From Paraglaciecola marina (GTDB lineage: Bacteria > Pseudomonadota > Gammaproteobacteria > Enterobacterales > Alteromonadaceae), in the NCBI RefSeq assembly GCF_004360155.1, contig NZ_ML178722.1, positions 1 to 64,000 of the forward strand: 64,000 nt of DNA, given 5' to 3'. Shown piece after piece: positions 1 to 64,000 of the stretch (position 1 is its first letter; every line of letters starts with the position of its first letter). Below the pieces are notes generated by a model. That model was not told the origin of the DNA. It saw nothing but the letters and a program-made list of their open reading frames with translations, and made no database searches. The position numbers and the translations under genes were made by a program.

Positions 1-109
1 TTTCACCTCATTAGTTCATGCCCATGCTGGGCGTACACAAAAACAGGCAGCAGGACGCTCGCAAGCTCGCGCCTCTGCTGTTAGCGTTAGCAATCTAAAG
101 CAGAGGTTT
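1..109. other. GC-rich hairpin DNA, possible attC-like or cassette boundary
   Basis: No gene is seen here. Around 45-90 the sequence can fold: CAGCAG near 48 pairs with CTGCTG near 75, with a GC-rich interior (two GCTCGC copies). The next gene begins just downstream with an AGAGG ribosome binding site. Integron attC sites are imperfect palindromes that end in GTTRRRY. Here the closest match is GTTAGCG, which does not fit the last bases of that consensus, so attC is only a possibility. Confidence 0.25.
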
Positions 110-658
110 ATGAATATAATTTTAGTCACGGATATCTTCGGCAAAACACCTGCTTTAGTAAAGTTAAGTGAAGAGCTCAATGCAAAAGTTATTGTCGATC
201 CTTATGGTGGTGTCGATATGGCTTTTAAAAATGAAGCAGAAGCGTATTCTTACTTTATGGAAAATATTGGGATTGAAGATTATTTGTCAATATTATTAAA
301 AGCAACTGAATCAATATCTTCTGTTTGTACCTTAATTGGTTTTAGTATTGGGGCTTCTATAATTTGGAAGTTATCTGAAAAGCTTTCGGTTAAAAATGTA
401 AATCGTGCAATTTGCTACTATGGTTCTCAAATTAGAAATTTCAAAGAGGTGAATCCACTGTTTGAAGTTGAGTTAATCTTTCCCAAAAAAGAGCTTCATT
501 TTGATGTGCTGGAACTACAAAATGAGCTATCTAAAAAGAAAAATGTAAATACTACAAAAGTAGATTACTTGCATGGTTTTATGAATTTATATTCAACTAA
601 TTACAATCAATTTGCTTATAATGAACAGCTAAATTGGTTGCGAATAAATGCCTGCTAA
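110..658 (+). CDS. small alpha/beta-hydrolase-like (dienelactone-hydrolase-type) protein
   Basis: A 182-residue protein that resembles short, DLH-like alpha/beta hydrolases. It starts with a beta strand (IILVTDIFG), has a nucleophile-elbow-like segment GFSIGAS near residues 78-84 with Ser in place of the usual Cys or Ser nucleophile, and a late His in YLHGFMNL near residue 155. An acid residue cannot be assigned. No signal peptide is seen, so it is probably cytosolic. The start is supported by AGAGG a few bases upstream. It is more AT-rich than its neighbours and stands alone between structured GC-rich segments, which fits a recently acquired or cassette-borne gene. Substrate unknown. Confidence 0.55.
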   Translation: MNIILVTDIFGKTPALVKLSEELNAKVIVDPYGGVDMAFKNEAEAYSYFMENIGIEDYLSILLKATESISSVCTLIGFSIGASIIWKLSEKLSVKNVNRAICYYGSQIRNFKEVNPLFEVELIFPKKELHFDVLELQNELSKKKNVNTTKVDYLHGFMNLYSTNYNQFAYNEQLNWLRINAC

Positions 659-955
659 TCGGGTAGCCAGAGGTGTCTAACCTCCAGCTCCCACAACACC
701 CTGCACCGAAACGTCGGCCCGGACGGCTCCGCACAGGGCGTTTCACTCAGGATGGTGAAGCGATATCCAACCATCACGCAGTGAATAAAGCCCTTCGGAT
801 TGTAAGTATTCAAGGGATGGTGCCCAATGACCGCTTATGGCACTAAGCCGTCAGTCAGATTGAAGTAAGTTCTACATATACAAAGGTAAGATTAAGTTCT
901 GACTAAATTCACTTCAACAAAGCTCACATCTCCTTAAAATCAGCTAGTTTCTGAT
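659..955. other. gene-free structured DNA, possible mobile-element remnant
   Basis: No convincing gene. The segment holds a short hairpin (GAGGT, GTCTA, ACCTC at 671-685) and a larger nested one around 700-745 (CCCTG with CAGGG outside, CGTC with GACG inside). It is clearly more GC-rich than the flanking DNA. The style recalls sequence found beside group II intron reverse transcriptases, but no reverse transcriptase domain is encoded here, so this stays a guess. Confidence 0.25.
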
Positions 956-1987
956 TTAAAGCGGCACTACTTTTGTCATCACTTTATTCCCCTTAACGTC
1001 TTTAATAGTCATAGAGACGCTATGCTTTGAAATTTCTACTACACCAAAATTAGCCTTAGCATAACTATCCCCTACCCTATGCTTATTGGGGCTAACCTCT
1101 TTCCACTCTTCTGTTAGCCCTGAGGTTGTCATTTCCCATAGCTCATTACCGTTCTGTCGCTTTATTTGACTCAGCTCACTCCAGTGGGTATCCCCGCTTA
1201 CAATAATTAAATTTTCTACCTTGTGTTTCTCAAGTAAGTCTAAAAATCGTTGCCTTTCATGGGGAAAGTTAGCCCAAGACTCCCACCCAGTGAGTTCAGG
1301 TAAAAACTGTAAACTTGTGGCTAAAATACGTACATCTGCAACTTGTTGTAACTGTTGTTCTAACCACAACCATTGTGGCTCTCCCAGCATGCTAATGGAC
1401 TTGTTTGTATGGGGTACGTAAGGACCAAGATTATTAGGGGCTTTAATTGTAATATAATCTTCTTTGTTCACTGATTTGAGTGGGCTGCGATTCCATCGTA
1501 AGTCCGGCAAAATTAACTGCACCTTCATGCCACTTTGATTCAAAATATGACTGGTATAAATGCCATCACTTCTGGTTCTTCTGGGACTATTTTGAGGTAC
1601 ATTAAAATAATCTAGCATGATTTGACGGGATGCTTCTTTTTGTGGATATTCAGCTCCTGCGTCATTTTCACCAAAGTCATGGTCGTCCCAAATCCCAATT
1701 AAAGGTGTATTGGCCAGCATAGTTTGCATGCCAGGGTGAGACCATTGCTTTTGGTACTTAGCTTCAAGCTCTTGCATATCCTCGGTATCACCGTAAATGT
1801 TATCACCCAGTAACACAAACAAATCAGCTTGCTCTTGATTCAAGGATTGCCAAATAGGCTGTGGCTTGTCTTGGTGTAAACACGAACCAAATAGTATTTT
1901 TACAGTCTCGGGGGAGCTGTGTTCTCCATATGCTACGGAGGCAAAAAAACAACAGGCTGTAAGCCAAATAAAAATAGGATATTTCAT
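956..1987 (-). CDS. PhoD-like alkaline phosphatase / phosphodiesterase, exported
   Basis: A 343-residue metallophosphatase of the PhoD family. Residues 1-21 form a signal peptide ending in SVAYG. Metal-binding motifs appear in order: GSC (34-36), LLGDNIYGD (59-67), WDDHDFGEND (from 100) and SGDTHWSEL (about 264-272). These match the two-metal calcineurin-like fold of PhoD enzymes, which hydrolyse phosphomono- and diesters in the periplasm or outside the cell. It is the last gene of an apparent three-gene operon, 6 bp after the preceding phosphodiesterase gene, with a TonB receptor first. Shared induction under phosphate limitation is inferred from the Pho-box-like repeats upstream of the receptor. 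The exact substrate is unknown. Confidence 0.85.
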   Translation of the reverse strand: MKYPIFIWLTACCFFASVAYGEHSSPETVKILFGSCLHQDKPQPIWQSLNQEQADLFVLLGDNIYGDTEDMQELEAKYQKQWSHPGMQTMLANTPLIGIWDDHDFGENDAGAEYPQKEASRQIMLDYFNVPQNSPRRTRSDGIYTSHILNQSGMKVQLILPDLRWNRSPLKSVNKEDYITIKAPNNLGPYVPHTNKSISMLGEPQWLWLEQQLQQVADVRILATSLQFLPELTGWESWANFPHERQRFLDLLEKHKVENLIIVSGDTHWSELSQIKRQNGNELWEMTTSGLTEEWKEVSPNKHRVGDSYAKANFGVVEISKHSVSMTIKDVKGNKVMTKVVPL

Positions 1988-1993
1988 GCGTTT

Positions 1994-3115
1994 TTACTCT
2001 TCTCTTGTAATAGCTAACGGCTCGGCAATACCCTTTGAAAAATAATGGGGGTCAAGGTCAAGTAATCTAAGTGATGTGGCAGCCACCTGACTTAATGTAA
2101 CGTCTGCTGTGTTTCTCATTTCACCTAGTTTTTTGATATCTGGCCCCATTGCAGCCAGCCAGATTTGATCCGCTCCAGCGATGCCATTTTTATACTGGCT
2201 TAAACCATTTAAATAACCTTTTACTGCTACTGGGCTAGCATGGTGCTGCCATGATGCGGCAGAGTCACCACGCCCGTGGTCAACCGTAATCACTAGATTG
2301 GTATTATCTTTATATTGCTCTATTGACTGCAGCAACTCCCATAACGTCTTAATAAACTGGTCTGAACGATTGGCTCCACGTAAATACTCTGGATAGTTAC
2401 CTTGATGGGCAAAATCATCGGTTTCACCTAGCGCCACATATATCACTTTTGGCTGATGGACCAAGATATATTCCTCGGCAAACCCCACCGTAAAGGCATC
2501 TAACCGCACGTTGTGCCAAGGGCTCGGGATGTCTTTTTGTAGTTCATTTAACCACTTTGCTTTATCTGATAACTCAGGCCATTTAGCTGACTCGAATCCC
2601 GCATTAATTGGCACTTTACTACGGTCCCGATTGACGATAGCAGGGAATACATCCCAACTTCCAAATGCAGCCACTTTATCTTTATAACTTGATTGCTTGT
2701 TTAGCCATTCTAAAATGGTAACGTTAGGATTATTAATGGCTTGGTTGGAGTTGATGTTAGGGTCTGCTTTACCTGTTAATAGCTCATTGTAACCAGGATA
2801 AGAAAACCAATAATCATTAGTCACATGCATATTCGAACCTAATTCACGATTACCTATTAACACCCCATTTTTAGCAATTACATTCCATAAAAAAGGCATT
2901 AACTTTTGGCGTCTTTCAATTGGGTTAGCTGCCCCAAATTGCTTTTCTAACGCTGATTTTGCCTGCTTAAAGCTTTCTAAATCGATAACATCATCTTGAT
3001 ACCCTTGAAAAACCTCTTGCCAACGCAGGCCATCAATACTCACCAAAAGTAAGTTATCCGCCCCTTTAACGGGTGATATCAAACAGCATAGACATAGCAA
3101 TATCAGTGGTTTCAT
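1994..3115 (-). CDS. exported alkaline-phosphatase-superfamily hydrolase (nucleotide pyrophosphatase / phosphodiesterase type)
   Basis: About 373 residues from the ATG at 3115. An in-frame TTG lies 15 bp further upstream, but the ATG begins directly at the signal peptide MKPLILLCLCCLISPVKG. The mature protein opens with LLLVSIDGLRWQEVF, the metal-ligand region of the alkaline phosphatase/sulfatase superfamily. NDYWFSYPGYNELLTG probably carries the nucleophile, and VALGETDDFAHQGN plus VITVDHGRGD supply further metal ligands. It is likely a periplasmic or surface phosphodiesterase or phosphatase. It sits between a TonB receptor and a PhoD-like gene in the same orientation. Family assignment is firm, substrate is not. 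Confidence 0.8.
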   Translation of the reverse strand: MKPLILLCLCCLISPVKGADNLLLVSIDGLRWQEVFQGYQDDVIDLESFKQAKSALEKQFGAANPIERRQKLMPFLWNVIAKNGVLIGNRELGSNMHVTNDYWFSYPGYNELLTGKADPNINSNQAINNPNVTILEWLNKQSSYKDKVAAFGSWDVFPAIVNRDRSKVPINAGFESAKWPELSDKAKWLNELQKDIPSPWHNVRLDAFTVGFAEEYILVHQPKVIYVALGETDDFAHQGNYPEYLRGANRSDQFIKTLWELLQSIEQYKDNTNLVITVDHGRGDSAASWQHHASPVAVKGYLNGLSQYKNGIAGADQIWLAAMGPDIKKLGEMRNTADVTLSQVAATSLRLLDLDPHYFSKGIAEPLAITREE

Positions 3116-3191
3116 GAGCTTATATTCCAACTAAGTAAAATAAAAAAGGACGAGCCAAAGCCCGTCCCAAAGTGCTACAGGGAACTTTTGT

Positions 3192-5549
3192 TTAAAATAC
3201 AGCTTTTATATTAATCGCAGCTGTTCTTGGTGCTCCCAACCATGCTGCGTTTGTCGCTACCGTTCCTAGGTAGCTTTCATCAAATAAGTTATTGACTGTA
3301 AAGTTTATTTCTATGGAATCTACAGACTTACCTAGGTCATCAATTTGAGTACTAAAGTACAAATCGCTGACTGTGTAAGCATCTACTGCTGAGGTGTTCT
3401 CTTGATTCAACCAGCGCTCTCCAACATATTTAGTACTTAAACCTGCTGAGTGATTACCACGTACCCAATCAAGACTTAACACTCCCATTTGTTCAGCAGC
3501 ACCAATTACACCATTACCCAAAATAGAAGTTTCGCCATCTGCTGGCTTGTCGGTATATTCTGAATTGTTGTTGGTATAAGACGCGAACACACTAAAGTTG
3601 TCTGATATTTGATAAGTTAAAGAGACTTCAATACCGGTAGATTCAATACCACCATCATTAATGTAGCCACCAGCGGTTGACTCCAAGAAATCAATACCGT
3701 CTTCGCCATCTTCAACGCTAACAAAAGTAATACGATTATCGAACTTAGTGGCATAGTAGGTCAGGTTAGCACTCAAGTTTTCTGAGGAGTAACGTAACCC
3801 CATATCAAAGTTATCAGCGGTTTCCGGCTCGACTAGCGTTAAATCAGCATCGTCTCGCTCTAACACTGCATCTTTGATTGCTGCATAGTTTTGTGCAAAA
3901 CCAGCAAATACCTCTAAACCATCAACTGGCAAGGGTGCAACAAAGCCCGCTGATAACAACAGGTCAGAATCAGAAGATACCCCTTGATCATTGGCTGAGT
4001 TAAACCTGTCATTTTTAGATACATCAACCAAGAATTGTTTGACACCCAAATGAGCTTTGGCAAAACCTAAGTCCAATTCATCTTCAAGGTAGAACATAGT
4101 GGTTTCTACCGGGAATTCACGGTCATATTGCACCCAGTAAGGGGTTTCATCAAAATAAAAGCTAGTCGCAGAGTCAATTATTTTGTGCCAATCACGGCTT
4201 TCGTCACGAGTGTAATCTTCATACCAGAAACCACCTCGTAAGGTGTTATCCATATCTGCTATACGGGCATCCCAAATAAAATCACCATTAATACCTACAC
4301 GTGTTTTTTCATAGTGAGTGTGACGATAAGAGCCTACAGGTATTGCACCTTGCTCATAACAACCTGGGTCATATTCTGCACCCGCACCACCGTATGGGAA
4401 GCTGATAGAGCTTTCACATCCATCAATTGGGCTCAATTGCACACCAGCACTGTCTACAAAGAAAATCTGTCCCAGAATATCCCCACCGTATACTGTATTT
4501 CCAGATACCACTTCTGAATGACCAACACCTTCACCATCTGCAGTTACATCCACCAAATACGGTGGTACCCAATCACCACGGCCTTCATTGTTGTGGTAAT
4601 AAACGTTAGTACTAAAGGCAACATCACCTATATCAAAATCTGCTTTTAAGTAAGTGAAAAAGTTTTCTCTTAAGGTAGACCAACCACGGCGATAGGCTTG
4701 ATCTTGATATGGAATACCAGTCCACTCACTGGTTAATTGGTCCCACTCTGAGTTCTGTTCAAATTGCGCTAAGCCATAAATACGTTGGTAATTATCTTCA
4801 TGGGTATCGTCGTAAGATGCATATGCCGTTAAATCTACATCACCTACCGTACTAATTACTTTTGCCGCAAAATGGTCACGTACATTCTCAGCAGCTTGAT
4901 CCATCCAATCACTACTTTCTTGATTAGACATGCTAAACCAAGCAAAAGTGTCTTTAGCAATTTCACCTGTTTCGTAACGAGCAAAGAATTTTCTACCATC
5001 AAACTCAGCAAAAGTCGTACTTACAACCAAACGCTCTTCTAGCCCAGGATCAATGGTGACAAAGTCAAGTGTGCCGCCTAAGGCTTCATGGGAGCGAGAT
5101 GCTATGTCAGCAGTACCTTGTGACACGTCCACTCTGGCTAAATTTTCAGTGTCGATATAACGGTTGGCTTTTGCGCCGCCACCATAGTTTGAATTGCCGT
5201 TTGCGATGCCATCCACTGTCATCCCTATTTGTTGCTGCGATAAATCCACTTGAAAACCACGTATCGATATACTCGTAGACCAGTCATCTGCTCCAAAGGT
5301 ATCCCCTTCATTTATCAGTACACCGGGTAAGTTATCAATAGTAGCTAACACGCTAGTCATTGAAGTTTGTTGTTTGATCATCTCTTCAGATGTTTGGTTG
5401 TTTGCGTAAGACACGCTTTTACCCACAACGGTAATGGCTTCGACTTCTTGCTCTTCATTATCTTGAGCAACAACAAGGCCAGAAGTCGCGTAAGAGCTCA
5501 ATGCGACAGCAATAGATATTGCCAGTTTTTTGCGGTTAGTAGTTTTCAT
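3192..5549 (-). CDS. TonB-dependent outer membrane receptor linked to phosphatases
   Basis: A 785-residue TonB-dependent receptor. It has a signal peptide (residues 1-28, ending in VVAQ), a TonB-box-like ITVVG segment near 40, a plug domain (LPGVLINEG, ISIRGF, then VDVSQGTADIASRSHEALGGTLDF) and a long beta-barrel closing with a terminal Phe (INIKAVF). It leads a probable operon with two exported phosphatases, so a phosphorylated or phosphorus-linked compound is the most likely ligand. No Fur box is seen upstream. Instead there are Pho-box-like repeats at 5610-5638 and a perfect palindrome at 5662-5685. The iron-siderophore role usual for such receptors is therefore less likely here. Confidence 0.88.
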   Translation of the reverse strand: MKTTNRKKLAISIAVALSSYATSGLVVAQDNEEQEVEAITVVGKSVSYANNQTSEEMIKQQTSMTSVLATIDNLPGVLINEGDTFGADDWSTSISIRGFQVDLSQQQIGMTVDGIANGNSNYGGGAKANRYIDTENLARVDVSQGTADIASRSHEALGGTLDFVTIDPGLEERLVVSTTFAEFDGRKFFARYETGEIAKDTFAWFSMSNQESSDWMDQAAENVRDHFAAKVISTVGDVDLTAYASYDDTHEDNYQRIYGLAQFEQNSEWDQLTSEWTGIPYQDQAYRRGWSTLRENFFTYLKADFDIGDVAFSTNVYYHNNEGRGDWVPPYLVDVTADGEGVGHSEVVSGNTVYGGDILGQIFFVDSAGVQLSPIDGCESSISFPYGGAGAEYDPGCYEQGAIPVGSYRHTHYEKTRVGINGDFIWDARIADMDNTLRGGFWYEDYTRDESRDWHKIIDSATSFYFDETPYWVQYDREFPVETTMFYLEDELDLGFAKAHLGVKQFLVDVSKNDRFNSANDQGVSSDSDLLLSAGFVAPLPVDGLEVFAGFAQNYAAIKDAVLERDDADLTLVEPETADNFDMGLRYSSENLSANLTYYATKFDNRITFVSVEDGEDGIDFLESTAGGYINDGGIESTGIEVSLTYQISDNFSVFASYTNNNSEYTDKPADGETSILGNGVIGAAEQMGVLSLDWVRGNHSAGLSTKYVGERWLNQENTSAVDAYTVSDLYFSTQIDDLGKSVDSIEINFTVNNLFDESYLGTVATNAAWLGAPRTAAINIKAVF

Positions 5550-5599
5550 GGTATCTCCCAGTATGTTTTTATAGTGGGCGATAATTTGAAGGTTTTATA

Positions 5600-5638
5600 T
5601 GAAGCTGAGATGTACAACTGATGACGCTTAAGTGACTT
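5600..5638 (-). promoter_or_regulatory. Pho-box-like direct repeats with a -10 element
   Basis: Reading the minus strand, AAGTCAC, GCGTCAT and TGTACAT are each separated by 4 bp (TTAA, CAGT), giving the 11-bp period of PhoB boxes (consensus CTGTCAT repeats). About 10 bp after the third repeat lies TATAAA, a good -10 in the position expected for a PhoB-activated promoter. It precedes the TonB receptor and phosphatase operon. The match is imperfect, and binding is inferred. Confidence 0.5.
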
Positions 5639-5661
5639 TTTTACTGCATATTTATGCGGTT

Positions 5662-5685
5662 TTAGTGACACTTTTGTGTCACTAA
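5662..5685. repeat. perfect 24-bp palindrome upstream of TonB receptor operon
   Basis: Arms TTAGTGACAC and GTGTCACTAA are exactly complementary, with a TTTT spacer. There is no U-run after it on either strand, so it is not a typical terminator. A second short palindrome (GCATA, TT, TATGC) lies next to it at 5646-5657. It probably binds a dimeric regulator. Confidence 0.6.
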
Positions 5686-5723
5686 GCCTTTACTGATGAT
5701 TGTTTTAAACCAATCAAATATAA

Positions 5724-6086
5724 CTATTTTTCGATGAAATACGTACCCCAGCCATCAAACTCCACTTGATGTTTTTCAGCTATGGCAAACAACTTTTTGG
5801 TATCTTGATCGATTAAACTCACATCTAACATACGCTCAACTACTGCATCAAAACAGAAAACTTCACCGCCATCATCTAGCTCTAATTCTTCTGCGTCTCC
5901 AACTTCAAACCCAGCTTTAAAGGCATCTACAGCTGCTTTTTCAAGGGCCTCAAAATCCACGCTAGCAAAATGATACTCTATGGTATGTGCCTGGCTATTA
6001 TCACTACCATCTTCAATTAGGGCAGCAACTGTTTCTTGATTAAACTCAAACCACTCAGCTAACTCTGATTCTGCTTCTAAACTCAT
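5724..6086 (-). CDS. rraB: regulator of RNase E activity B
   Basis: A 120-residue acidic protein matching RraB, which binds RNase E and inhibits or modulates degradosome activity in the cytoplasm. Recognised segments are LIEDGSD, TIEYHFAS, FEALEKAAVDAFKAGFEV and the C-terminal EFDGWGTYF, all characteristic of the E. coli protein. It is slightly shorter because the very acidic C-terminal tail of E. coli RraB is missing. It lies 26 bp after plsC in the same direction and may be cotranscribed with it. Confidence 0.9.
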   Translation of the reverse strand: MSLEAESELAEWFEFNQETVAALIEDGSDNSQAHTIEYHFASVDFEALEKAAVDAFKAGFEVGDAEELELDDGGEVFCFDAVVERMLDVSLIDQDTKKLFAIAEKHQVEFDGWGTYFIEK

Positions 6087-6112
6087 ACTAATACCTTTTG
6101 ATGGGTGAATAT

Positions 6113-6832
6113 TTAAGAATTGTGACTTTCAATTTCTGTATCTAAGACCTTTATCATATCAGCCATTTTATTATGAAAATATGCCATATTGTCTTTTAAG
6201 GGTTTATCTTCATCCATATACTCTGGCTCTGACAATGACATCAATACCGTACCGTTATTCCAACGATTCAATTTAATTTTTTGATGTAAGTTGCTCGCAG
6301 CGACTACCACAATAGGCTCTTTGGTTTCTTCTGCAATACGAAATGCCCCTGACTTAAAAGGTAATAATCCACGGCCATAACTTCTGGTCCCTTCAGGGAA
6401 AAACCAAACTGACAAACCTTTCTCTTTAATCTTGTCAACGGTAACTTGTAACGTACCTCTGGCTTTTCCCGAATTTTTACGGTCAATCATAATATTGCCA
6501 GTTAGCCAGTAAGCTTGGCCAAAAATAGGGATCCACTTTAGGCTTTTTTTACCAACTGTTACCGTGCCTTTTTGTGCAGCTTTGCAAATTGTCACTAGGT
6601 CATAACTATTTTGATGATTCGCTATATATACAAACGGACCACCTTGCTTAACACTCTCAGGTACCCTAACTTCCAATTTTAAACCTAAAATCACTGAAAT
6701 TGAGCTGTATAATTTACCTGCAACGTATACGTTATCACGATGAAAAGGTCGCACTAAACACACAAGCAATAATGCTGCATTTACCAAAATAAAATAACAA
6801 ATTAAGGCGATTATTCTAATCAGAGCTAACAT
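6113..6832 (-). CDS. plsC: 1-acyl-sn-glycerol-3-phosphate acyltransferase
   Basis: A 239-residue PlsC-family enzyme that acylates lysophosphatidic acid to phosphatidic acid at the inner membrane. One hydrophobic N-terminal segment (residues 4-27) is followed by the catalytic HX4D motif NHQNSYD (H73, D78), a glycerol-phosphate-binding region and FPEGTRS (145-151). Length is typical for the family. The ATG at 6832 opens directly into the membrane segment. rraB follows 26 bp downstream. Confidence 0.92.
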   Translation of the reverse strand: MLALIRIIALICYFILVNAALLLVCLVRPFHRDNVYVAGKLYSSISVILGLKLEVRVPESVKQGGPFVYIANHQNSYDLVTICKAAQKGTVTVGKKSLKWIPIFGQAYWLTGNIMIDRKNSGKARGTLQVTVDKIKEKGLSVWFFPEGTRSYGRGLLPFKSGAFRIAEETKEPIVVVAASNLHQKIKLNRWNNGTVLMSLSEPEYMDEDKPLKDNMAYFHNKMADMIKVLDTEIESHNS

Positions 6833-7027
6833 TCACTTATCCGGAAATCGAAATGGGTGCCGAGTATACGCACTTTTTAACTTATACCCAAACCACTTAA
6901 TAATAGTTTTTAAACATTACTTTCTGTTAATTTCGCAACACTATTTGCTTGAAAGGAATGAATTAAATTACTATTCGGCCGATACTTATCTCAATAGATA
7001 AAATTATACTAAAAGGGCGCGCTTTAA

Positions 7028-8173
7028 ATGCAAATATTCAAACATGAAGATCTTGACGAAGACATTTTGACAGACTTGTTGGAGGAGATTAATGAACTCT
7101 ATGAAGCGAGCGAACAAACCCTAATAGAGTTAGAACTAAAACCTACTGATAATGAGTTACAACGTTCATTGTTTCGTTCGATTCATACAATCAAAGGTGA
7201 TTTAGGCTTAGTTAATTTCACCCCGCTTATTCCACTATTGCAACATGGTGAAGATTTACTTGACTACTTACGTAAAGGGCAAATTCAATACACCAGTAAC
7301 ATGAGTGATTTGGTCTTACTAATAATGGACAAAGTAAAATTATTTGTTCAAAGCTGTATTCAAACAGGGCAAGCTGAATACGATAAAGACATGTATGAGC
7401 GGCTTGTTGCGGCAATTATTTGTATTACGCCAGACAATAGCAATGACCATGAGCAGCTTTTAGCTAAAGCTGTTTTAATTCTTGACCCTAGCTTAGATCT
7501 AGGAATAGAAATTAATGATGCAAGCACTACAGAAAAACCTGCGTCTTCTGCTCCTGCTAGCGTAGCAACAACCGGGATACCTAAATCAATTACCAATATT
7601 GAACGTGAAGATTTACTGTTCTTTCGTGAATTGATGAAGCCAATAGAAAAACGCTCAAGATATTGGGAAGGTAGAGGCGATAGGATCGCAAAGCTTGCTG
7701 GCTACATTAATAAAATAGCGGGCTCGCCAATAAATGAGGTGCAGCTTGCCGTAGCCTGCTACATGCACGATTTTGGTATGGCCTTTATGCCAGTTAAAGT
7801 TCTACATAAACAAGAGCAACTTGAAGAAGTGGAATTTAACCTTATGCGCTCACACGTTTATAAAAGTGCTCGTCTACTAGAAAACCTAACGCAATGGGAT
7901 GAAGCCCGAAAAATTGTAATGCAACATCACGAGCGCATTGACGGCAGTGGTTATCCTTTGGGTATCAAAGAAGATGATATATGTGACGGAGCTAAACTAT
8001 TAGGAATATTAGATACCTTTGACGCCATTACCCATGCGCGAGCACACGAAGCACACCTACAACGCCCTAAGAAAAAGGCGGTTATTGAAATAAACCGTAT
8101 TGCCAAGGGGCAATTTTCCACAAAATGGATGCAAGCATTTAATTCAGGCATGGCAGCCTTGTTAACCAAGTGA
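7028..8173 (+). CDS. HPt domain plus HD-GYP-type signalling protein
   Basis: A 381-residue cytosolic protein with two domains. Residues about 10-125 form a histidine phosphotransfer domain with the phospho-accepting motif HTIKGDLG (His near 59). Residues about 200-375 form an HD-GYP domain with CYMHDFGM and HHERIDGSGYPLG. HD-GYP proteins hydrolyse cyclic di-GMP. Here the usual HDxGK is HDFGM, so the conserved Lys is missing, which may reduce or alter activity. The HPt module implies input from a phosphorelay, but no hybrid kinase is nearby. It is a single-gene unit with a bidirectional terminator after it. Confidence 0.85.
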   Translation: MQIFKHEDLDEDILTDLLEEINELYEASEQTLIELELKPTDNELQRSLFRSIHTIKGDLGLVNFTPLIPLLQHGEDLLDYLRKGQIQYTSNMSDLVLLIMDKVKLFVQSCIQTGQAEYDKDMYERLVAAIICITPDNSNDHEQLLAKAVLILDPSLDLGIEINDASTTEKPASSAPASVATTGIPKSITNIEREDLLFFRELMKPIEKRSRYWEGRGDRIAKLAGYINKIAGSPINEVQLAVACYMHDFGMAFMPVKVLHKQEQLEEVEFNLMRSHVYKSARLLENLTQWDEARKIVMQHHERIDGSGYPLGIKEDDICDGAKLLGILDTFDAITHARAHEAHLQRPKKKAVIEINRIAKGQFSTKWMQAFNSGMAALLTK

Positions 8174-8221
8174 GCCAACATAGCTTTTCTAGCTAGGTTG
8201 GTTGATATTAGTTTTACAATC

Positions 8222-8253
8222 AAAAACGCCAAGTTGTATAACTTGGCGTTTTT
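8222..8253. terminator. bidirectional intrinsic terminator
   Basis: AAAAACGCCAAGTT, a GTAT loop, and the complementary AACTTGGCGTTTTT form a long perfect stem with A and T tails on both sides. It sits between the convergent HPt/HD-GYP and ntrC genes and can serve both. Confidence 0.9.
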
Positions 8254-8274
8254 ATTAAAACTAAGCAAACTCAG

Positions 8275-9681
8275 TTACATATTTAGCTCTTTCAGTTTTC
8301 GGGTTAATGTATTTCTACCCCATCCTAAACGTTTAGCCGCATCTTGCTTATGCCCATGAGTGTAGTGCAATGCTCGCTCTAATAATATTTTTTCAAAACT
8401 AATAATTGCTTCATCCAATATATTATTTTGCCCAGCTTGCAGCTGAGCATCAGCCCAACTTGCTAAAAGCGTCTGCCAATCACCGGATTGTGAACTCTTT
8501 TCAATAGACACAGGTTGTTGATGAATTTCTGGGGGCAAATCATGGGGTAATACTTCTTGCCCACTAGCCATAACCGTCAACCAACGACACATATTCTCTA
8601 ATTGGCGAACATTGCCTGGCCAAGGTAAATTTGAGAGTATTTTTTTGGTTTCTTTTGATAAAACCTTGATCTCAACATCTAGCTCGATACCAGCGGTTTG
8701 CAAAAAGTGCGCAGCTAGCAAAGGAATATCTTCTCGCCTTTCACTCAATTTAGGAATATGGATACGAATAACATTCAGGCGATGGTATAAATCTTCACGA
8801 AACTTACCTTCTGCTACTCTTTCTTCTAAATTTTGGTGAGTTGCTGCAATTATTCGCACATCAACGCTAACAGGGTTATGCCCACCCACTCGATAAAACT
8901 GACCATCTGCCAATACCCGTAGCAACCGAGTTTGCACATCTAGAGGCATATCACCTATTTCATCTAAAAATAAAGTTCCTCCATTGGCTTGCTCAAACCT
9001 CCCTTGCCTTGCCGCTTGGGCTCCAGTAAAGGCCCCTTTTTCATGACCAAATAACTCAGACTCAATTAAGTCTGCAGGGATTGCCGCCATATTCAAGGCT
9101 ATAAATGTTTTATCAGCTCGAGGACTATGTCTATGTAAAGCATGGGCTACTAATTCTTTACCCGTACCTGATTGCCCATTAATTAGCACACTAATACTTG
9201 AACGAGAAAGTCGCCCTACGGCTCTAAACACTTCTTGCATCGCCGGAGCTTCGCCAATAATTTCAGTGGCTTGTGTTACCTCTGGCACTTGATTCTGTTT
9301 TAGCTGCTCCCTAGCATGAACCAAAGCTCGCTGCACCAAACCCACAGCTTCATCTATATCAAAGGGTTTAGGTAAATATTCAAAGGCACCACTTTGATAA
9401 GCATTAACTGCACTATCTAAATCTGAATGGGCCGTCATGATAATCACGGGAATATTCTCGAATCGTTTATGCACTTCTTCGAGTAATTTCATACCATCCA
9501 TTTGCGGCATGCGAATATCAGAAACAATCACCTCAGGTGGTTGCCCCGTTTCTAGTTGCAATAATAAATCTTCTGGGTTCTCAAAGCTGAAGCAAGGAAT
9601 ATTGGCTGTTTGTAACGCCTTTTGTAATACCCAGCGAATCGAGCTGTCGTCATCGACTATCCATACTGGTTCTGCACTCAT
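8275..9681 (-). CDS. glnG: nitrogen regulator NtrC, sigma-54 activator
   Basis: A 468-residue NtrC. It has a receiver domain (1-120) with acidic pocket DDD at 10-12 and phospho-acceptor D55 in VSDIRMPQMDG. The AAA+ sigma-54 interaction domain has Walker A GQSGTGKE and the sigma-54 loop GAFTGA. A Fis-type helix-turn-helix closes the protein (DAAKRLGWGRNTLTRKLKEL). Phosphorylated by NtrB under nitrogen limitation, it activates glnA and other sigma-54 promoters. Its start overlaps the ntrB stop (ATGA), indicating translational coupling. Confidence 0.97.
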   Translation of the reverse strand: MSAEPVWIVDDDSSIRWVLQKALQTANIPCFSFENPEDLLLQLETGQPPEVIVSDIRMPQMDGMKLLEEVHKRFENIPVIIMTAHSDLDSAVNAYQSGAFEYLPKPFDIDEAVGLVQRALVHAREQLKQNQVPEVTQATEIIGEAPAMQEVFRAVGRLSRSSISVLINGQSGTGKELVAHALHRHSPRADKTFIALNMAAIPADLIESELFGHEKGAFTGAQAARQGRFEQANGGTLFLDEIGDMPLDVQTRLLRVLADGQFYRVGGHNPVSVDVRIIAATHQNLEERVAEGKFREDLYHRLNVIRIHIPKLSERREDIPLLAAHFLQTAGIELDVEIKVLSKETKKILSNLPWPGNVRQLENMCRWLTVMASGQEVLPHDLPPEIHQQPVSIEKSSQSGDWQTLLASWADAQLQAGQNNILDEAIISFEKILLERALHYTHGHKQDAAKRLGWGRNTLTRKLKELNM

Positions 9682-10757
9682 TTCTGGACTTCCTTTTTAT
9701 CAATTGGTAAATAAATGGTAAACGCGGTTCTACCTTGCCAACTTTCTACTTCGATTTTACCCCTATGATGACCAATCAGTGTTTGTGAGATTGAAAGTCC
9801 CAATCCACTGCCGTCTTTTTTACTAGTTACCATAGGATAAAACAAAGTGTTCTGAAGCTCAGTAGGTATACCCGGTCCATTGTCGATTACTTGTATTTTG
9901 GCACACAATGGAAAACATGCTCCGTGCACAATTACTTGTCGCTCAATACGAGTCACAATTCTAATTTTCCCTGGTATCTCTGGATGCTCTGACAAAGCCT
10001 GTAAGCTATTGCGCACAATATTCAGGGTTGCCTGTTGCATCATATCTTGATCTATATACACATCAGGAATACTAGGGTCATAATCACGGGTTATCGCGAC
10101 ATTATGACTTAAGTCTAAGTCAACCAAAGCACATACTTTTTCTAACACTTTATGGATATTATGAGACTCAAAGTTAGGCCTTAAATTAGGACCCAACAAA
10201 CGGTCTACTAAATTAGTCAACCTGTCAGATTGATCAATTATAATAGAAGTAAATTCAATCAAATCAGCTGAAACCAATTGTTTTGAAAGTAATTGAGCCG
10301 CTCCTCTAATTCCACCTAACGGATTCTTAATTTCGTGGGCTAATCCACGCACCAACTCTCTCGCTGCACGTTGCTGTGCCCATTGGTGATTTTCTTGACT
10401 GATCTTTTTTTGTTGTTCAACTAAACGGATTTCAATCAATAACTGATATTTACCATTTTCGGCAATATTGGTAATTGAAACATCAGCTTGGGAATACCTA
10501 CCATCTGTAAATTTAAACTGCACTTCGCTGTCGGAAAACACCTCACCATATTGGGTAAAGTTTTTAAAGCGGGCAAAATCTAAACTCGAGGTAGCAACAA
10601 TTTGATGAATAGGGCTATTAATCAACAAGTTTAAACTACGCTCAAAAAAAGCTTGGGCGGTATGATTGGCGTATTGAATACGTAACTTGTAATCAAGCAA
10701 TATGATGCCAGTAGACAAGTTGTCCAACAAATTTTCAGAGATGGTAAATTCAGACAT
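9678..10757 (-). CDS. glnL: nitrogen sensor histidine kinase NtrB
   Basis: About 359 residues, cytosolic. An N-terminal PAS domain (LSTGIILLDYKLRIQYAN) is followed by the H-box GLAHEIKNPLGGIRGAAQLL and ATPase motifs NIVRNSLQAL, DNGPGIP and GSGLGLSIS. It phosphorylates and dephosphorylates NtrC according to PII signals. The ATG at 10757 is chosen over an in-frame TTG at 10796, because the TTG would place a palindromic NtrC site inside the coding region and would add residues not expected for the family. The 3' end overlaps ntrC by 4 bp. Confidence 0.95.
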   Translation of the reverse strand: MSEFTISENLLDNLSTGIILLDYKLRIQYANHTAQAFFERSLNLLINSPIHQIVATSSLDFARFKNFTQYGEVFSDSEVQFKFTDGRYSQADVSITNIAENGKYQLLIEIRLVEQQKKISQENHQWAQQRAARELVRGLAHEIKNPLGGIRGAAQLLSKQLVSADLIEFTSIIIDQSDRLTNLVDRLLGPNLRPNFESHNIHKVLEKVCALVDLDLSHNVAITRDYDPSIPDVYIDQDMMQQATLNIVRNSLQALSEHPEIPGKIRIVTRIERQVIVHGACFPLCAKIQVIDNGPGIPTELQNTLFYPMVTSKKDGSGLGLSISQTLIGHHRGKIEVESWQGRTAFTIYLPIDKKEVQK

Positions 10758-10773
10758 AAGCTCAGTATATTCA

Positions 10774-10790
10774 TGCACAAAATTAGTGCA
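10774..10790. promoter_or_regulatory. NtrC-binding site upstream of ntrB
   Basis: TGCACTAATTTTGTGCA matches the NtrC half-sites TGCAC-N7-GTGCA exactly in its outer arms. It ends 17 bp before the ntrB start, the position expected for repression of ntrBC by NtrC, as known at the enterobacterial glnL promoter. Confidence 0.75.
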
Positions 10791-10835
10791 AGGCAATTAT
10801 TTACTACTTCGTAATTACTACTAACTTATATAAAA

Positions 10836-10851
10836 TATGCCTAATTGGCAT
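10836..10851 (-). terminator. weak hairpin after DUF4124 gene
   Basis: ATGCC and GGCAT flank a 5-bp loop and overlap the stop codon. On the minus strand it is followed by ATTTTAT. It could weakly terminate transcription before ntrB. Confidence 0.35.
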
Positions 10852-11375
10852 TAGTTAGGAGTGAAAAGTGCTGACGCTTTATGTAAATAAAAGGTCTGCA
10901 ACTCTGATGATGCAAGGATCTTGCCTGAGTTGTTTAAAAACTTCACTTCAATCTCATGGGCTCCACGTTCTAAATTTTCCAATCGAAACGAGCCACTACC
11001 TTTAGTGCTAACCAATTGATTATCAAGAAATAATTCATACTTACCTGGGGTATCAGGTGATACTTGTGCTTTCACTGTAAGTTCACCAGAGTTATTTCGT
11101 ATAGTTTGTTCTGCCACTGGATTTAAAATGCTGACAGTGTAGACGATAACTTTCTCTGGTTTCTTATTTGGATCGCTTATATTTGGCTGGGTATTCGAAC
11201 CGTTAAGTGTCGGGATCACTGCACTATTAACGGCAGATAGATTCACTGAGGTTGCACCTTTTGAGGGGATGTCAGTATAAACTACGGTTCCATCTTCTTT
11301 TACGGTCTTATATATAACGTTCGCAGATGCAGTTATACATAAGAGTAGTAACCCAATAATATATAGTAATTTCAC
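10851..11375 (-). CDS. exported DUF4124-domain protein
   Basis: About 174 residues from a GTG start at 11375, which has AGAGGG 6 bp upstream. An earlier in-frame TTG at 11441 lies inside the glnA terminator and is rejected. The protein has a signal peptide (VKLLYIIGLLLLCITASA), then a DUF4124 segment (VIYKTVKEDGTVVYTDIPSKGA) and an Ig-like C-terminal half (GELTVKAQVSPDTPGKYELF). It is periplasmic or envelope-bound. Similar small proteins are commonly seen between glnA and ntrB in this group. Function unknown. Confidence 0.75.
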   Translation of the reverse strand: MKLLYIIGLLLLCITASANVIYKTVKEDGTVVYTDIPSKGATSVNLSAVNSAVIPTLNGSNTQPNISDPNKKPEKVIVYTVSILNPVAEQTIRNNSGELTVKAQVSPDTPGKYELFLDNQLVSTKGSGSFRLENLERGAHEIEVKFLNNSGKILASSELQTFYLHKASALFTPN

Positions 11376-11439
11376 TATTACCCTCTGACATTTCAATACA
11401 TATCTAATAGCTATGGCTAAGTGTAGCCTTATTGAGAGC

Positions 11440-11466
11440 AAAAAAAAGCCCGTAATTACGGGCTTG
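11440..11466 (-). terminator. glnA intrinsic terminator
   Basis: On the minus strand AAGCCCGTAA pairs with TTACGGGCTT and is followed by a run of eight Ts. It lies 36 bp after the glnA stop codon. Confidence 0.9.
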
Positions 11467-11501
11467 TTATTAAATGATATAACTAACGAGCTTCTTAGTT
11501 A

Positions 11502-12911
11502 TTAAACACTGTAGTACATGTCAAACTCAACAGGGTGAGTTGTCATGTTAAGTAATTGAACTTCTTCCCGTTTAAGCTCGATGTAAGCGTCAATCATGTC
11601 ATCTGACATTACGCCACCAGCCGTTAAGAATTCACGGTCATTATCTAGTGCATCCAAAGCTTCTTCGAAAGAGCTAGCAACTTGTGGGATAGCCGCTGCT
11701 TCTTCAGCAGGCAAATCATACAAGTCTTTATCCATTGAATCACCAGGGTGAATTTTGTTTTTGATCCCGTCTAGGCCAGCCATCAACATAGCAGAGAAAG
11801 CTAAGTAAGGGTTACACGTTGGGTCAGGGAAACGAACTTCAATACGACGCGCTCTATCAGATGTTACAAAAGGAATACGGATAGATGCAGAACGGTTACG
11901 TGCTGAATACGCAAGCATTACCGGCGCTTCAAAACCAGGAACCAAACGTTTGTACGAGTTAGTCGATGCGTTAGCAAAAGCATTGATTGCTTTAGCATGT
12001 TTAATGATACCGCCAATGTAGAACAAGGCTTCTTCAGACATGCCTGCGTACTTATCACCAGCAAAGATATTTTTACCATCTTTAGCAATAGATTGGTGAA
12101 CATGCATACCAGAACCATTGTCGCCAACTAGAGGCTTAGGCATAAAGGTAGCAGTTTGACCATAAGCGTGAGCAACGTTATGAACTACATACTTATAAAT
12201 TTGAACTTCATCAGCTTTCTTAACTAAAGTATTAAAAAGACATGCGATTTCATTTTGACCAGCGGTAGCTACTTCATGGTGATGAGCTTCAACTGTTAGG
12301 CCCATTTCTTCCATAACCATACACATAGCTGCACGTGTATCATTTGAAGAGTCGACTGGAGGAACTGGGAAGTAACCACCTTTAACACCAGGACGATGTC
12401 CCATGTTACCTTCTTCAAACTCTGCCCCTGAATTCCACTTGGCTTCAGCCGCGTCGATTTTGTAGAAAGAACCTGACATATCAGTGTGAAAACGCACATC
12501 ATCAAACAAGAAAAACTCTGGTTCAGGACCAAAGAATGCGGTGTCACCTATACCTGTAGACTGCATATAAGCTTCTGCTCTGTGAGCAACAGAACGTGGA
12601 TCACGGTCGTAGCCTTGCATAGTGCTTGGCTCAAGAATATCACAACGAATATTAATTTGAGTTTCTTCTGCAAAAGGGTCTAAAACAGCAGTTTCTGCGT
12701 CAGGCATCAACACCATGTCTGACTCATTTATGCCTTTCCAACCAGCAATTGAAGAACCATCAAACATTTTACCTTCTTCGAAGAATTCATCGTTAACTTG
12801 GTGAGTAGGAATAGCAACGTGTTGCTCTTTACCTTTGGTATCTGTGAAACGTAAATCAATAAATTTAGCTTCACTTTCTTTTATTAGGTCTAAAACCTTT
12901 TGTGCTGACAT
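11502..12911 (-). CDS. glnA: glutamine synthetase type I
   Basis: A 469-residue GSI-beta enzyme that makes glutamine from glutamate, ammonia and ATP in the cytosol as a dodecamer. It has the beta-grasp start ([18 protein letters not shown]), the active-site stretch [21 protein letters not shown] and [20 protein letters not shown]. The adenylylation loop has Tyr398 in LYDLPAEE, and the terminus is EFDMYYSV. It is expected to be controlled by adenylylation and by NtrC. NtrC half-sites and a weak -24/-12 element lie upstream. Confidence 0.98.
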
Positions 12912-13319
12912 GGATGTCCTCCAGATTAAAAATACAATATTTGCTAATTAAGACCCAACTTTAGACCCTAAGAAACATATGTGTTGCGCTCGAAAACCAT
13001 AATCATGCCATATACTGGGCTTTTTGGAATGCCTTAAATCAAGGTTTTACATTTTCAAGGGATTTTAAAACCGCCCAAGTCAATGCACCAAAATAAAACA
13101 AACCCGCACCAAGATGGACATAACTATTTATAATTTAAGGAAAACAAGTTTAAAATGTTAATAGCAAGTTATTAAAATGCCGCTGCAATTTTTATTTAAG
13201 CCAAAATGCATTTGGTATTCGCTTAATGTTTGATAAAACTGTACAATCCGCGCCCATAAAATTTCAGTTAATTTTGCGGCCAGTTTCAAACGAACAACCG
13301 CCATTACAGAGTAAAGCCA
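12912..13319. promoter_or_regulatory. glnA/typA divergent intergenic region
   Basis: A 408-bp AT-rich intergenic region. For glnA (minus strand) there is TGGCATGATTATGGT at 12996-13010: a good -24 GG, the right 10-bp spacing, but GT instead of GC at -12, so a sub-optimal sigma-54 promoter. Two NtrC-like half-sites, TGCACCA (13084) and CGCACCA (13105), are 21 bp apart and about 75-100 bp upstream of it, the right place for enhancers. No other gene is seen. Confidence 0.5.
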
Positions 13320-15164
13320 ATGAGTGCATCTACCACCTCAATCGAAAACTTGAGGAATATAGCGATAATCGCCCACGTCGACCACGGCAAAACCACCTTA
13401 GTTGATAAGTTATTACAACAGTCAGGTACATTAGAAGAAAATCGCGGCGAAGCCGAAGAACGTGTGATGGACTCGAATGACATCGAAAAAGAACGTGGTA
13501 TTACCATTCTTGCTAAAAACACAGCGATTAAATGGAACGATTACCGTATTAATATCGTAGATACTCCGGGACACGCCGATTTCGGTGGTGAAGTTGAACG
13601 TGTAATGTCTATGGCTGACTCAGTATTATTACTAGTTGATGCACAAGAAGGCCCAATGCCGCAAACTCGCTTTGTAACACAAAAAGCATTTGCTCAAGGT
13701 TTAAAGCCAATTGTTGTTATTAACAAAATAGATAAGCCTGGTGCTCGTCCTGATTGGGTAATGGATCAAGTATTTGATTTGTTTGATAACCTAGGCGCAA
13801 CAGACGACCAACTAGATTTTGAAGTAGTTTACGCATCAGCGATTAATGGTTGGGCAACTAACGATTTAGACGTTGAAAGCGACACCATGACGCCTTTGTT
13901 TGAAACTATCATCAAACACGTTAAGCCACCTGCTGCCGATATCGAAGGCCCTTTCCAAATGCAAGTGTCACAACTTGATTACAACTCTTATGTTGGTGTT
14001 ATCGGTATAGGTCGTATTACTAGTGGTTCGGTTAAGCCAAATCAGCAAGTTACAGTTATTGGTGCTGACGGCAAAACACGTAATGGTAAAATAGGGCAAG
14101 TACAAGGATATTTAGGCCTTGAACGTCACGAAGTAGAAGCAGCAGACGCCGGTGACATCATTGCAATTACAGGTATTGGCGAACTTAAAATTTCAGATAC
14201 AATCTGTGATCCAAATAATGTTGTTGCCTTACCACCTCTTTCTGTTGACGAGCCAACCGTTACCATGACATTCCAAGTAAACAACTCTCCGTTTGCTGGT
14301 AAAGAAGGTAAGTTCGTTACTTCACGTAACATCCTTGAGCGTTTACAACACGAATTGATCCACAACGTGGCACTTAAAGTTGAAGAAATTCCAACTGACC
14401 CGGATAAATTCCGCGTATCAGGTCGTGGGGAACTTCACTTAGGTATATTAATTGAAAACATGCGTCGTGAAGGCTACGAGCTAGCGGTTTCTCGTCCAGA
14501 AGTAATCTTGAAAGAAGTTGATGGCGTCACTCACGAACCATACGAATCTGTGACTATTGATGTTGAAGAAGAGCATCAAGGTTCTGTAATGGAACAACTA
14601 GGTACACGTAAGGGTGAACTGACTAATATGGCACCAGATGGGAAAGGCCGTATTCGTATGGACTTCATGATCCCAAGCCGTGGTTTAATTGGTTTCCAAA
14701 CAGACTTTATGACTATGACTTCAGGTTCTGGTTTGATGTACCACACATTTGATCATTACGGTCCTCATAAAGGTGGCGTAATCGGTCAGCGTAAAAATGG
14801 TGTATTGATTGCCAACGCGACAGGTAAAGCACTAACTAACGCATTGTTTAACTTACAAAGTCGTGGACGTTTATTTATCGGTCACGGTTTAGAAGTTTAC
14901 GAAGGCATGATCATTGGTATTCACTCTCGTGAAAATGACCTTACCGTTAACGCCCTTAAAGGTAAGCAATTAACTAACGTACGTTCATCTGGTACTGATG
15001 AAGCGCAAACCTTGGTACCACCAGTTGTGATGACACTAGAGCAAGCGCTTGAGTTCATCGACAACGATGAGTTGGTTGAAGTCACGCCTCTTAGTACCCG
15101 TATACGTAAAAAGTTACTGACTGAGAACTTGCGTAAGCAAGCGGGACGTCCTGCTAAGTCTTAA
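13320..15164 (+). CDS. typA: ribosome-associated GTPase BipA/TypA
   Basis: A 614-residue translational GTPase related to EF-G and LepA. It has G1 AHVDHGKTT (about 18-26), a switch [23 protein letters not shown] and the C-terminal BipA-specific domain ([19 protein letters not shown]-like [11 protein letters not shown]). It acts in 50S assembly and stress or cold adaptation at the ribosome. Length is close to E. coli BipA (607). It is divergent from glnA, the usual arrangement in gammaproteobacteria. Confidence 0.97.
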
Positions 15165-15209
15165 TGTATTTGCTAGCTAAGCTAGCGGCTAACTCAGCAA
15201 TACTTAAAC

Positions 15210-15232
15210 AACCGGCGAAAGCCGGTTTTTTA
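15210..15232 (+). terminator. typA intrinsic terminator
   Basis: AACCGGC, GAAA tetraloop, GCCGGTT, then a T-run; 45 bp after the typA stop. Confidence 0.92.
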
Positions 15233-15498
15233 TTTATTAAAACGAAGATGTTATTGATTCAGTTTGATGATCCGTAGATATACATCAAGAACAACTTCAT
15301 TTAGGCATGCAAAAATAACATAAACAGTGAAGCCTTATACTGAATTGTCGACACAGCTGTACAACAACATGAATATATATGTTTTTTGAAGTAGAATAAC
15401 AAACATACAATAAGTTTGTTTCATGATAAGCACGCTAATAAAATAATTAAAAATGGCTAAAGTTTTTAATTTGACAATAAAAATGGTTTATTCGTTTA
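15233..15498. other. AT-rich intergenic DNA before the GGDEF/EAL gene
   Basis: No gene, clear operator or strong hairpin is seen. It must hold the promoter of the following gene, but no convincing -35/-10 pair or ribosome binding site was identified. Confidence 0.4.
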
Positions 15499-17751
15499 AT
15501 GCAAAAGAACATCCTTCATATATCAATAATAAAAGCATCTGCAGTTTTAATGGTCTGGATAATTTCGTTTGGTATATTAGACAATTATTTAAATAGTGAT
15601 TTAGTTACCTATCCAAAGATTATTAATATTTCCGGCAAGCAACGAATGCTTAGCCAAAAAGCTGCCTACATTGCAGTATCAGAGTTACCAAGCAAAGTGC
15701 AGCAAAAAGAGTTTTTAGCCGTTAAAAATGAGTTGTTAAACAATCACAATTTCCTAGCAGAAAATTTAAAAACTCAGACTCTTAAATCTTTTTATTCATC
15801 TCATAAAATTGGCGAACAACTCAATAAATACCTGAGCTTACTGCAAGCCTACAGCCCATTAATTGAAGATAATCAAAACAATACCCACGCTAGTATTATT
15901 GAGCTCGAGGAGATTTATCGTCAGTCACAGGACCTTTTAAATGTGCTAGATCAAGCAGTTTCCGAGTTTGAAAAGGCGAGTGATAACTCAACAGCTAATT
16001 TACTAATATTTCGATTCATAATGGCATTACTAACCCTCTTCGTAATGGCTTTGCTCTATTACACTTTTTTGGCTAAAGCCTTGAGACATAATGCACAAGA
16101 TGTGTTGTTAAAAGATAAAGCCATATTACGCTTCAAAAAGTTATTTGATTATAGTTATGAAGGTTTAATTATTCTGGATAAAAACTGGAGAATTGAGCAT
16201 ACAAACCAAGCGGCTAGAAATATCTTTCTAGGCTCAGATAAAAAAGCAACTATCGACAACTTTTGGCAAAATACCCTTAGCGAAAATCTTAAAGTTGACA
16301 TAGTTTCTAAAATCAATGAAGACGGGAGATGGGAAGGTGAACTCAATTCACCTTTGCAACAGAATAATTATTTTTTTCTAAGTATTTTTGAAATAAAAGG
16401 TGAGCAGCAAACTAGTTTTTATGGCGCTACCGTCCGTGATATAACTGAACTTAAGCAAAAAGAAAGTGAGTTACATAATCTTGCATTATTTGATGGTTTG
16501 ACAGGTCTTGCTAATAGACCAAATGTAATAGAACACATAAGGCTTGCTTGTGAGCAGCCTACGAGTGAAGTGTTTGCAATTTTGTTTTTGGATGTAGACG
16601 AGTTTAAGCAGATAAATGACGGATATGGTCATGAAGTAGGAGATCGCTTATTAACTGAAGTGGCAAATAGATTAAAACAAACTGTAAAGCAAAGTGATGT
16701 GGTAGCTCGCTTAGGTGGAGATGAGTTTATTATCTTAGCCAAAAATGTTAAAGATAAAGACTGCTTAGTTACAGTATCTCAACGGATAATCAAAGCTTTT
16801 GAGCGCCCGCTCCCCTTTTCAAACCTCAAATTAAAAGTCAGTCTTAGCATTGGTATCAGTTTATATCCTGATGACGCATTAAACCCTACCGACTTACTTA
16901 AAAAAGCTGACTTAGCAATGTACTCGGCCAAACAAAAAGGTAAAAATCAGTTTTATTTCTTTAACACAACAATGGAAACCTACCTTAAGGAACGTTTTTC
17001 ATTTGAAGAAGACCTAAAATATGGCTTGCAACACAACGAATTTTATCAAGTATTCCAGCCTTTACTTGAAGTAAATACCAATAAGGTAGTTGGCTGTGAG
17101 GTATTGTTACGTTGGGAAAGCGCTCGCCGTGGCCATGTATCTCCAAATAGTTTTATTCCAATGTGTGAGTCATTAAATCTTATGCCATTAATTGATAAAA
17201 TGGTATTTGATAAAAGTATCGATATCCTTAAAAAGTTACCGCAACATCTATATTACTCAATCAACATATCGGCTGTGCATTTATCCAATACAGCAATGCT
17301 TGAGAACTTTATCAAACGACTCTCTTATTTTGAAAGTAAGAAGCGTATCGTTTTCGAATTAACGGAAACAAGTATTATTAAAGACTTAACGCGCACAATT
17401 CGAATACTATCACTGATCCGAGATAACGGATTTTCAGTGGCTATTGACGATTTTGGGACGGGTTATACCTCATTGCACAATTTAAAGCTCATGGATTTCG
17501 ATATTATTAAGATTGACCGAGCATTTATAAAGGACATTACTAGTGACTCACAATCCAAAAGTATTGTTAAAGCGATTACTACTTTAGCTCAAGAAATGAA
17601 TATGAAGGTTATAGCTGAAGGCGTTGAAGATATAGAAACTAATCAATATTTAAAAGGTATTGACTGTGATTATGTACAAGGCTTCTACTATTCTAAACCA
17701 CTGTCTTATAAAGACTTTATTGCTTTCGCAGATAATCACAACCCTAGTTAA
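15499..17751 (+). CDS. membrane sensor with PilJ-like, PAS, GGDEF and EAL domains
   Basis: A 750-residue cyclic di-GMP enzyme. It has a first membrane helix (8-27), then a periplasmic PilJ/type IV pili chemotaxis-type domain recognisable by SGKQRMLSQ, and a second helix (about 172-193). A PAS domain (FDYSYEGLIILD) follows. The GGDEF domain has an intact RLGGDEF (about 405-410), and the EAL domain has EVL for EAL (about 534), DDFGTGYTS (about 650) and KIDRAFI. Both the cyclase and phosphodiesterase motifs look intact enough for activity, so the net direction is unknown. It stands alone. Confidence 0.9.
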   Translation: MQKNILHISIIKASAVLMVWIISFGILDNYLNSDLVTYPKIINISGKQRMLSQKAAYIAVSELPSKVQQKEFLAVKNELLNNHNFLAENLKTQTLKSFYSSHKIGEQLNKYLSLLQAYSPLIEDNQNNTHASIIELEEIYRQSQDLLNVLDQAVSEFEKASDNSTANLLIFRFIMALLTLFVMALLYYTFLAKALRHNAQDVLLKDKAILRFKKLFDYSYEGLIILDKNWRIEHTNQAARNIFLGSDKKATIDNFWQNTLSENLKVDIVSKINEDGRWEGELNSPLQQNNYFFLSIFEIKGEQQTSFYGATVRDITELKQKESELHNLALFDGLTGLANRPNVIEHIRLACEQPTSEVFAILFLDVDEFKQINDGYGHEVGDRLLTEVANRLKQTVKQSDVVARLGGDEFIILAKNVKDKDCLVTVSQRIIKAFERPLPFSNLKLKVSLSIGISLYPDDALNPTDLLKKADLAMYSAKQKGKNQFYFFNTTMETYLKERFSFEEDLKYGLQHNEFYQVFQPLLEVNTNKVVGCEVLLRWESARRGHVSPNSFIPMCESLNLMPLIDKMVFDKSIDILKKLPQHLYYSINISAVHLSNTAMLENFIKRLSYFESKKRIVFELTETSIIKDLTRTIRILSLIRDNGFSVAIDDFGTGYTSLHNLKLMDFDIIKIDRAFIKDITSDSQSKSIVKAITTLAQEMNMKVIAEGVEDIETNQYLKGIDCDYVQGFYYSKPLSYKDFIAFADNHNPS

Positions 17752-18058
17752 TAGGTACAAGTTCTATTCGGGTTACAATAAGCTGGTTTAAGCCAAATAA
17801 AAAATATAGGTAGCTCAACCTTCCAAATACATTTTATCTAAACATTTTTGAGCATGTCACAGCTGTACCTGAACTTAGTTTGAATCGCTCAACTACTGAC
17901 TGACTCACGAGCCTAATACTCCATCAAAATAGTCTACTATTGAGATTTTAGACAACCAATAAAATACACTCACATCTCCAAAATATAATAGTCTTTAAAC
18001 TTAGAAATTATTCCAACCACTAGTAAACCAAATATGTTATTTTCATTTAAAACAAAAA
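17752..18058. other. intergenic DNA without recognised feature
   Basis: AT-rich, with stops in all frames. No hairpin with U-run follows the GGDEF/EAL gene. Nothing further could be assigned. Confidence 0.4.
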
Positions 18059-18117
18059 GATATCAAAAAGATAGCCAATGCATATACATTTGCTATCTAA
18101 TTGATATCTGCTATATT
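18059..18117 (+). promoter_or_regulatory. 50-bp inverted repeat overlapping a sigma-70-type promoter
   Basis: GATATCAA-aa-AGATAGC (18059-18075) is mirrored by GCTATCT-aa-TTGATATC (18092-18108): 15 of 17 positions pair across a 16-bp centre. A -35-like TTGCTA (18090-18095) and -10 TATATT (18112-18117), 16 bp apart, overlap the right arm. This is the layout of an operator, most simply for autoregulation by the small ribbon-helix-helix protein encoded 50 bp downstream. Confidence 0.55.
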
Positions 18118-18168
18118 AGTGCCAACTGTGAATATTAGTCTGGTTTTTCGTTATTTTTTGGATGCTGA

Positions 18169-18336
18169 ATTGGAAAATACAAAATCGAAGAAAAAAACAG
18201 CCAGCTTATCGTTCGTATAAACGATATGGAACGTACTGAATTTGTAGAGCTCTGTGAAGAGTTAGACACTAGCGCAGCTAGAGAAGTACGACGCTTTATT
18301 CGCTGTTTTATTGCAGAGAACAAAAAACAAATCTAA
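18169..18336 (+). CDS. small ribbon-helix-helix protein, probable ATT start
   Basis: An open frame of 55 codons. Its product contains NSQLIVRINDMERTEFVELC and then EELDTSAAREVRRFIRCFI: a short beta strand followed by two helices, the ribbon-helix-helix (Arc/MetJ/CopG) DNA-binding pattern. The only in-frame ATG (18226) would remove the DNA-contacting strand. An in-frame stop at 18166 means translation must begin between them. ATT at 18169 has GGA 6 bp upstream and gives a product beginning GKYKIEEKN, so an ATT start is proposed (AUU starts are known, for example infC). Likely a dimeric regulator of its own promoter. A sequencing frameshift is the alternative. Confidence 0.55.
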   Translation: MGKYKIEEKNSQLIVRINDMERTEFVELCEELDTSAAREVRRFIRCFIAENKKQI

Positions 18337-18387
18337 CTTGTTCACTCTGCTGACGATATTGAATATTACTAATTTTGGAGATGGCCC

Positions 18388-18498
18388 ATGGCTAAAGCAA
18401 AAAAACTTAAAAAACAAATTAAAGTTAGCAAAGCTAAAATCGCAAAACAAAAAAGCAAACTTGTAAAACTTAAAAAGCAGCTTAAAAAAGCGAAGTAA
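18388..18498 (+). CDS. 36-residue lysine-rich basic protein
   Basis: A very small gene with ATG at 18388 and GGAG (18377-18380) 7 bp upstream. The product is about half Lys, with no aromatic or acidic residues, and hydrophobic residues spaced every three to four positions (LKKQIKVSKAKIAKQKSK), compatible with a single long amphipathic or coiled-coil helix. It could bind nucleic acid, or act as a nucleoid- or ribosome-associated peptide. It is followed directly by a strong terminator and lies 51 bp after the ribbon-helix-helix gene, probably in one transcript. No family recognised. Confidence 0.6.
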   Translation: MAKAKKLKKQIKVSKAKIAKQKSKLVKLKKQLKKAK

Positions 18499-18523
18499 GT
18501 TTTAATTTACAGCTTTAAAAATT

Positions 18524-18544
18524 GGGACTTAGGTCCCTTTTTTT
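18524..18544 (+). terminator. intrinsic terminator after the small basic gene
   Basis: GGGAC, TTAG, GTCCC, then seven Ts, 26 bp after the stop. It closes the two-microprotein unit before fur. Confidence 0.88.
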
Positions 18545-18719
18545 ATGCCATCACTCAAATTGAAATTATTAACATATCTTACCTGTAGATACACCCACAC
18601 AGATACAAATAAAAACCATTACCATTTGCAATACATGATTACTTAAATGTAAACTATCGATTACGGTCATTTAATTAGGCTGATAAAGTTGTAACAACAA
18701 CCGATTTCGAGATATCGCT

Positions 18720-19145
18720 ATGGATAAAAATAAAGAACTTAAAAAAGTAGGTCTGAAAGTAACTCACCCAAGGGTCACCATTTTAAACATCCTGAAAAAT
18801 ATAGGAGATCAGCACGTCAGTGCAGAAGATATTTATAAAAGTCTATTAGAAGATGGTGAAGAAATTGGCCTTGCTACCGTATACAGAGTGCTTAACCAGT
18901 TTGATGATGCCGGTATTATAGATAGGCATCACTTTGAAGGGGGAAAATCTGTTTTTGAATTAAGCGGCAAGCATCATCACGACCATTTAGTATGTCTAAA
19001 GTGTGGCAGGGTAATTGAGTTTGAAGATAATATTATCGAGCAATGCCAAAAGGAGGTTGCAGCGAATAATAATATGACACTCACCCACCACAGCCTTTAT
19101 TTGTATGGTGAATGCAAGAATGGTTGCCCCAAAGAACAACATTAA
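18720..19145 (+). CDS. fur: ferric uptake regulator
   Basis: A 141-residue Fur. It has a winged-helix N-terminus (GLKVTHPRVTILNIL and the recognition helix ATVYRVLNQFDDAGII), the metal-binding HHHDHLVCLKCG (His85-87, His89, Cys92, Cys95) and a C-terminal CKNGC pair. With iron it represses uptake genes by binding 7-1-7 palindromes, at least five of which occur in the following 20 kb. It stands alone in front of a Fur-box-controlled receptor gene. Confidence 0.95.
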   Translation: MDKNKELKKVGLKVTHPRVTILNILKNIGDQHVSAEDIYKSLLEDGEEIGLATVYRVLNQFDDAGIIDRHHFEGGKSVFELSGKHHHDHLVCLKCGRVIEFEDNIIEQCQKEVAANNNMTLTHHSLYLYGECKNGCPKEQH

Positions 19146-19251
19146 CCCTTGGCCTAGAAGTGATATTTATCCCACAAACCAGCCCCTTTTAAGGGTAAAG
19201 TTTTCAACCCTACCTTTGAAACTCCCAAAATACTAATGAACACCATAAATT

Positions 19252-19299
19252 AAATTACTAATGATAACTATTATCATTAGTAATTTAATAATGTATACT
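19252..19299 (+). promoter_or_regulatory. Fur box overlapping the -35 of a siderophore receptor promoter
   Basis: A perfect 35-bp palindrome (16-bp arms, 3-bp centre, 19252-19286). It contains TGATAACTATTATCA, 13 of 14 matches to the 7-1-7 Fur consensus. The -35 TTATCA (19271-19276) lies inside it, and -10 TATACT (19294-19299) follows after 17 bp. Iron-loaded Fur should block RNA polymerase. Confidence 0.92.
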
Positions 19300-19331
19300 C
19301 GCCGCAAAAATTATAGCTACTAGAGGCAACC

Positions 19332-21425
19332 ATGAAACTTAAACACACTTTTACACTCTCTCCATTACTTTTAGCTATGGGATTACAAACAGCCTTCGCA
19401 CAAGATGCAGAGCAGGTTGCAAACGTTGAAAACAATGAAGAGCAAACAGAAACGATACAAATTGTTGGGGTACGTCAAACTCGAGCAAGTAAAGGTGCTA
19501 CCGGCTTAACCATGGAGCTGAGTGAAACGCCACAGTCAATTAGTGTTGTTACTTCTGAATTAATCAAAAACTTTGCTGCCAATAACATTAATGATGCTTT
19601 GAAACTAGCCACAGGCGTTACCGTTGAAGAGTATGAAACAACTCGCACAAATTACACTGCCCGTGGTTTTGATATCAAAAATACACAAGTTGACGGCGTA
19701 GGCATGCCCAATGGATGGGGAATTGTCACTGGCCCTGTAGAATCCTACGGTTATGAAGAGATCGAAGTTATTCGTGGCGCTAATGGTTTATTAACAGGTG
19801 TTGGTAATGCGGCCGGAACAATTAACTATGTACGCAAGCGCCCCACTAATGAAAATCAAGGTGAAGTAGGCGTTACATTAGGTTCATACGACCTAAAGCG
19901 TTTACAGGCTGACTATTCATTTTTATTAACCGAAAGCGGAAGCTGGGCTGCACGAGTAGTGGCGGTCTCTGAGGATAAAGAATCACATTTAGATGTGTTA
20001 TCAAGCGACCGAACTTACTTTTACGGCGTGATTGATGGGCAGTTAACCGATAACTCAACACTAGCAGCAGGTATATCTTATCAAAACAGTAATACTGACG
20101 GCACTATGTGGGGCGGGTTAGTATTTAATAACACTGATGGCACTCAAGCTGAATGGGATACAAGTGCCAGTACTGCCCAAGAATGGACGTTTTGGGATAC
20201 AGAAAGTACCAACGCTTTTGTAGAGTATACCTATATTTTTGCTAATGATTGGCAAGTAAAAGCCACCTATAACCAAAGCAAGTCAGAAGACCCTTCAGAA
20301 TTACTTTATATTTATGGCGCTGTAGATACAGAAACCGGTTTAGGCTTAGGCACATGGCCAGGAAGCTACGAATCTGATTTTAATTCTAAAATATTTGATA
20401 TTACTGCAATTGGAGAATATTCATTATTTGGTAAAACCCATGAGCTTAATTTAGGGGCAAGCAAAGCTAAAAGTGAAACACTTTCATATAGTCGCCCACC
20501 AAGTTCAGGTTTCGGTGCGGCGCCAGCTTTCCCTTACGCAGCAGATGCGATTGCTGAACCTGTATGGGGTGATAAAACGCTCTATTCAGATATAGACATG
20601 ACTATCACCCGTTATTTTGGTTCAACTAAATTGAATATCACTAATGATTTATTTGTTGTTGCTGGCTTTAATGCGATTAATTTCACAAGAGAAGGGGTTA
20701 ATTCCTCAGGTGAAATTAATAACGATGAAAGTGAAGTTAGCCCTTACATAGGTGCGACTTATGCTATTACTGAAGATATTAATGTATATGCGAGTTATTC
20801 TGATGTGTACCAACCACAAGAACAATATGATTATGACAGCAACTTTATTGATCCAACTAAAGGCATTAATTACGAAGCAGGCATAAAAACACAATGGCTT
20901 GATGATCGTTTATTAGCTACGTTTGCGATATTCGCAGCAGAGCAAAATAACTTACCTATACAGCAAGAAGGGTTAAATGCCGCTGGAAACGTTTATTACG
21001 CTGGGTTCGATGTGGAGTCAGAAGGTGTTGAGATGGAGCTTGTCGGGCACATCACGGATAATTTAACAGCGGTTATTGGGTATACTAATGTTAACGTTGA
21101 AGATGAATTCGGAGAAGAAACAACCGAATGGGTACCTGAAAATGTCGTCAACTATTCATTCAGTTATACCATCCCTAATATGCCAGAACTCACATTTGGC
21201 TTAGGTGGAAAATGGCAGTCTAAAATCAAAAATAACACTTATGGGCTTGAGCAAAAGTCTTATTTATTAGCTAATGTATTTGCTCGTTGGGATATTGCAG
21301 AGCAGCTTTCAGTACAAGCGAATATCAATAATATTACTGATGAAAAATACATTATTAGTCTAGCTCAACCTAGTTATTACGGCGCGCCATTAAACGGCTC
21401 TGTTAGCTTAAGCTATAGATTTTAA
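19332..21425 (+). CDS. TonB-dependent siderophore receptor, FhuE/FpvA type
   Basis: A 697-residue ferric-siderophore receptor. It has a signal peptide (1-23, ending in TAFA), a TonB-box-like ETIQIVGV, and a plug with SETPQSISVVTSELI, YTARGFDIKNTQVDG and IEVIRGANGLLTGVGNAAGT, wording typical of FhuE/FpvA receptors for hydroxamate-type siderophores. The beta-barrel ends in VSLSYRF with a terminal Phe. Controlled by the Fur box just upstream. Followed by a PepSY membrane protein and a small membrane-anchored protein in the same direction, a plausible uptake and reduction unit. The actual siderophore is unknown. Confidence 0.92.
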   Translation: MKLKHTFTLSPLLLAMGLQTAFAQDAEQVANVENNEEQTETIQIVGVRQTRASKGATGLTMELSETPQSISVVTSELIKNFAANNINDALKLATGVTVEEYETTRTNYTARGFDIKNTQVDGVGMPNGWGIVTGPVESYGYEEIEVIRGANGLLTGVGNAAGTINYVRKRPTNENQGEVGVTLGSYDLKRLQADYSFLLTESGSWAARVVAVSEDKESHLDVLSSDRTYFYGVIDGQLTDNSTLAAGISYQNSNTDGTMWGGLVFNNTDGTQAEWDTSASTAQEWTFWDTESTNAFVEYTYIFANDWQVKATYNQSKSEDPSELLYIYGAVDTETGLGLGTWPGSYESDFNSKIFDITAIGEYSLFGKTHELNLGASKAKSETLSYSRPPSSGFGAAPAFPYAADAIAEPVWGDKTLYSDIDMTITRYFGSTKLNITNDLFVVAGFNAINFTREGVNSSGEINNDESEVSPYIGATYAITEDINVYASYSDVYQPQEQYDYDSNFIDPTKGINYEAGIKTQWLDDRLLATFAIFAAEQNNLPIQQEGLNAAGNVYYAGFDVESEGVEMELVGHITDNLTAVIGYTNVNVEDEFGEETTEWVPENVVNYSFSYTIPNMPELTFGLGGKWQSKIKNNTYGLEQKSYLLANVFARWDIAEQLSVQANINNITDEKYIISLAQPSYYGAPLNGSVSLSYRF

Positions 21426-21446
21426 TCTTAAGCGCTTTAACATATT

Positions 21447-21482
21447 GCTATGGCCGATGTACTCTCGTACATAGGCCATAGC
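21447..21482 (+). repeat. strong hairpin between receptor and PepSY genes
   Basis: GCTATGGCC-g-ATGTAC, TCTC loop, GTACAT-a-GGCCATAGC: 15 of 16 bp pair. There is no following U-run. It could trim or stabilise the receptor mRNA or partially stop transcription within the operon. Confidence 0.6.
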
Positions 21483-21589
21483 AAAATAAGCCCTACACTC
21501 TTTTTTAGAGAGCTTATTGCATAACACTATTCTCAGTCACTAGTATTCGTACCAAATAAAAGTCAGCTACCAATCAGTTTGAGGAAAAA

Positions 21590-22765
21590 ATGGCAAAGAT
21601 CAGCAATCGTCTCTGGTTTCAACTTCATGGTTGGATGTCACTTCCTATTTGGATCCTGTTTTGTGCGGTATGCTTAACGGGTACCATAGCAGTAGTTAGT
21701 CACGAGTTAACTTGGCTTACTAATTCAGCTGCAAGGGCAGACAACCCCAATAACCTGCCTAGTAAAACAATGGCAGAAATAACCGCCATAGTTGAAAATG
21801 CCTACCCTAACGCGAAAGTCAGTACGGTTATGAACTATGAGCCTTACCTTGTTAATACTGTTATTTTTACCGACAGTGACAAGCCCTACGCCATTGCTTA
21901 TGTAAATCAATACACAGGGGATATTCAAGAAGTCAATCAGGGTGTCACTTTTATTGGTTTTATGCGCTCCTTACATGCTTGGTTATTATTCCCATGGAAA
22001 ACAAATTACAGTATTGGCTACTATTTAGTCTCTGCTATGGCAATTACTATGCTGGGCGCTTTGCTCACAGGGTTAATGGTGTACAAAAATTTTTGGCGCG
22101 CATTCACCCAACCAAAACTGCGTCTTAACCAAGGTAGAAAAACAGCTTTAGCCGATTTACACCGACTAGCAGGTGTATGGTCTATTTGGTTTATATTACT
22201 AATGGCTGTAACCGGAATATGGTATTTAGTGCAGGCGACTCTATGGCATAACGACGTAGAAATAGATCCTCACGCTCCCATTATTTCAGAAATTCCGAGT
22301 ATATCTATTGATGGAGAGGTGCCCAAAAGGCCAATATCACTGGCCGACGCCTTACACATAGCCAGTACTAAATATCCAGATTTTAAAAGCACGTATATTT
22401 TACCACCTGAACACTATCGCGATACCTACAAACTATACGGAGAAGGCGATTTTATTTTCTTTGATCAATACTCTTATGGTGTTGTGGTCAATCCATGGAA
22501 TGGCGAGATTATGCAGGTCAGAGATCCCAATGAAATGAATATCTTACAAACCCTATCACACATCGCCAACCCTCTGCATTACGGAACCATAGGTGGCATA
22601 TGGACCAAGATAATCTGGTTTGTGTTTGGAGTTTTTTTAACTGGAATGTCAATTACGGGCTTCTTAATGTGGGGCAATAGAACTATTCAGGCAGTTAAAA
22701 AGCATAAGAATGATGAAACGTCTGACAACGCTTCAAGCTACTCACTCAATAAACAGGAAAGTTAA
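21590..22765 (+). CDS. PepSY-associated membrane protein, putative ferric-siderophore reductase
   Basis: A 391-residue PepSY_TM family inner membrane protein. Hydrophobic helices occur near residues 14-37, 136-160, 195-215 and 345-365, with periplasmic PepSY-like loops (IAYVNQYTGDIQEVNQG; VVVNPWNGEIMQVRDP) and conserved His in LHAWLLFPW and DLHRLAGVWS. Family members such as FoxB and FpvG reduce iron from siderophores at the inner membrane, which fits a position directly after a siderophore receptor. The start has a GAGG ribosome binding site. Reductase activity is inferred. Confidence 0.85.
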   Translation: MAKISNRLWFQLHGWMSLPIWILFCAVCLTGTIAVVSHELTWLTNSAARADNPNNLPSKTMAEITAIVENAYPNAKVSTVMNYEPYLVNTVIFTDSDKPYAIAYVNQYTGDIQEVNQGVTFIGFMRSLHAWLLFPWKTNYSIGYYLVSAMAITMLGALLTGLMVYKNFWRAFTQPKLRLNQGRKTALADLHRLAGVWSIWFILLMAVTGIWYLVQATLWHNDVEIDPHAPIISEIPSISIDGEVPKRPISLADALHIASTKYPDFKSTYILPPEHYRDTYKLYGEGDFIFFDQYSYGVVVNPWNGEIMQVRDPNEMNILQTLSHIANPLHYGTIGGIWTKIIWFVFGVFLTGMSITGFLMWGNRTIQAVKKHKNDETSDNASSYSLNKQES

Positions 22766-22766
22766 G

Positions 22767-23225
22767 ATGGCACGGGTTAAAAATAATTGGTGGAATCGTA
22801 ACAAGTTTAATATTAGCGGCTTAGTATTACTGCTATCTTGCTACTTCTTTTATCAGTCAATAAACCCTGTATTTCCAGATATGTGGGAAGCGAAACAAGT
22901 TGCAGGGTTTGAAGTTTCACCAATGCCATACAACTTGGATCCTCCCTACCTACATGATGGCGTCTATACTAAAGACTTTTTTCTGATGTTTAACAAAGGA
23001 CAAGTTAAAGATATTCGCCAAGCTTATTTAAATATAGGCGATGAGCCGCTGCCTTTGGACGAATTACAAGCTGAAGGCCATGGCATATTGCATGGCTCTC
23101 AACATGGTCAAGAGGTGCACGCTATCGCACCAAAATCATTTAAGCCAGAACACAAGTTGTGGCTAACGATACAAAACTGGAAAGGCGATGAGTTTCTAAC
23201 AAGTTGGGACTTGCAAGACCATTAA
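22767..23225 (+). CDS. uncharacterised membrane-anchored protein of an iron-uptake operon
   Basis: About 152 residues from ATG 22767, with AGGAA just upstream and 1 bp after the PepSY stop. A start at 22710 inside the PepSY gene is possible but lacks this support. One membrane helix (about 14-31, NISGLVLLLSCYFFYQ) and a periplasmic domain rich in Pro, His and Asp (YNLDPPYLHDGVYTKDFFL; GHGILHGSQHGQEVHA). The His cluster near residues 106-119 could bind metal. No known family is recognised. Confidence 0.75.
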   Translation: MARVKNNWWNRNKFNISGLVLLLSCYFFYQSINPVFPDMWEAKQVAGFEVSPMPYNLDPPYLHDGVYTKDFFLMFNKGQVKDIRQAYLNIGDEPLPLDELQAEGHGILHGSQHGQEVHAIAPKSFKPEHKLWLTIQNWKGDEFLTSWDLQDH

Positions 23226-23245
23226 TAGCTTATCAATGTGTAACG

Positions 23246-23518
23246 CTATCTCTTGACGCTTTTCCAACAAAGTAGCAGGGCAACTAATAGTATATTACAT
23301 GATAACCAGGCCAACCAATCCACAACCGCTATCGCTAACAACGGCTGCTGGGCAATAAGTAATCCAAAAGAGATAAGCAGTGATACCCAGCCTAATATTC
23401 GCAAAACAACTTTCCTCTTAGTTGCTAGTGCCCCATGAACAACAGCATTATAGTGCTTATCCATAGCTAAAGATAAACAAGCCAATGCAAGAGTTTGTAA
23501 AAATATACTTATTAACAT
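23246..23518 (-). CDS. DUF3325-domain small membrane protein
   Basis: A 90-residue protein with three predicted membrane helices and a central AMDKHYNAVVHG followed by RRKVVLR-like basic residues, matching the DUF3325 family. It is the last gene of a receptor-DUF3649-PepSY-DUF3325 operon and overlaps the end of the PepSY gene by 7 bp. Such proteins recur in iron acquisition operons. The molecular role is unknown; a PepSY partner is plausible. Confidence 0.8.
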   Translation of the reverse strand: MLISIFLQTLALACLSLAMDKHYNAVVHGALATKRKVVLRILGWVSLLISFGLLIAQQPLLAIAVVDWLAWLSCNILLVALLLCWKSVKR

Positions 23519-25041
23519 GAGCTTTTATCACTACCTTTATTAAGCTTATTAGACACTGGTTTACCTTTTAACCACAAAGCCGTTTTCATAAAGCAAGCTC
23601 CTACTATAAGTATAGAAACCGTGAATATTAAGTAGGGTAAGTTTATTTGATTGAATGCATCAAGTAGCCTTTGACTATCTTGTATAAGGTCAATCATAGG
23701 TAGCAAAAAACAACATAATGCAGTTGCCAACAATTGTTCAACCCAAGCATTTTTAGCTTGCCGTAAAAAACTATGCAGAAAGCATAGTAACCAAGTCCAT
23801 AAGAACACCTGCACTTCTATTTCAGCTCTATTCTCTAACATTACTGGTAACAATCTATTGCTCAGGAAAAATGCCATTATTGCCAAAGGTAGACCAGCTA
23901 TTACTGCTATATTTAAGCGCTCCACAAGAAAGTGACTCACGTGACGCTTTCTAACTTTATCGAGTCGTTTCATTAGCCAAATAGTTAACCCTGAAGCAAT
24001 CAAAGCACTAGACAACAATCCCAACAAGAATAATAACCAACGCAGCCCCGTATCTGCAAAATGAGCTTCATGTAACCCAAAAAACACTCTCCTGACTTCT
24101 GCTGCTGTACTTGCTGGGAGATAGCCTTTAAGAGGCTCACCCGTATGGGCCGAAAACACTAAACGGTCTGACTGTCTTGATAACGTACTGTCTTTTATGC
24201 GATCGACAATAATTCTACCGGCTTCAGTAAAGGGTTGCTCGAAAGTTACCCGACGGATTTGCTTTTCCCCCCAAGTTGCATCTATTTTTCGCTCTATTTC
24301 TGAGAAGTTAGTGATAGGTACGCTAGTAGGTGCCTTAGGGGCCAGCTTTTCTAAACCGGGGCTTAATACACTACTTAGTTGTCGCTCAGTACCCACGTAG
24401 TGCTCTGAACTAAAAGGCATATACATAATGACATACACCATAATTCCAGTTGCACAGATCATGATACAAAACGGCATAGTCACTATTCCAATGAGCCCAT
24501 GAAAATCAGTTAGCGCTTTTTGCAGTTTAGAGATACGTAATGTAAAAAAGTCTCTAAAAAATCGCCTATGGGTAAAAATACCGCTGAATACAGCAACCAG
24601 CATAAACATAGCCGCTATACCAGAATAATAACGCCCACCATAACCACGTAGTTGTAAGGTGTAATGAAAAACCCTAAAGAAGTTGCCACCAGCAGACTCT
24701 CTTGGCTCAATAACTTGTTTTAATTCAGACCCTAAGCTTAGAGTTGTTCGATTTCGCCTGCCCTCTCCCCACTGTATGTACCAATGTTCGGTTCGGTTGT
24801 TAGGCAAGTAAATAGACCAACCAGATGCCCCCTCACCTCTAGCATGCAGTTCATCTAGTGAACGATTAAGCATGTTGGCAGTGTTTGAAACCTTCTGTAA
24901 TTCTGGCTTCATCCACTGGGTAATCTCGGGATTAAAGTAAGCTAAAGTACCAGTCAAAAAGATAGTAAACAGCAACCACCCCATCACTAGACCTGAATAG
25001 GTATGTAGCCAAACCATGTTTTTTCTAAAGTCTGGTTTCAT
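23512..25041 (-). CDS. PepSY-domain membrane protein, putative siderophore-iron reductase
   Basis: About 509 residues from ATG 25041, which has a GGAGG ribosome binding site. The ATG overlaps the preceding stop (ATGA), so translation is coupled. PepSY_TM family with about seven membrane helices and two periplasmic loops (WSIYLPNNRTEHWYIQWGEG; VFSAHTGEPLKGYLP). His-containing helices include FHYTLQLRGYGGRYY, TDFHGLIGIV and GLHEAHFADTGLRW. Longer than the other two PepSY proteins in this window because of extra C-terminal helices. It probably reduces or releases iron delivered by the receptor encoded upstream. Confidence 0.87.
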   Translation of the reverse strand: MKPDFRKNMVWLHTYSGLVMGWLLFTIFLTGTLAYFNPEITQWMKPELQKVSNTANMLNRSLDELHARGEGASGWSIYLPNNRTEHWYIQWGEGRRNRTTLSLGSELKQVIEPRESAGGNFFRVFHYTLQLRGYGGRYYSGIAAMFMLVAVFSGIFTHRRFFRDFFTLRISKLQKALTDFHGLIGIVTMPFCIMICATGIMVYVIMYMPFSSEHYVGTERQLSSVLSPGLEKLAPKAPTSVPITNFSEIERKIDATWGEKQIRRVTFEQPFTEAGRIIVDRIKDSTLSRQSDRLVFSAHTGEPLKGYLPASTAAEVRRVFFGLHEAHFADTGLRWLLFLLGLLSSALIASGLTIWLMKRLDKVRKRHVSHFLVERLNIAVIAGLPLAIMAFFLSNRLLPVMLENRAEIEVQVFLWTWLLCFLHSFLRQAKNAWVEQLLATALCCFLLPMIDLIQDSQRLLDAFNQINLPYLIFTVSILIVGACFMKTALWLKGKPVSNKLNKGSDKSSC

Positions 25042-25319
25042 AAAGCCTCCATCCCCCAATAAATGGCGCTAAATAAACAAAGGCTTAATAACAAATCTCG
25101 CCAGAGCAACCATGGTGAACGTCGACAAAAGCTCACAATTATTACAGCAAAATAAACGATGTAACTCAGCATAGTGGCCACCATAACTGCTTCGGCTTGG
25201 CTACATAACTTCAACCAAACTAAAACTGGAACAAAGGCTATGCTAAATCCAATAGAAACAAGATAGCCGCCCAAAATGGCGGCTATCAAACGAAACAAAA
25301 CATCTAACTTATGTTTCAT
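25038..25319 (-). CDS. DUF3649-domain small membrane protein
   Basis: A 93-residue protein with three predicted helices (LIAAILGGYLVSIGFSIAF; AVMVATMLSYIVYFAVIIVSF; LLWRDLLLSLCLFSAIYW), matching DUF3649, a family typical of iron transport loci. It lies 21 bp after the receptor and is translationally coupled to the PepSY gene. Function unknown. Confidence 0.8.
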   Translation of the reverse strand: MKHKLDVLFRLIAAILGGYLVSIGFSIAFVPVLVWLKLCSQAEAVMVATMLSYIVYFAVIIVSFCRRSPWLLWRDLLLSLCLFSAIYWGMEAL

Positions 25320-25340
25320 ATTTTAGGTATAAGCCCTTAC

Positions 25341-27770
25341 TTAAAAATGGTAAGTGGCAGTTAACTTAGCATTTCTAGTTTCGCCTGGTAGGCCACCCAA
25401 ATACATCGCTTTACTGTAGTAACTTTCATTCGTTAAATTATCAATATTAAGCTGTAAATCCCAGCTATCTCCCTGATAAGTGACTGCTGCATCCCATACC
25501 GTATATGCCTCAACAATTGCATAATCAATTCCAAATGCAGAAGCTGAAATAGAACGTTCATCCTCATAAGTCATACCTATGCTGAACTTAACAGGGTTAA
25601 TCAAGCCATCGAATTCATAACTATAACTTGTCCACAAACTTGCAAATGTTTCAGGAATACCTTTAGTTTGCTCTTCAGCTTGACTAGCAGCATGATCACC
25701 AGGTTCTGTAATTGCATCTTGATAGGTAGCATTGAAGTTTAGTGACCATTGCTCGTTTAACATCATATTTAAATCCAGCTCAACACCTTGAGTTCTATCT
25801 TGCTCATCGTAATAGTACTCAGGCACATCAATGTTATATGCGGCATCTTCAGGATCATCTTCAAACAAAGGGTTGCTATAACGTAAATTTGTTCGAGCCG
25901 TGTCAAAAAATACAATTGATCCTAAAAGCTCTTCATCAAATGCAGTAAATCGAGCACCCAAATCCCAAGAAACCGATTCAGCATCAGGGCGATTATCATC
26001 GGCACTTAAACTGCCTAAAATACTATAAGCCGTTCTACCTTTTGAATGATTAATAAAGGTAGCTAATTGATCTGAAAATTGATAATTCAACCCTAAGTTA
26101 TAAGTAAAACCATTGTCATCTGTATCATATTCAGGATTGCTATCCGTTGTTTGATTAGTATAAGTTTGTGACACGCCGCTATATGCCCCACCCGCTCTGG
26201 CAGTTAAAGCATCGCTAAAATATACAACTTCTTGAAAGCTCACGCCCCAAGCCGATGCAGTCTTATCATATTTACTGCGAAGCGAGCCAGCTGTAGTATA
26301 ATCTGTAACATAGTCATCGAAAGTACCTGTAGGCCAATTTGGCTCTCGAATATCATAGATGTAGGGTACAGGGTCACTTCTAGTATCGTCCGCATCCCAA
26401 ATAGACAATTGCTGATACTCCATGTCACGATACTCGTAATTAAAGCTCATTAAATGCTCACCCCGTAAAGCACCTGAACTCCAATTATTTCTCAAATCAG
26501 CAAAGTACTGCCAAGTATCTTCTTGCGCGGTAATGTTTCGATACTCTTGGCGACGAGCTGCAAACGGATACAACACATCATCTTCAACTAAAGGTGCCCT
26601 TGGATCGAGGTTTATGACCCCATTGCGATCATGGTAAATATAGTTATAAGCCGCGGTTTGACGTATGTAATCAGTTGAATAACTTCTAAATTGTAACTGG
26701 TGCATCAAAAACCAGTCATCAGCAAGGTCAAGATCCTGACGTGCTTTAATGCGCAGCTCTTCACCATCATTAGGGGTAGAAATAGGCGAGATTAAACTTG
26801 TATCTCCCAAATCATAAGGCTGCCAACCATCGGTAGCTGTTAATGTATCGACTAAGGTTTGTATTTGCTCTTCAGTAAGTTGTAAACCACCTGCATCAGC
26901 GTCACCATTTACAAAGTCATCAGCAGTAATACTGCCCGGCTCTGCATCAAATAAGCTCAAGTCAATTAACCGTACCGGATGCCCAATCGAATCAACCTGA
27001 ATGGCATCATCTATATAGGCTGCTGAAACCAACACTTTATTGTCATCAGAAAAATCATGACTCAAAGATGCATATAGCTCGGCGCGCTCTTGACTAACGT
27101 CACGGTATCCGTCTGTGGTTTCATAATTTGCCACAATACGAAAAGCGGTATCGTCAGTTATACCACCGGTAGCATCTACCATCACACCATAATTGTTCCA
27201 TTGCCCTAATGTGGCACGTACTTCGTAAGCTTCTTCTTGTTGTGGTTTTTTCTCAATTAAGTTGATTACTCCACCAGCATTTCCCATACCATATAGACCT
27301 GTTGCTGGGCCTTTTAATACTTCAACACTTTCAACATTAGTCATAGTACGTGTAGGGTTATAGCTATTTTCTAAATCAGCACCACCATACATTCCATCAT
27401 AAGCATAGTTCACCCCTAAACCACGAATAGATAAGTTATCTCCCACGCCATAGTTGTTACCAGCTTGACTTAAACCACTGACGTTACGTAATGACTCTTG
27501 AAGTGTCGCACCTGCTTGTTCGGTGAATAACAACTTATCAACAACAACAACTGCTGCTGGCGTTTGCATTAAACTCATATTCGACTTAGTCGCAGTACCT
27601 GACTCCATAATCAATTGATTATGCTTGCCATACACAGTTATTTGTTCGAGCTCTGAATTATCTAACTCTTTCACCTCAGTTTCTTGGGCATTTGAATACC
27701 CTGAAATTGAGGTCAAGGCGATTGAAACAGCTAAAGATACTTGCCACGAAGCTTTGTATTTGAAATGCAT
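25341..27770 (-). CDS. TonB-dependent siderophore receptor
   Basis: An 809-residue receptor. It has a signal peptide (about 1-28, ending in SNAQ), a TonB-box-like EQITVYGK, and a plug with MQTPAAVVVVDKLLFTEQA, LSIRGLGVNYAYDGMYGG and VESVEVLKGPATGLYGMGNAGG. The large barrel ends in AKLTATYHF. Plug wording is of the ferric-siderophore class. The first gene of the DUF3649-PepSY-DUF3325 operon, with a Fur box 44-62 bp upstream of the start codon. Ligand not predictable. Confidence 0.92.
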   Translation of the reverse strand: MHFKYKASWQVSLAVSIALTSISGYSNAQETEVKELDNSELEQITVYGKHNQLIMESGTATKSNMSLMQTPAAVVVVDKLLFTEQAGATLQESLRNVSGLSQAGNNYGVGDNLSIRGLGVNYAYDGMYGGADLENSYNPTRTMTNVESVEVLKGPATGLYGMGNAGGVINLIEKKPQQEEAYEVRATLGQWNNYGVMVDATGGITDDTAFRIVANYETTDGYRDVSQERAELYASLSHDFSDDNKVLVSAAYIDDAIQVDSIGHPVRLIDLSLFDAEPGSITADDFVNGDADAGGLQLTEEQIQTLVDTLTATDGWQPYDLGDTSLISPISTPNDGEELRIKARQDLDLADDWFLMHQLQFRSYSTDYIRQTAAYNYIYHDRNGVINLDPRAPLVEDDVLYPFAARRQEYRNITAQEDTWQYFADLRNNWSSGALRGEHLMSFNYEYRDMEYQQLSIWDADDTRSDPVPYIYDIREPNWPTGTFDDYVTDYTTAGSLRSKYDKTASAWGVSFQEVVYFSDALTARAGGAYSGVSQTYTNQTTDSNPEYDTDDNGFTYNLGLNYQFSDQLATFINHSKGRTAYSILGSLSADDNRPDAESVSWDLGARFTAFDEELLGSIVFFDTARTNLRYSNPLFEDDPEDAAYNIDVPEYYYDEQDRTQGVELDLNMMLNEQWSLNFNATYQDAITEPGDHAASQAEEQTKGIPETFASLWTSYSYEFDGLINPVKFSIGMTYEDERSISASAFGIDYAIVEAYTVWDAAVTYQGDSWDLQLNIDNLTNESYYSKAMYLGGLPGETRNAKLTATYHF

Positions 27771-27813
27771 TATTGTGTCCTGAATAATTAAGTCTATAAT
27801 TTTTCAGAATAAT

Positions 27814-27832
27814 AATGATAATCGATATCATT
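27814..27832 (-). promoter_or_regulatory. Fur box
   Basis: AATGATAATCGATATCATT contains TGATAAT-c-GATATCA, 12 of 14 matches to the 7-1-7 Fur consensus, just upstream of the 809-residue receptor gene. Confidence 0.85.
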
Positions 27833-28067
27833 TGCAATAGTCATTAATTCCATAGCTGGGCATTAGCTCAAAAATAAACCATTTAATAACCAGATATAGA
27901 TATTTTTATTAATATGCTGCTGAAACGTTATGTATTTTATAATGAAAGCACCAGCTTCAAAGTAGGGCTGAGGCAATAAGACGCAACTAATTAACTGAGT
28001 CAGCGTTAAGTAAAAATTAATAAGCAACCTACTATTTTTTTCTAAATGAAGGTGTTCGAATGATATT
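27833..28067. other. intergenic DNA between two iron operons
   Basis: AT-rich and gene-free. It separates the receptor operon from the PepSY gene that ends at 28068 on the same strand. No good terminator or further operator is seen. Confidence 0.4.
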
Positions 28068-29219
28068 TTAAGGCTTACTCGATACAGGCCTACGACTTAA
28101 ATATGGTAAAACTAAACGTCTCCATGAGAGTAAAAAACCGGTATAAACTAAAAAACATGCTGCTAGCGAAGCTAAGCCTGCAATAGTTTGCCCAATCAGC
28201 CCATAATATTCACCAGTATGAAGATAACGCCCCACAGTCCAAGCCTGCCCCCCTGGAGTCCAATCGGAATATTTTTGCACCCTCGACACCTCACCGGTAT
28301 TTACGTCAAGAAATAATGCATAAGCATTTTCAGGGTTATTACCAATACTGGGGTCGATATAAAAGCGCAGTTGTCCTTCAACACGACCAAACTCTAGCCA
28401 CATTGAATACCACTCTTGATTGTCACTATCGGCAATATTGGCAGCTGCATATTGTTTTGCTTCTTGAAATAAAGCTTCATAGGAAAACGCCCCTGTTACT
28501 AATTCAGGTAATGCTTCTCTCTTTGGACGTTTTGCTGGTTCCTCATTATAGAAACCATATAAGGTTTGGTTAACCCAATCAAAGTGAAAAATAGTTGCAG
28601 TACTTACCACAACCAAAAGGGGTATTAACGCCCAAAAACCAAATACATGATGCCAGTTGAAATACTTAGCGTGGCGATTTTTAGGATTCGTTTTAAATAG
28701 TAAATGAGGCTTAATAGCCGACCAACGAGACTTCCGGGGCAACCATAGATACGCCCCCGATATAATCAAAAACAGAAATAAAACATTACTGTAAGCCGTA
28801 ATTTCTTTACCAACAGCTTTCTCTTCGCCATGTAAAGCAAGCCATCTATGTAAATCAGTTATGATATGAAATGCTTCACCCAGCCAACTTTGTCCAGTCT
28901 CTATAATGTCTCCCGAGTAGGGAGAAATTAAATAACGCTGAGGGCCAGCCCATGCAGGGATGGGCCTACCGGTTTCATTAACCCAACGTATGTAAAAATG
29001 AGTTTCTTGTGGATGCATATATTGCAGTTTGGCTAATACTTGGTCTGTGGTGTACCTTTGCTGATTATCCAAGGGCACAGAAACATGGCGAGCTTCATCC
29101 CAATCTTTAATCTGCTTTTCATAGGTCAGCAAAACCCCCGTAACCGACATAATAAACACTACGACCCCAACCGATACGCCCACCACCAAGTGAGCCCAAA
29201 ATATAGTTTTACGTAACAT
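28068..29219 (-). CDS. PepSY-associated membrane protein
   Basis: A 383-residue PepSY_TM protein. Helices lie near residues 8-33, 139-157, 195-215 and 345-367. Periplasmic loops carry PepSY-like segments (RYLISPYSGDIIETGQSW; ALFLDVNTGEVSRVQKY), and His-rich membrane edges (ITDLHRWLALHGEE; FNWHHVFGFW; GRYLHTGEYYGLIG) are compatible with heme or electron transfer. It lies about 200 bp after the TonB receptor that ends at 29422 and probably works with it. A candidate terminator hairpin lies between them, so it may be expressed at a lower level. Confidence 0.85.
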   Translation of the reverse strand: MLRKTIFWAHLVVGVSVGVVVFIMSVTGVLLTYEKQIKDWDEARHVSVPLDNQQRYTTDQVLAKLQYMHPQETHFYIRWVNETGRPIPAWAGPQRYLISPYSGDIIETGQSWLGEAFHIITDLHRWLALHGEEKAVGKEITAYSNVLFLFLIISGAYLWLPRKSRWSAIKPHLLFKTNPKNRHAKYFNWHHVFGFWALIPLLVVVSTATIFHFDWVNQTLYGFYNEEPAKRPKREALPELVTGAFSYEALFQEAKQYAAANIADSDNQEWYSMWLEFGRVEGQLRFYIDPSIGNNPENAYALFLDVNTGEVSRVQKYSDWTPGGQAWTVGRYLHTGEYYGLIGQTIAGLASLAACFLVYTGFLLSWRRLVLPYLSRRPVSSKP

Positions 29220-29348
29220 GGGTACCCTATGTTTTTTATAAATAGGAAGTCTTTGCTTCCCTTGTGTTAATAAGAGCTTCTATAAGGCTTTGAAACTAAC
29301 AAAACCTATCACTTTCTAAAGCACTAAAAGCTCTTGGCACATTTACCA

Positions 29349-29384
29349 AAACGCTCCAGCATCGCAAACGAGACTAGAGCGTTT
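29349..29384 (-). terminator. hairpin terminator or attenuator after TonB receptor
   Basis: AAACGCTC and GAGCGTTT form an 8-bp stem with a 20-bp loop. On the minus strand the hairpin is followed by a short TTTT. Possibly partial termination before the PepSY gene. Confidence 0.5.
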
Positions 29385-29421
29385 CAAGATTTATAAATCT
29401 TTACAGATTATTAAATTATCA

Positions 29422-31470
29422 CTAAAAATCAAAGGTAACAGATACTCTAATATCGCGACCCGCTTCATCTGGTCCCACTACCGAACCAAATACTTCGCTA
29501 TAGTCAGCAACACTAGAGTGATCTATGTATTGTTCGTTTAGCAAGTTAGTAACGACTAGATTCACTTTAAAATTAGGCGCCACTTCAAAATCTAGATAAG
29601 CGTCAACCGTTGTGTAGGCAGGTTTGGTTAAACGATAAATCGCATCTGTCCAACCGGCTTCCAGCGCTCCGTGCAGGGTATCGATACTGAGTGAATTTAC
29701 ATGATTAATACTTGCACCAATGATTAAATCATCAGTTACATTATAATCAGCACCCAGTAACCAGGTATCACCGCGACTATTTCCTAAACCATCAAACTCA
29801 TAGCCATTGATATCAATAGATGAATAACTAGCATTACTATATAAGTCATCTCTAGGCGCAAGTTCGGTAGATACTGATGAATAACCAAGGAATAAGTCGA
29901 TGTCGCCAACTTGGTATGCTACATCAAATTCAAAACCGGCCGTATCAAGCTCACCTATGTTGGTATAAATGGCATCACCATTAAAGTCAGCTGAAATAAC
30001 ATCATCTATGGTAGAGTTGAATACAGTAAATTTAGCATTTAAATTGTCATCGCTATACTCAATAGACGCTTCAATATTAGCTACTGTTTCAGGGACTAAA
30101 TCTTCATTTACTACAGGTAGACCTTTCCAAAGCACACCATCTATAGTGAAACCGTCTCCAATCTCTTTACCTCTGGCAGCTTGCGCATAACCTAGACCTA
30201 TAGCCCATTCGTCGCTTAAGGTATATAAAGCCCCTAGGTTAAAACTGACTTCGTTATCGTCGAGTGATACTGCTTCAGCCGTTACTAGATCTCCATAATA
30301 CTCTTCAAGTAAGATGCTTTGATCAAAAGTGTATTTGTCAAAACGCACACCATAACTTACTAATAAATCAGACGTGATATCACTATGGCCTTGACCATAA
30401 ACGCCAAGTACAGTGCCTTCTTCTCTATTTTCAACAGGACCTCCAACAGAGCCACTTTCCACTTCATCGCTGCGATAGTCCACCCCGTAAACAAATTTAT
30501 GGTTAGTCAGTTCAGTGGTGTTGCGTATGTCTAAGCCAAAGGTGTCTATATCTGCTAACCAAGCAAAACGACCACCACTAAAAGACGAGTTTGTTTGGTA
30601 GGCTGTTGCTTCAAGGTATACTGCATTATCGTAATCAAACGCATAGTTGGCCACGTAGGTTTCACGCTCTGCTTCACTTGAATAAAGTGCAGCCCCTTCT
30701 GCTACCATCCAGTTTGGACGAGCCGAAAACTCTCCTTCTTCATCACGCTGCTCAACACTAAAAGACAAATAGTGATGTTCACCAATTGTGCCGCTACCTT
30801 TTAAAAATAATAAATCTTGGTCTGCAGCTGAGCCGAGAATTTCCTCGCCATCACCATTTTCCATATTGTCACGATTTATCGTGCTGTAATAACCTAATAG
30901 TCCCCAATCATCACTTACCTTACCGTAAACGCTTCCACTTAAGCGTGTGCCGTTATTGCTAAAGTAATTGGCTTTTACGCGTCCGCCAAATTGCTCTTCA
31001 TCACTTAACAAGTCTTGAGCGTCTTTCGTCTTAAAGCTAATTGACCCACCAATAGCGCCTGGGCCACTCGTTGCCTCTCCAGCTCCTGCTTGTACATCAA
31101 TTTGCTTCAACAAATCAGGATCTAAGGTCACACGGCCAACGTGGTGGAATAAAGTCGATGTTTGTTGTGCACCATCTACCGTAACATTAAGGTATGAGTC
31201 TTCTAATCCACGAATATATATTTTTTGTGCTACACCTACAGAGCCGCCTACTGCAACTGAAGGGGTTGTACGGAAGATATCGGCTAAGTCATTTGCTTGA
31301 AATTGCTCTAAGTCTTCAGCGGTGATCACTAAGTTGGAGGCCGCACCTACAACTGAGATTTTCTCAACTGCAGCGGCATTCTCTGATTCTTGGACTGCGG
31401 CAAAAGTAAGACCACTAGAAAGCGCACAAGCTGCGCTTATCAGTGTTAAATTAAGTGTTAAATTTTTCAA
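29422..31470 (-). CDS. TonB-dependent receptor (heme- or iron-type), TTG start
   Basis: A 682-residue receptor. Translation starts at TTG 31470, supported by GGAG 6 bp upstream and an immediate signal peptide (MKNLTLNLTLISAACALSSGLTFA). The plug has DLADIFRTTPSVAVGG, IYIRGLEDSYLNVTVDGAQQ and IDVQAGAGEATSGPGAIGGS; the barrel ends in DIRVSVTFDF. The IRGLED..V.VDG..Q pattern recalls the heme/hemoglobin receptor group, but the usual heme motifs were not confirmed. A Fur-type box lies about 40 bp upstream. The next gene on the strand is a PepSY membrane protein. Confidence 0.88.
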   Translation of the reverse strand: MKNLTLNLTLISAACALSSGLTFAAVQESENAAAVEKISVVGAASNLVITAEDLEQFQANDLADIFRTTPSVAVGGSVGVAQKIYIRGLEDSYLNVTVDGAQQTSTLFHHVGRVTLDPDLLKQIDVQAGAGEATSGPGAIGGSISFKTKDAQDLLSDEEQFGGRVKANYFSNNGTRLSGSVYGKVSDDWGLLGYYSTINRDNMENGDGEEILGSAADQDLLFLKGSGTIGEHHYLSFSVEQRDEEGEFSARPNWMVAEGAALYSSEAERETYVANYAFDYDNAVYLEATAYQTNSSFSGGRFAWLADIDTFGLDIRNTTELTNHKFVYGVDYRSDEVESGSVGGPVENREEGTVLGVYGQGHSDITSDLLVSYGVRFDKYTFDQSILLEEYYGDLVTAEAVSLDDNEVSFNLGALYTLSDEWAIGLGYAQAARGKEIGDGFTIDGVLWKGLPVVNEDLVPETVANIEASIEYSDDNLNAKFTVFNSTIDDVISADFNGDAIYTNIGELDTAGFEFDVAYQVGDIDLFLGYSSVSTELAPRDDLYSNASYSSIDINGYEFDGLGNSRGDTWLLGADYNVTDDLIIGASINHVNSLSIDTLHGALEAGWTDAIYRLTKPAYTTVDAYLDFEVAPNFKVNLVVTNLLNEQYIDHSSVADYSEVFGSVVGPDEAGRDIRVSVTFDF

Positions 31471-31509
31471 AAAAAGCTCCGTTAGAATAAAACTACAACA
31501 AAATACTAT

Positions 31510-31524
31510 TGAGAAGTATTCTCA
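31510..31524 (-). promoter_or_regulatory. Fur-type box of the TTG-started receptor
   Basis: TGAGAAGTATTCTCA is a perfect palindrome with 11 of 14 matches to the Fur consensus TGATAAT-n-ATTATCA, 40 bp upstream of the receptor start. Confidence 0.7.
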
Positions 31525-31614
31525 TTCAATCAATTTGGAAAAGGTACTACTTTTACAATTGTTACATTTGGGCTAATCACTCATTGGCTACTCATGACAA
31601 ATAGATAACAATCA

Positions 31615-31645
31615 AATGCAAATAACATTCATTCTTATTTGCATT
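31615..31645 (+). promoter_or_regulatory. inverted repeat upstream of the fumC operon, Fur-like
   Basis: AATGCAAATAA and TTATTTGCATT are perfect 11-bp arms around a 9-bp centre (CATTCATTC). The middle is a weak match to a 19-bp Fur box, and the arms resemble the TTTGCA flank seen at the two other operators of this region. Placed 50-80 bp before the first gene of the fumC unit. Confidence 0.55.
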
Positions 31646-31696
31646 AAAGTCTGTTTATTATAGATTGTTTAAAAAACTAGAGAGGGGCTTGGTTAT

Positions 31697-32080
31697 ATGG
31701 GTTACAAATTTATTTCTAATTCAACTCAAATAGAGACCTATTTATATGAAAACAAAATGTCTAATGAAGAAATCAAACTAGAAGATAAAATTAGGTTCGG
31801 GTTAGAGCCAGATAACCCAACACTATTAAAAAAATATTTACGTGTGGACAATAGACTATTAGTTAACCAAAAAAGAGCTCTTTTACTATCACACTTTAAT
31901 CTACTCTTAGATACCGCAGCTGATGAATACCTTCCCTTACACTGGCGTACGCAGTGCTATGACCATATTCATCAACCTTTATTTTCATTACAGCGGATTA
32001 CTCGTTCAGTCTCGGAAAAATCTGAATTAGCCCGTCTATTTAAAGAACTTCGAATTATGGGGCATTATTTGTTCCATTAG
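31697..32080 (+). CDS. small conserved-type protein upstream of fumC (FagA-like position)
   Basis: A 127-residue cytosolic protein with no signal peptide. It is rich in Leu, Arg and Glu and largely helical (LEDKIRFGLEPDNPTLLKK; QKRALLLSHFNLLLDTAADE; HWRTQCYDHIHQPLFSLQRI). It begins 51 bp after a Fur-like inverted repeat and 64 bp before fumC. In Pseudomonas the Fur-regulated fagA-fumC-orfX-sodA operon begins with a similar small gene, so it may be a FagA counterpart, but this rests on position and size only. An alternative start is Met21. Function unknown. Confidence 0.65.
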   Translation: MGYKFISNSTQIETYLYENKMSNEEIKLEDKIRFGLEPDNPTLLKKYLRVDNRLLVNQKRALLLSHFNLLLDTAADEYLPLHWRTQCYDHIHQPLFSLQRITRSVSEKSELARLFKELRIMGHYLFH

Positions 32081-32144
32081 TATTATCTCTATAAAAAGTC
32101 ATATTTATAAATATGTATCTAGATTATCAAAAGAGGAAAAATCT

Positions 32145-33527
32145 ATGACATCAAACCGTATTGAACGAGATAGCATGGGCGAATTAGCTGTCCCAACTGA
32201 TGCACTATATGGAGCGCAGACTCAACGGGCCATAAATAACTTTCCAGTTAGTCAACAAGCCATGCCTGAGTCTTTTATCCGTGCATTGATCAAAATAAAA
32301 TCAGCTGCCGCTACCGCAAACGTTAAGCTTGGCGCTATTCCAGATAAGATGGGGGCTGCTATTAATCAGGCAGCTACAGGCCTGCTAGCTGATGAAAGGT
32401 TAATGAGTCACTTCCCAGTAGATATTTTTCAAACTGGATCAGGTACAAGCTCGAACATGAACGCTAACGAAGTATTATCTACCCTTGCAACGAATTTGTA
32501 CGGAGATAAAGTTGGGCCAAATGATCATATTAATTATGGTCAAAGTAGTAATGATGTTATCCCAACCTGTATTCATGTAAGTGCTGCTATAGAGCTAAAC
32601 ACCAAACTCCTTCCAGCTTTACAACACCTATCGGTAACCATTAAACAAAAAGCCAGTACAGTGAGACACCATGTAAAAACAGGGCGCACCCATTTAATGG
32701 ATGCCATGCCGGTAAGGTTTAACCAAAGCTTACTTAGCTGGGCGAATCAAATCGATCAAAATATAGTGCATATTGAATCCCTACTCCCAGACTTGCATAG
32801 CCTAGCTCAAGGAGGTACAGCTGTAGGTACAGGTATTAATGCTCACCCAGACTTTGCAGACGAGTTCAGCCAAGAGCTTAGCCAGCTAACAGGGTTAACC
32901 TTTACTCCAGCAGAGAATTTTTTCAGCCACATTGGTAGCCAAGATATTGCGGTGTCGTTATCTGGACAATTGAAAACCACAGCGGTTTCTATCATCAAAA
33001 TTGCTAACGATTTACGTTGGATGAACTCAGGCCCATTAGCAGGCCTGGGCGAAATAGAACTAGAAGCGCTGCAACCTGGCTCGTCTATCATGCCTGGCAA
33101 GGTCAACCCAGTTATCCCAGAAGCCGCCGCTATGGTTGGTGCCCAAGTAATAGGCAACGACACCACTATTAGTATTGCTGGGCAATCAGGTAACTTTGAA
33201 CTAAACGTGATGCTACCTGTGATAGCCCATAATTTGCTAAACAGTATTGAGCTACTTAGTAATGTAAGTGAGTTATTGGCAGATAAGGCTATAGCAACCT
33301 TTGTGGTAAAAGAAGAAAAACTTAAAGAAGCATTAACCCGTAACCCTATTTTAGTCACCGCCCTAAACGCAGTGATTGGTTATGAAAAAGCAGCTAAAAT
33401 AGCCAAACTCGCTTACGCTGAAAACCGCGCGATTATTGAGGTGGCAAGTGAAGAAACAGGCATGGATAAACAAGAATTAGCGAAATTGCTGGATCCTGAA
33501 AAACTCACCCACGGCGGCATACAATAA
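32145..33527 (+). CDS. fumC: class II fumarate hydratase, iron-independent
   Basis: A 460-residue FumC, which interconverts fumarate and malate in the citric acid cycle without an iron-sulfur cluster. It has the substrate-binding GSGTSSNMNANEV, GQSSNDVIPT, GRTHLMDAMPVR and the family signature GSSIMPGKVNP (about 313-323). Length is normal. It is placed in an apparent Fur-controlled unit behind a small gene, matching the known strategy of replacing iron-sulfur fumarases when iron is scarce. A gaggaaa ribosome binding site precedes the ATG. Confidence 0.96.
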   Translation: MTSNRIERDSMGELAVPTDALYGAQTQRAINNFPVSQQAMPESFIRALIKIKSAAATANVKLGAIPDKMGAAINQAATGLLADERLMSHFPVDIFQTGSGTSSNMNANEVLSTLATNLYGDKVGPNDHINYGQSSNDVIPTCIHVSAAIELNTKLLPALQHLSVTIKQKASTVRHHVKTGRTHLMDAMPVRFNQSLLSWANQIDQNIVHIESLLPDLHSLAQGGTAVGTGINAHPDFADEFSQELSQLTGLTFTPAENFFSHIGSQDIAVSLSGQLKTTAVSIIKIANDLRWMNSGPLAGLGEIELEALQPGSSIMPGKVNPVIPEAAAMVGAQVIGNDTTISIAGQSGNFELNVMLPVIAHNLLNSIELLSNVSELLADKAIATFVVKEEKLKEALTRNPILVTALNAVIGYEKAAKIAKLAYAENRAIIEVASEETGMDKQELAKLLDPEKLTHGGIQ

Positions 33528-33557
33528 CCATTACTGGTAAAACTTTTTATATAACAA

Positions 33558-33596
33558 CCATTCAGCACCACAGGGGTTAATCCAAGTGCTGAATGG
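33558..33596. terminator. long hairpin between convergent fumC and sensor kinase
   Basis: CCATTCAGCAC and GTGCTGAATGG, exact 11-bp arms with a 17-bp loop. U-runs are poor, but the position suggests a bidirectional transcription barrier. Confidence 0.55.
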
Positions 33597-33598
33597 CA

Positions 33599-34999
33599 TC
33601 ATGCGTATTCACTCACTATAGGTAGCTCAATACTAATCTTTAAACCCAAAATTTTACCTTCATGTGAGTAATGATTACTGGCTTTTATATTGCCTTTCAC
33701 GGCTTCTATTTGTCGCTGAGCTAAGGCTAGTCCTAAACCAAAACCATTACGTTTTTGCCCCACTTTAAGCTCTCTTTGAGCATCAGACAAAGTACGGGCC
33801 TTATCTACCCGAAAAAATGGTTTAAAAATTTCTTCAAGTAGTTCTTCAGGTACCCCCTGCCCCTCATCCTCAATAACTAGTGAATACAGTGTGTCGGTTT
33901 TAGATAGAAATACAGTCACCTGTTTAGTGAGTGGCGTATGATGCAGTGCATTGCGGATAACATTTTCTATAGCCTGCCCAAGTGCTCTTTGACTACTGTT
34001 TTTGATTACAGCTTGTTCTGGCAAATTAGCAATAAGGGTATGATTTGAGTATTCAAAGCGCGAGTCCTCGCAAATCACATTGATAAGCTCTGCTAAATCA
34101 AAGGTTTCATTGTTAAGCTTTGGCCGCTCTGTGTCTAAGTAAGCAAGTGTTAATGCATCTTCTACCAACTCCCGCATATTGGCTGCTTCGTATCTAAGTC
34201 TATCTGCCGCTTTTTTAGGGTCGAGCTGATGCTCTAAAAAATCCACAGCCATATCCATTCTGGTTAAAGGCGTACGTAACTCATGGGATAAGTCAGATAA
34301 CATTTGCCTTTGGCTAGCAATTAATTTACTTGTACGATCGGCCATGTGATCAAAGGTGTCTGCCAGAGCAGTTAATTCGTCGTCTCTCGAATCTAGTGAC
34401 GCATTGATACGCACATCAAAATTACCTTCACTGAATTGTTTGGTAGCATTTTCTAATCGACGTAATGGCGACATCAAATGTTGATACAAGACCAAAGAAA
34501 GCAAAGATAACAAAATCAAAGGCAACGCAAACTTAATAGCTAAACCTGCATGAGTGTAGTATTTTCCAGGTCGCATACGTTGGGGTAATTGGATTAAAAA
34601 GTGGGTATTTTTATCAGTAAAAGGAATATCCATAATGGGATTGTAATCAAAATAAAGATGGATCATCCAGTCAAGACTTCTCCCAAGTTTAATGCCTTCA
34701 ACATACTTATCTCTCAAATCCGAATCAGACACAGTTACCACATTAGAAGCCGCAACCGCCGCCCAAGTTTGCTCCTTTTCTTGTAATTCCTCTAACCAGA
34801 TATCTAATGCATCTTTGCCATGCTTACTATAAATATCTTCAGCTTGTTTGGCGTAATCTTGTAACTCTTGTTTATACTGCTCGTCGATAAAGCTCATGCT
34901 CTGCTCAGCTTGGTTGCTGAGAATATCTATCATCCAAAACAACAAAACAGTACCCGCACCAATAATACAACACAGCTTAATAAGTAGACGGTTCTTCAC
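33599..34999 (-). CDS. two-component sensor histidine kinase
   Basis: A 466-residue membrane kinase. The start is GTG at 34999, overlapping the regulator stop (GTGA). Two membrane helices (about 8-27 and 150-172) enclose a periplasmic sensor of about 120 residues, followed by a HAMP domain (HLMSPLRRLENATKQF), an H-box with H239 in SDLSHELRTPLTRMD, and ATPase motifs ENVIRNALHHTP, EDEGQGVPEE and GFGLGLALAQ. It phosphorylates the OmpR-type regulator encoded just upstream. The setting among Fur-linked genes suggests iron, metal or oxidative input, but the ligand is unknown. Confidence 0.9.
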   Translation of the reverse strand: MKNRLLIKLCCIIGAGTVLLFWMIDILSNQAEQSMSFIDEQYKQELQDYAKQAEDIYSKHGKDALDIWLEELQEKEQTWAAVAASNVVTVSDSDLRDKYVEGIKLGRSLDWMIHLYFDYNPIMDIPFTDKNTHFLIQLPQRMRPGKYYTHAGLAIKFALPLILLSLLSLVLYQHLMSPLRRLENATKQFSEGNFDVRINASLDSRDDELTALADTFDHMADRTSKLIASQRQMLSDLSHELRTPLTRMDMAVDFLEHQLDPKKAADRLRYEAANMRELVEDALTLAYLDTERPKLNNETFDLAELINVICEDSRFEYSNHTLIANLPEQAVIKNSSQRALGQAIENVIRNALHHTPLTKQVTVFLSKTDTLYSLVIEDEGQGVPEELLEEIFKPFFRVDKARTLSDAQRELKVGQKRNGFGLGLALAQRQIEAVKGNIKASNHYSHEGKILGLKISIELPIVSEYA

Positions 35000-35685
35000 T
35001 TAAATACGTACCCTTTACCATGCACAGTGGCCAGACATTCAGCTGACATGCCAGCTTGAATGAGCTTTTTCCTGACGCGACTTAAATGCATATCTAAAGT
35101 GCGATCATATCGGCTAAACGATCGCTCAAGTACAGTTTGATATAAATAAGCTTTACTCAATACCTCAGCTTGGTTTTCAACTAAAGTAAATAATAATCGA
35201 AACTGAATGGGCGTTAGGGTAATACTTTGCTCATGATAGCTAATTTGTTGCGTTATTTTGTCCAATATTAGTCCATTAGCCGATAGAGTATTTTTTGTAA
35301 AAGGCAGCGCTGTTGATATTCCTGTTCGACGCAATAATACGTCTATACGTAACATTAACTCCATTAGGTTAAAGGGTTTAGGTAAATAGTCATCTGCCCC
35401 CTTACTGTAACCTTCAATTCTTTCTTGCTCAGCACCACAAGCTGTCAACATCATAACAGGCGTTTGATTAGTCTTTCGCAGAGTATTTAAAACTGAAAAC
35501 CCATTTAATGAAGGCAGAAGTACATCCAGTAGGATCAAATCAAACTTGTGTTTAACCGCAGACAACAACCCCTGTTGACCATCATGGCATTGATTAATCA
35601 AAAAACCTTTACTTCGTAATAAATCAGCTAGCTGATCATTTAATACTTGGTCATCTTCAACAATTAAAATATGAGCTCTGCCCAT
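34996..35685 (-). CDS. OmpR-family response regulator
   Basis: A 229-residue regulator. It has a receiver (1-120) with DD at 11-12, phospho-acceptor D54 in LILLDVLLPS and K in DDYLPKPF. The C-terminal winged helix (LTPIQFRLLFTLVEN; RYDRTLDMHLSRVRKKL; TVHGKGYVFK) is of OmpR/PhoB type. Coupled to the kinase by a 4-bp overlap. A possible weak Fur box (TGATAACGATTTCTA, 35780-35794) lies about 95 bp upstream, so the pair may itself respond to iron. Confidence 0.93.
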   Translation of the reverse strand: MGRAHILIVEDDQVLNDQLADLLRSKGFLINQCHDGQQGLLSAVKHKFDLILLDVLLPSLNGFSVLNTLRKTNQTPVMMLTACGAEQERIEGYSKGADDYLPKPFNLMELMLRIDVLLRRTGISTALPFTKNTLSANGLILDKITQQISYHEQSITLTPIQFRLLFTLVENQAEVLSKAYLYQTVLERSFSRYDRTLDMHLSRVRKKLIQAGMSAECLATVHGKGYVFK

Positions 35686-35779
35686 CTTAAATATCCAGTA
35701 GCTATAAGGGCGTTAATACAACGCAAGTTAAATCGGTTTACTCAGGGCGCATGCTATCACATAGTAATAAAAACCTTAA

Positions 35780-35794
35780 TGATAACGATTTCTA
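35780..35794 (-). promoter_or_regulatory. weak Fur-like box upstream of two-component operon
   Basis: TGATAACGATTTCTA: left half 6 of 7, right half 4 of 7 against the Fur consensus. Tentative. Confidence 0.35.
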
Positions 35795-35812
35795 CGTATG
35801 AGTATTGGCTTA

Positions 35813-36268
35813 TTAATGAATATGTCTAAATGGCTCAATCTGCTGATATGGTAGATTTTCCCTGTTTTGCTCTTGACTTGTAGTAATGGCAAAAAGGCAT
35901 TGCTGTATGTAATCCAATTTACCTTTATTACCCAAAGACAGGTCTGCCGCTGACTGAAGCAGCTTCTTGGCCAGATTTAATATTGCCATTCCATTATCGG
36001 GCACACTGAGTTTATTGAAACTATTAGCAAGCAAAATTGCCAGTGAGGTTAACCTAGAAAGCATATAAGACCTCCCTACTCCTTGAAGCTCCATGAGTAT
36101 CGTAGTTGTTTCGAATGCACACCCAAGAAACGCAGTGGCTTGTTGCCAATCTTGTTTTTCTAGCAACGTCTCACCTTGCTGCTGCGCTTCTTCTATATAA
36201 GTTAATGCTTCTTGAGGATGAAAATAAACCCAATCCCTGTGTGTAGGACAAAGAAAGTTAATTGTCAT
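35813..36268 (-). CDS. uncharacterised helical (TPR-like) protein under a Fur box
   Basis: About 151 residues from ATG 36268, which has GAAGGAAGAG upstream; 28 codons of open frame before it lie in the operator region and are excluded. No signal peptide. A repeated helix pattern (EALTYIEEAQQQGETLLEKQ, DWQQATAFLGCAFETTTILM) resembles tetratricopeptide folds, and the gene 37807-38250 encodes a similar architecture. A near-identical Fur operator precedes each. It may be an accessory of the nickel SOD / iron-starvation response, in the manner of Pseudomonas orfX, but no function is known. Confidence 0.65.
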   Translation of the reverse strand: MTINFLCPTHRDWVYFHPQEALTYIEEAQQQGETLLEKQDWQQATAFLGCAFETTTILMELQGVGRSYMLSRLTSLAILLANSFNKLSVPDNGMAILNLAKKLLQSAADLSLGNKGKLDYIQQCLFAITTSQEQNRENLPYQQIEPFRHIH

Positions 36269-36327
36269 TGCTCTTCCTTCAAATCTTGTATGAGTGCCTA
36301 AAAGATACATTATTGCCCGGCACAAGT

Positions 36328-36351
36328 AAATAATAACAATTATCATTTGCA
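36328..36351. promoter_or_regulatory. Fur box, copy 1 of an identical 24-bp operator
   Basis: TAATAACAATTATCATTTGC, with a few further shared bases on each side, is identical to 38418-38441. The core has 12 of 14 matches to the 7-1-7 Fur consensus. It lies between two divergent genes (35813-36268 minus, 36447-36716 plus) and could control both. Confidence 0.85.
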
Positions 36352-36446
36352 TTTATATAATATTGGAGTATCTTAAAATACAACAAGCTAATTCTGGTTT
36401 GCTTAGAATTAAGTAGCGTGAAGTGTAAGGCTAGTAGGATCGCAAG

Positions 36447-36716
36447 ATGAATAAGATAAACAAACTTGTGTGTGTGCTTGGATTGTGTGCCCAAAGTACA
36501 TATTCTTTTTCAACAGAAGTTAAAGTAACTCATTCATTACAAAGTGAATGGCTACATTACTTATTATTCGATTTGGCATTTATAGCCTTAATTGGCTTAC
36601 TGTATTGCTTATATAAAGTACTTTTAACCCATTCTGGCAAAAGACAAACAAAACACTCCTCACTTTATAATTATATTGACCAAAGTCATCATCGAAATGT
36701 AAGAAAACGCCAGTAA
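36447..36716 (+). CDS. small exported membrane-anchored protein, uncharacterised
   Basis: An 89-residue protein with a signal peptide (MNKINKLVCVLGLCAQSTYSFS), a short periplasmic stretch with two His (VTHSLQSEWLHYLLF), one membrane helix and a basic, His-containing tail (KRQTKHSS ... QSHHRNVRKRQ). Its plan, and the shared H-S-x5-LH-x2-F spacing, resemble the His-rich 70-residue protein of the sodN operon, so it may be a diverged relative. An AGGAT sequence precedes the ATG, and the Fur box at 36328-36351 is upstream. Real but unrecognised. Confidence 0.5.
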   Translation: MNKINKLVCVLGLCAQSTYSFSTEVKVTHSLQSEWLHYLLFDLAFIALIGLLYCLYKVLLTHSGKRQTKHSSLYNYIDQSHHRNVRKRQ

Positions 36717-36792
36717 ACTAAAGCTACAGCATTTGTTAGCATGTTTCTGATATCTTTTTATCTTCAACTAAATATGTATGCGAATAAAATAT

Positions 36793-37083
36793 CTAGGCTG
36801 AGATACAAAATATCACCCGTCCAACTATGTACTTCCTTTCAACCCAGCCGATATCGTCAGAACTTATACTTGAATCAGAATCACCAGAAAGTCTTAATCG
36901 GCCTGAGCAGTCTATATTTTCAACACGTTTGACGATTGTGTGTAATTGCGGATGAGACACCACAACCAAACACCCATTTCTTGCTGCAAAGCCTGGCCAT
37001 ATTCCACAAATAACATAGTCATTATTCATTAAGGTAGGGTGCATACTATGCCCTACCACTCTGTGAATTTTTACTTTAAACAT
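36793..37083 (-). CDS. sodX: nickel superoxide dismutase maturation protease
   Basis: A 96-residue S24/S26-type (signal-peptidase-like) protease with the catalytic Ser13 in GHSMHPTL and Lys52 in TIVKRV, followed by a GDSDSS segment. SodX-type proteases cleave the leader of SodN so that the nickel-binding His becomes the N-terminus. It is encoded directly after sodN, with a 1-bp stop/start overlap (TAATG). Unlike true signal peptidases it has no membrane anchor. Confidence 0.9.
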   Translation of the reverse strand: MFKVKIHRVVGHSMHPTLMNNDYVICGIWPGFAARNGCLVVVSHPQLHTIVKRVENIDCSGRLRLSGDSDSSISSDDIGWVERKYIVGRVIFCISA

Positions 37084-37583
37084 TAAGCTAATTTAGGGTA
37101 GACAACCGACTCACTTGGCGGGTATGGGCAAGTAGCAATGTAAATATCAACCCCTTTAGTGGCCCAAAACATTTCTGCAAAATCGTTCACTAAGTTCAAC
37201 AAAGCAACTGCTTTATCTCGATTAATATGCTGCTTACAAGCAGAGCCGGTTAAGAGAATATTATGGACTAGCTCGCTAGCGTCAGGAAAAGCCTCAAATT
37301 GAGGCTGCTTGAAGTAATCACCCCAGATGACAACAATCTCGTCTTTTACTATTTGAGCGTGTATTTCTTTCTCGCGAACTAAACGAGCTAGTTGTGCATG
37401 GTCAGCAAGGTTTAAGCTGTCTTTACTCTCTAACTCATTAATTAAATCAATAAAACGGATAACACTTAAAGCAGCAACTTGTGCGCTACTTGGGTCATAT
37501 ATTTTACAAGGAATATCACAATGTGCTGACGCTTGCTCAAAATTTAAGATGCGATCTATCTTAGTGGTAAGTGAATGAAGCAT
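37083..37583 (-). CDS. sodN: nickel-type superoxide dismutase precursor
   Basis: A 166-residue NiSOD. A 20-residue leader precedes the nickel hook HCDIPCKIYDP, in which His21, Cys22 and Cys26 become ligands His1, Cys2 and Cys6 after cleavage. The canonical hook is HCDLPCGVYDP; here position 7 is Lys instead of Gly. The rest (ALSVIRFIDLINEL; CKQHINRDKAVALLNLVNDFAEMFW) fits the four-helix bundle. It removes superoxide without iron or manganese. Ribosome binding site GAGGAAA. It overlaps its neighbours by 1 bp on each side, indicating tight coupling. Confidence 0.95.
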   Translation of the reverse strand: MLHSLTTKIDRILNFEQASAHCDIPCKIYDPSSAQVAALSVIRFIDLINELESKDSLNLADHAQLARLVREKEIHAQIVKDEIVVIWGDYFKQPQFEAFPDASELVHNILLTGSACKQHINRDKAVALLNLVNDFAEMFWATKGVDIYIATCPYPPSESVVYPKLA

Positions 37584-37795
37584 TATATTTCCTCGCTTTT
37601 GCTATTGTCTTTATTTTTAAATTGTTTTATCCCCAAAAAAGTCATGGCAGCTACTGCAGCAACAAGAGAGCTGTAAAACAAAATATGTAAAGCATCACTA
37701 CTCCAATGACTATGATCGTGACCTTCGTGTGCAAAGGCGGCTGAGCTTAATAGGCTTAGAGCCCCAGCATAAAGAAATGTTTGAATTTTACGCAT
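37583..37795 (-). CDS. His-rich exported membrane protein of the nickel SOD operon
   Basis: A 70-residue protein with a signal peptide ending AFA. This would leave a mature N-terminus of HEGHDHSHW: five His and two acidic residues in nine positions, a strong candidate for nickel (or zinc/copper) binding. One membrane helix (about 42-57) and a charged cytosolic tail follow. It directly precedes sodN with a 1-bp overlap. A role in nickel capture or delivery is inferred; no named family was recognised. Confidence 0.75.
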   Translation of the reverse strand: MRKIQTFLYAGALSLLSSAAFAHEGHDHSHWSSDALHILFYSSLVAAVAAMTFLGIKQFKNKDNSKSEEI

Positions 37796-37806
37796 TGTTT
37801 TTCCTA

Positions 37807-38250
37807 TTAGTTGAGGGTGTTTTTAAAAGTGGTTTCAAATAAGTTTGGTATTAAAGGTGGGACTGACATTACATGTTCAGGATGATTTTTTTGGTGATTA
37901 ATTAAAGCAATATAGGTTTGGCTAACGCCCCAAATTAACGCATTGGCTCGGTAAGAATTTGGCTGTGCTTCACTTAAACAAGTGGATATTTTTTTATGAA
38001 CTTTTTCTAACTCATGCTCGGCTAAAATGGCCTTGTCTTCTCTTAAATATAAATCTGCTAAGTTGTGATAACTAATCACAACTGAAGCTACCGCAGCTTT
38101 ATGGTCAATCCAGTTATCTAATAAATATTCTGCCTGCCTTATAGCTTTGTTATAATGTGCCAATGCAGATAAAGTCTGACACCTTTCAAAACATTCATTA
38201 CCGGCGCATATTTGCGCTTTCCAAATAGTCATTTGATCTGTTTGTAGCAT
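37807..38250 (-). CDS. TPR-like protein heading the nickel SOD operon
   Basis: A 147-residue cytosolic, helical protein. ALAHYNKAIRQAEYLLDN and YHNLADLYLREDKAILAEHELEK are tetratricopeptide-like pairs. Cys14 and Cys19 and Cys23 cluster near the N-terminus (CAGNECFERC). It begins the operon TPR, His-rich protein, sodN, sodX and has a GGGGAA ribosome binding site. The 24-bp Fur operator copy lies about 170 bp upstream. It resembles in position the orfX of the Pseudomonas fumC-sodA operon. Function unknown. Confidence 0.7.
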   Translation of the reverse strand: MLQTDQMTIWKAQICAGNECFERCQTLSALAHYNKAIRQAEYLLDNWIDHKAAVASVVISYHNLADLYLREDKAILAEHELEKVHKKISTCLSEAQPNSYRANALIWGVSQTYIALINHQKNHPEHVMSVPPLIPNLFETTFKNTLN

Positions 38251-38417
38251 TACATTCCCCTAATTTGATCAAAAAATAAAACCAATTTCTGAAGTCAATA
38301 TGCCAACCAAGCATGCTTAACATGCGAGGCTTAATGCTATCCCATGTCACAGATAGTATTTATATTCAGATTGTTATGGTTTGATTTTGATTAATAGTCA
38401 TCAAGACCGATCAATAC

Positions 38418-38441
38418 AAATAATAACAATTATCATTTGCA
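38418..38441 (-). promoter_or_regulatory. Fur box, copy 2 of the identical 24-bp operator
   Basis: Same sequence as 36328-36351. Upstream of the TPR, His-rich, sodN, sodX operon. Confidence 0.85.
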
Positions 38442-38507
38442 ATAATGCGCTAAAAATGAATTTTGTCAATGGGGAAATAAAAATATCAAAAAGTTTCATA
38501 AACAATG

Positions 38508-38536
38508 TTGATAATAGTTATCATTTAGATTAATGT
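38508..38536 (+). promoter_or_regulatory. Fur box and promoter of a candidate small RNA
   Basis: TGATAATAGTTATCA (38509-38523) has 13 of 14 matches to the Fur consensus. It overlaps a -35 TTGATA (38508-38513); -10 TAATGT (38531-38536) follows after 17 bp. Confidence 0.75.
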
Positions 38537-38542
38537 GTGTTT

Positions 38543-38624
38543 GCTCTCGAGTTAAGTTTATTGGTCTTTACTTAACTCAATCCCGAACGGGAAGGTGTAT
38601 AGGCGCTTTCCCGTTTTCTTTTTT
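38543..38624 (+). ncRNA. candidate iron-responsive small RNA with two hairpins
   Basis: From a predicted start about 7 bp after the -10, a transcript of about 80 nt would form a first perfect 9-bp hairpin (GAGTTAAGT 38549-38557 with ACTTAACTC 38570-38578, 12-nt loop). A second is an intrinsic terminator (AACGGGAA 38586-38593 with TTCCCGTT 38608-38615, then TTCTTTTTT). TCCCG-AA-CGGGA can form an alternative structure. No gene fits inside it, and the next gene has its own promoter 240 bp away. This is the architecture of Fur-repressed regulators such as RyhB or PrrF, without visible sequence similarity to them. Confidence 0.6.
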
Positions 38625-38863
38625 AAAGTAAATCCCTCCACATATTGGTCGCCTTCTATAGAATTACAAATAGGTGTAACTAACTCTCATACTGCTACAT
38701 CTAATTCTCCAAAATTAGATTTTTGATAATTGGAAAAGTTAGTAAATTAAAAAGTCTTTTGAAAATTTGAAGTAACACCCAACATTTGTCAGTTTTTTTT
38801 ACACAAATAAAGATTAACATAAAAACAACAACGCAAACCTTTGTTTTAAAAGAGTTTTCCTCA

Positions 38864-38879
38864 TGGCCCGCAAATTGCT
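38864..38879 (+). promoter_or_regulatory. sigma-54 promoter of PEP-CTERM gene
   Basis: TGGCCCGCAAATTGCT matches the -24/-12 consensus TGGCACG-N4-TTGCW at all but one position, with the obligatory 10-bp GG-to-GC spacing. It is 85 bp before the PEP-CTERM gene. Confidence 0.85.
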
Positions 38880-38963
38880 ATTGTCGTTATGTGTTACTAA
38901 ATAAATTCGTATGTATCTAAAAAAAATTGATACGTTGTTACTTTAATTACTTAGGAATTAATA

Positions 38964-39575
38964 ATGAAATCTAAATTACTTTATTCTTTTTTAGCTGGTG
39001 TTTCATTTCTATTTGCAGCATCTACGCAAGCAACCCTCATTAACTCAATAACTGGAGATTTAGTTACTGATTACAATCAGACTTCGGATGTGGTTTTAGA
39101 TTTAGAAGGAACAACCCTTAAGGGTGCATACAACGTAAATGTTGCAAACTCTCTATACAATGTTGTTTTTGAAGACCTAGTTTTGAGTACACTTGACACT
39201 TCTTTATTCACTCAAGAAGAAGCAGAGCTAATATCAAACACCTTACTAAGTGATTTGTTTTTTGATGCAATGGAAGATTTATTTGTAAATGTAAATGGTT
39301 GCTATGGATATTGTCGAATATTCACTGTTTTTGATATCGATGGCAATAATTCTGCTGGGTATTACCTTGAAAATAATGCATCTCAAGAAAACTCTTCCTC
39401 TGTTCTTTATTTATCAAGCTCTACAGATTCGACTGACGCAAATTATGCCACTACAGCAACTTGGACAATCCAAACTTCTGAAGCAACAGCAGAAGTTCCA
39501 GCACCTGCAGCTTTGTTACTTGTACTAATTGGAATCGCTGGTATTGCTTTTAGTCGTCGCAGAGCATTGCGTTAG
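38964..39575 (+). CDS. PEP-CTERM sorting-domain protein
   Basis: A 203-residue exported protein with a signal peptide (about 1-23, SFLFAASTQA). It has an unrecognised central domain with Asp/Asn-rich beta-like sequence and a Cys pair (NGCYGYCRIF). The C-terminal sorting signal is VPAPAALLLVLIGIAGIAF followed by RRR. PEP-CTERM proteins are processed by an exosortase (none in this window) and go to the cell surface or matrix. Controlled by a strong sigma-54 promoter. Ribosome binding site TAGGAATT, shared with the second PEP-CTERM gene. Confidence 0.88.
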   Translation: MKSKLLYSFLAGVSFLFAASTQATLINSITGDLVTDYNQTSDVVLDLEGTTLKGAYNVNVANSLYNVVFEDLVLSTLDTSLFTQEEAELISNTLLSDLFFDAMEDLFVNVNGCYGYCRIFTVFDIDGNNSAGYYLENNASQENSSSVLYLSSSTDSTDANYATTATWTIQTSEATAEVPAPAALLLVLIGIAGIAFSRRRALR

Positions 39576-39663
39576 GGGGGTGAAGGGGTAACAAGAAGTC
39601 GTTATTGACCTTACACGTATTAAAGCTAAATTATACCGTTTTTTCAATTCAACAAACTCTCTA

Positions 39664-39689
39664 AAGCGGCTTTATAGCCGCTTTTTTTT
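39664..39689 (+). terminator. intrinsic terminator
   Basis: AAGCGGC, TTTATA, GCCGCTT, then a T-run; 89 bp after the PEP-CTERM gene. Confidence 0.9.
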
Positions 39690-39762
39690 GTCTTAAAGCG
39701 GAAGAATGCAAACAACCACAAGCATCTCTAAGTACTCTGGTGAATTAAAATAAGGTGCCTGT

Positions 39763-40392
39763 TTACTTGTCACTAATTAATTTAACACCAAGAAAAATCA
39801 AAACGCTCCCAGTTACGCCGTCCATCCACCGCAATGCTGTACTACTAGCAAAAAGGCGCTTTGCTGAGCTAACAGTTCCAGCTAAGCAAGATTGCCAGGC
39901 CATTGCTATAACGAAATGTATACCAGCCATAGTCATAGCCTGTAAAAATGGGGAGTAATCAGGGTTAATAAATTGCGGTAAAAATGCTAAATAAAAAACT
40001 GCAGTTTTAGGATTTAGTACATTAGACAAAAAGCCCTCTCTTAATGACCGGCTCACATTAACTGAGCGACTTGCAACATCATTAATTGCAATACCATGTT
40101 GCCCTTTGAACGCCAATTTTAGTGCGCCAAGTCCTAGCCAAATAAGATAAGTAGCACCCAACCACTTAATCACTGTAAAGAGTTCTACAGATTGCAGCAA
40201 TATAGCTGAAATTCCCACAGCTGAAAGTGTCGCATGGACAAACAACCCCATACAAATACCAAAGCTGGTTACTACTCCATCCACACCACCAGAGCGACTA
40301 GAGTTTTTAATTACCAGCACAGTATCTATACCAGGGGTTATTGTTAGAAGAGTAATCGCCACTAAAAAAGCTTCAAAATTCAAAAGATGCAT
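39763..40392 (-). CDS. LysE/RhtB-family amino-acid exporter
   Basis: A 209-residue inner membrane protein with about six helices. LysE family features are ITPGIDTVLVIKNSSRSGGVDG at the start, the long helix GICMGLFVHATLSAVGISAIL, YLIWLGLGALKLAF and the loop FLSNVLNPKTAVFYLAFLPQF. Such proteins export amino acids or homoserine lactones. Single-gene unit; substrate unknown. Confidence 0.9.
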   Translation of the reverse strand: MHLLNFEAFLVAITLLTITPGIDTVLVIKNSSRSGGVDGVVTSFGICMGLFVHATLSAVGISAILLQSVELFTVIKWLGATYLIWLGLGALKLAFKGQHGIAINDVASRSVNVSRSLREGFLSNVLNPKTAVFYLAFLPQFINPDYSPFLQAMTMAGIHFVIAMAWQSCLAGTVSSAKRLFASSTALRWMDGVTGSVLIFLGVKLISDK

Positions 40393-40610
40393 AGGTTAAG
40401 CTCACTTTTAATGCTTGGTTGCATATCAGTTGTTTTATAACACAAGTCCATGTGGGGGTACTTTGAAATGCCTACAGATAATATAACTGATGTTACTTTA
40501 CAATTAGATTCAAATAAATACATTTTGTAACCCTAGCCGTTACTTATTTTCCCAAAAATATGTTTAACTTATCAACCAGCTTAAAAATTCAATATAAGGA
40601 TATTGTTAAT

Positions 40611-41477
40611 ATGTGTCATTTCAAAAAATTGTTAATAATTGCTGTATTTACTACTTTTTCAACACTTTCAAATGCCTTTGATTTTGAATCGTGCAGTAGT
40701 GAATACTGTGTCAAAGTGTTCAAAGATTTTAAGAAATATGCCAAGAAAGGCCACCCAAGTGCAATGGAAACATTAGGTAACTTTTATATAGTTGGTTATG
40801 GAACCGAAAAAAGTGAATCTAAAGCGCTCAAAATGTACAAGAAAGCTGCTAAGTGGGACCAAGGAAGTGCGCAGTATAAAATAGGGTTGATATATACGTC
40901 TGGCGATAAAGGTGATGCTAGTAAAGGAATTAGATACCTAGAAAGAGCCGTTAAGAATAAAGCGTATGAAGCAGCATATTTGCTTGGTGTTATTTATATG
41001 GATGGAAAAATCGTAGAGCAAGATAATGAGAAAGCCAGAGAGTGGTTTGAAGTGGCCTCTAAATACAATCAACCCAAGGCAACGTATTTACTAGCACAAA
41101 TGTACGACACTCAAGTGTTTGGGAAAGACCAACAGGCTAAAGCAATACCACTTTATAACAAGGTTGCATTTAAAATAGACTCTGCTAGAGAACGCCTGAC
41201 AGAGTTGAATCAACCACTTCCTCCGGGTAATGATGATGATATTGAACGCATAGTGGTTAACCCTCAAGATTTGCAGCAATTTTTTGATGAACAGTTAGAA
41301 ATATTAAGAAATACACCTTCACCTAAAATTGGTACTGGTAGTCGTGTTTCTAAATTAACTTGTGCGGAAAAGATATCCTGTGCATCTTTAAGTGGTGAAA
41401 GTGCCAATAGATTACACACCGAGGTTCAACGAGCGATTGGAATGGCTATTGCCAGTAGTTTCAGACAAATTAATTGA
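40611..41477 (+). CDS. exported Sel1-repeat protein
   Basis: About 288 residues from ATG 40611, which opens with a signal peptide (MCHFKKLLIIAVFTTFSTLSNAF). An in-frame ATG at 40560 would bury it. At least three Sel1-type repeats (HPSAMETLGNFYIVGYGTEK; SAQYKIGLIYTSGDKGD; AAYLLGVIYMDGKIVEQDN; ATYLLAQMYD) span the first two thirds, usual for protein-protein interaction. The C-terminal part has two Cys (LTCAEKISC) and no known fold. Probably periplasmic; role unknown. Confidence 0.82.
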   Translation: MCHFKKLLIIAVFTTFSTLSNAFDFESCSSEYCVKVFKDFKKYAKKGHPSAMETLGNFYIVGYGTEKSESKALKMYKKAAKWDQGSAQYKIGLIYTSGDKGDASKGIRYLERAVKNKAYEAAYLLGVIYMDGKIVEQDNEKAREWFEVASKYNQPKATYLLAQMYDTQVFGKDQQAKAIPLYNKVAFKIDSARERLTELNQPLPPGNDDDIERIVVNPQDLQQFFDEQLEILRNTPSPKIGTGSRVSKLTCAEKISCASLSGESANRLHTEVQRAIGMAIASSFRQIN

Positions 41478-41635
41478 TTTAGTGTAAATCAATTGTAAAA
41501 AATAAAGGCCTGCTAAGATTTTTATGATTCGAAATGATTATCAGGCCTGAAACTAAATTAACACGTCAGCCTCACCAATTAACCCTCGAATATCATCTAC
41601 TTACTTGCTATATTTCGCGGCCTAAAGATAAGGTT

Positions 41636-41776
41636 TTGTGTGGTGTACGATTCTAGTTACAAGCATACAAATTAAATGGGAAGTTGGTGAGAAGCCAGCA
41701 CTGTACCCGCAACTGTATACGTTCTTAGTCTATGTAAATAGATGTAAAAGTACGTGAGTCAGATACCAGCCTCATC
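41636..41776 (+). ncRNA. cobalamin riboswitch 1
   Basis: Conserved core TGGGAAGTTGGTGAGAAGCC followed by CTGTACCCGCAACTGT and the B12 box AGTCAGATACCAGCCT (about 41757-41772) define an adenosylcobalamin-class aptamer. Just downstream TTGGCC and GGCCAA (about 41790-41811) can form a regulatory hairpin. It precedes btuD-btuC-cobC-cobQ-cobO-btuF and should lower their expression when B12 is abundant. Confidence 0.93.
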
Positions 41777-41960
41777 CATTATTGTAATGTTGGCCTATCA
41801 ACTTTGGCCAATTTGATATTCGTGCGGGAATACACGGACAACATACTCTTGTAACAGCTCTGCTGATTCTCGATATGCTTTCCTGCTCGCTATTTTTCAC
41901 CTTGGTGGTTTGATTGACACATGATTTTAATGAGCCCGAAACATTAGTAAGAACTAGCAT
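41777..41960 (+). promoter_or_regulatory. leader between riboswitch 1 and btuD
   Basis: Gene-free expression platform. It holds the TTGGCC/GGCCAA hairpin and a second possible one around 41821-41835 (CGTG and CACG). No other feature is seen. Confidence 0.5.
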
Positions 41961-42782
41961 ATGCCTGAAAAACCAAACCTTATTGCAATGCACATCAATT
42001 ATAAGATTGCTACAAAAGCCATCTTATCTGATATTGATATAAGTGTTCACAAAGGTGAAGTTTTAGGTGTACTAGGGCCAAATGGTGCGGGTAAAACAAG
42101 CTTATTAAAAATACTCTCAGGCCAAGTATTTTGCCAAGGTAACGTATTCTGGAAACAAAAAAACCTTAAAGAATATAGCGAAATGCAGCGTGCGCAGCAA
42201 ATAGCTGTGGTCAATCAAATCAACGACTCTGTATTTTCACTGAACTTACAACAAATTGTACGTATGGGATTACTACCCCACTCTTCTTTGATCAGCAGAG
42301 CGACCCCAGATGACATATTGCGTATTGCACAAGCATTAGAAAAAGTAGGACTGACCGAAAAAACTCAACAAACCTTTAATTCACTATCAGGTGGTGAGCA
42401 GCAGCGGGGCTTAATCGCTCGGGCTTTAGTGCAAAGGGCAGATTTAATAGTATTAGATGAACCGGTAAACCATCTTGATGTGTATTATCAACATCAAGTT
42501 TTACAACTCCTAACTTCATTAGCTCGTAGTCTCAACGTCACCATTATAATGAGCTTACATGATGTCAATTTAGCAGCTCATTATTGCGATAATGTATGTC
42601 TACTAAACCAAGGTAAGCTAATAGCCAAAGGTACGCCAGAGGCCGTATTTACCACAAAGCAATTATCAGAAGTATTTCGATTGCCCTGCGCTGTTACTGA
42701 AGGTGCGAGTAATAAAAGTTTTCATGTGAATTTTTATCCCCCATATCAAACAGATCACCATCTAACAAAAGGTGACTGTTAA
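41961..42782 (+). CDS. btuD: vitamin B12 import ATP-binding protein
   Basis: A 273-residue ABC ATPase of the FecE/BtuD group. Walker A GPNGAGKT (39-46), signature LSGGEQQRGL, Walker B LIVLDEP and the H-loop MSLHDVNLA are all intact. It powers the BtuC channel at the inner membrane. First gene after cobalamin riboswitch 1; only 2 bp separate it from btuC. Confidence 0.92.
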   Translation: MPEKPNLIAMHINYKIATKAILSDIDISVHKGEVLGVLGPNGAGKTSLLKILSGQVFCQGNVFWKQKNLKEYSEMQRAQQIAVVNQINDSVFSLNLQQIVRMGLLPHSSLISRATPDDILRIAQALEKVGLTEKTQQTFNSLSGGEQQRGLIARALVQRADLIVLDEPVNHLDVYYQHQVLQLLTSLARSLNVTIIMSLHDVNLAAHYCDNVCLLNQGKLIAKGTPEAVFTTKQLSEVFRLPCAVTEGASNKSFHVNFYPPYQTDHHLTKGDC

Positions 42783-42784
42783 TT

Positions 42785-43807
42785 ATGAACAAGAAATTCT
42801 GGTTGTTATGTTTCTTTGCCATTATCTCTGTGATTGTAGGGTTATTTTTTGGAGCTGCTGACTTTAGTAACCGAGAGTTATTGTCATGCCTTGTTGATAG
42901 CTGTAGCTCAGAGGTAAACGAGATGATTTTTTGGGAAATTCGGGCGCCGCGGGTATTAGTAGGTTTTTTAGTTGGGGCTGGATTAGCAGTTGCTGGCGCA
43001 ACATTGCAAAATGTTACCCGTAACGGGCTTGCCGATCCTTACCTATTTGGTGTGGTGTCAGGTGCGGGGTTAGGCGCAAGTATTGCTACTTTATTATTTG
43101 ACAGTAACTTCGCCGAAAGCATGGGATTATTAAAGCTATTTCCAGAGATAAGCTTTTCATTAGCTTTGCCTTTTGCTGCATTTTTTGGAGCCTTGTTTTC
43201 GGTAATTTTAGTACAGCTTTTAGTCACTCGAACCTTTGGTAGTAAAACAGAACACATGTTACTAGCAGGTATAGCCGTTTCATTTATGCTAAGTGCTCTT
43301 AGTCATTTTATTTTATTTATGGCAGAGCCATTTGCTGCCAACAAAGTAATCTTTTGGCTAATGGGCAGTCTTGCACGAATTGAAACTTGGTATGCCTGGG
43401 TGATATTACCCGTGCTCATCGTAAGCGTATCTTTATTGTTACTATACGGCCGCCATATGGATGCCTTATTAATTGGTGACGAAAATGCCAAAACCCTAGG
43501 GGTGCATGTGGGCCGGTTACGTTTTTTATCCTTGGCGACCTGCGCGGCATTAACCGCATGTATCGTAGCCTATTGCGGTGGCATCGGATTTGTAGGTTTG
43601 ATGATCCCCCATATTATTCGCCATTGGCTAGGTGTTACAAGTCGCACTCTAATTATTGGTTGTGTATTGTTAGGCGGTGCATTTTTAGTATGGGTTGATG
43701 TAATCGCCCGCATCGCCCTGCCAGACCAAGAAATCCCAATTGGTATAATCACCTCGGCCATCGGCAGTATCTTTTTTCTATTGGCAATGCGCCAAAGAAA
43801 CACTTAA
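42785..43807 (+). CDS. btuC: vitamin B12 ABC transporter permease
   Basis: A 340-residue FecCD-family permease with about ten membrane helices. Family landmarks are FWEIRAPRVLVGFLVGAGLAVAGATLQ, RNGLADPYLFGVVSGAGLGA, LLIGDENAKTLGVHVGRLR and GGIGFVGLMIPHIIRHWLG. It forms the cobalamin channel with BtuD. Assignment to B12 rather than siderophores rests on the riboswitch and the cob genes. Confidence 0.92.
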   Translation: MNKKFWLLCFFAIISVIVGLFFGAADFSNRELLSCLVDSCSSEVNEMIFWEIRAPRVLVGFLVGAGLAVAGATLQNVTRNGLADPYLFGVVSGAGLGASIATLLFDSNFAESMGLLKLFPEISFSLALPFAAFFGALFSVILVQLLVTRTFGSKTEHMLLAGIAVSFMLSALSHFILFMAEPFAANKVIFWLMGSLARIETWYAWVILPVLIVSVSLLLLYGRHMDALLIGDENAKTLGVHVGRLRFLSLATCAALTACIVAYCGGIGFVGLMIPHIIRHWLGVTSRTLIIGCVLLGGAFLVWVDVIARIALPDQEIPIGIITSAIGSIFFLLAMRQRNT

Positions 43808-43941
43808 TCACTAACTATAAGCCCATTAATTATGAATCAAGCAACAGCAGCTTTTTTTTGTACCGACAACAATATTACTCCTAATCTAAATAACGCTAGG
43901 CTTCTAAATATTCGCTGTTGTAGAGAAAATAAAAAGGACTA

Positions 43942-44595
43942 GTGATGACCAAACAAAACAAGTCAGAGCAGCCAACACAGGTATATTTATTGCGCCACGG
44001 TGAAGTAGATGGACCTGAAGCATTAAACGGTAGAACAGACGTTCAGCTGAGTGCCAATGGCCGTCAGCAAATGCATCAACAATGTAGGAACTTACTATAT
44101 CTTGACAACATCATTAGCTCACCATTAAGGCGCTGCAGTGATTTTGCCGAAGAAATAGCACGGATCCATGAGTTAGATGTTCAATTCAATCCAGATTTTC
44201 AAGAATGTGACTTTGGCGAGTGGGATGGGATTCGATTTGACGACCAATCACAACACTGGCCACTAATGACGTCGTTTTGGCAAAGCTCAGAACAACACTC
44301 ACCACCTAAAGGTGAATCCCTTGAGGGGTTTCATACTAGAGTGATAACTGCTTGGGAATCTTTGTTAGAAAGTTATCAAAACCAACGTAATTTACTGGTT
44401 TGCCATGGGGGCGTAATCAGGCAAGTTTTAGGACATGTATTACCTGTAGATTGGCAAGATGGACAGTGGTACAGCCAATTAGAAATTGGGTATGGCAGTT
44501 TGACCAGAATTACTATTCCAACCTACGCTGGTGCTCTGCCGCGAGTTGACTTTATAGGTATGCCTGCTGACCTAGGACATGAAAACTTTGCCTAA
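43942..44595 (+). CDS. cobC: alpha-ribazole-5'-phosphate phosphatase-type histidine phosphatase
   Basis: A 217-residue histidine phosphatase with the RHG motif LLRHGEVDG, a second Arg in [13 protein letters not shown], an acidic ECDFGEWDG and a catalytic His in [10 protein letters not shown]. CobC removes phosphate in the lower-ligand (nucleotide loop) branch of cobalamin assembly. It overlaps cobQ by 17 bp and lies in the riboswitch-1 operon. Confidence 0.88.
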
Positions 44596-46120
44596 ACCCA
44601 ACGCTTTACCTGCCAACTTAGGTGGGTCAGCCACTTTGATGATCCAAGGCACCACCACAGATGCGGGTAAAAGTTTATTGGTTGCTGGATTTTGCCGCTG
44701 TTTAAAGCGGTTGGGTTATAAGGTAGCCCCATTTAAGCCACAAAATATGGCACTTAATAGTGCAGTGACACCAGATGGCGGCGAGATAGGTCGTGCCCAA
44801 GCCCTGCAAGCTCAAGCCGCTGGCGTCATACCCAATGTAGACATGAACCCAATTCTACTTAAGCCCAGTAGTGATACTGGTGCCCAGGTCATTATTCACG
44901 GTAAAGCAATAAGTAACATGCAGGCTAAGGCTTATCACGATTATAAAAAAGTGGCGATGCAGGCTGTACTTGAGTCCCACCAGCGGTTAACTGATCAATA
45001 TCAAGTGGTCATGGTCGAAGGCGCCGGTAGCCCTGCCGAAATCAACCTAAGAGAAGGTGATGTCGCCAATATGGGCTTTGCTGAAGCGGCAGATTGCCCA
45101 GTAATTATCGTTGCTGATATAGACAAAGGCGGCGTATTTGCACACCTAGTGGGTACCTTAGAGTTATTATCTGCTAGTGAGCAAAATCGTGTGGTGGGCT
45201 TTGTAATCAATAAATTCCGAGGTGATATCGCACTTTTACAAAGTGGCTTAGATTGGTTAGAAGAGCGAACCAATAAACCAGTATTAGGCGTGTTACCTTA
45301 TTTGATGGACCTACAATTAGCTGAAGAAGACGCCATACAAGCTAATCAGCATATCGACAAAAACAATGTACGTTTACGGATTGCAGTGCCTGTGTTTTCT
45401 CGTATTAGTAATCACACCGATTTTGATATGCTAAGAGCCCACCCTCAGCTTGAACTAACCTTTGTGCCCCAAGGAAAAAGCATACCAGGGTGTGATCTGA
45501 TTATCTTACCGGGCAGTAAACACGTCAGAGACGACTTAGCATTGCTTAAGCAACATCGATGGGATCACGATATTGCCAAGCATCTTCGCTATGGAGGTAA
45601 GGTTTTGGGAATTTGCGGCGGCTATCAAATGCTTGGTAACACCATACACGACCCACTAGGCATAGAAGGTAAAGCTGGAATTTCAGAGGGGTTAGGTTAC
45701 TTAAATATTTATACCGAGCTACAAGCTGAAAAACAATTAACACATAGCACAGGCTATTTACTACTAGATAACTCACAGCAAGGCGTGGTTATTGAAGGCT
45801 ACCAAATTCATGTGGGTGCAAGCATTAGAGTGCCAGATACCAAAGCATTTTGTACCTTAAATAACGGTAAATTGGATGGCTGTATTAGTGCCGATAACCA
45901 AGTGGCTGGCAGTTACTTACATGGGTTGTTCGATTCACCCGAAGCCTTACAACACATACTGAGTTGGGCTGGCGCCGATACAGATAAAGCACAGACATAC
46001 GCACAGCAACAAGAACATGAATTAGACCGCTTAGCCGATGCCTGCGAAGCCCATTTAGATTGGTCTAAAATTACAAATTTCATCACATCACAAATGAGCA
46101 AGAATAATAGATATGAGTAA
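44579..46120 (+). CDS. cobQ: cobyric acid synthase
   Basis: A 513-residue glutamine-dependent amidotransferase (CobQ/CbiP). The N-terminal ATPase domain has [13 protein letters not shown] and [19 protein letters not shown]; the C-terminal class I glutaminase-like domain has the active Cys in [11 protein letters not shown] and the late GSYLHGLFD. It amidates adenosylcobyrinic acid a,c-diamide at four positions. No earlier corrin-ring genes are in this window, so either they lie elsewhere or the enzyme serves salvage of partly made corrinoids. Confidence 0.93.
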
Positions 46121-46715
46121 CGAACAAGACAAAGCACTTCATAAAAAGCGCATGCAAAATCAAAAAGAAAAGGTAGACCAGCGAATTGCTGCCGCCCAAG
46201 AAGACAAAGGTTTACTGCTAGTAATAACAGGCAATGGTAAAGGTAAATCAACATCGGGGTTTGGCACCATTACCCGCGCTGTAGGCCATGGCTTAAATGC
46301 CAAGGTAGTACAATATGTTAAAGGTGGCTGGGAATGTGGTGAACGTAACCTATTAGAAAAAAACGGCGTTGAGTTTCACGTAATGGGCACCGGGTTTACC
46401 TGGGAAACTCAAGATAAAGAAAGCGATATCAAAGCTGCACAAGCTGCCTGGTCATACAGTAAAACCTTACTTCAAGATCCAAGCGTTGATGTTATTTTGT
46501 TAGATGAAATCACTTATATGGTGACTTACAAATACATAGATCTAGATGAAGTACTTGCTGCGTTAAACGCAAGGCCGAAGGCACAACATGTGGTGGTCAC
46601 CGGCCGAGCTTGTCACCGTTCCATTATCGAATTAGCTGATACTGTTAGTGAAGTTCGCCCAGTTAAACATGCCTTTGATAATGGCATAAAGGCACAAAGA
46701 GGAATTGATTGGTGA
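46113..46715 (+). CDS. cobO: corrinoid adenosyltransferase
   Basis: A 200-residue CobA/CobO/BtuR-type ATP:corrinoid adenosyltransferase. It has the P-loop [12 protein letters not shown] near residues 36-47, [14 protein letters not shown], and [18 protein letters not shown]. It attaches the adenosyl group to cobalt(I) corrinoids. It overlaps cobQ by 8 bp and btuF by 4 bp. Confidence 0.93.
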
Positions 46716-47602
46716 GCACATTTCGAGGGTTAATCGCACTTTGTGCTTTCATACTAAGCTTACCAGCTTTTGCTGACAATCAGCATGCTAGCGATAACGC
46801 TAAGGCCTTAACCCAAGAGCAAAAACAACAAAGGCGCATAATCGCCTTAGCACCACACTTAGTTGAATCACTTTACGCCATAGGCGCAGGTGAGCAAATC
46901 ATTGGTACCTCGGCCCATGCTGATTACCCAGCAGCAGCCAAGGATATACTGCGTGTTGGTAACTATGCGCGACTACAAATCGAAAAAATTTTACAGCTTA
47001 ACCCCGATGTAATTATCGCCTGGAAAACCGGTAATCCTGCAGATGACCTAGAGCGCTTAGAGAAATACCAGCTTAGGGTGGTGTATTCAGCCCCCACTCA
47101 GATTGAAGATGTGGCAGCCGAAATCCTAATGTTAGGCGAACTCACTGGTCGAGAGGCCGCAGCGAAGACGTTAGCAACTAAATATTTAGCCCACTTAAAG
47201 CAGCTTAAACAAACCTATAGCATTAAATCACCAGTCAAAGTATTTTATGAAATGTGGGCGCGACCGCTGCGCACAGTAGCGAAAAATGCCCTGTTACAGC
47301 AGCAAGTTGAGTTATGTGGTGGCAATAACCCATTTGCAAACGCAGTAGACGACTATCCCATTGTTGGCCTAGAACAAGTACTCACCAGCTTACCCCAAGT
47401 GGTGATACAACCTGCTCCTTATAGTGCTGACAACCGCGACAGCTTAAATTGGCAGCAATGGCCACATATTCCAGCAGCTAAGAACAATTTTGTATTTCAC
47501 CCCAATCCAGACAAAACCCACAGACTCACAACCCGAATGTTAGATGAAGTGAAAATCATGTGTGAACAAATAGACACCGCACGAAAGTTTTACCAAGACT
47601 AA
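46712..47602 (+). CDS. btuF: vitamin B12-binding periplasmic protein
   Basis: About 296 residues from GTG 46712, which overlaps the cobO stop (GTGA); a TTG one codon earlier is less likely. Signal peptide [20 protein letters not shown]. Class III binding-protein features are IIALAPHLVESLYAIGAGEQIIG, ADYPAAAKDILRVGNY and ILQLNPDVIIAWKTG. It delivers cobalamin to BtuCD. Last gene of the riboswitch-1 operon. Confidence 0.92.
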   Translation: MSTFRGLIALCAFILSLPAFADNQHASDNAKALTQEQKQQRRIIALAPHLVESLYAIGAGEQIIGTSAHADYPAAAKDILRVGNYARLQIEKILQLNPDVIIAWKTGNPADDLERLEKYQLRVVYSAPTQIEDVAAEILMLGELTGREAAAKTLATKYLAHLKQLKQTYSIKSPVKVFYEMWARPLRTVAKNALLQQQVELCGGNNPFANAVDDYPIVGLEQVLTSLPQVVIQPAPYSADNRDSLNWQQWPHIPAAKNNFVFHPNPDKTHRLTTRMLDEVKIMCEQIDTARKFYQD

Positions 47603-47760
47603 GAAAATAGAAAAGCGTTATTGATGAATGAACTGACTGCAAAGAAACAATTAGATTTGAACTAAATGCTAACGCCTTTATGTCAATTTATTTTACAAGC
47701 CCTTAGAATAAAAACCCAAAAAAAGCCATAACCAATTGAAATAAAACAAATAAACAACCT

Positions 47761-47776
47761 TGGCTCGAAAATCGCT
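47761..47776 (+). promoter_or_regulatory. sigma-54 promoter of second PEP-CTERM gene
   Basis: TGGCTCGAAAATCGCT has the -24 GG and -12 GC exactly 10 bp apart and differs from TGGCACG-N4-TTGCW at two positions. It is 57 bp before the gene. Confidence 0.8.
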
Positions 47777-47832
47777 TTATATGGAGTGTAATAATAATTT
47801 AGTACCAACTAATTTAAACCTAGGAATTCAAT

Positions 47833-48429
47833 ATGAACGTAAGAATGTTAAAAATGGCAGGTGCAGGTATAGCGTTATCAATTAGTAGTTTTGCCAATGC
47901 AGTACTCGTTTTACAAGTTGACCTTAGTGTTGAAAACTCTATTACCATTAGTGCTACATCAGGTACCTCACTTGCAACTGTCAGTGGCAGTGACTTTACA
48001 GGATTTTTACTAACTGATTTTTTTGACTCGTCGTTTGAAGTATTAGGTGGTACATATTTAACATCCGGCAATCTTAGCAGTGCAAACAATACAAGTAATG
48101 GCATCCCCTTGATTTATAGCCACCTTGCTGATACCGGCTTAAATATTTGGACATTTACTGATGACCCTTCAATGACATTTACCGCAGGAGAACTCGCCTT
48201 TAGTGGGCAAGGAAACTGGGCTGTTACGTCAGCTATGTATGTTAGTGCCCTTAACGGTGCACAAAGCGGAAACGTTTACGCCCCAGCAGACAGCATTGAC
48301 GATATAGGAGGTGCTGGATTGATTGGTACTTGGGCAGTAGTTGGAGCAGAGGAAGTACCCGCACCTTCTACCCCCGCTATTTTAGGCTTAGCTTTGATGG
48401 GCCTAGCATTGCGTAGACTTAAAAAATAA
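47833..48429 (+). CDS. PEP-CTERM sorting-domain protein
   Basis: A 198-residue exported protein with a signal peptide (about 1-23, ISSFANA), a central Ser/Thr-rich, beta-like domain without recognised family, and the C-terminal signal VPAPSTPAILGLALMGLAL followed by RRLKK. It interrupts the two B12 transcription units but has its own sigma-54 promoter and a strong terminator, so it is an independent unit. Ribosome binding site TAGGAATT. Confidence 0.88.
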   Translation: MNVRMLKMAGAGIALSISSFANAVLVLQVDLSVENSITISATSGTSLATVSGSDFTGFLLTDFFDSSFEVLGGTYLTSGNLSSANNTSNGIPLIYSHLADTGLNIWTFTDDPSMTFTAGELAFSGQGNWAVTSAMYVSALNGAQSGNVYAPADSIDDIGGAGLIGTWAVVGAEEVPAPSTPAILGLALMGLALRRLKK

Positions 48430-48484
48430 GAACCAGTTTAGTCATCTCATTGGCTTGGCTTGGCTAGTTTAAAAAAGCTTATTA

Positions 48485-48513
48485 AACACCTGTCATTCGA
48501 CAGGTGTTTTTTT
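48485..48513 (+). terminator. intrinsic terminator
   Basis: AACACCTGTC, ATTC, GACAGGTGTT, then a T-run; after the second PEP-CTERM gene. Confidence 0.93.
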
Positions 48514-48581
48514 ATATATCAATGGTGTAAACCCCGTTGACAATATCCTTAACTAAACGTATCTTGCACGCCACTATTCTA

Positions 48582-48750
48582 GGTGCCTATCGCTTATTTA
48601 CTTATTGACAAATAAACTGGATAGGGTAAACGGGAAGTGTGGTGAAATTCCACTGCTGCCCCCGCAACGGTAATATGCAAATTCGCATTAAAGCCCGACA
48701 CCGGCCTAAGTAAATAGCTATTTTTACGTATGGAGCGGCGGGCTTCATTA
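48582..48750 (+). ncRNA. cobalamin riboswitch 2
   Basis: Core ACGGGAAGTGTGGTGAAATTCC, TGCTGCCCCCGCAACGGTAA and the B12 box AAGCCCGACACCGGCC (about 48691-48706). GCTTATTTACTT (about 48592) can pair with AAGTAAATAGC (about 48708) as the closing stem. GCGGCGGGC downstream can pair with GCCC of the box region as the expression platform. It precedes btuB. Confidence 0.93.
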
Positions 48751-48875
48751 GAATGCACATATTCTTAGGTGACCTTGTTTGATTACCTAAACATGGCGTT
48801 TGTTATACATCACAAACCACGCAATTCTTTACCCACCCCTCTCAATCGTTTTTTAAAGATAAGATTGAGGATTTT

Positions 48876-50756
48876 ATGAAACTTACATCACTCGCGTTAT
48901 CGGTCAGCGCAGCCCTAATTGCCAGCCCATTATTTGCACAAGAAAATATACAGCAGAATAACGAAGAACAAGACATAGAAAAAATGGTTGTGGTGTCTAG
49001 TCGTATTGCTATGCCACTTAGAGAAATTGCCACGTCTGTATCTGTCGTCACCAAAGAAGACATTGAACTACGTGGCTACAGCAACCTTGCCGATGTGTTA
49101 AAAGTGCAAGCGTCAATAGGCGTCACCAACACAGGGGGCGAAGGTACAACGTCAGCATTACGTATTCGAGGTGAAGAAGGTTACCGCACCCTAGTTCGCG
49201 TTGATGGTGTAGATATATCTGACCCAACAGGTACCCAAGTTGGCCCACAACTCGCCCACCTACAAAGTAGCAATATTCAGCGGGTAGAGATTTTAAGAGG
49301 CTCTCAAGGATTAGCCTACGGTGCTGATGCAGGCGGAGTCATTAATATCCTAAGTGGCGCAGGCAGTGAAGACTTGTCCGGTAATGTTAGTGGAGAACTA
49401 GGTCGTTATGGTACTACCAATTTAGCAGCAGATGTTGGAGGCACTATTGAAAGCCTAGATTATTACCTCTCGGCTTCTAACTACCAAACTGATGGGTTCA
49501 ACTCACGAATCGATGATACCACCCTTGATCAAGATGGTTATGAAAACACAACGATACATTCATGGCTTGGGTGGCAGGTAAATGAAGAGTTAAAGTTTGG
49601 CGTAGTTCTGCGAAACACCTCTGGAGATGGCGAGTATGACAACTGCTTTTCTGCTTTAGGTACTAACGACTGTGAAAATGAATTTACCCAAAGTAACCTA
49701 AGAGTAACGGCTAATTATGAAACAGATAACAGTGGCCACGAATTCGCTTATGCAAAGACCATAGTGGAGCGTGAGAATTTTACCGACGGTATTTCAGCTT
49801 TCTTTACTAAGGGTAATGTGGAGCGCTTTGAATACCTAGGCAACACAGTCTTTAACGAAGATCACGGTGTAGTTTACGGCCTAGACTGGGAAAAAGAAGT
49901 CATTAGTTCTTCTGACCTTAGTCGCATTAGCAAAGGTTACTACCTAGAATACCAAGGTCAGTTCATTGAAAACCTCTATGTTACAGCAGGTGTTCGCCAC
50001 GACGACAACGAAGACTTTGGCGAGCACACTAGTATGAGATTAAGCGGTGCCTATATCTGGGCTGTTGGTAATGACGAACTTAAACTCCGCAGCGCTTATG
50101 GTACTGGATTTCGTGCACCAAGCCTTTCTGAAATTGATTATAACAACAGTGCCTGGGCTTATGCCCCCGCTACTGACAGTGACCTAAAAGAAGAGAATAC
50201 CAAAGGCTACGAGGTAGCTATTGAATACAACTTACACAATGGCTCACACTTTGAAGCCGTTTATTTTGACCAAAAAATCACTGACAGTATTGAGTTTGAT
50301 TTAGCTAGTTTCTCTGGATACATACAAGAAATAGGCGAGGTGTACTCTCAAGGTGTCGAGTTAATTGCGAGCTTAGCGTTAAGTGAATCGTTACACCTAA
50401 ACACTAACTACACCTATAACGACACAGAAGACACCACTGGTGAACAACGTATTCGTCGTCCAAAACACTTAGTTAATGTTGGCCTTGATTACCAAATTGA
50501 AAAATTAACGGTATCTGCCAATGTACGTTTGGTGAAAGACTTTACTGACTCTGTTTACGATAGTGCAATATTTCAATCAGTTAGAGTGCCAATGGATGAT
50601 TATCAAATAGTTGATTTAAGCGCCCGCTATTCAGTGACCCCCAAGCTCACTGTTTTTGCAAGGGTTGAAAACCTGTTTGGCGAAGACTATAAAGACTTAG
50701 CCGAATATAACACCAAAGGGCAAGCACCTTATGTTGGCGTACAATATCAATTTTAA
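48876..50756 (+). CDS. btuB: vitamin B12 TonB-dependent outer membrane receptor
   Basis: A 626-residue BtuB. It has a signal peptide (1-22, ending in LFAQ), a TonB box-like EKMVVVSSR, and a plug with LADVLKVQASIGVTNTGG, LRIRGEEGYRTLVRVDGVDISD and VEILRGSQGLAYGADAGG. The barrel ends in YVGVQYQF. It brings cobalamin across the outer membrane for BtuF-BtuCD. Controlled by riboswitch 2 and followed by a dedicated TonB gene. Confidence 0.93.
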   Translation: MKLTSLALSVSAALIASPLFAQENIQQNNEEQDIEKMVVVSSRIAMPLREIATSVSVVTKEDIELRGYSNLADVLKVQASIGVTNTGGEGTTSALRIRGEEGYRTLVRVDGVDISDPTGTQVGPQLAHLQSSNIQRVEILRGSQGLAYGADAGGVINILSGAGSEDLSGNVSGELGRYGTTNLAADVGGTIESLDYYLSASNYQTDGFNSRIDDTTLDQDGYENTTIHSWLGWQVNEELKFGVVLRNTSGDGEYDNCFSALGTNDCENEFTQSNLRVTANYETDNSGHEFAYAKTIVERENFTDGISAFFTKGNVERFEYLGNTVFNEDHGVVYGLDWEKEVISSSDLSRISKGYYLEYQGQFIENLYVTAGVRHDDNEDFGEHTSMRLSGAYIWAVGNDELKLRSAYGTGFRAPSLSEIDYNNSAWAYAPATDSDLKEENTKGYEVAIEYNLHNGSHFEAVYFDQKITDSIEFDLASFSGYIQEIGEVYSQGVELIASLALSESLHLNTNYTYNDTEDTTGEQRIRRPKHLVNVGLDYQIEKLTVSANVRLVKDFTDSVYDSAIFQSVRVPMDDYQIVDLSARYSVTPKLTVFARVENLFGEDYKDLAEYNTKGQAPYVGVQYQF

Positions 50757-50766
50757 ATAAACCTGC

Positions 50767-50804
50767 ACAAGGCTTATAGAGAAACGATTTTTTATAAGCC
50801 TTGT
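50767..50804 (+). terminator. hairpin between btuB and tonB
   Basis: ACAAGGCTTATA and TATAAGCCTTGT pair over 12 bp with a 14-nt loop. It is followed by C then As rather than Ts, so it may be a partial terminator or processing site. Confidence 0.5.
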
Positions 50805-50878
50805 CAAAAAACTTTAAACTATTTAACCCCTTTTCCGTTGCTGTTGCGTTACTCCTATGAAACCAACGGAGAAACACA

Positions 50879-51526
50879 ATGCAAACACTTTTAACACCGC
50901 AACTTTCAGCTCCCAGTATTAATATTCAAAAACTCATTGGCGCTATTACTATTGCTGCAGCTATCACCTTTAGCACCTTTGTACTCATGGATATGCTGAT
51001 ATCCAATGACGAAATAACCCGCGCCACCGCTACCCAGAGCACACCTATTAACTTAAACTATAACTTTGATGAAGAACCTTTACTCATCAAACCGAAAGTG
51101 CTACCCAAACCCAAAGTTAAACCCAAACCAGAGCCCATCCCTAGAGTAATAGAGTCAACACCACAACAAAATCTTAACCCAAGTTTGTATGTCAGTACTT
51201 TTGAAGGCCCCACTATCAACACAGGTATATCACCTAACTTAGGCATGGATGACGGTGTGGCTAGGCCTATTGTCAGAGTTGAACCTAAATACCCAGCAAC
51301 GGCTGCCCGGGATGGTAAAGAAGGTTGGGTAAAACTCAGCTTTTCCATTAATACTCAAGGAGCAGTAAATAACATTAAAGTAGTTGATGCCGAACCCAAA
51401 AGAGTATTCGAGCAAGCTGCAAGACGGGCGTTGGCAAAGTGGAAATACAAGCCCAACATAGTACAAGGCACCCCACAACCACAAGATGGTATGGTAGTTA
51501 TGTTAGACTTTAAATTAGGTAGTTAA
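50879..51526 (+). CDS. tonB: TonB energy-transducing protein
   Basis: A 215-residue TonB-type protein. One N-terminal membrane helix (about 20-42) is followed by a Pro/Lys-rich periplasmic spacer (KPKVLPKPKVKPKPEP) and a C-terminal TonB domain (VEPKYPATAARDGKEGWVKL; RALAKWKYKP). It links inner membrane energy to receptors. Its place after btuB suggests service to B12 uptake. The Ile-Asn-Leu-Asn-Tyr motif and length fit the short TonB proteins of marine bacteria. No exbB or exbD is adjacent. Confidence 0.9.
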   Translation: MQTLLTPQLSAPSINIQKLIGAITIAAAITFSTFVLMDMLISNDEITRATATQSTPINLNYNFDEEPLLIKPKVLPKPKVKPKPEPIPRVIESTPQQNLNPSLYVSTFEGPTINTGISPNLGMDDGVARPIVRVEPKYPATAARDGKEGWVKLSFSINTQGAVNNIKVVDAEPKRVFEQAARRALAKWKYKPNIVQGTPQPQDGMVVMLDFKLGS

Positions 51527-51594
51527 ATAGCCCTATCTAATATTGGCCGCCGCTTTGTATGGTGCGGCCATTTACAATACATTAAGGAGCGTCT

Positions 51595-52173
51595 ATGAGC
51601 TTTGCGTTAACCTTAAAATCTTTGATAGTTGATAGGCATAGTAACGAGAGCGTTATGCTCCGTTATGCCGAGTCTGGCAACAAAGCCTTGTTAACTAAGC
51701 TGTATACAGCCTGTGGCGACGACTTGTACCATTTTGTACTAACACTCTCTGAACCTATTTTAGCCCAAGATATATGTCAAAAAACCTGGCTGAAGGTTAT
51801 GGAAAAAAAACACCTTTTTCGAGATTCAGGGCAATTTAAAGCTTGGTTATTTACCTTAGCTCGTAACCTGCTGATTGATGAATTGAGACAAGGTAAACCC
51901 ATGACTGGAGATATTAATTCAATACATGATAACTCGAAGGCCTTAGATACAAAGCACGAGCAATCAGATATACACGGTGTTTTTGAGCAGACACTATTGT
52001 CACTGTCTTTTGAACAGCGAGAAGCCTTCTGTTTGCAACAAGAAGGATTTAGCTTACAAGACATCGCGAATATTACCCATTGCGGAATTGAAACGGTCAA
52101 AAGCAGACTTAGATACGCCAAACAGCACCTTAGCAAACAACTTGAAAAATATGCAGAGACAGACCATGACTAA
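51595..52173 (+). CDS. ECF-type RNA polymerase sigma factor
   Basis: A 192-residue sigma-70 family protein. Region 2 is seen in LAQDICQKTWLKVMEKKHLF and FKAWLFTLARNLLIDELRQ, and region 4 in QREAFCLQQEGFSLQDIANI plus IETVKSRLRYAKQHL. Region 3 is absent, as in ECF factors. It lies after tonB and overlaps the next gene by 8 bp, the usual arrangement of a sigma and its regulator. Target genes unknown. Confidence 0.9.
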   Translation: MSFALTLKSLIVDRHSNESVMLRYAESGNKALLTKLYTACGDDLYHFVLTLSEPILAQDICQKTWLKVMEKKHLFRDSGQFKAWLFTLARNLLIDELRQGKPMTGDINSIHDNSKALDTKHEQSDIHGVFEQTLLSLSFEQREAFCLQQEGFSLQDIANITHCGIETVKSRLRYAKQHLSKQLEKYAETDHD

Positions 52174-52744
52174 AGATAACGAACCGTCTGAAGAAGCACT
52201 TGCAAAGCTTTACAGTAAACGTAAAGCAGCACATCTCGCACCAGTGTCTATCAAACGTAAGCTTTTAGAGAAACAAACAAGCCACAAAACAACCACAGCA
52301 ATTTTTAACCGAATAAGTTATGTGGCTGTGGCAGCAAGTACCCTACTATTAATTAGTATTATGATGTTTCGAAATGTGCAATTTAATAAACCACAATTAG
52401 CCTATCAAAGCGTTGAAATTCACACATTGAATAATGCCAAGGACTTGTCCTCAGAAGGTATTCGTAATCGCTATGCCCAGCATTATAAAGACTACCTAAA
52501 TCAACGGAAAACTTATGCCCAGCACCATCAAAAACGCGCAGTGTTGAGCGTTACTGAGAATATCTGGCAACTAAAAACCTGTGATGATGAAGTGATGCAA
52601 CTATCTGAGGAGCTTATATCGGCCTTAACCGACCTTCAGCAAATTGATATGCAGCTCAACTCAGGGGATGTCGTTGAAATTGCATTTGACCAAAGTGGTA
52701 TTATTTTAGGAATTCAAAGAAGCTATACCCCACTAAGTTGTTAA
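52166..52744 (+). CDS. putative anti-sigma or sigma-associated membrane protein
   Basis: About 192 residues from ATG 52166, overlapping the sigma gene. An N-terminal cytosolic region of about 50 residues (EEALAKLYSKRKAAHLAPVSIKRKLLEK) is followed by one membrane helix (about 52-70) and a periplasmic part. The layout is that of an anti-sigma factor, but no zinc-binding ZAS motif is present, so this rests on gene order. A Cys pair lies at the C-terminal side (LKTCDDEV; PLSC). Confidence 0.7.
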   Translation: MTKDNEPSEEALAKLYSKRKAAHLAPVSIKRKLLEKQTSHKTTTAIFNRISYVAVAASTLLLISIMMFRNVQFNKPQLAYQSVEIHTLNNAKDLSSEGIRNRYAQHYKDYLNQRKTYAQHHQKRAVLSVTENIWQLKTCDDEVMQLSEELISALTDLQQIDMQLNSGDVVEIAFDQSGIILGIQRSYTPLSC

Positions 52745-52847
52745 ATATTAATAGTAACCACTGAATTAGTTATATGATTCAATCAATTAAGTTATTTTAA
52801 GGCGAAGTTTTGATTTATCCACAGGTGTAAAAAAGGCTACAATAGAA

Positions 52848-54314
52848 ATGAACATTTCATCTACGCCTCGTACTGGAGATATCATGGACAAAAAATTAGC
52901 ATCGAAGGCTAGTGTTAGTAGTCGCAGCACTAGCCAAAAAGCCTTGCGCTTAAATCTGGACGAAAAGAAATATGGCACCATAGTAGAAATAGGTGCAGGG
53001 CAAGAAGTTGCCAGACAATTTTTCTTAGCAGGTGCTGCAGCCGGTACCATTGCAAAAACCATGTCAGCCTATGATATGAAATTTTCTGACGCCATTTATG
53101 GCGTACAAGAGAATAGACGATATGTAAGTAAAGCTCGTGTTCAAGCCATGATGGAGCAAGAGTTTGATTTAGTAATCGACAGGGTTGCCGACATCCGCTC
53201 TAAATCTTCTCGTTTCTTTGCTTATGCAGCAACGGTTGCGGCGAAAAGTTTCAATAGAAACAATGAGTGCCATGCTTGGTGTGGTGTTAGAGTGCAAATG
53301 TACCCAGGTGCTCAGCCTTCTAACATCATAGTTCATGTTAGAATGTTAGACGATAATGCAGAAGCCCAACAACAAGCTTTGGGCGTGATTGGTGTAAACT
53401 TAATTTATGCTGCCTATCACTACTTTGAAGATCCCAAAAAAATCATAGACTCTCTAACCGATGGAATGAAACCCAATAGAGTAGAAATTGACGCTATTGA
53501 TTTCGAGGGCCCTTATTTTGAAGATTCAGATAATCGCGCTCAAAATATTCATCTGATCCGCAGTTGGAAAGCACGTGCTGTAATGTTCAAACCAGATGGC
53601 ACAGTTACCGTACCGGCAGAAATGCTTTATAAGAAAAACGTCATGACTATTCGTGGTTCGTTTAGACCAGTAACCAAGCTTAATGTTGATATGATTGAGC
53701 AAGGCCAGCAATCATTTGCAAACCTACCAGGTGTGAATCCTGAAAACACTATAGCCATTGCTGAAATATCGTTAAATGATATTCACGGTAATGACGCAAA
53801 AGTGCCAGAGAAGGATATAGTTCAAAGAATACAGTTACTTAACTCTCTTGGTTATAACGTAATGATATCGGATTATACTCGGTACTTTTCACTCAGAGCT
53901 TACTTCAGGCAATTTACTAAACTACAAATTGGTATTGTTGTTGGAATGGTTAATCTCAAACAAATATTTAATGAAGATTTCTATCGTGGTGTTGAGGGTG
54001 GAATTTTGGAAGGGTTTGGTAAGTTATTTCCAGACAATACTCGTTTATTTGTTTACCCAGAAATGGACGAAGACGGTAATTTGAGTGAGTTTACCGACGT
54101 AAAAGTGCCAGAACACTTACGCTTTTTGTATCGTCATTTATTAGAGAATGGCTTTTTACATGGCATCGAATGTAGTGATTCTGAGCTATTTAATATTTAT
54201 TCAAGAGAAATTTTAAAACAAATATCTGGTGGTCAAGAAGGCTGGCAAGAGAATCTACCCGAGGGTGTTGCTGAAGAAATTATCAGAAATAAGTTCTTTG
54301 GCTATAGGGGCTAA
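52848..54314 (+). CDS. conserved 488-residue protein of unknown function
   Basis: A soluble protein with no signal peptide or membrane helix. A striking conserved-looking stretch near the start (KYGTIVEIGAGQEVARQFFL, then AGAAAGTIAKTMSAYDM) recalls a Gly-rich nucleotide or cofactor loop. It also has ECHAWCGVRVQMYPG, GVNLIYAAYHYFEDP and KNVMTIRGSFRPVTKLN. The style suggests a cytosolic enzyme. Proteins of this kind are sometimes labelled nicotinate-nucleotide adenylyltransferase, but no HxGH motif of that family is visible. An alternative start is ATG 52884 (GGAG upstream). Monocistronic, with a strong shared terminator. Confidence 0.75.
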   Translation: MNISSTPRTGDIMDKKLASKASVSSRSTSQKALRLNLDEKKYGTIVEIGAGQEVARQFFLAGAAAGTIAKTMSAYDMKFSDAIYGVQENRRYVSKARVQAMMEQEFDLVIDRVADIRSKSSRFFAYAATVAAKSFNRNNECHAWCGVRVQMYPGAQPSNIIVHVRMLDDNAEAQQQALGVIGVNLIYAAYHYFEDPKKIIDSLTDGMKPNRVEIDAIDFEGPYFEDSDNRAQNIHLIRSWKARAVMFKPDGTVTVPAEMLYKKNVMTIRGSFRPVTKLNVDMIEQGQQSFANLPGVNPENTIAIAEISLNDIHGNDAKVPEKDIVQRIQLLNSLGYNVMISDYTRYFSLRAYFRQFTKLQIGIVVGMVNLKQIFNEDFYRGVEGGILEGFGKLFPDNTRLFVYPEMDEDGNLSEFTDVKVPEHLRFLYRHLLENGFLHGIECSDSELFNIYSREILKQISGGQEGWQENLPEGVAEEIIRNKFFGYRG

Positions 54315-54342
54315 TTGCCGCTCTATAAAAAGACTATTGAAT

Positions 54343-54369
54343 AAAAAAGGAGCCTAGTGCTCCTTTTTT
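54343..54369. terminator. bidirectional intrinsic terminator
   Basis: AAAAAAGGAGC, CTAGT, GCTCCTTTTTT between convergent genes. Confidence 0.93.
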
Positions 54370-54370
54370 A

Positions 54371-54889
54371 TTATTCTAAATACTTGGTAAGTGCTTGCTT
54401 ACATGATTCAAAAGCTAACTCATCTAAGTTAAGCGTTTTCGGGTCTACCCAATAATAGTTACTTACCTCACTTTGCTGTAATACCAACCTTGGCTCCGAG
54501 TTTAGTATCAATTCAAAGAAGCAGTCTACCGTATGGTAAACCACGTTTTTATATAAATACTGGTTAGGAAATGAATATAAATAAGACATCTCAGAATCTG
54601 CTACAGATAGCTGTAATTCCTCAAATAACTCACGACATAGAGCTTGTTCATTAGACTCCCCATAATCAACAAAGCCACCGGGAATATCCAACTTACCTTT
54701 AGCAGGGTCTAACGCTCGCTCCAATAAGAGTATTTTATTGTTAAAGACAATAAAAGCCCCTGAGGCAGCAGCCACATTGTGAAAATACGTAAAGTCACAA
54801 TGGCTACAACGGTAGGACTTTTCGCCATCCTTAGCTAGGCTAGCGCTACCACATTTCACACAATATAATGATTCAGTCACATTATTCAT
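54371..54889 (-). CDS. NUDIX hydrolase with zinc ribbon
   Basis: A 172-residue NUDIX protein. An N-terminal zinc ribbon (Cys10, Cys13, Cys28, Cys31) precedes the NUDIX box GGFVDYGESNEQALCRELFEEL (shown in two parts: GGFVDYGES and RELFEEL), with intact catalytic Glu residues. Such ribbon-bearing members act on NADH or other nucleoside diphosphates. It lies 5 bp after the metalloprotease gene and is probably cotranscribed with it. Confidence 0.88.
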   Translation of the reverse strand: MNNVTESLYCVKCGSASLAKDGEKSYRCSHCDFTYFHNVAAASGAFIVFNNKILLLERALDPAKGKLDIPGGFVDYGESNEQALCRELFEELQLSVADSEMSYLYSFPNQYLYKNVVYHTVDCFFELILNSEPRLVLQQSEVSNYYWVDPKTLNLDELAFESCKQALTKYLE

Positions 54890-54894
54890 AATCT

Positions 54895-57315
54895 TTAAAT
54901 AGGAGAGCCTGGGGGTAGAGGTTTAGCACTAAACTGTGATTTCCACTCCCCTAAATGCCAGTAATGCTCGAGTTGTCTGGCCATTACTGCATTGTCTGGG
55001 TTACGGTTATGATTTTTAAGCCATTTATGTAAGCCTGTTAATTCTGCCTCTATAGCGCCTCTTACCTCTGGCGCTAAATTATCTTGAGATAAGGCTTTTA
55101 CAGTTTGATCAAGTACCAAGTAATTAATGCGTTTACTGAGTTGTACATGTTCCTCATTCGTTCCATTTTTTATGGTTTGTTTAAAGATAACTGTAAACAA
55201 CTGCTTTATATCTGGTGTACCTTTTGCAAATTCATTTTGTGCTGCAACTCGATTTAAACGTTCAGCTTTTAGCAACAGAGCCAGACTATATGCGGCTGAA
55301 GATTCAGCGGCTGTAATAGGATCAAAGGTTAATCCGGTGCGGCCCTTAAAGCTTTCTCTGTTAGCCCTGTCACCGTATGCTTTAGGTGTAATAAGTTGGC
55401 TGATATGTTCGGGAATACTCAAAAAATCAGTGCTTAAAGTAGTTAACATCGCCTTAATGGCCTCTTTTTGAGTATTAGACTCAACCACTTGAACCCCTTT
55501 TGCTTCAGTGTAATCCCCTTTAGTTTCGTATTCGTAATAGATACCACCAATAAGTTTTGCTACCGCGTCAACCTGATAACGATGTAGCAAATATATAGGC
55601 GCTAGAGTTTCTTCTAGTGAAGATAAGGTACTCCCTGATTCAAGGGTTCTTAAGCCAAAGTTATCAAGAGCAATTTCTCTAACCTTGGTTAACTTATAAA
55701 GCTCATCAATAGATGAACTTCCCCCATCCCACAAATGTCCATCAGCACTGGCTGCATGGGAGGGCCGAGCATCTGGATCAGACTGATATTTAAAGCCTTT
55801 ATCACGGGCACCAGCGACTAAAGCTTTAAGACCTTGCCGCTCATCAGTCTGGTTAGCAAATTGTTGGTAACCATAAGCAATAACGTACTTATCCCATTCA
55901 CCTATGTTTACATCATAAGCATCTTCTAAATCCACTTTTCCTTTTTTAATAGTCACATAGGGGTGCGGATAATCCATCACAGACGCGCGGCCATATTCAC
56001 TTGCGGCAAAGTTGTGGGCTATTCCTAAAGTGTGACCAACCTCATGGGCTGATAACTGACGAATACGGGCTAGTGCCATGGCTTTTTGTTTACTGGTATC
56101 AGCATCAATATCTGATTTTCCGTCTTCACTAAAGGGGCTAGTTAACCCAATGGCGATTAAGTAATCTTGCCTTACTCGCAATGAACCTAAAGTAACATGA
56201 CCTTTGATGATTTCACCTGTACGGGGGTCAATTACAGATGAGCCATAAGACCAGCCTCTAGTAGCTCTATGCACCCACTGAATGACGTTATAGCGCACAT
56301 CCATGGGGTCAGCTCCCTCTGGTAGGACTTTCACTTGAAAAGCATTTTTGTAACCTATTGCGGCAAAAGCTTGATCCCACCAAAGCGCCCCATCTTTTAA
56401 GGCACTCATCACAGGCTCTGGAATACCTGGGTCAAGATAATAAACAATAGGCTCAATAGGCACACTTACATCAGCACTTGGATTTTGTTTAGATAATCTG
56501 TGCCTAGGAATGAACTTCTGGGACATACTCTTTTCAATTGGCACTGAGTAATCTTGGTACTCCATTGACCAAAACCCGGAAAAAGGCACAAACCTGCGGG
56601 CTTGATATTGGTCATCTGGCAATTCAATTAAAGAGTGGTGTAAATGCACTGAAATACTTAAAGGAGCTGGTGTAACTTGTCGAACATACTCACCAGGTTT
56701 ACTGCCACCAAAAGTAACAAGGGCCTCTAACTCAGTATTCTTAGGAAAGGCTTTACTCTTTTTTAAATAAACTCCACTACGGCTAACATCCGGCTTATAG
56801 CTACCTTGCTTTCTAGCTGACAAACGTTGAGATATTTGATGAATATCAGATAACAAAAACGCCGTGTAATCAATCAATACCGTGTCGTTAGATGATGCAA
56901 CTACTTTAAAACCTGCAATTACTGAATCTGCAAAGGCTTCATCTATACTAGCCTTCTCAGCCTTATTAGTTGAGCTCGCTCGATACTCGGTGTTCAACTG
57001 TTTTAAGAACACTTTATTGCCGTAGCGTTCAAATTTAACTAGCCGAGTCTCACCCAACTGGCCACGATCTAGCCCTATATCGTTGGAGCCTATTCCTTGA
57101 GGCAAACTACTTTGAAATAAGAAGTCTTTGTCAAGCTTGTCTACTTCTAGATAAATTTTGTCGGTTTTATCATCATAATAAAAATCAAAATAACCGGCTT
57201 GATGCTGCATTTCACCGGTAAAGTCGGCTATATCTTCAAATCCGTGTGCTGCTAATGAGTACAAAGACACTGACAATAAAAGTAAACAAATAGACACAAT
57301 ACGCATATTAATCAT
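54895..57315 (-). CDS. secreted zinc-dependent metalloprotease (DUF5117 type)
   Basis: An 806-residue exported protein. It has a signal peptide (about 1-25, VSICLLLLSVSLYSLAAHG), a DUF5117-like N-terminal beta domain (GYFDFYYDDKTDKIYLEV) and a zincin catalytic region with HEVGHTLGIAHNF (about 425-437), the HExxHxxGxxH zinc motif, followed by VMDYPHPYV, a Met-turn-like segment. The start may be Met1 or Met4. Family members are large periplasmic or secreted proteases of marine bacteria and Bacteroidetes. Substrate unknown. Confidence 0.88.
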   Translation of the reverse strand: MINMRIVSICLLLLSVSLYSLAAHGFEDIADFTGEMQHQAGYFDFYYDDKTDKIYLEVDKLDKDFLFQSSLPQGIGSNDIGLDRGQLGETRLVKFERYGNKVFLKQLNTEYRASSTNKAEKASIDEAFADSVIAGFKVVASSNDTVLIDYTAFLLSDIHQISQRLSARKQGSYKPDVSRSGVYLKKSKAFPKNTELEALVTFGGSKPGEYVRQVTPAPLSISVHLHHSLIELPDDQYQARRFVPFSGFWSMEYQDYSVPIEKSMSQKFIPRHRLSKQNPSADVSVPIEPIVYYLDPGIPEPVMSALKDGALWWDQAFAAIGYKNAFQVKVLPEGADPMDVRYNVIQWVHRATRGWSYGSSVIDPRTGEIIKGHVTLGSLRVRQDYLIAIGLTSPFSEDGKSDIDADTSKQKAMALARIRQLSAHEVGHTLGIAHNFAASEYGRASVMDYPHPYVTIKKGKVDLEDAYDVNIGEWDKYVIAYGYQQFANQTDERQGLKALVAGARDKGFKYQSDPDARPSHAASADGHLWDGGSSSIDELYKLTKVREIALDNFGLRTLESGSTLSSLEETLAPIYLLHRYQVDAVAKLIGGIYYEYETKGDYTEAKGVQVVESNTQKEAIKAMLTTLSTDFLSIPEHISQLITPKAYGDRANRESFKGRTGLTFDPITAAESSAAYSLALLLKAERLNRVAAQNEFAKGTPDIKQLFTVIFKQTIKNGTNEEHVQLSKRINYLVLDQTVKALSQDNLAPEVRGAIEAELTGLHKWLKNHNRNPDNAVMARQLEHYWHLGEWKSQFSAKPLPPGSPI

Positions 57316-57490
57316 CTCTTAAAATAACCAAAAGCCATTAACTTAATAATGGCAAATTCACATAAAAAAGTAAGGGGAATATTAAAGATCCATTGATACA
57401 TTTAAAATTGTACATATCAATGGATGTAAGAACTTAAAACTCTGTTTAATCTTGGTCGTACAGCAGAAACCTGAAACCCAAAATTGAACG

Positions 57491-60400
57491 TTATTCTATG
57501 ATTTCAATTTCTCGAATAAATGGATACTCAACCGGTAAGTTAGCGCCAAAGTCTCGCACCCATATTCTTAATGAATACTTACCAGGAGGCTGCATAATGC
57601 CGTTACCAGACTCGCCATTCCAGTCATAAGAGACTTCTTGAGCCCCTGCTACACCATCAATACCCCCGCCTAATTGGGTTCGTACTAATTCATTAATAGT
57701 CGTAAATCCTGACTCATCAAATATATAGATGGTAACAACAGCACTTTCGGTAATGTAAAATGAAATATTACCAGGCGTACCATCCGTTAAATAAACCGGA
57801 GTAATAGTTAGATTTTCAACCACAACCGGGGTTAAATCTATAACGATATCAGTACTTGCTTCATCCGTTTGTCCTTTGTCATTAACGATAGAGGCAGTAA
57901 TAGTATATATTTCTTCAGGCATTGGCTCTCCATTTTCCTGAAGGCCATCCCATTCTAAATAACCAGAAGGACCAGTACCCGAAGCACTTGTTAATACGGT
58001 TCCTTCTTGATCTTTAACTTCCATATTCCAATCTAATGTTTGATTAAACGTAGCATTAATAATGGCAGTATCGGTTCGACCATCAAAATTGGGTGAAAAT
58101 GCCTCCCTGTCAGAAATTAAAGATTCTATTCTAGGATCTCGGTCGGCAGAATCTGCATCATTGATTAATATGCTTCCAAAGCGACTTACCGCGTTTACAC
58201 CGTCCCCATTTTCAGCAGATATAGAATAAGTATAGGTATCTGGCTCAACTATATTACCCTCGGTATCAGAGCCATCCCATATTAGGTTCACACTGTTTGC
58301 AATAGCACTCGAATTTTGAAGCACTTTACCTACATCATTTGTTATAAGTACCTGCCAATACATTAAATCAGATAAAGCAGCACTAATAACAATAGGTGCT
58401 TCCGAGTTAGGGTCGTAAAAATCAGGGATATCAGATAGATCACTAATGACTGGAAGATCAATTGCGCCATAGGACATTAAAATATCAAATGAGTCAAAGC
58501 GGTTGTCATCCCAAGCTACGGCAACATTATTGTTACTATCAACATCCATACTCACCACTAATGAACCATTGTCACTAGGTGAGATAACCAGCGATTCAGA
58601 AAAAGTTAAACCGCCATCATCTGAAAAGCTAAATTCTGTTTCATAATTCCCCGTAGTCGTATCAGACCAAGATATAAAAATATCCCCCGTTGGTCCTACC
58701 TTTAAAGAGCCATAGATAGACGTACCACTATTATCAGAAATGTTCACTTTTTCATTAAATGTGGCACCACCATCATTTGATGCTAAAAAGAATAACTCAG
58801 GGTTTCCGCCAGCCTCTAACTCTTCATCCCATGATATGTAGACATTTTCCCCAAACACCTCTATATCAGCACGTTGCATGGAAAACTCAGAGGTATTCAA
58901 AGTACTAATTGATCCAAAACTCTCAGCAAGATCATTAGATTGGGTAAATTGAAGCTTATCTTTTTCAGTCCAAACTAATTTAACATCGCCACTACCATTG
59001 GCGAACAATGACGGCTCTACAATCACAGATATAGGAAAAGTTACTTGTTCATCGAGTGGAGAAAATGTATTACCACCATCCAATGAGCGAATAACTGACA
59101 CTTCACTATTAGAAGACCAAGCAACAAAGATATTACCTTCTTCATCAATGGCAATAGTCGGCTCTACACTTGATTCTTCGGAATTAGAAATATTCTTTTC
59201 TGGGTTGATCTCAGTTGGGTCATTAGAAGGCACAATTTCAAATGTTTCTAACTCTTCATTGAAGGTTAAGGATAAGTGATAAATATCCGAGAAATTTGAC
59301 TTAGTATCTTGCCATATAACATGTACATCACCATCTGGCGCTATTGCTATCTGTGGCCTTTGTGCAAGACCAATAATATTTGACTCGGTATTCGATAGCT
59401 TAACAGGCTCACTGGCTTCAAGGCCTTGCACCTTCACTGCACTATAATAAACCTCCAAGGCACCTTCAATACCAGTGTTGTCATCCCAAACCACATGTAT
59501 ATAACCTCGTTCATCAAATGCAATACTTGGTCTAAAGGTTAATCCAGGGTTGTCTGAAAGGTTTAAGGGTTCAAAAAAACCAAACTTATTAGCACCTTCC
59601 CCCACATCACAAAGGTCCCCTATACCGTTTTCATTTTCATCTGCTTGATCAACATTTGGAATAATGGTGCAATTATCTTGATTATCGGCTATTGAATCGC
59701 CATCTTGGTCACAGGCGTCACCTACATTGTCATTATTAGAATCTAATTGATCTTCATTGGCGACAAGAGGGCAATTATCGACACTAAAACCAATACCATC
59801 ATCATCTAAGTCGCAGGCGTCACCGATACCATCTTGGTTACTATCGATCTGATCTGCATTTGGAATTAATGGGCAGTTATCAATATCAATACTGATGCCG
59901 TCATCATCAAAATCACAGGCATCACCTACGCCATCGCCATTACTATCAAGTTGATCTGCATTGGTTAAAAGTGGGCAGTTATCTTCGGTACTTGAGATAC
60001 CATCATTATCAGTATCACATACATCCCCAACGCCATCACCGTTAGTGTCGAGTTGATCTGTATTAGCAATAGCCGGGCAATTATCTGAATCGATACTGAT
60101 GCCATCGCTATCGGCATCACAGGCGTCTCCTACCCCATCCCCATTGCTATCAAGTTGGTCCTCGTTTTCAAGTAATGGGCAGTTATCCAATAAACTCTCA
60201 ATGCCGTCATTATCTGTATCACAGGCATCTCCTAAGCCATCACTATTTGAGTCTAATTGGTCACTATTAACAACTAGAGGGCAGTTATCAAACTCGTCGT
60301 CTACAAGATCATTATCATTATCTAGATCACATTGATTAATAATACCATCACTGTCCATGTCACCAGCATTGGGATTGACTGTGGCTGAGCACCTATTTTC

Positions 60401-60556
60401 TTCAGTATCTAGGTAAGAATTTCCTTCTCCACAGGCAAATAAAAGAAAAGTGAGGAATACCAGAGCAAATAAAGATTTTAAAGAATTAACAAGGTAAAGC
60501 TTTAACCTCAAATAAAATCTAATGTTAGGTAAATCAATAAAACTTAGCGTTCCCAT
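57491..60556 (-). CDS. large lipoprotein with thrombospondin type 3 repeats, propeller-like and FlgD-like domains
   Basis: A 1021-residue surface or periplasmic lipoprotein. The N-terminus is long for a signal (Cys at about 42, lipobox LLFACG). Residues about 70-320 hold seven calcium-binding thrombospondin type 3 repeats (DNCPLLENEDQLDSNGDG-type, 34 residues each). Residues about 330-740 hold repeated sialidase/propeller-like blades (VHVVWDD, DVHVIWQD, IFVAWSS, IFISWSD). The C-terminal 300 residues have FlgD-like Ig domains (TYTYSISAENGDG; GNISFYITESAVVTIYIFDES). It overlaps the glycosyltransferase gene by 13 bp. Adhesion or matrix role is inferred. Confidence 0.85.
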   Translation of the reverse strand: MGTLSFIDLPNIRFYLRLKLYLVNSLKSLFALVFLTFLLFACGEGNSYLDTEENRCSATVNPNAGDMDSDGIINQCDLDNDNDLVDDEFDNCPLVVNSDQLDSNSDGLGDACDTDNDGIESLLDNCPLLENEDQLDSNGDGVGDACDADSDGISIDSDNCPAIANTDQLDTNGDGVGDVCDTDNDGISSTEDNCPLLTNADQLDSNGDGVGDACDFDDDGISIDIDNCPLIPNADQIDSNQDGIGDACDLDDDGIGFSVDNCPLVANEDQLDSNNDNVGDACDQDGDSIADNQDNCTIIPNVDQADENENGIGDLCDVGEGANKFGFFEPLNLSDNPGLTFRPSIAFDERGYIHVVWDDNTGIEGALEVYYSAVKVQGLEASEPVKLSNTESNIIGLAQRPQIAIAPDGDVHVIWQDTKSNFSDIYHLSLTFNEELETFEIVPSNDPTEINPEKNISNSEESSVEPTIAIDEEGNIFVAWSSNSEVSVIRSLDGGNTFSPLDEQVTFPISVIVEPSLFANGSGDVKLVWTEKDKLQFTQSNDLAESFGSISTLNTSEFSMQRADIEVFGENVYISWDEELEAGGNPELFFLASNDGGATFNEKVNISDNSGTSIYGSLKVGPTGDIFISWSDTTTGNYETEFSFSDDGGLTFSESLVISPSDNGSLVVSMDVDSNNNVAVAWDDNRFDSFDILMSYGAIDLPVISDLSDIPDFYDPNSEAPIVISAALSDLMYWQVLITNDVGKVLQNSSAIANSVNLIWDGSDTEGNIVEPDTYTYSISAENGDGVNAVSRFGSILINDADSADRDPRIESLISDREAFSPNFDGRTDTAIINATFNQTLDWNMEVKDQEGTVLTSASGTGPSGYLEWDGLQENGEPMPEEIYTITASIVNDKGQTDEASTDIVIDLTPVVVENLTITPVYLTDGTPGNISFYITESAVVTIYIFDESGFTTINELVRTQLGGGIDGVAGAQEVSYDWNGESGNGIMQPPGKYSLRIWVRDFGANLPVEYPFIREIEIIE
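59600..60340 (-). repeat. 102-bp coding tandem repeats (thrombospondin type 3)
   Basis: Seven diverged copies of a 34-codon unit, each with DNCP...DQ.DSN.DG.GDACD. Nucleotide similarity among copies could allow recombination to change repeat number. Confidence 0.85.
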
Positions 60557-63534
60557 ATATACAACCTACTATCATAACTTTCTTCTAACACTCGCATATT
60601 TTGATTAATGTAATCTAAAGTTTCTTCATCAATTATACGAGTGAGCCCATTAACAGGCGCGGCAACAAAGAAGACTCTATCGTTGTGCTGCAGTACATCT
60701 TGTAATTCCTGTTTACTTCGTAACACTGGGTTACCTACAAATTTGTCTACATAATAGGGAGATTTTTTAACGGTATCGTAAACTACCTTCCTATCTGTAA
60801 TAGTTTGCACAAAGTAGTCACCCTTTTCTTCAATGTAATGTTCGGTAACCAAAGGAATAGAGGTCAACACTAGGTCGCCTTCACGCTTATATTTGCGCAG
60901 TGCACTAGATACCTCTCGCCCATCCATACCCGATAAATTTTCTCTATAGTCCACTCTTAGGCCATCAATACTACCTGCCATTAAGCGATACATATGTAAC
61001 ACACCAGAACTAGTGGGTATAAACAATACAAAGGCCATTAACATGCCAACCACAGCGCCTTGTATACGCCACGAGGTTAATCCCTTAGCCGAAGTATAGG
61101 CTTGAATTAACATCAATAATTTCACAAAAATAGCCGCCACAGCGATTAAGAATGCGGGTAATACAAAATAGAAATAATGAGCGTTGTAATAACCCAATAA
61201 GTTAGTCAAAGATAGGTAGGCCATCAACACAAACAGCACCACAAAGCTTAATTTTTTGTCGTAAAAAATAAGAATAAAGCCAATAATAAAAAACAAACTA
61301 AGGGCAAAATGTGATTCAGTAAAAAAGAAGTTTTGTAAATAATACCAAGGTTCGTATGAAGAATCCGTGAAGGTAAGCTTTGGAGTCGCTAAGTCACTTT
61401 TACCAAAACCAACCATAACAAAAGGTGACTGAAGTAACATACGCCTAATGCCTTGGAATGCAATGACGAATAGAATTAGCAGGGCTGCAATCCAAAGATT
61501 CATCTGCATAAACCACTGCCACTGACGCCAGCGAATAATAATAGCAACAATAGCCATTATTGGCAGAACTAAGCCAGCACCTTCCCAACTTAAATAACTG
61601 AGAGCAAACATACATGCGGAAAGAACCGCGAGCTTTATTGATATTTGATCACTCTTTAATAAGCGGTAAAACACAATAAGCGCAATTAGGTTAAAAAACT
61701 GAGTTTGTGCCGGATGAAAACAATTCTGTCCCCAATAAATAGCCCAAGGAGAAACAGCAAATAGTAAACCTGCAATTAAGCCAGACAAACGCCCAAACCA
61801 CATAGAACCACAGTATATTATAGCGCCGCAAGTCAAAGTACTAAACATTAACGCAGGGAAACGCAGTGCAAAGTCACCATAACCAAACACCTTTATTGAA
61901 GCGGCAAGAAAATAAGGAACTAGCTCATAAGTAGCGAGCTCTACTTCCATACCTCCCACCATCAAATAGGGATACCCTCTTTCAATCACACCTCTAGCAA
62001 AGCCTGCGATTGTAGCTTCATCAACTGTTAATGCTCTTAAATCTAACCCTTCAAATCGCATCACAAAAGTTAATACGATAGCGGAGGTAACCAACAACCA
62101 ATAAATAAGAGGATTTAAATTTAAAGACTGTGTAACTGCAGTAGTTAGTGTAACTGAGTGGTTTTGCCCCTTAACTCTCCATTGATCCGTCATTGAAATT
62201 GACACAAGCAAAGCCCAAATAACTAACACCAGATCAAATGCACCATCAGAAAATATCTGCCGGGCATCAAAGCGGACGTCTTGTGCCATAAACCAAGCAC
62301 ATAACAGACATAACAAGGCAACTAAATTGGCTAGAACTGTGGCGTCTAATTGCTCTTTTATCGAAAGCCCAAGAGCTTTAAAAATCAAAGAAAGAAACAA
62401 AGCTACAGCGACAAACTTCAATACAAATAACCATGGGGCTTTTTGAATTAGTTTTGGCGCCACAAATGATTCATCAACTACAAAGAAATAATCAGGGCTA
62501 AGGCTAGACCTAGCCACCTTAACATTACTTTTTAGGTCTGCTTTGTGTAACTCAGTAAACACATCTATAGTGCTGCCAGTAACTTCGCTAAACAACCAGC
62601 TTTTATCTAAATAGATAGTATCTGTACCTTTGACTGAATCAATAATGATTCCACCAGCAACATGAACAGAATTTCCACTATTTAAAAAATCAATCCTCAG
62701 GAGATTACTTCCATCGGCTAACTTAGCTTGAATAGACTTCAAGTTTAATTTTCTGTCATTAACAGGGAAGATCCCCAAACTAATTCCATTTACAGATACT
62801 TCATAGGGAGAATCACTCGCAATGGCAAACCAAACTTGGGCATTCTCCGCAGCCTCATATTGGAACTCAGTTTGAGTAGACACTCTCCAACTTTGTGGAC
62901 TGCTTACTAAGAGGGTTTCTGGTACTTCAATAGCCATTAATAAGTTTGGGTCAAAACCTATCATTGATACATCATCTGAACCTTGCCAATGTTTAGTCTT
63001 TAGCCACTCAGCGTCATCTAACCCATTTGAATACCAATAAAGGTTACTGGTCTGCTGCGGTAGTAAATGGCTTGCTTTATCTTTCTGTGTAGAAAAATAA
63101 GTAGATTTTCTACCCATTTCATCTAAAGCTGTTAACTCATATCTTAAGCCAACGATGGCTGGATAGGTGCTACGTTTAACCTTAACCGCTATGATATTTT
63201 CCCCAACATTCAACAAGGTACTGACATCAAATATTCCCGTCGCTAACATCGATTTTTGTACTTTCTCATCCACTAGGAACCCATTAACGTACAAAGAAAA
63301 TTCATCTGTAGTTGCGATTTGTAATTGTGCTCGGGTTGCTTTGCTATCTAACTCAAATGAAGCACGAAAATAACCTACTGGACTAGGTTCTTGGGTGGTT
63401 ATCCATTGGCTATGCCCCCACGAAAGTGTAAACCTTGAGTTTGCTTCATCGGCAGATTTGATATAGCTAAAAGCGACTATGACCAGTCCGAATAAAACGA
63501 GGAACAATAGCTTCCAAAATATATTGCTTTTCAT
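60544..63534 (-). CDS. GT-C (GT39/ArnT-like) glycosyltransferase with N-terminal sugar-binding-like domains
   Basis: A 996-residue membrane protein. The first helix (about 7-24) is followed by a periplasmic region of about 330 residues with galactose-binding-like beta sandwiches (LQIATTDEFSLYVNGFLVDE; WFAIASDSPYEVSVNGISLG). Then come about twelve helices. The GT-C catalytic-type loop has DEATIAGFARGVIERGYPYL (about 505), close to the DE motif of PMT/ArnT enzymes that use polyprenyl-phosphate sugars. It probably glycosylates a protein or glycan in the periplasm. The operon partner is a large lipoprotein that could be its target. Confidence 0.82.
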   Translation of the reverse strand: MKSNIFWKLLFLVLFGLVIVAFSYIKSADEANSRFTLSWGHSQWITTQEPSPVGYFRASFELDSKATRAQLQIATTDEFSLYVNGFLVDEKVQKSMLATGIFDVSTLLNVGENIIAVKVKRSTYPAIVGLRYELTALDEMGRKSTYFSTQKDKASHLLPQQTSNLYWYSNGLDDAEWLKTKHWQGSDDVSMIGFDPNLLMAIEVPETLLVSSPQSWRVSTQTEFQYEAAENAQVWFAIASDSPYEVSVNGISLGIFPVNDRKLNLKSIQAKLADGSNLLRIDFLNSGNSVHVAGGIIIDSVKGTDTIYLDKSWLFSEVTGSTIDVFTELHKADLKSNVKVARSSLSPDYFFVVDESFVAPKLIQKAPWLFVLKFVAVALFLSLIFKALGLSIKEQLDATVLANLVALLCLLCAWFMAQDVRFDARQIFSDGAFDLVLVIWALLVSISMTDQWRVKGQNHSVTLTTAVTQSLNLNPLIYWLLVTSAIVLTFVMRFEGLDLRALTVDEATIAGFARGVIERGYPYLMVGGMEVELATYELVPYFLAASIKVFGYGDFALRFPALMFSTLTCGAIIYCGSMWFGRLSGLIAGLLFAVSPWAIYWGQNCFHPAQTQFFNLIALIVFYRLLKSDQISIKLAVLSACMFALSYLSWEGAGLVLPIMAIVAIIIRWRQWQWFMQMNLWIAALLILFVIAFQGIRRMLLQSPFVMVGFGKSDLATPKLTFTDSSYEPWYYLQNFFFTESHFALSLFFIIGFILIFYDKKLSFVVLFVLMAYLSLTNLLGYYNAHYFYFVLPAFLIAVAAIFVKLLMLIQAYTSAKGLTSWRIQGAVVGMLMAFVLFIPTSSGVLHMYRLMAGSIDGLRVDYRENLSGMDGREVSSALRKYKREGDLVLTSIPLVTEHYIEEKGDYFVQTITDRKVVYDTVKKSPYYVDKFVGNPVLRSKQELQDVLQHNDRVFFVAAPVNGLTRIIDEETLDYINQNMRVLEESYDSRLYIWER

Positions 63535-63547
63535 AATTTACATCCAT

Positions 63548-64000
63548 TCATGTACCACTAAGCCCCTTAACTGCTCGATAATTCTTATCGCCATCTAATT
63601 TAATGGAATGTTGAAACGCATTTCTTGCTTCAGATGGATAGCCACTTGCGCTCAAACACTCACCCTTTGTGGTCCAAATATCAGCAGACATAGAACGATT
63701 ATGAATTTTCCCTAAGATTTGGTCAGACAAAATATTACAAGATTCATACTGTTTGGTTGCATTGTAGATACTAAGCAAGGCTATTTGGGCTACCAAAGAA
63801 TTCGTCAATCTTGACGCCATCAAAAAATGCTGTTCTGCTTGTGCCCATTCTTGATGCCATAAATATAACAGCCCAACTCGATTATACGCATTTGAAACCA
63901 AACGCTTTTCAATACGCTCTATTGCTAATTTCTGAGGTAAACCTAAATCATTAGATTCTGTATTAGTTGCCGATTTGCCTGTAAAGTTTTTAATATAAGA
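63548..64000 (-). CDS. TPR-type protein, truncated by the window edge
   Basis: The frame is open from the stop at 63548 to the window end at 64000, so the true start lies outside. About 150 residues are visible, with tetratricopeptide-like pairs (YNRVGLLYLWHQEWAQAEQH; TKGECLSASGYPSEARNAFQ). It is 14 bp upstream of the glycosyltransferase gene and is the first visible gene of the operon. Confidence 0.7.
   Translation of the reverse strand, partial: SYIKNFTGKSATNTESNDLGLPQKLAIERIEKRLVSNAYNRVGLLYLWHQEWAQAEQHFLMASRLTNSLVAQIALLSIYNATKQYESCNILSDQILGKIHNRSMSADIWTTKGECLSASGYPSEARNAFQHSIKLDGDKNYRAVKGLSGT

Follow-up and report, generated by a model that had tools for sequence, protein, structure and literature searches.

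In enterobacteria and vibrios, RyhB is an intergenic, Fur-boxed small RNA (sRNA) that ends at a terminator and acts on iron-sulphur enzymes of the citric acid cycle. PrrF of Pseudomonas is likewise a Fur-boxed, iron-sparing sRNA and is present in two copies. Other bacterial groups follow the same logic through other iron-responsive RNAs, such as NrrF, HrrF, BrrF, IsrR, and FsrA. A further sRNA, s-SodF, comes from the 3' UTR of the Streptomyces sodF gene. It is reported to be part of a switch from Fe-SOD to Ni-SOD or back that is run by a Fur-family regulator, the nickel-responsive Nur, and to be cut from the sodF mRNA (PMC3919588).

We analyzed a stretch of 64,000 nt from Paraglaciecola marina (GCF_004360155.1, contig NZ_ML178722.1, positions 1 to 64,000 of the forward strand; hereafter the window). 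A unit within it very probably represents, as judged by sequence comparison, a new family of Fur-repressed, trans-acting, and iron-sparing sRNAs of about 80 nt, which would resemble RyhB and PrrF in function and pair with messages of iron-sulphur enzymes. Like RyhB, it is a Fur-boxed intergenic unit with a terminator, and its predicted targets are iron-sulphur enzymes of the citric acid cycle; like PrrF, it occurs in two copies in some genomes (G011 and G019). Unlike the Streptomyces sRNA as reported there, it appears as a free-standing Fur-boxed gene, and sodB is unsupported as a target.

Relationship to Known RNA Families

When 6 and 16 member loci were searched with 4227 Rfam 15 families at E <= 10, no convincing match was found at the element. 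Neither RyhB nor PrrF was among the matches, nor was there a convincing match to NrrF, HrrF, BrrF, IsrR, or FsrA, a comparison limited to those of them present in Rfam. Matches overlapping the element were confined to STnc310 on the opposite strand (E 3.4) and sX13 (E 9) in L049, which stay well under the gathering scores. With the RyhB model (RF00057), none of the 22 genomes of the genus exceeded the cut-off, and the Escherichia coli control matched; one subthreshold match in G004 (28.3 of 55 bits) lies away from the element. The PrrF model (RF00444) also gave none of 22 over the cut-off, with no positive control over it either; its weak matches occur in all 22 genomes (best E 0.002) and in 9 of 14 controls, no Pseudomonas being among the matching controls. 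The lack of similarity to RyhB and PrrF noticed in the initial annotation thus holds at the level of Rfam models.

In the open literature retrieved on sRNAs of Alteromonas, Alteromonadales, and Paraglaciecola, RyhB-type RNAs, and Fur boxes, titles and the opening parts of abstracts contained no description of such an RNA. A start-site map of A. macleodii Te101 lists 127 chromosomal sRNAs, and the family may be unnamed among them (PMC5864184). In the main text of a study of A. macleodii under iron limitation, the term "sRNA" is absent and "small RNA" appears once, in connection with CsrA and motility (PMC7190382). To all appearance, the RNA family is new and its functional kind is known.

The Candidate sRNA Unit in the Window

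The features of the unit are as follows.

38508..38536, plus strand: putative promoter, with -35 TTGATA (38508-38513), a 17-bp spacer, and a weak -10 (38531-38536); chosen from columns that the first six members share
38509..38523, plus strand: Fur box TGATAATAGTTATCA, overlapping the -35 and the spacer, with one mismatch to TGATAATNATTATCA
38543..38624, plus strand: candidate small RNA gene of about 80 nt (fold z -5.66; R2 model match)
38549..38578, plus strand: hairpin 1, which displays the pairing loop (nine perfect pairs, loop of 12)
38561..38569, plus strand: loop core UUGGUCUUU, with GGUC[CU]U at 38563-38568, complementary to AAAGACCA in sdhC
38585..38624, plus strand: hairpin 2 and U-tract, a predicted intrinsic terminator (terminator scan; family-wide pair changes)

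The layout proposed initially, a near-perfect Fur box over a promoter followed by a perfect 9-bp hairpin, a linker, and an intrinsic terminator, with no gene inside, was recovered in each of its parts. The Fur box agrees with the consensus at 13 of 14 positions, the linker measures 6 nt, and hairpin 2 (38585-38616) has 14 pairs followed by TCTTTTTT. No open reading frame of at least 60 amino acids overlaps 38251-38963. Between the terminator and the next gene, whose first base is 38964, there are 340 bp, and that gene has, as had been noticed, a sigma-54-like site of its own (TGGCCC-N5-TTGCT at 38864-38879, read by eye against the sigma-54 consensus). In the whole window, five Fur-box matches with at most two mismatches were observed against 0.85 expected, a number reached in 1 of 100 shuffles.

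TTGATA and ATTTAGATTA are unvarying among the first six family members; in other genera, the -35 position often reads TTGCAA. We infer the placing of the -10 and a transcript start near 38543; the promoter scan picked TTCATA/TATCAT (9/12) in the unit. Across a 2.2-kb stretch, the scans returned 11 promoter-like sites (8.1 +/- 2.9 expected) and three terminators (1.3 +/- 1.0 expected). Such scans alone hardly exceed chance, and the case for an sRNA therefore rests on the family evidence. The presumed 82-nt transcript (38543-38624) has a folding energy of -30.7 kcal/mol, compared with -14.8 +/- 2.8 kcal/mol for shuffled sequences (z -5.66; 0 of 200 as low).

A Conserved RNA Family in Alteromonadaceae

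BLAST searches with the element found matches in 4 of 22 Paraglaciecola genomes, the window's own among them; G011 and G019 each carry two copies, at differing places with new neighborhoods. A model comprising the promoter and hairpin 1 (R1) was built from six sequences, and R1 together with a pattern search provided 32 members, whose RNA portions alone were aligned with MAFFT. A second model (R2) describes the RNA part alone, without Fur box or promoter. In the window, R2 matches 38536-38621 (E 1.9e-10), the window itself being a training member.

At E <= 0.001, R2 matched 61 of 395 sampled Alteromonadaceae genomes from 10 of 52 genera, training members counted. These include 30 genomes of the genus g24, which is probably Alteromonas, and 12 of the 22 Paraglaciecola genomes. 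Outside G011 and G019, nearly all genomes with a match have a single one. In an order-wide sample, 11 of 394 genomes matched at E <= 0.01, eight of them within the Alteromonadaceae; the weak R2 matches L087, L089, and L090 outside that family have a poor Fur box (7-9/14) and were dropped as chance. Among the 19 matches of the pattern search, seven were known loci, and L064 and L069 were confirmed as members. Ten pattern matches (in Emticicia, Pedobacter, Pseudoalteromonas, and others) were rejected, as R1 found nothing there at E <= 0.1 except L057 (0.05); the pattern match L067 failed R2 as well. A third sRNA-like copy was noticed in the metagenome-assembled genome G019 (L286, on G019:C82; R1 E 1.7e-5; loop CACTGGTCTTGGCTTAGCG), whose Fur box appears decayed by eye.

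Conservation and covariation of the hairpins in relatives had been set beforehand as a test of the sRNA reading, and both proved to be strong. RNAalifold, with no structure supplied, predicts both hairpins from the 32-member alignment. All 19 consensus pairs show compensatory two-sided changes (7/7 in hairpin 1 and 12/12 in hairpin 2). Paired cells amount to 91.9% (72.5% in shuffles) and double-change cells to 127 (40.5 in shuffles), a value equaled in 0 of 500 shuffles, which ignore relatedness. When the structure was slid along the alignment, 36-41% of cells were paired and 14-33 cells showed double changes. On the R1-fitted alignment A3 (33 rows, the chance match L057 still among them), hairpin 1 has two-sided changes in 9/9 pairs and 95.3% paired cells versus 73.9%. 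Every one of the 32 aligned members has GGUC[CU]U as its loop core, and loop lengths differ by single bases.

At least five T were found in the eight bases past hairpin 2 in 17 of 32 members (trimmed by script, L044 being mis-trimmed). The U-tract is weak in part of the members, so that termination is doubtful for some; L009, L010, L029, L037-L040, L043, and L048 keep hairpin 2 and have at most three T in the next eight bases. Many members begin with UGCCUG (columns 9-14 of alignment A4), which the window's member lacks; this 5' end might base-pair with GGCAG in the 5' arm of the terminator hairpin.

Fur Boxes Upstream of Family Members

Because R1 contains the promoter, its matches are no independent proof of a Fur box, and R2 was used instead. 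Of 34 R2 matches read, L131 was excluded, being the same place as the training locus L064, which left 33 new sequences. A Fur-box match of at least 10/14 lies within 80 nt upstream in 30 of these, all but L087, L089, and L090, and in 27 of the 30 the best match lies 12 or 13 nt before the start of the R2 model. At 20 of the 30 loci, no other 80-nt window equaled the Fur-box score; at the other ten, one or a few did. Some of the matches in new members reach only 10-11/14. As R2 is blind to the Fur box, the matches upstream independently support control by Fur.

Predicted Targets: acnB and sdhC

Pairing was computed for the acnB, sdhC, and sodB mRNAs, always against the sRNA from their own genome, with 300 shuffled loops as background. 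The targets named initially fared differently: the aconitase acnB was supported in g24 and sdhC in part, and sodB was not supported (3/22 pairs passing), serving in effect as a control.

Among the 30 R2-positive g24 genomes, 26 have the usual acnB and four gave none at E <= 1e-70. GACC occurs between -70 and -20 of the acnB start in 25 of the 26 leaders, and in 24 of the 26 genomes the duplex of leader and cognate loop beats 95% of 300 shuffled loops. Exact complementarity extends over up to 15 bp, and neither strand of the 3.6-kb locus holds a longer run in 19 of the 26. For 25 distinct g24 pairs, matched partners have -20.3 kcal/mol versus -18.7 kcal/mol for swapped ones, and 0 of 20,000 permutations were as good, a statistic that ignores descent. 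The site tends to change together with the loop: G-C replaces A-U in G356, A-U replaces G-C in G243, and A-U replaces C-G in G254, G366, and G371. Four bases before GGUC, the pair is U-A in 10 of 25 and A-U in 12 of 25. From these comparisons, acnB is strongly supported as a predicted target of the sRNA in this one related genus.

Outside g24, the Shine-Dalgarno sequence AGGACCA can pair with UGGUCCU or UGGUCUU in several genera, but only 6 of 19 acnB pairs reached P <= 0.05, and acnB was not retained as a target there. The usual acnB is missing from the window's genome, where the best match is a divergent paralogue (E 2.0e-58); thus, the strongest target of the family is absent there. The paralogue occurs alone in G000 (E 2.0e-58) and G019 (E 2.1e-60), and both acnB-type genes are found, about 3 kb apart, in G002, G004, and G011.

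In 24 of 25 leaders with the site (the exception is G315), it is enclosed by a predicted stem. The stem letters vary by subgroup (TCCTG/CAGGA, CTTGCG/CGCAAG), tandem CAAGACCGT units are present (two in G361 and three in G393), and the mean unpaired probability of the site is 0.44-0.97, the site being partly paired in some leaders. Some 30 nt separate it from the ribosome-binding site further downstream; RyhB usually pairs near start codons. We tentatively propose, at somewhat less than even chances, that the acnB leader of Alteromonas-like bacteria is a dedicated stem-loop with one to three sRNA-complementary loop sites that co-evolve with the loop of the sRNA, and that a loop-loop (kissing) contact between two hairpins made for this purpose might control aconitase.

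For sdhC, 11 of 22 sRNA-target pairs formed a duplex at P <= 0.05. Exact matches of 9-13 bases link seven loops to the stretch around AAAGACCAGU in codons 4-7. In G057, sdhC reads AAAGACCCGU and the sRNA has CGGGUCUU, a matching change, with an energy no better than in shuffles (P 0.24). In the window's genome, the duplex at the sdhC start has -15.8 kcal/mol versus -7.7 +/- 1.9 kcal/mol for shuffled loops (0/300), lower than at all 349 sampled gene starts (459 kb, lowest -14.8 kcal/mol, by a rough start rule). This value was scored at the corrected sdhC start; the sequence around the erroneous automatic start ranked 278 of 349. The best duplex covers -21..+1, over the ribosome-binding site, and the AAAGACCA site has -12.5 kcal/mol. 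It is likely, on this complementarity, that sdhC is a second target.

A different reading of the same data is that the sRNA is real and Fur-boxed but has main targets other than acnB and sdhC, the complementarities being due to chance or to constraint on coding sequence. The sdhC site sits in codons for the conserved QRPVNL motif, and its letters are kept in Paraglaciecola where no sRNA was found, being the same in 9 of 9 sRNA-negative genomes with an sdhC match; in several other genera in which no sRNA was detected, by contrast, the stretch reads CGUCCU. The weak acnB result outside g24 (6/19) and the small number of target genes examined (three) also speak for this reading. On the other hand, the g24 acnB site lies upstream of the start codon, pairs over up to 15 bp, and co-changes with the loop, and we consider this reading unlikely.

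The explanation preferred here is an iron-sparing sRNA with mRNAs of iron-sulphur enzymes as its pairing partners. With iron present, Fur on the promoter would silence the gene; when iron runs out, Fur would be released and the sRNA transcribed up to hairpin 2. The loop of hairpin 1 (core GGUC[CU]U) would then pair, presumably with a need for Hfq, with the acnB leader in Alteromonas-like relatives and with the sdhC start in several genera, that of the window included. Such pairing would lower these messages and yield less of the acnB and sdhC products, and the iron-free substitutes fumC and Ni-SOD would rise through the same release of Fur. The proposed mechanism fits what has been measured in iron-limited A. 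macleodii, where most citric-acid-cycle transcripts go down, fumC goes up 20-fold, and Ni-SOD goes up (PMC7190382). The initial reading as an iron-starvation sRNA appears largely right in view of the family, its covariation, the Fur boxes, and the target pairing.

In an ocean short of iron, much organic matter is consumed by Alteromonas and related bacteria, and measurements show that they turn away from iron enzymes when iron is limiting (PMC7190382). The sRNA is a concrete candidate regulator, with predicted targets, in several Alteromonadaceae genera. The RyhB strategy seems to have arisen independently once more in this RNA, and its pairs with acnB offer a natural series for the joint change of an sRNA and its target.

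Genomic Context of Family Members

The surroundings of the unit in the window include the following features.

38421..38435, minus strand: second Fur-like site, before the divergent Ni-SOD operon (two mismatches)
36793..38250, minus strand: presumed Ni-SOD operon (Sod_Ni E 9.8e-48; a single operon as suggested by spacing)
31697..33527, plus strand: fagA-like gene (31697-32080) and fumC (32145-33527), a class II iron-free fumarase (Pfam, fumC)

We compared 63 family loci, with flanks of mostly 1.5-2 kb (L064 and L131 are one place). The iron-free fumarase, to which the sRNA had been linked initially, is also a neighbor in some relatives: the sRNA occupies varied places but often has iron-related genes nearby, fumC flanking it at 6 of the 63 loci and a fagA-like gene at four of those six; the Ni-SOD neighborhood is seen in the window alone (1/63). 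A Fur-family gene is present in the flanks of five loci, one of them a fragment match. A lipoprotein gene lies beside the sRNA in 26 of the 63, and the downstream gene is not common to lineages. That neighbors differ between loci speaks for action in trans.

The context also bears on whether the unit is a cis-acting leader or attenuator of the gene at 38964 rather than a trans-acting RNA. It shares the strand of that gene and precedes it by 340 bp; nevertheless, the gene (203 amino acids) is found in 1 of 63 loci, the lipoprotein gene present in 26 is convergent in the three of these with an established gene order, the terminator closes the unit, and the 38964 gene has its own sigma-54-like site. 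A cis-acting role is therefore very unlikely. Even less probable is a conserved DNA element, such as a repeat or recombination site, sitting at Fur boxes by chance: the two copies at different places in G011 and G019 would suit it, but nearly all other genomes have one match, the distance to the Fur box is fixed, and the element has a terminator-like hairpin and a pairing partner in acnB. Equally hard to credit is a small peptide gene or dual-function RNA, as the 12-codon GTG frame seen by eye across hairpin 1 in the window begins before the predicted 5' end without a visible Shine-Dalgarno sequence, and loop lengths vary by single bases among members.

Other Features of the Window

The presumed Ni-SOD operon encodes a 147-aa protein (DUF2753, below cut-off), a 70-aa protein, Ni-SOD (37083-37583), and an S24/S26-type peptidase. 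Minus-strand promoter-like sequences TTGACA (38469) and CATTAT (38442) are present at the second Fur-like site (scan 10/12). The 15-mer of this site, TAATAACAATTATCA, recurs at 36331-36345, near the start of a 179-aa minus-strand open reading frame, which is perhaps another Fur-controlled gene of the locus. The fagA-like gene and fumC are about 5 kb from the sRNA unit. The former was recognized by tblastn with a 121-aa protein from L134 (41% over 100 amino acids).

Farther away, a Fur-family homologue at 18750-19106 shows 36% identity to the Fur-like protein of L005, and a one-mismatch Fur-box match (19262-19276) lies about 155 bp beyond it. The 203-aa protein downstream of the sRNA (38964-39575) has no match in Pfam; by eye, it ends in a PEP-CTERM-like tail, VPAPAALLLVLIGIAGIAFSRRRA. 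At gathering scores, Rfam detected only two cobalamin riboswitches in the window, neither at the sRNA unit, both on the plus strand (41621-41788, E 2.3e-11; 48564-48723, E 5.1e-12). The first is followed on its 3' side by genes that resemble, by eye, those for an ABC transporter, a permease, and cobyric acid synthase.
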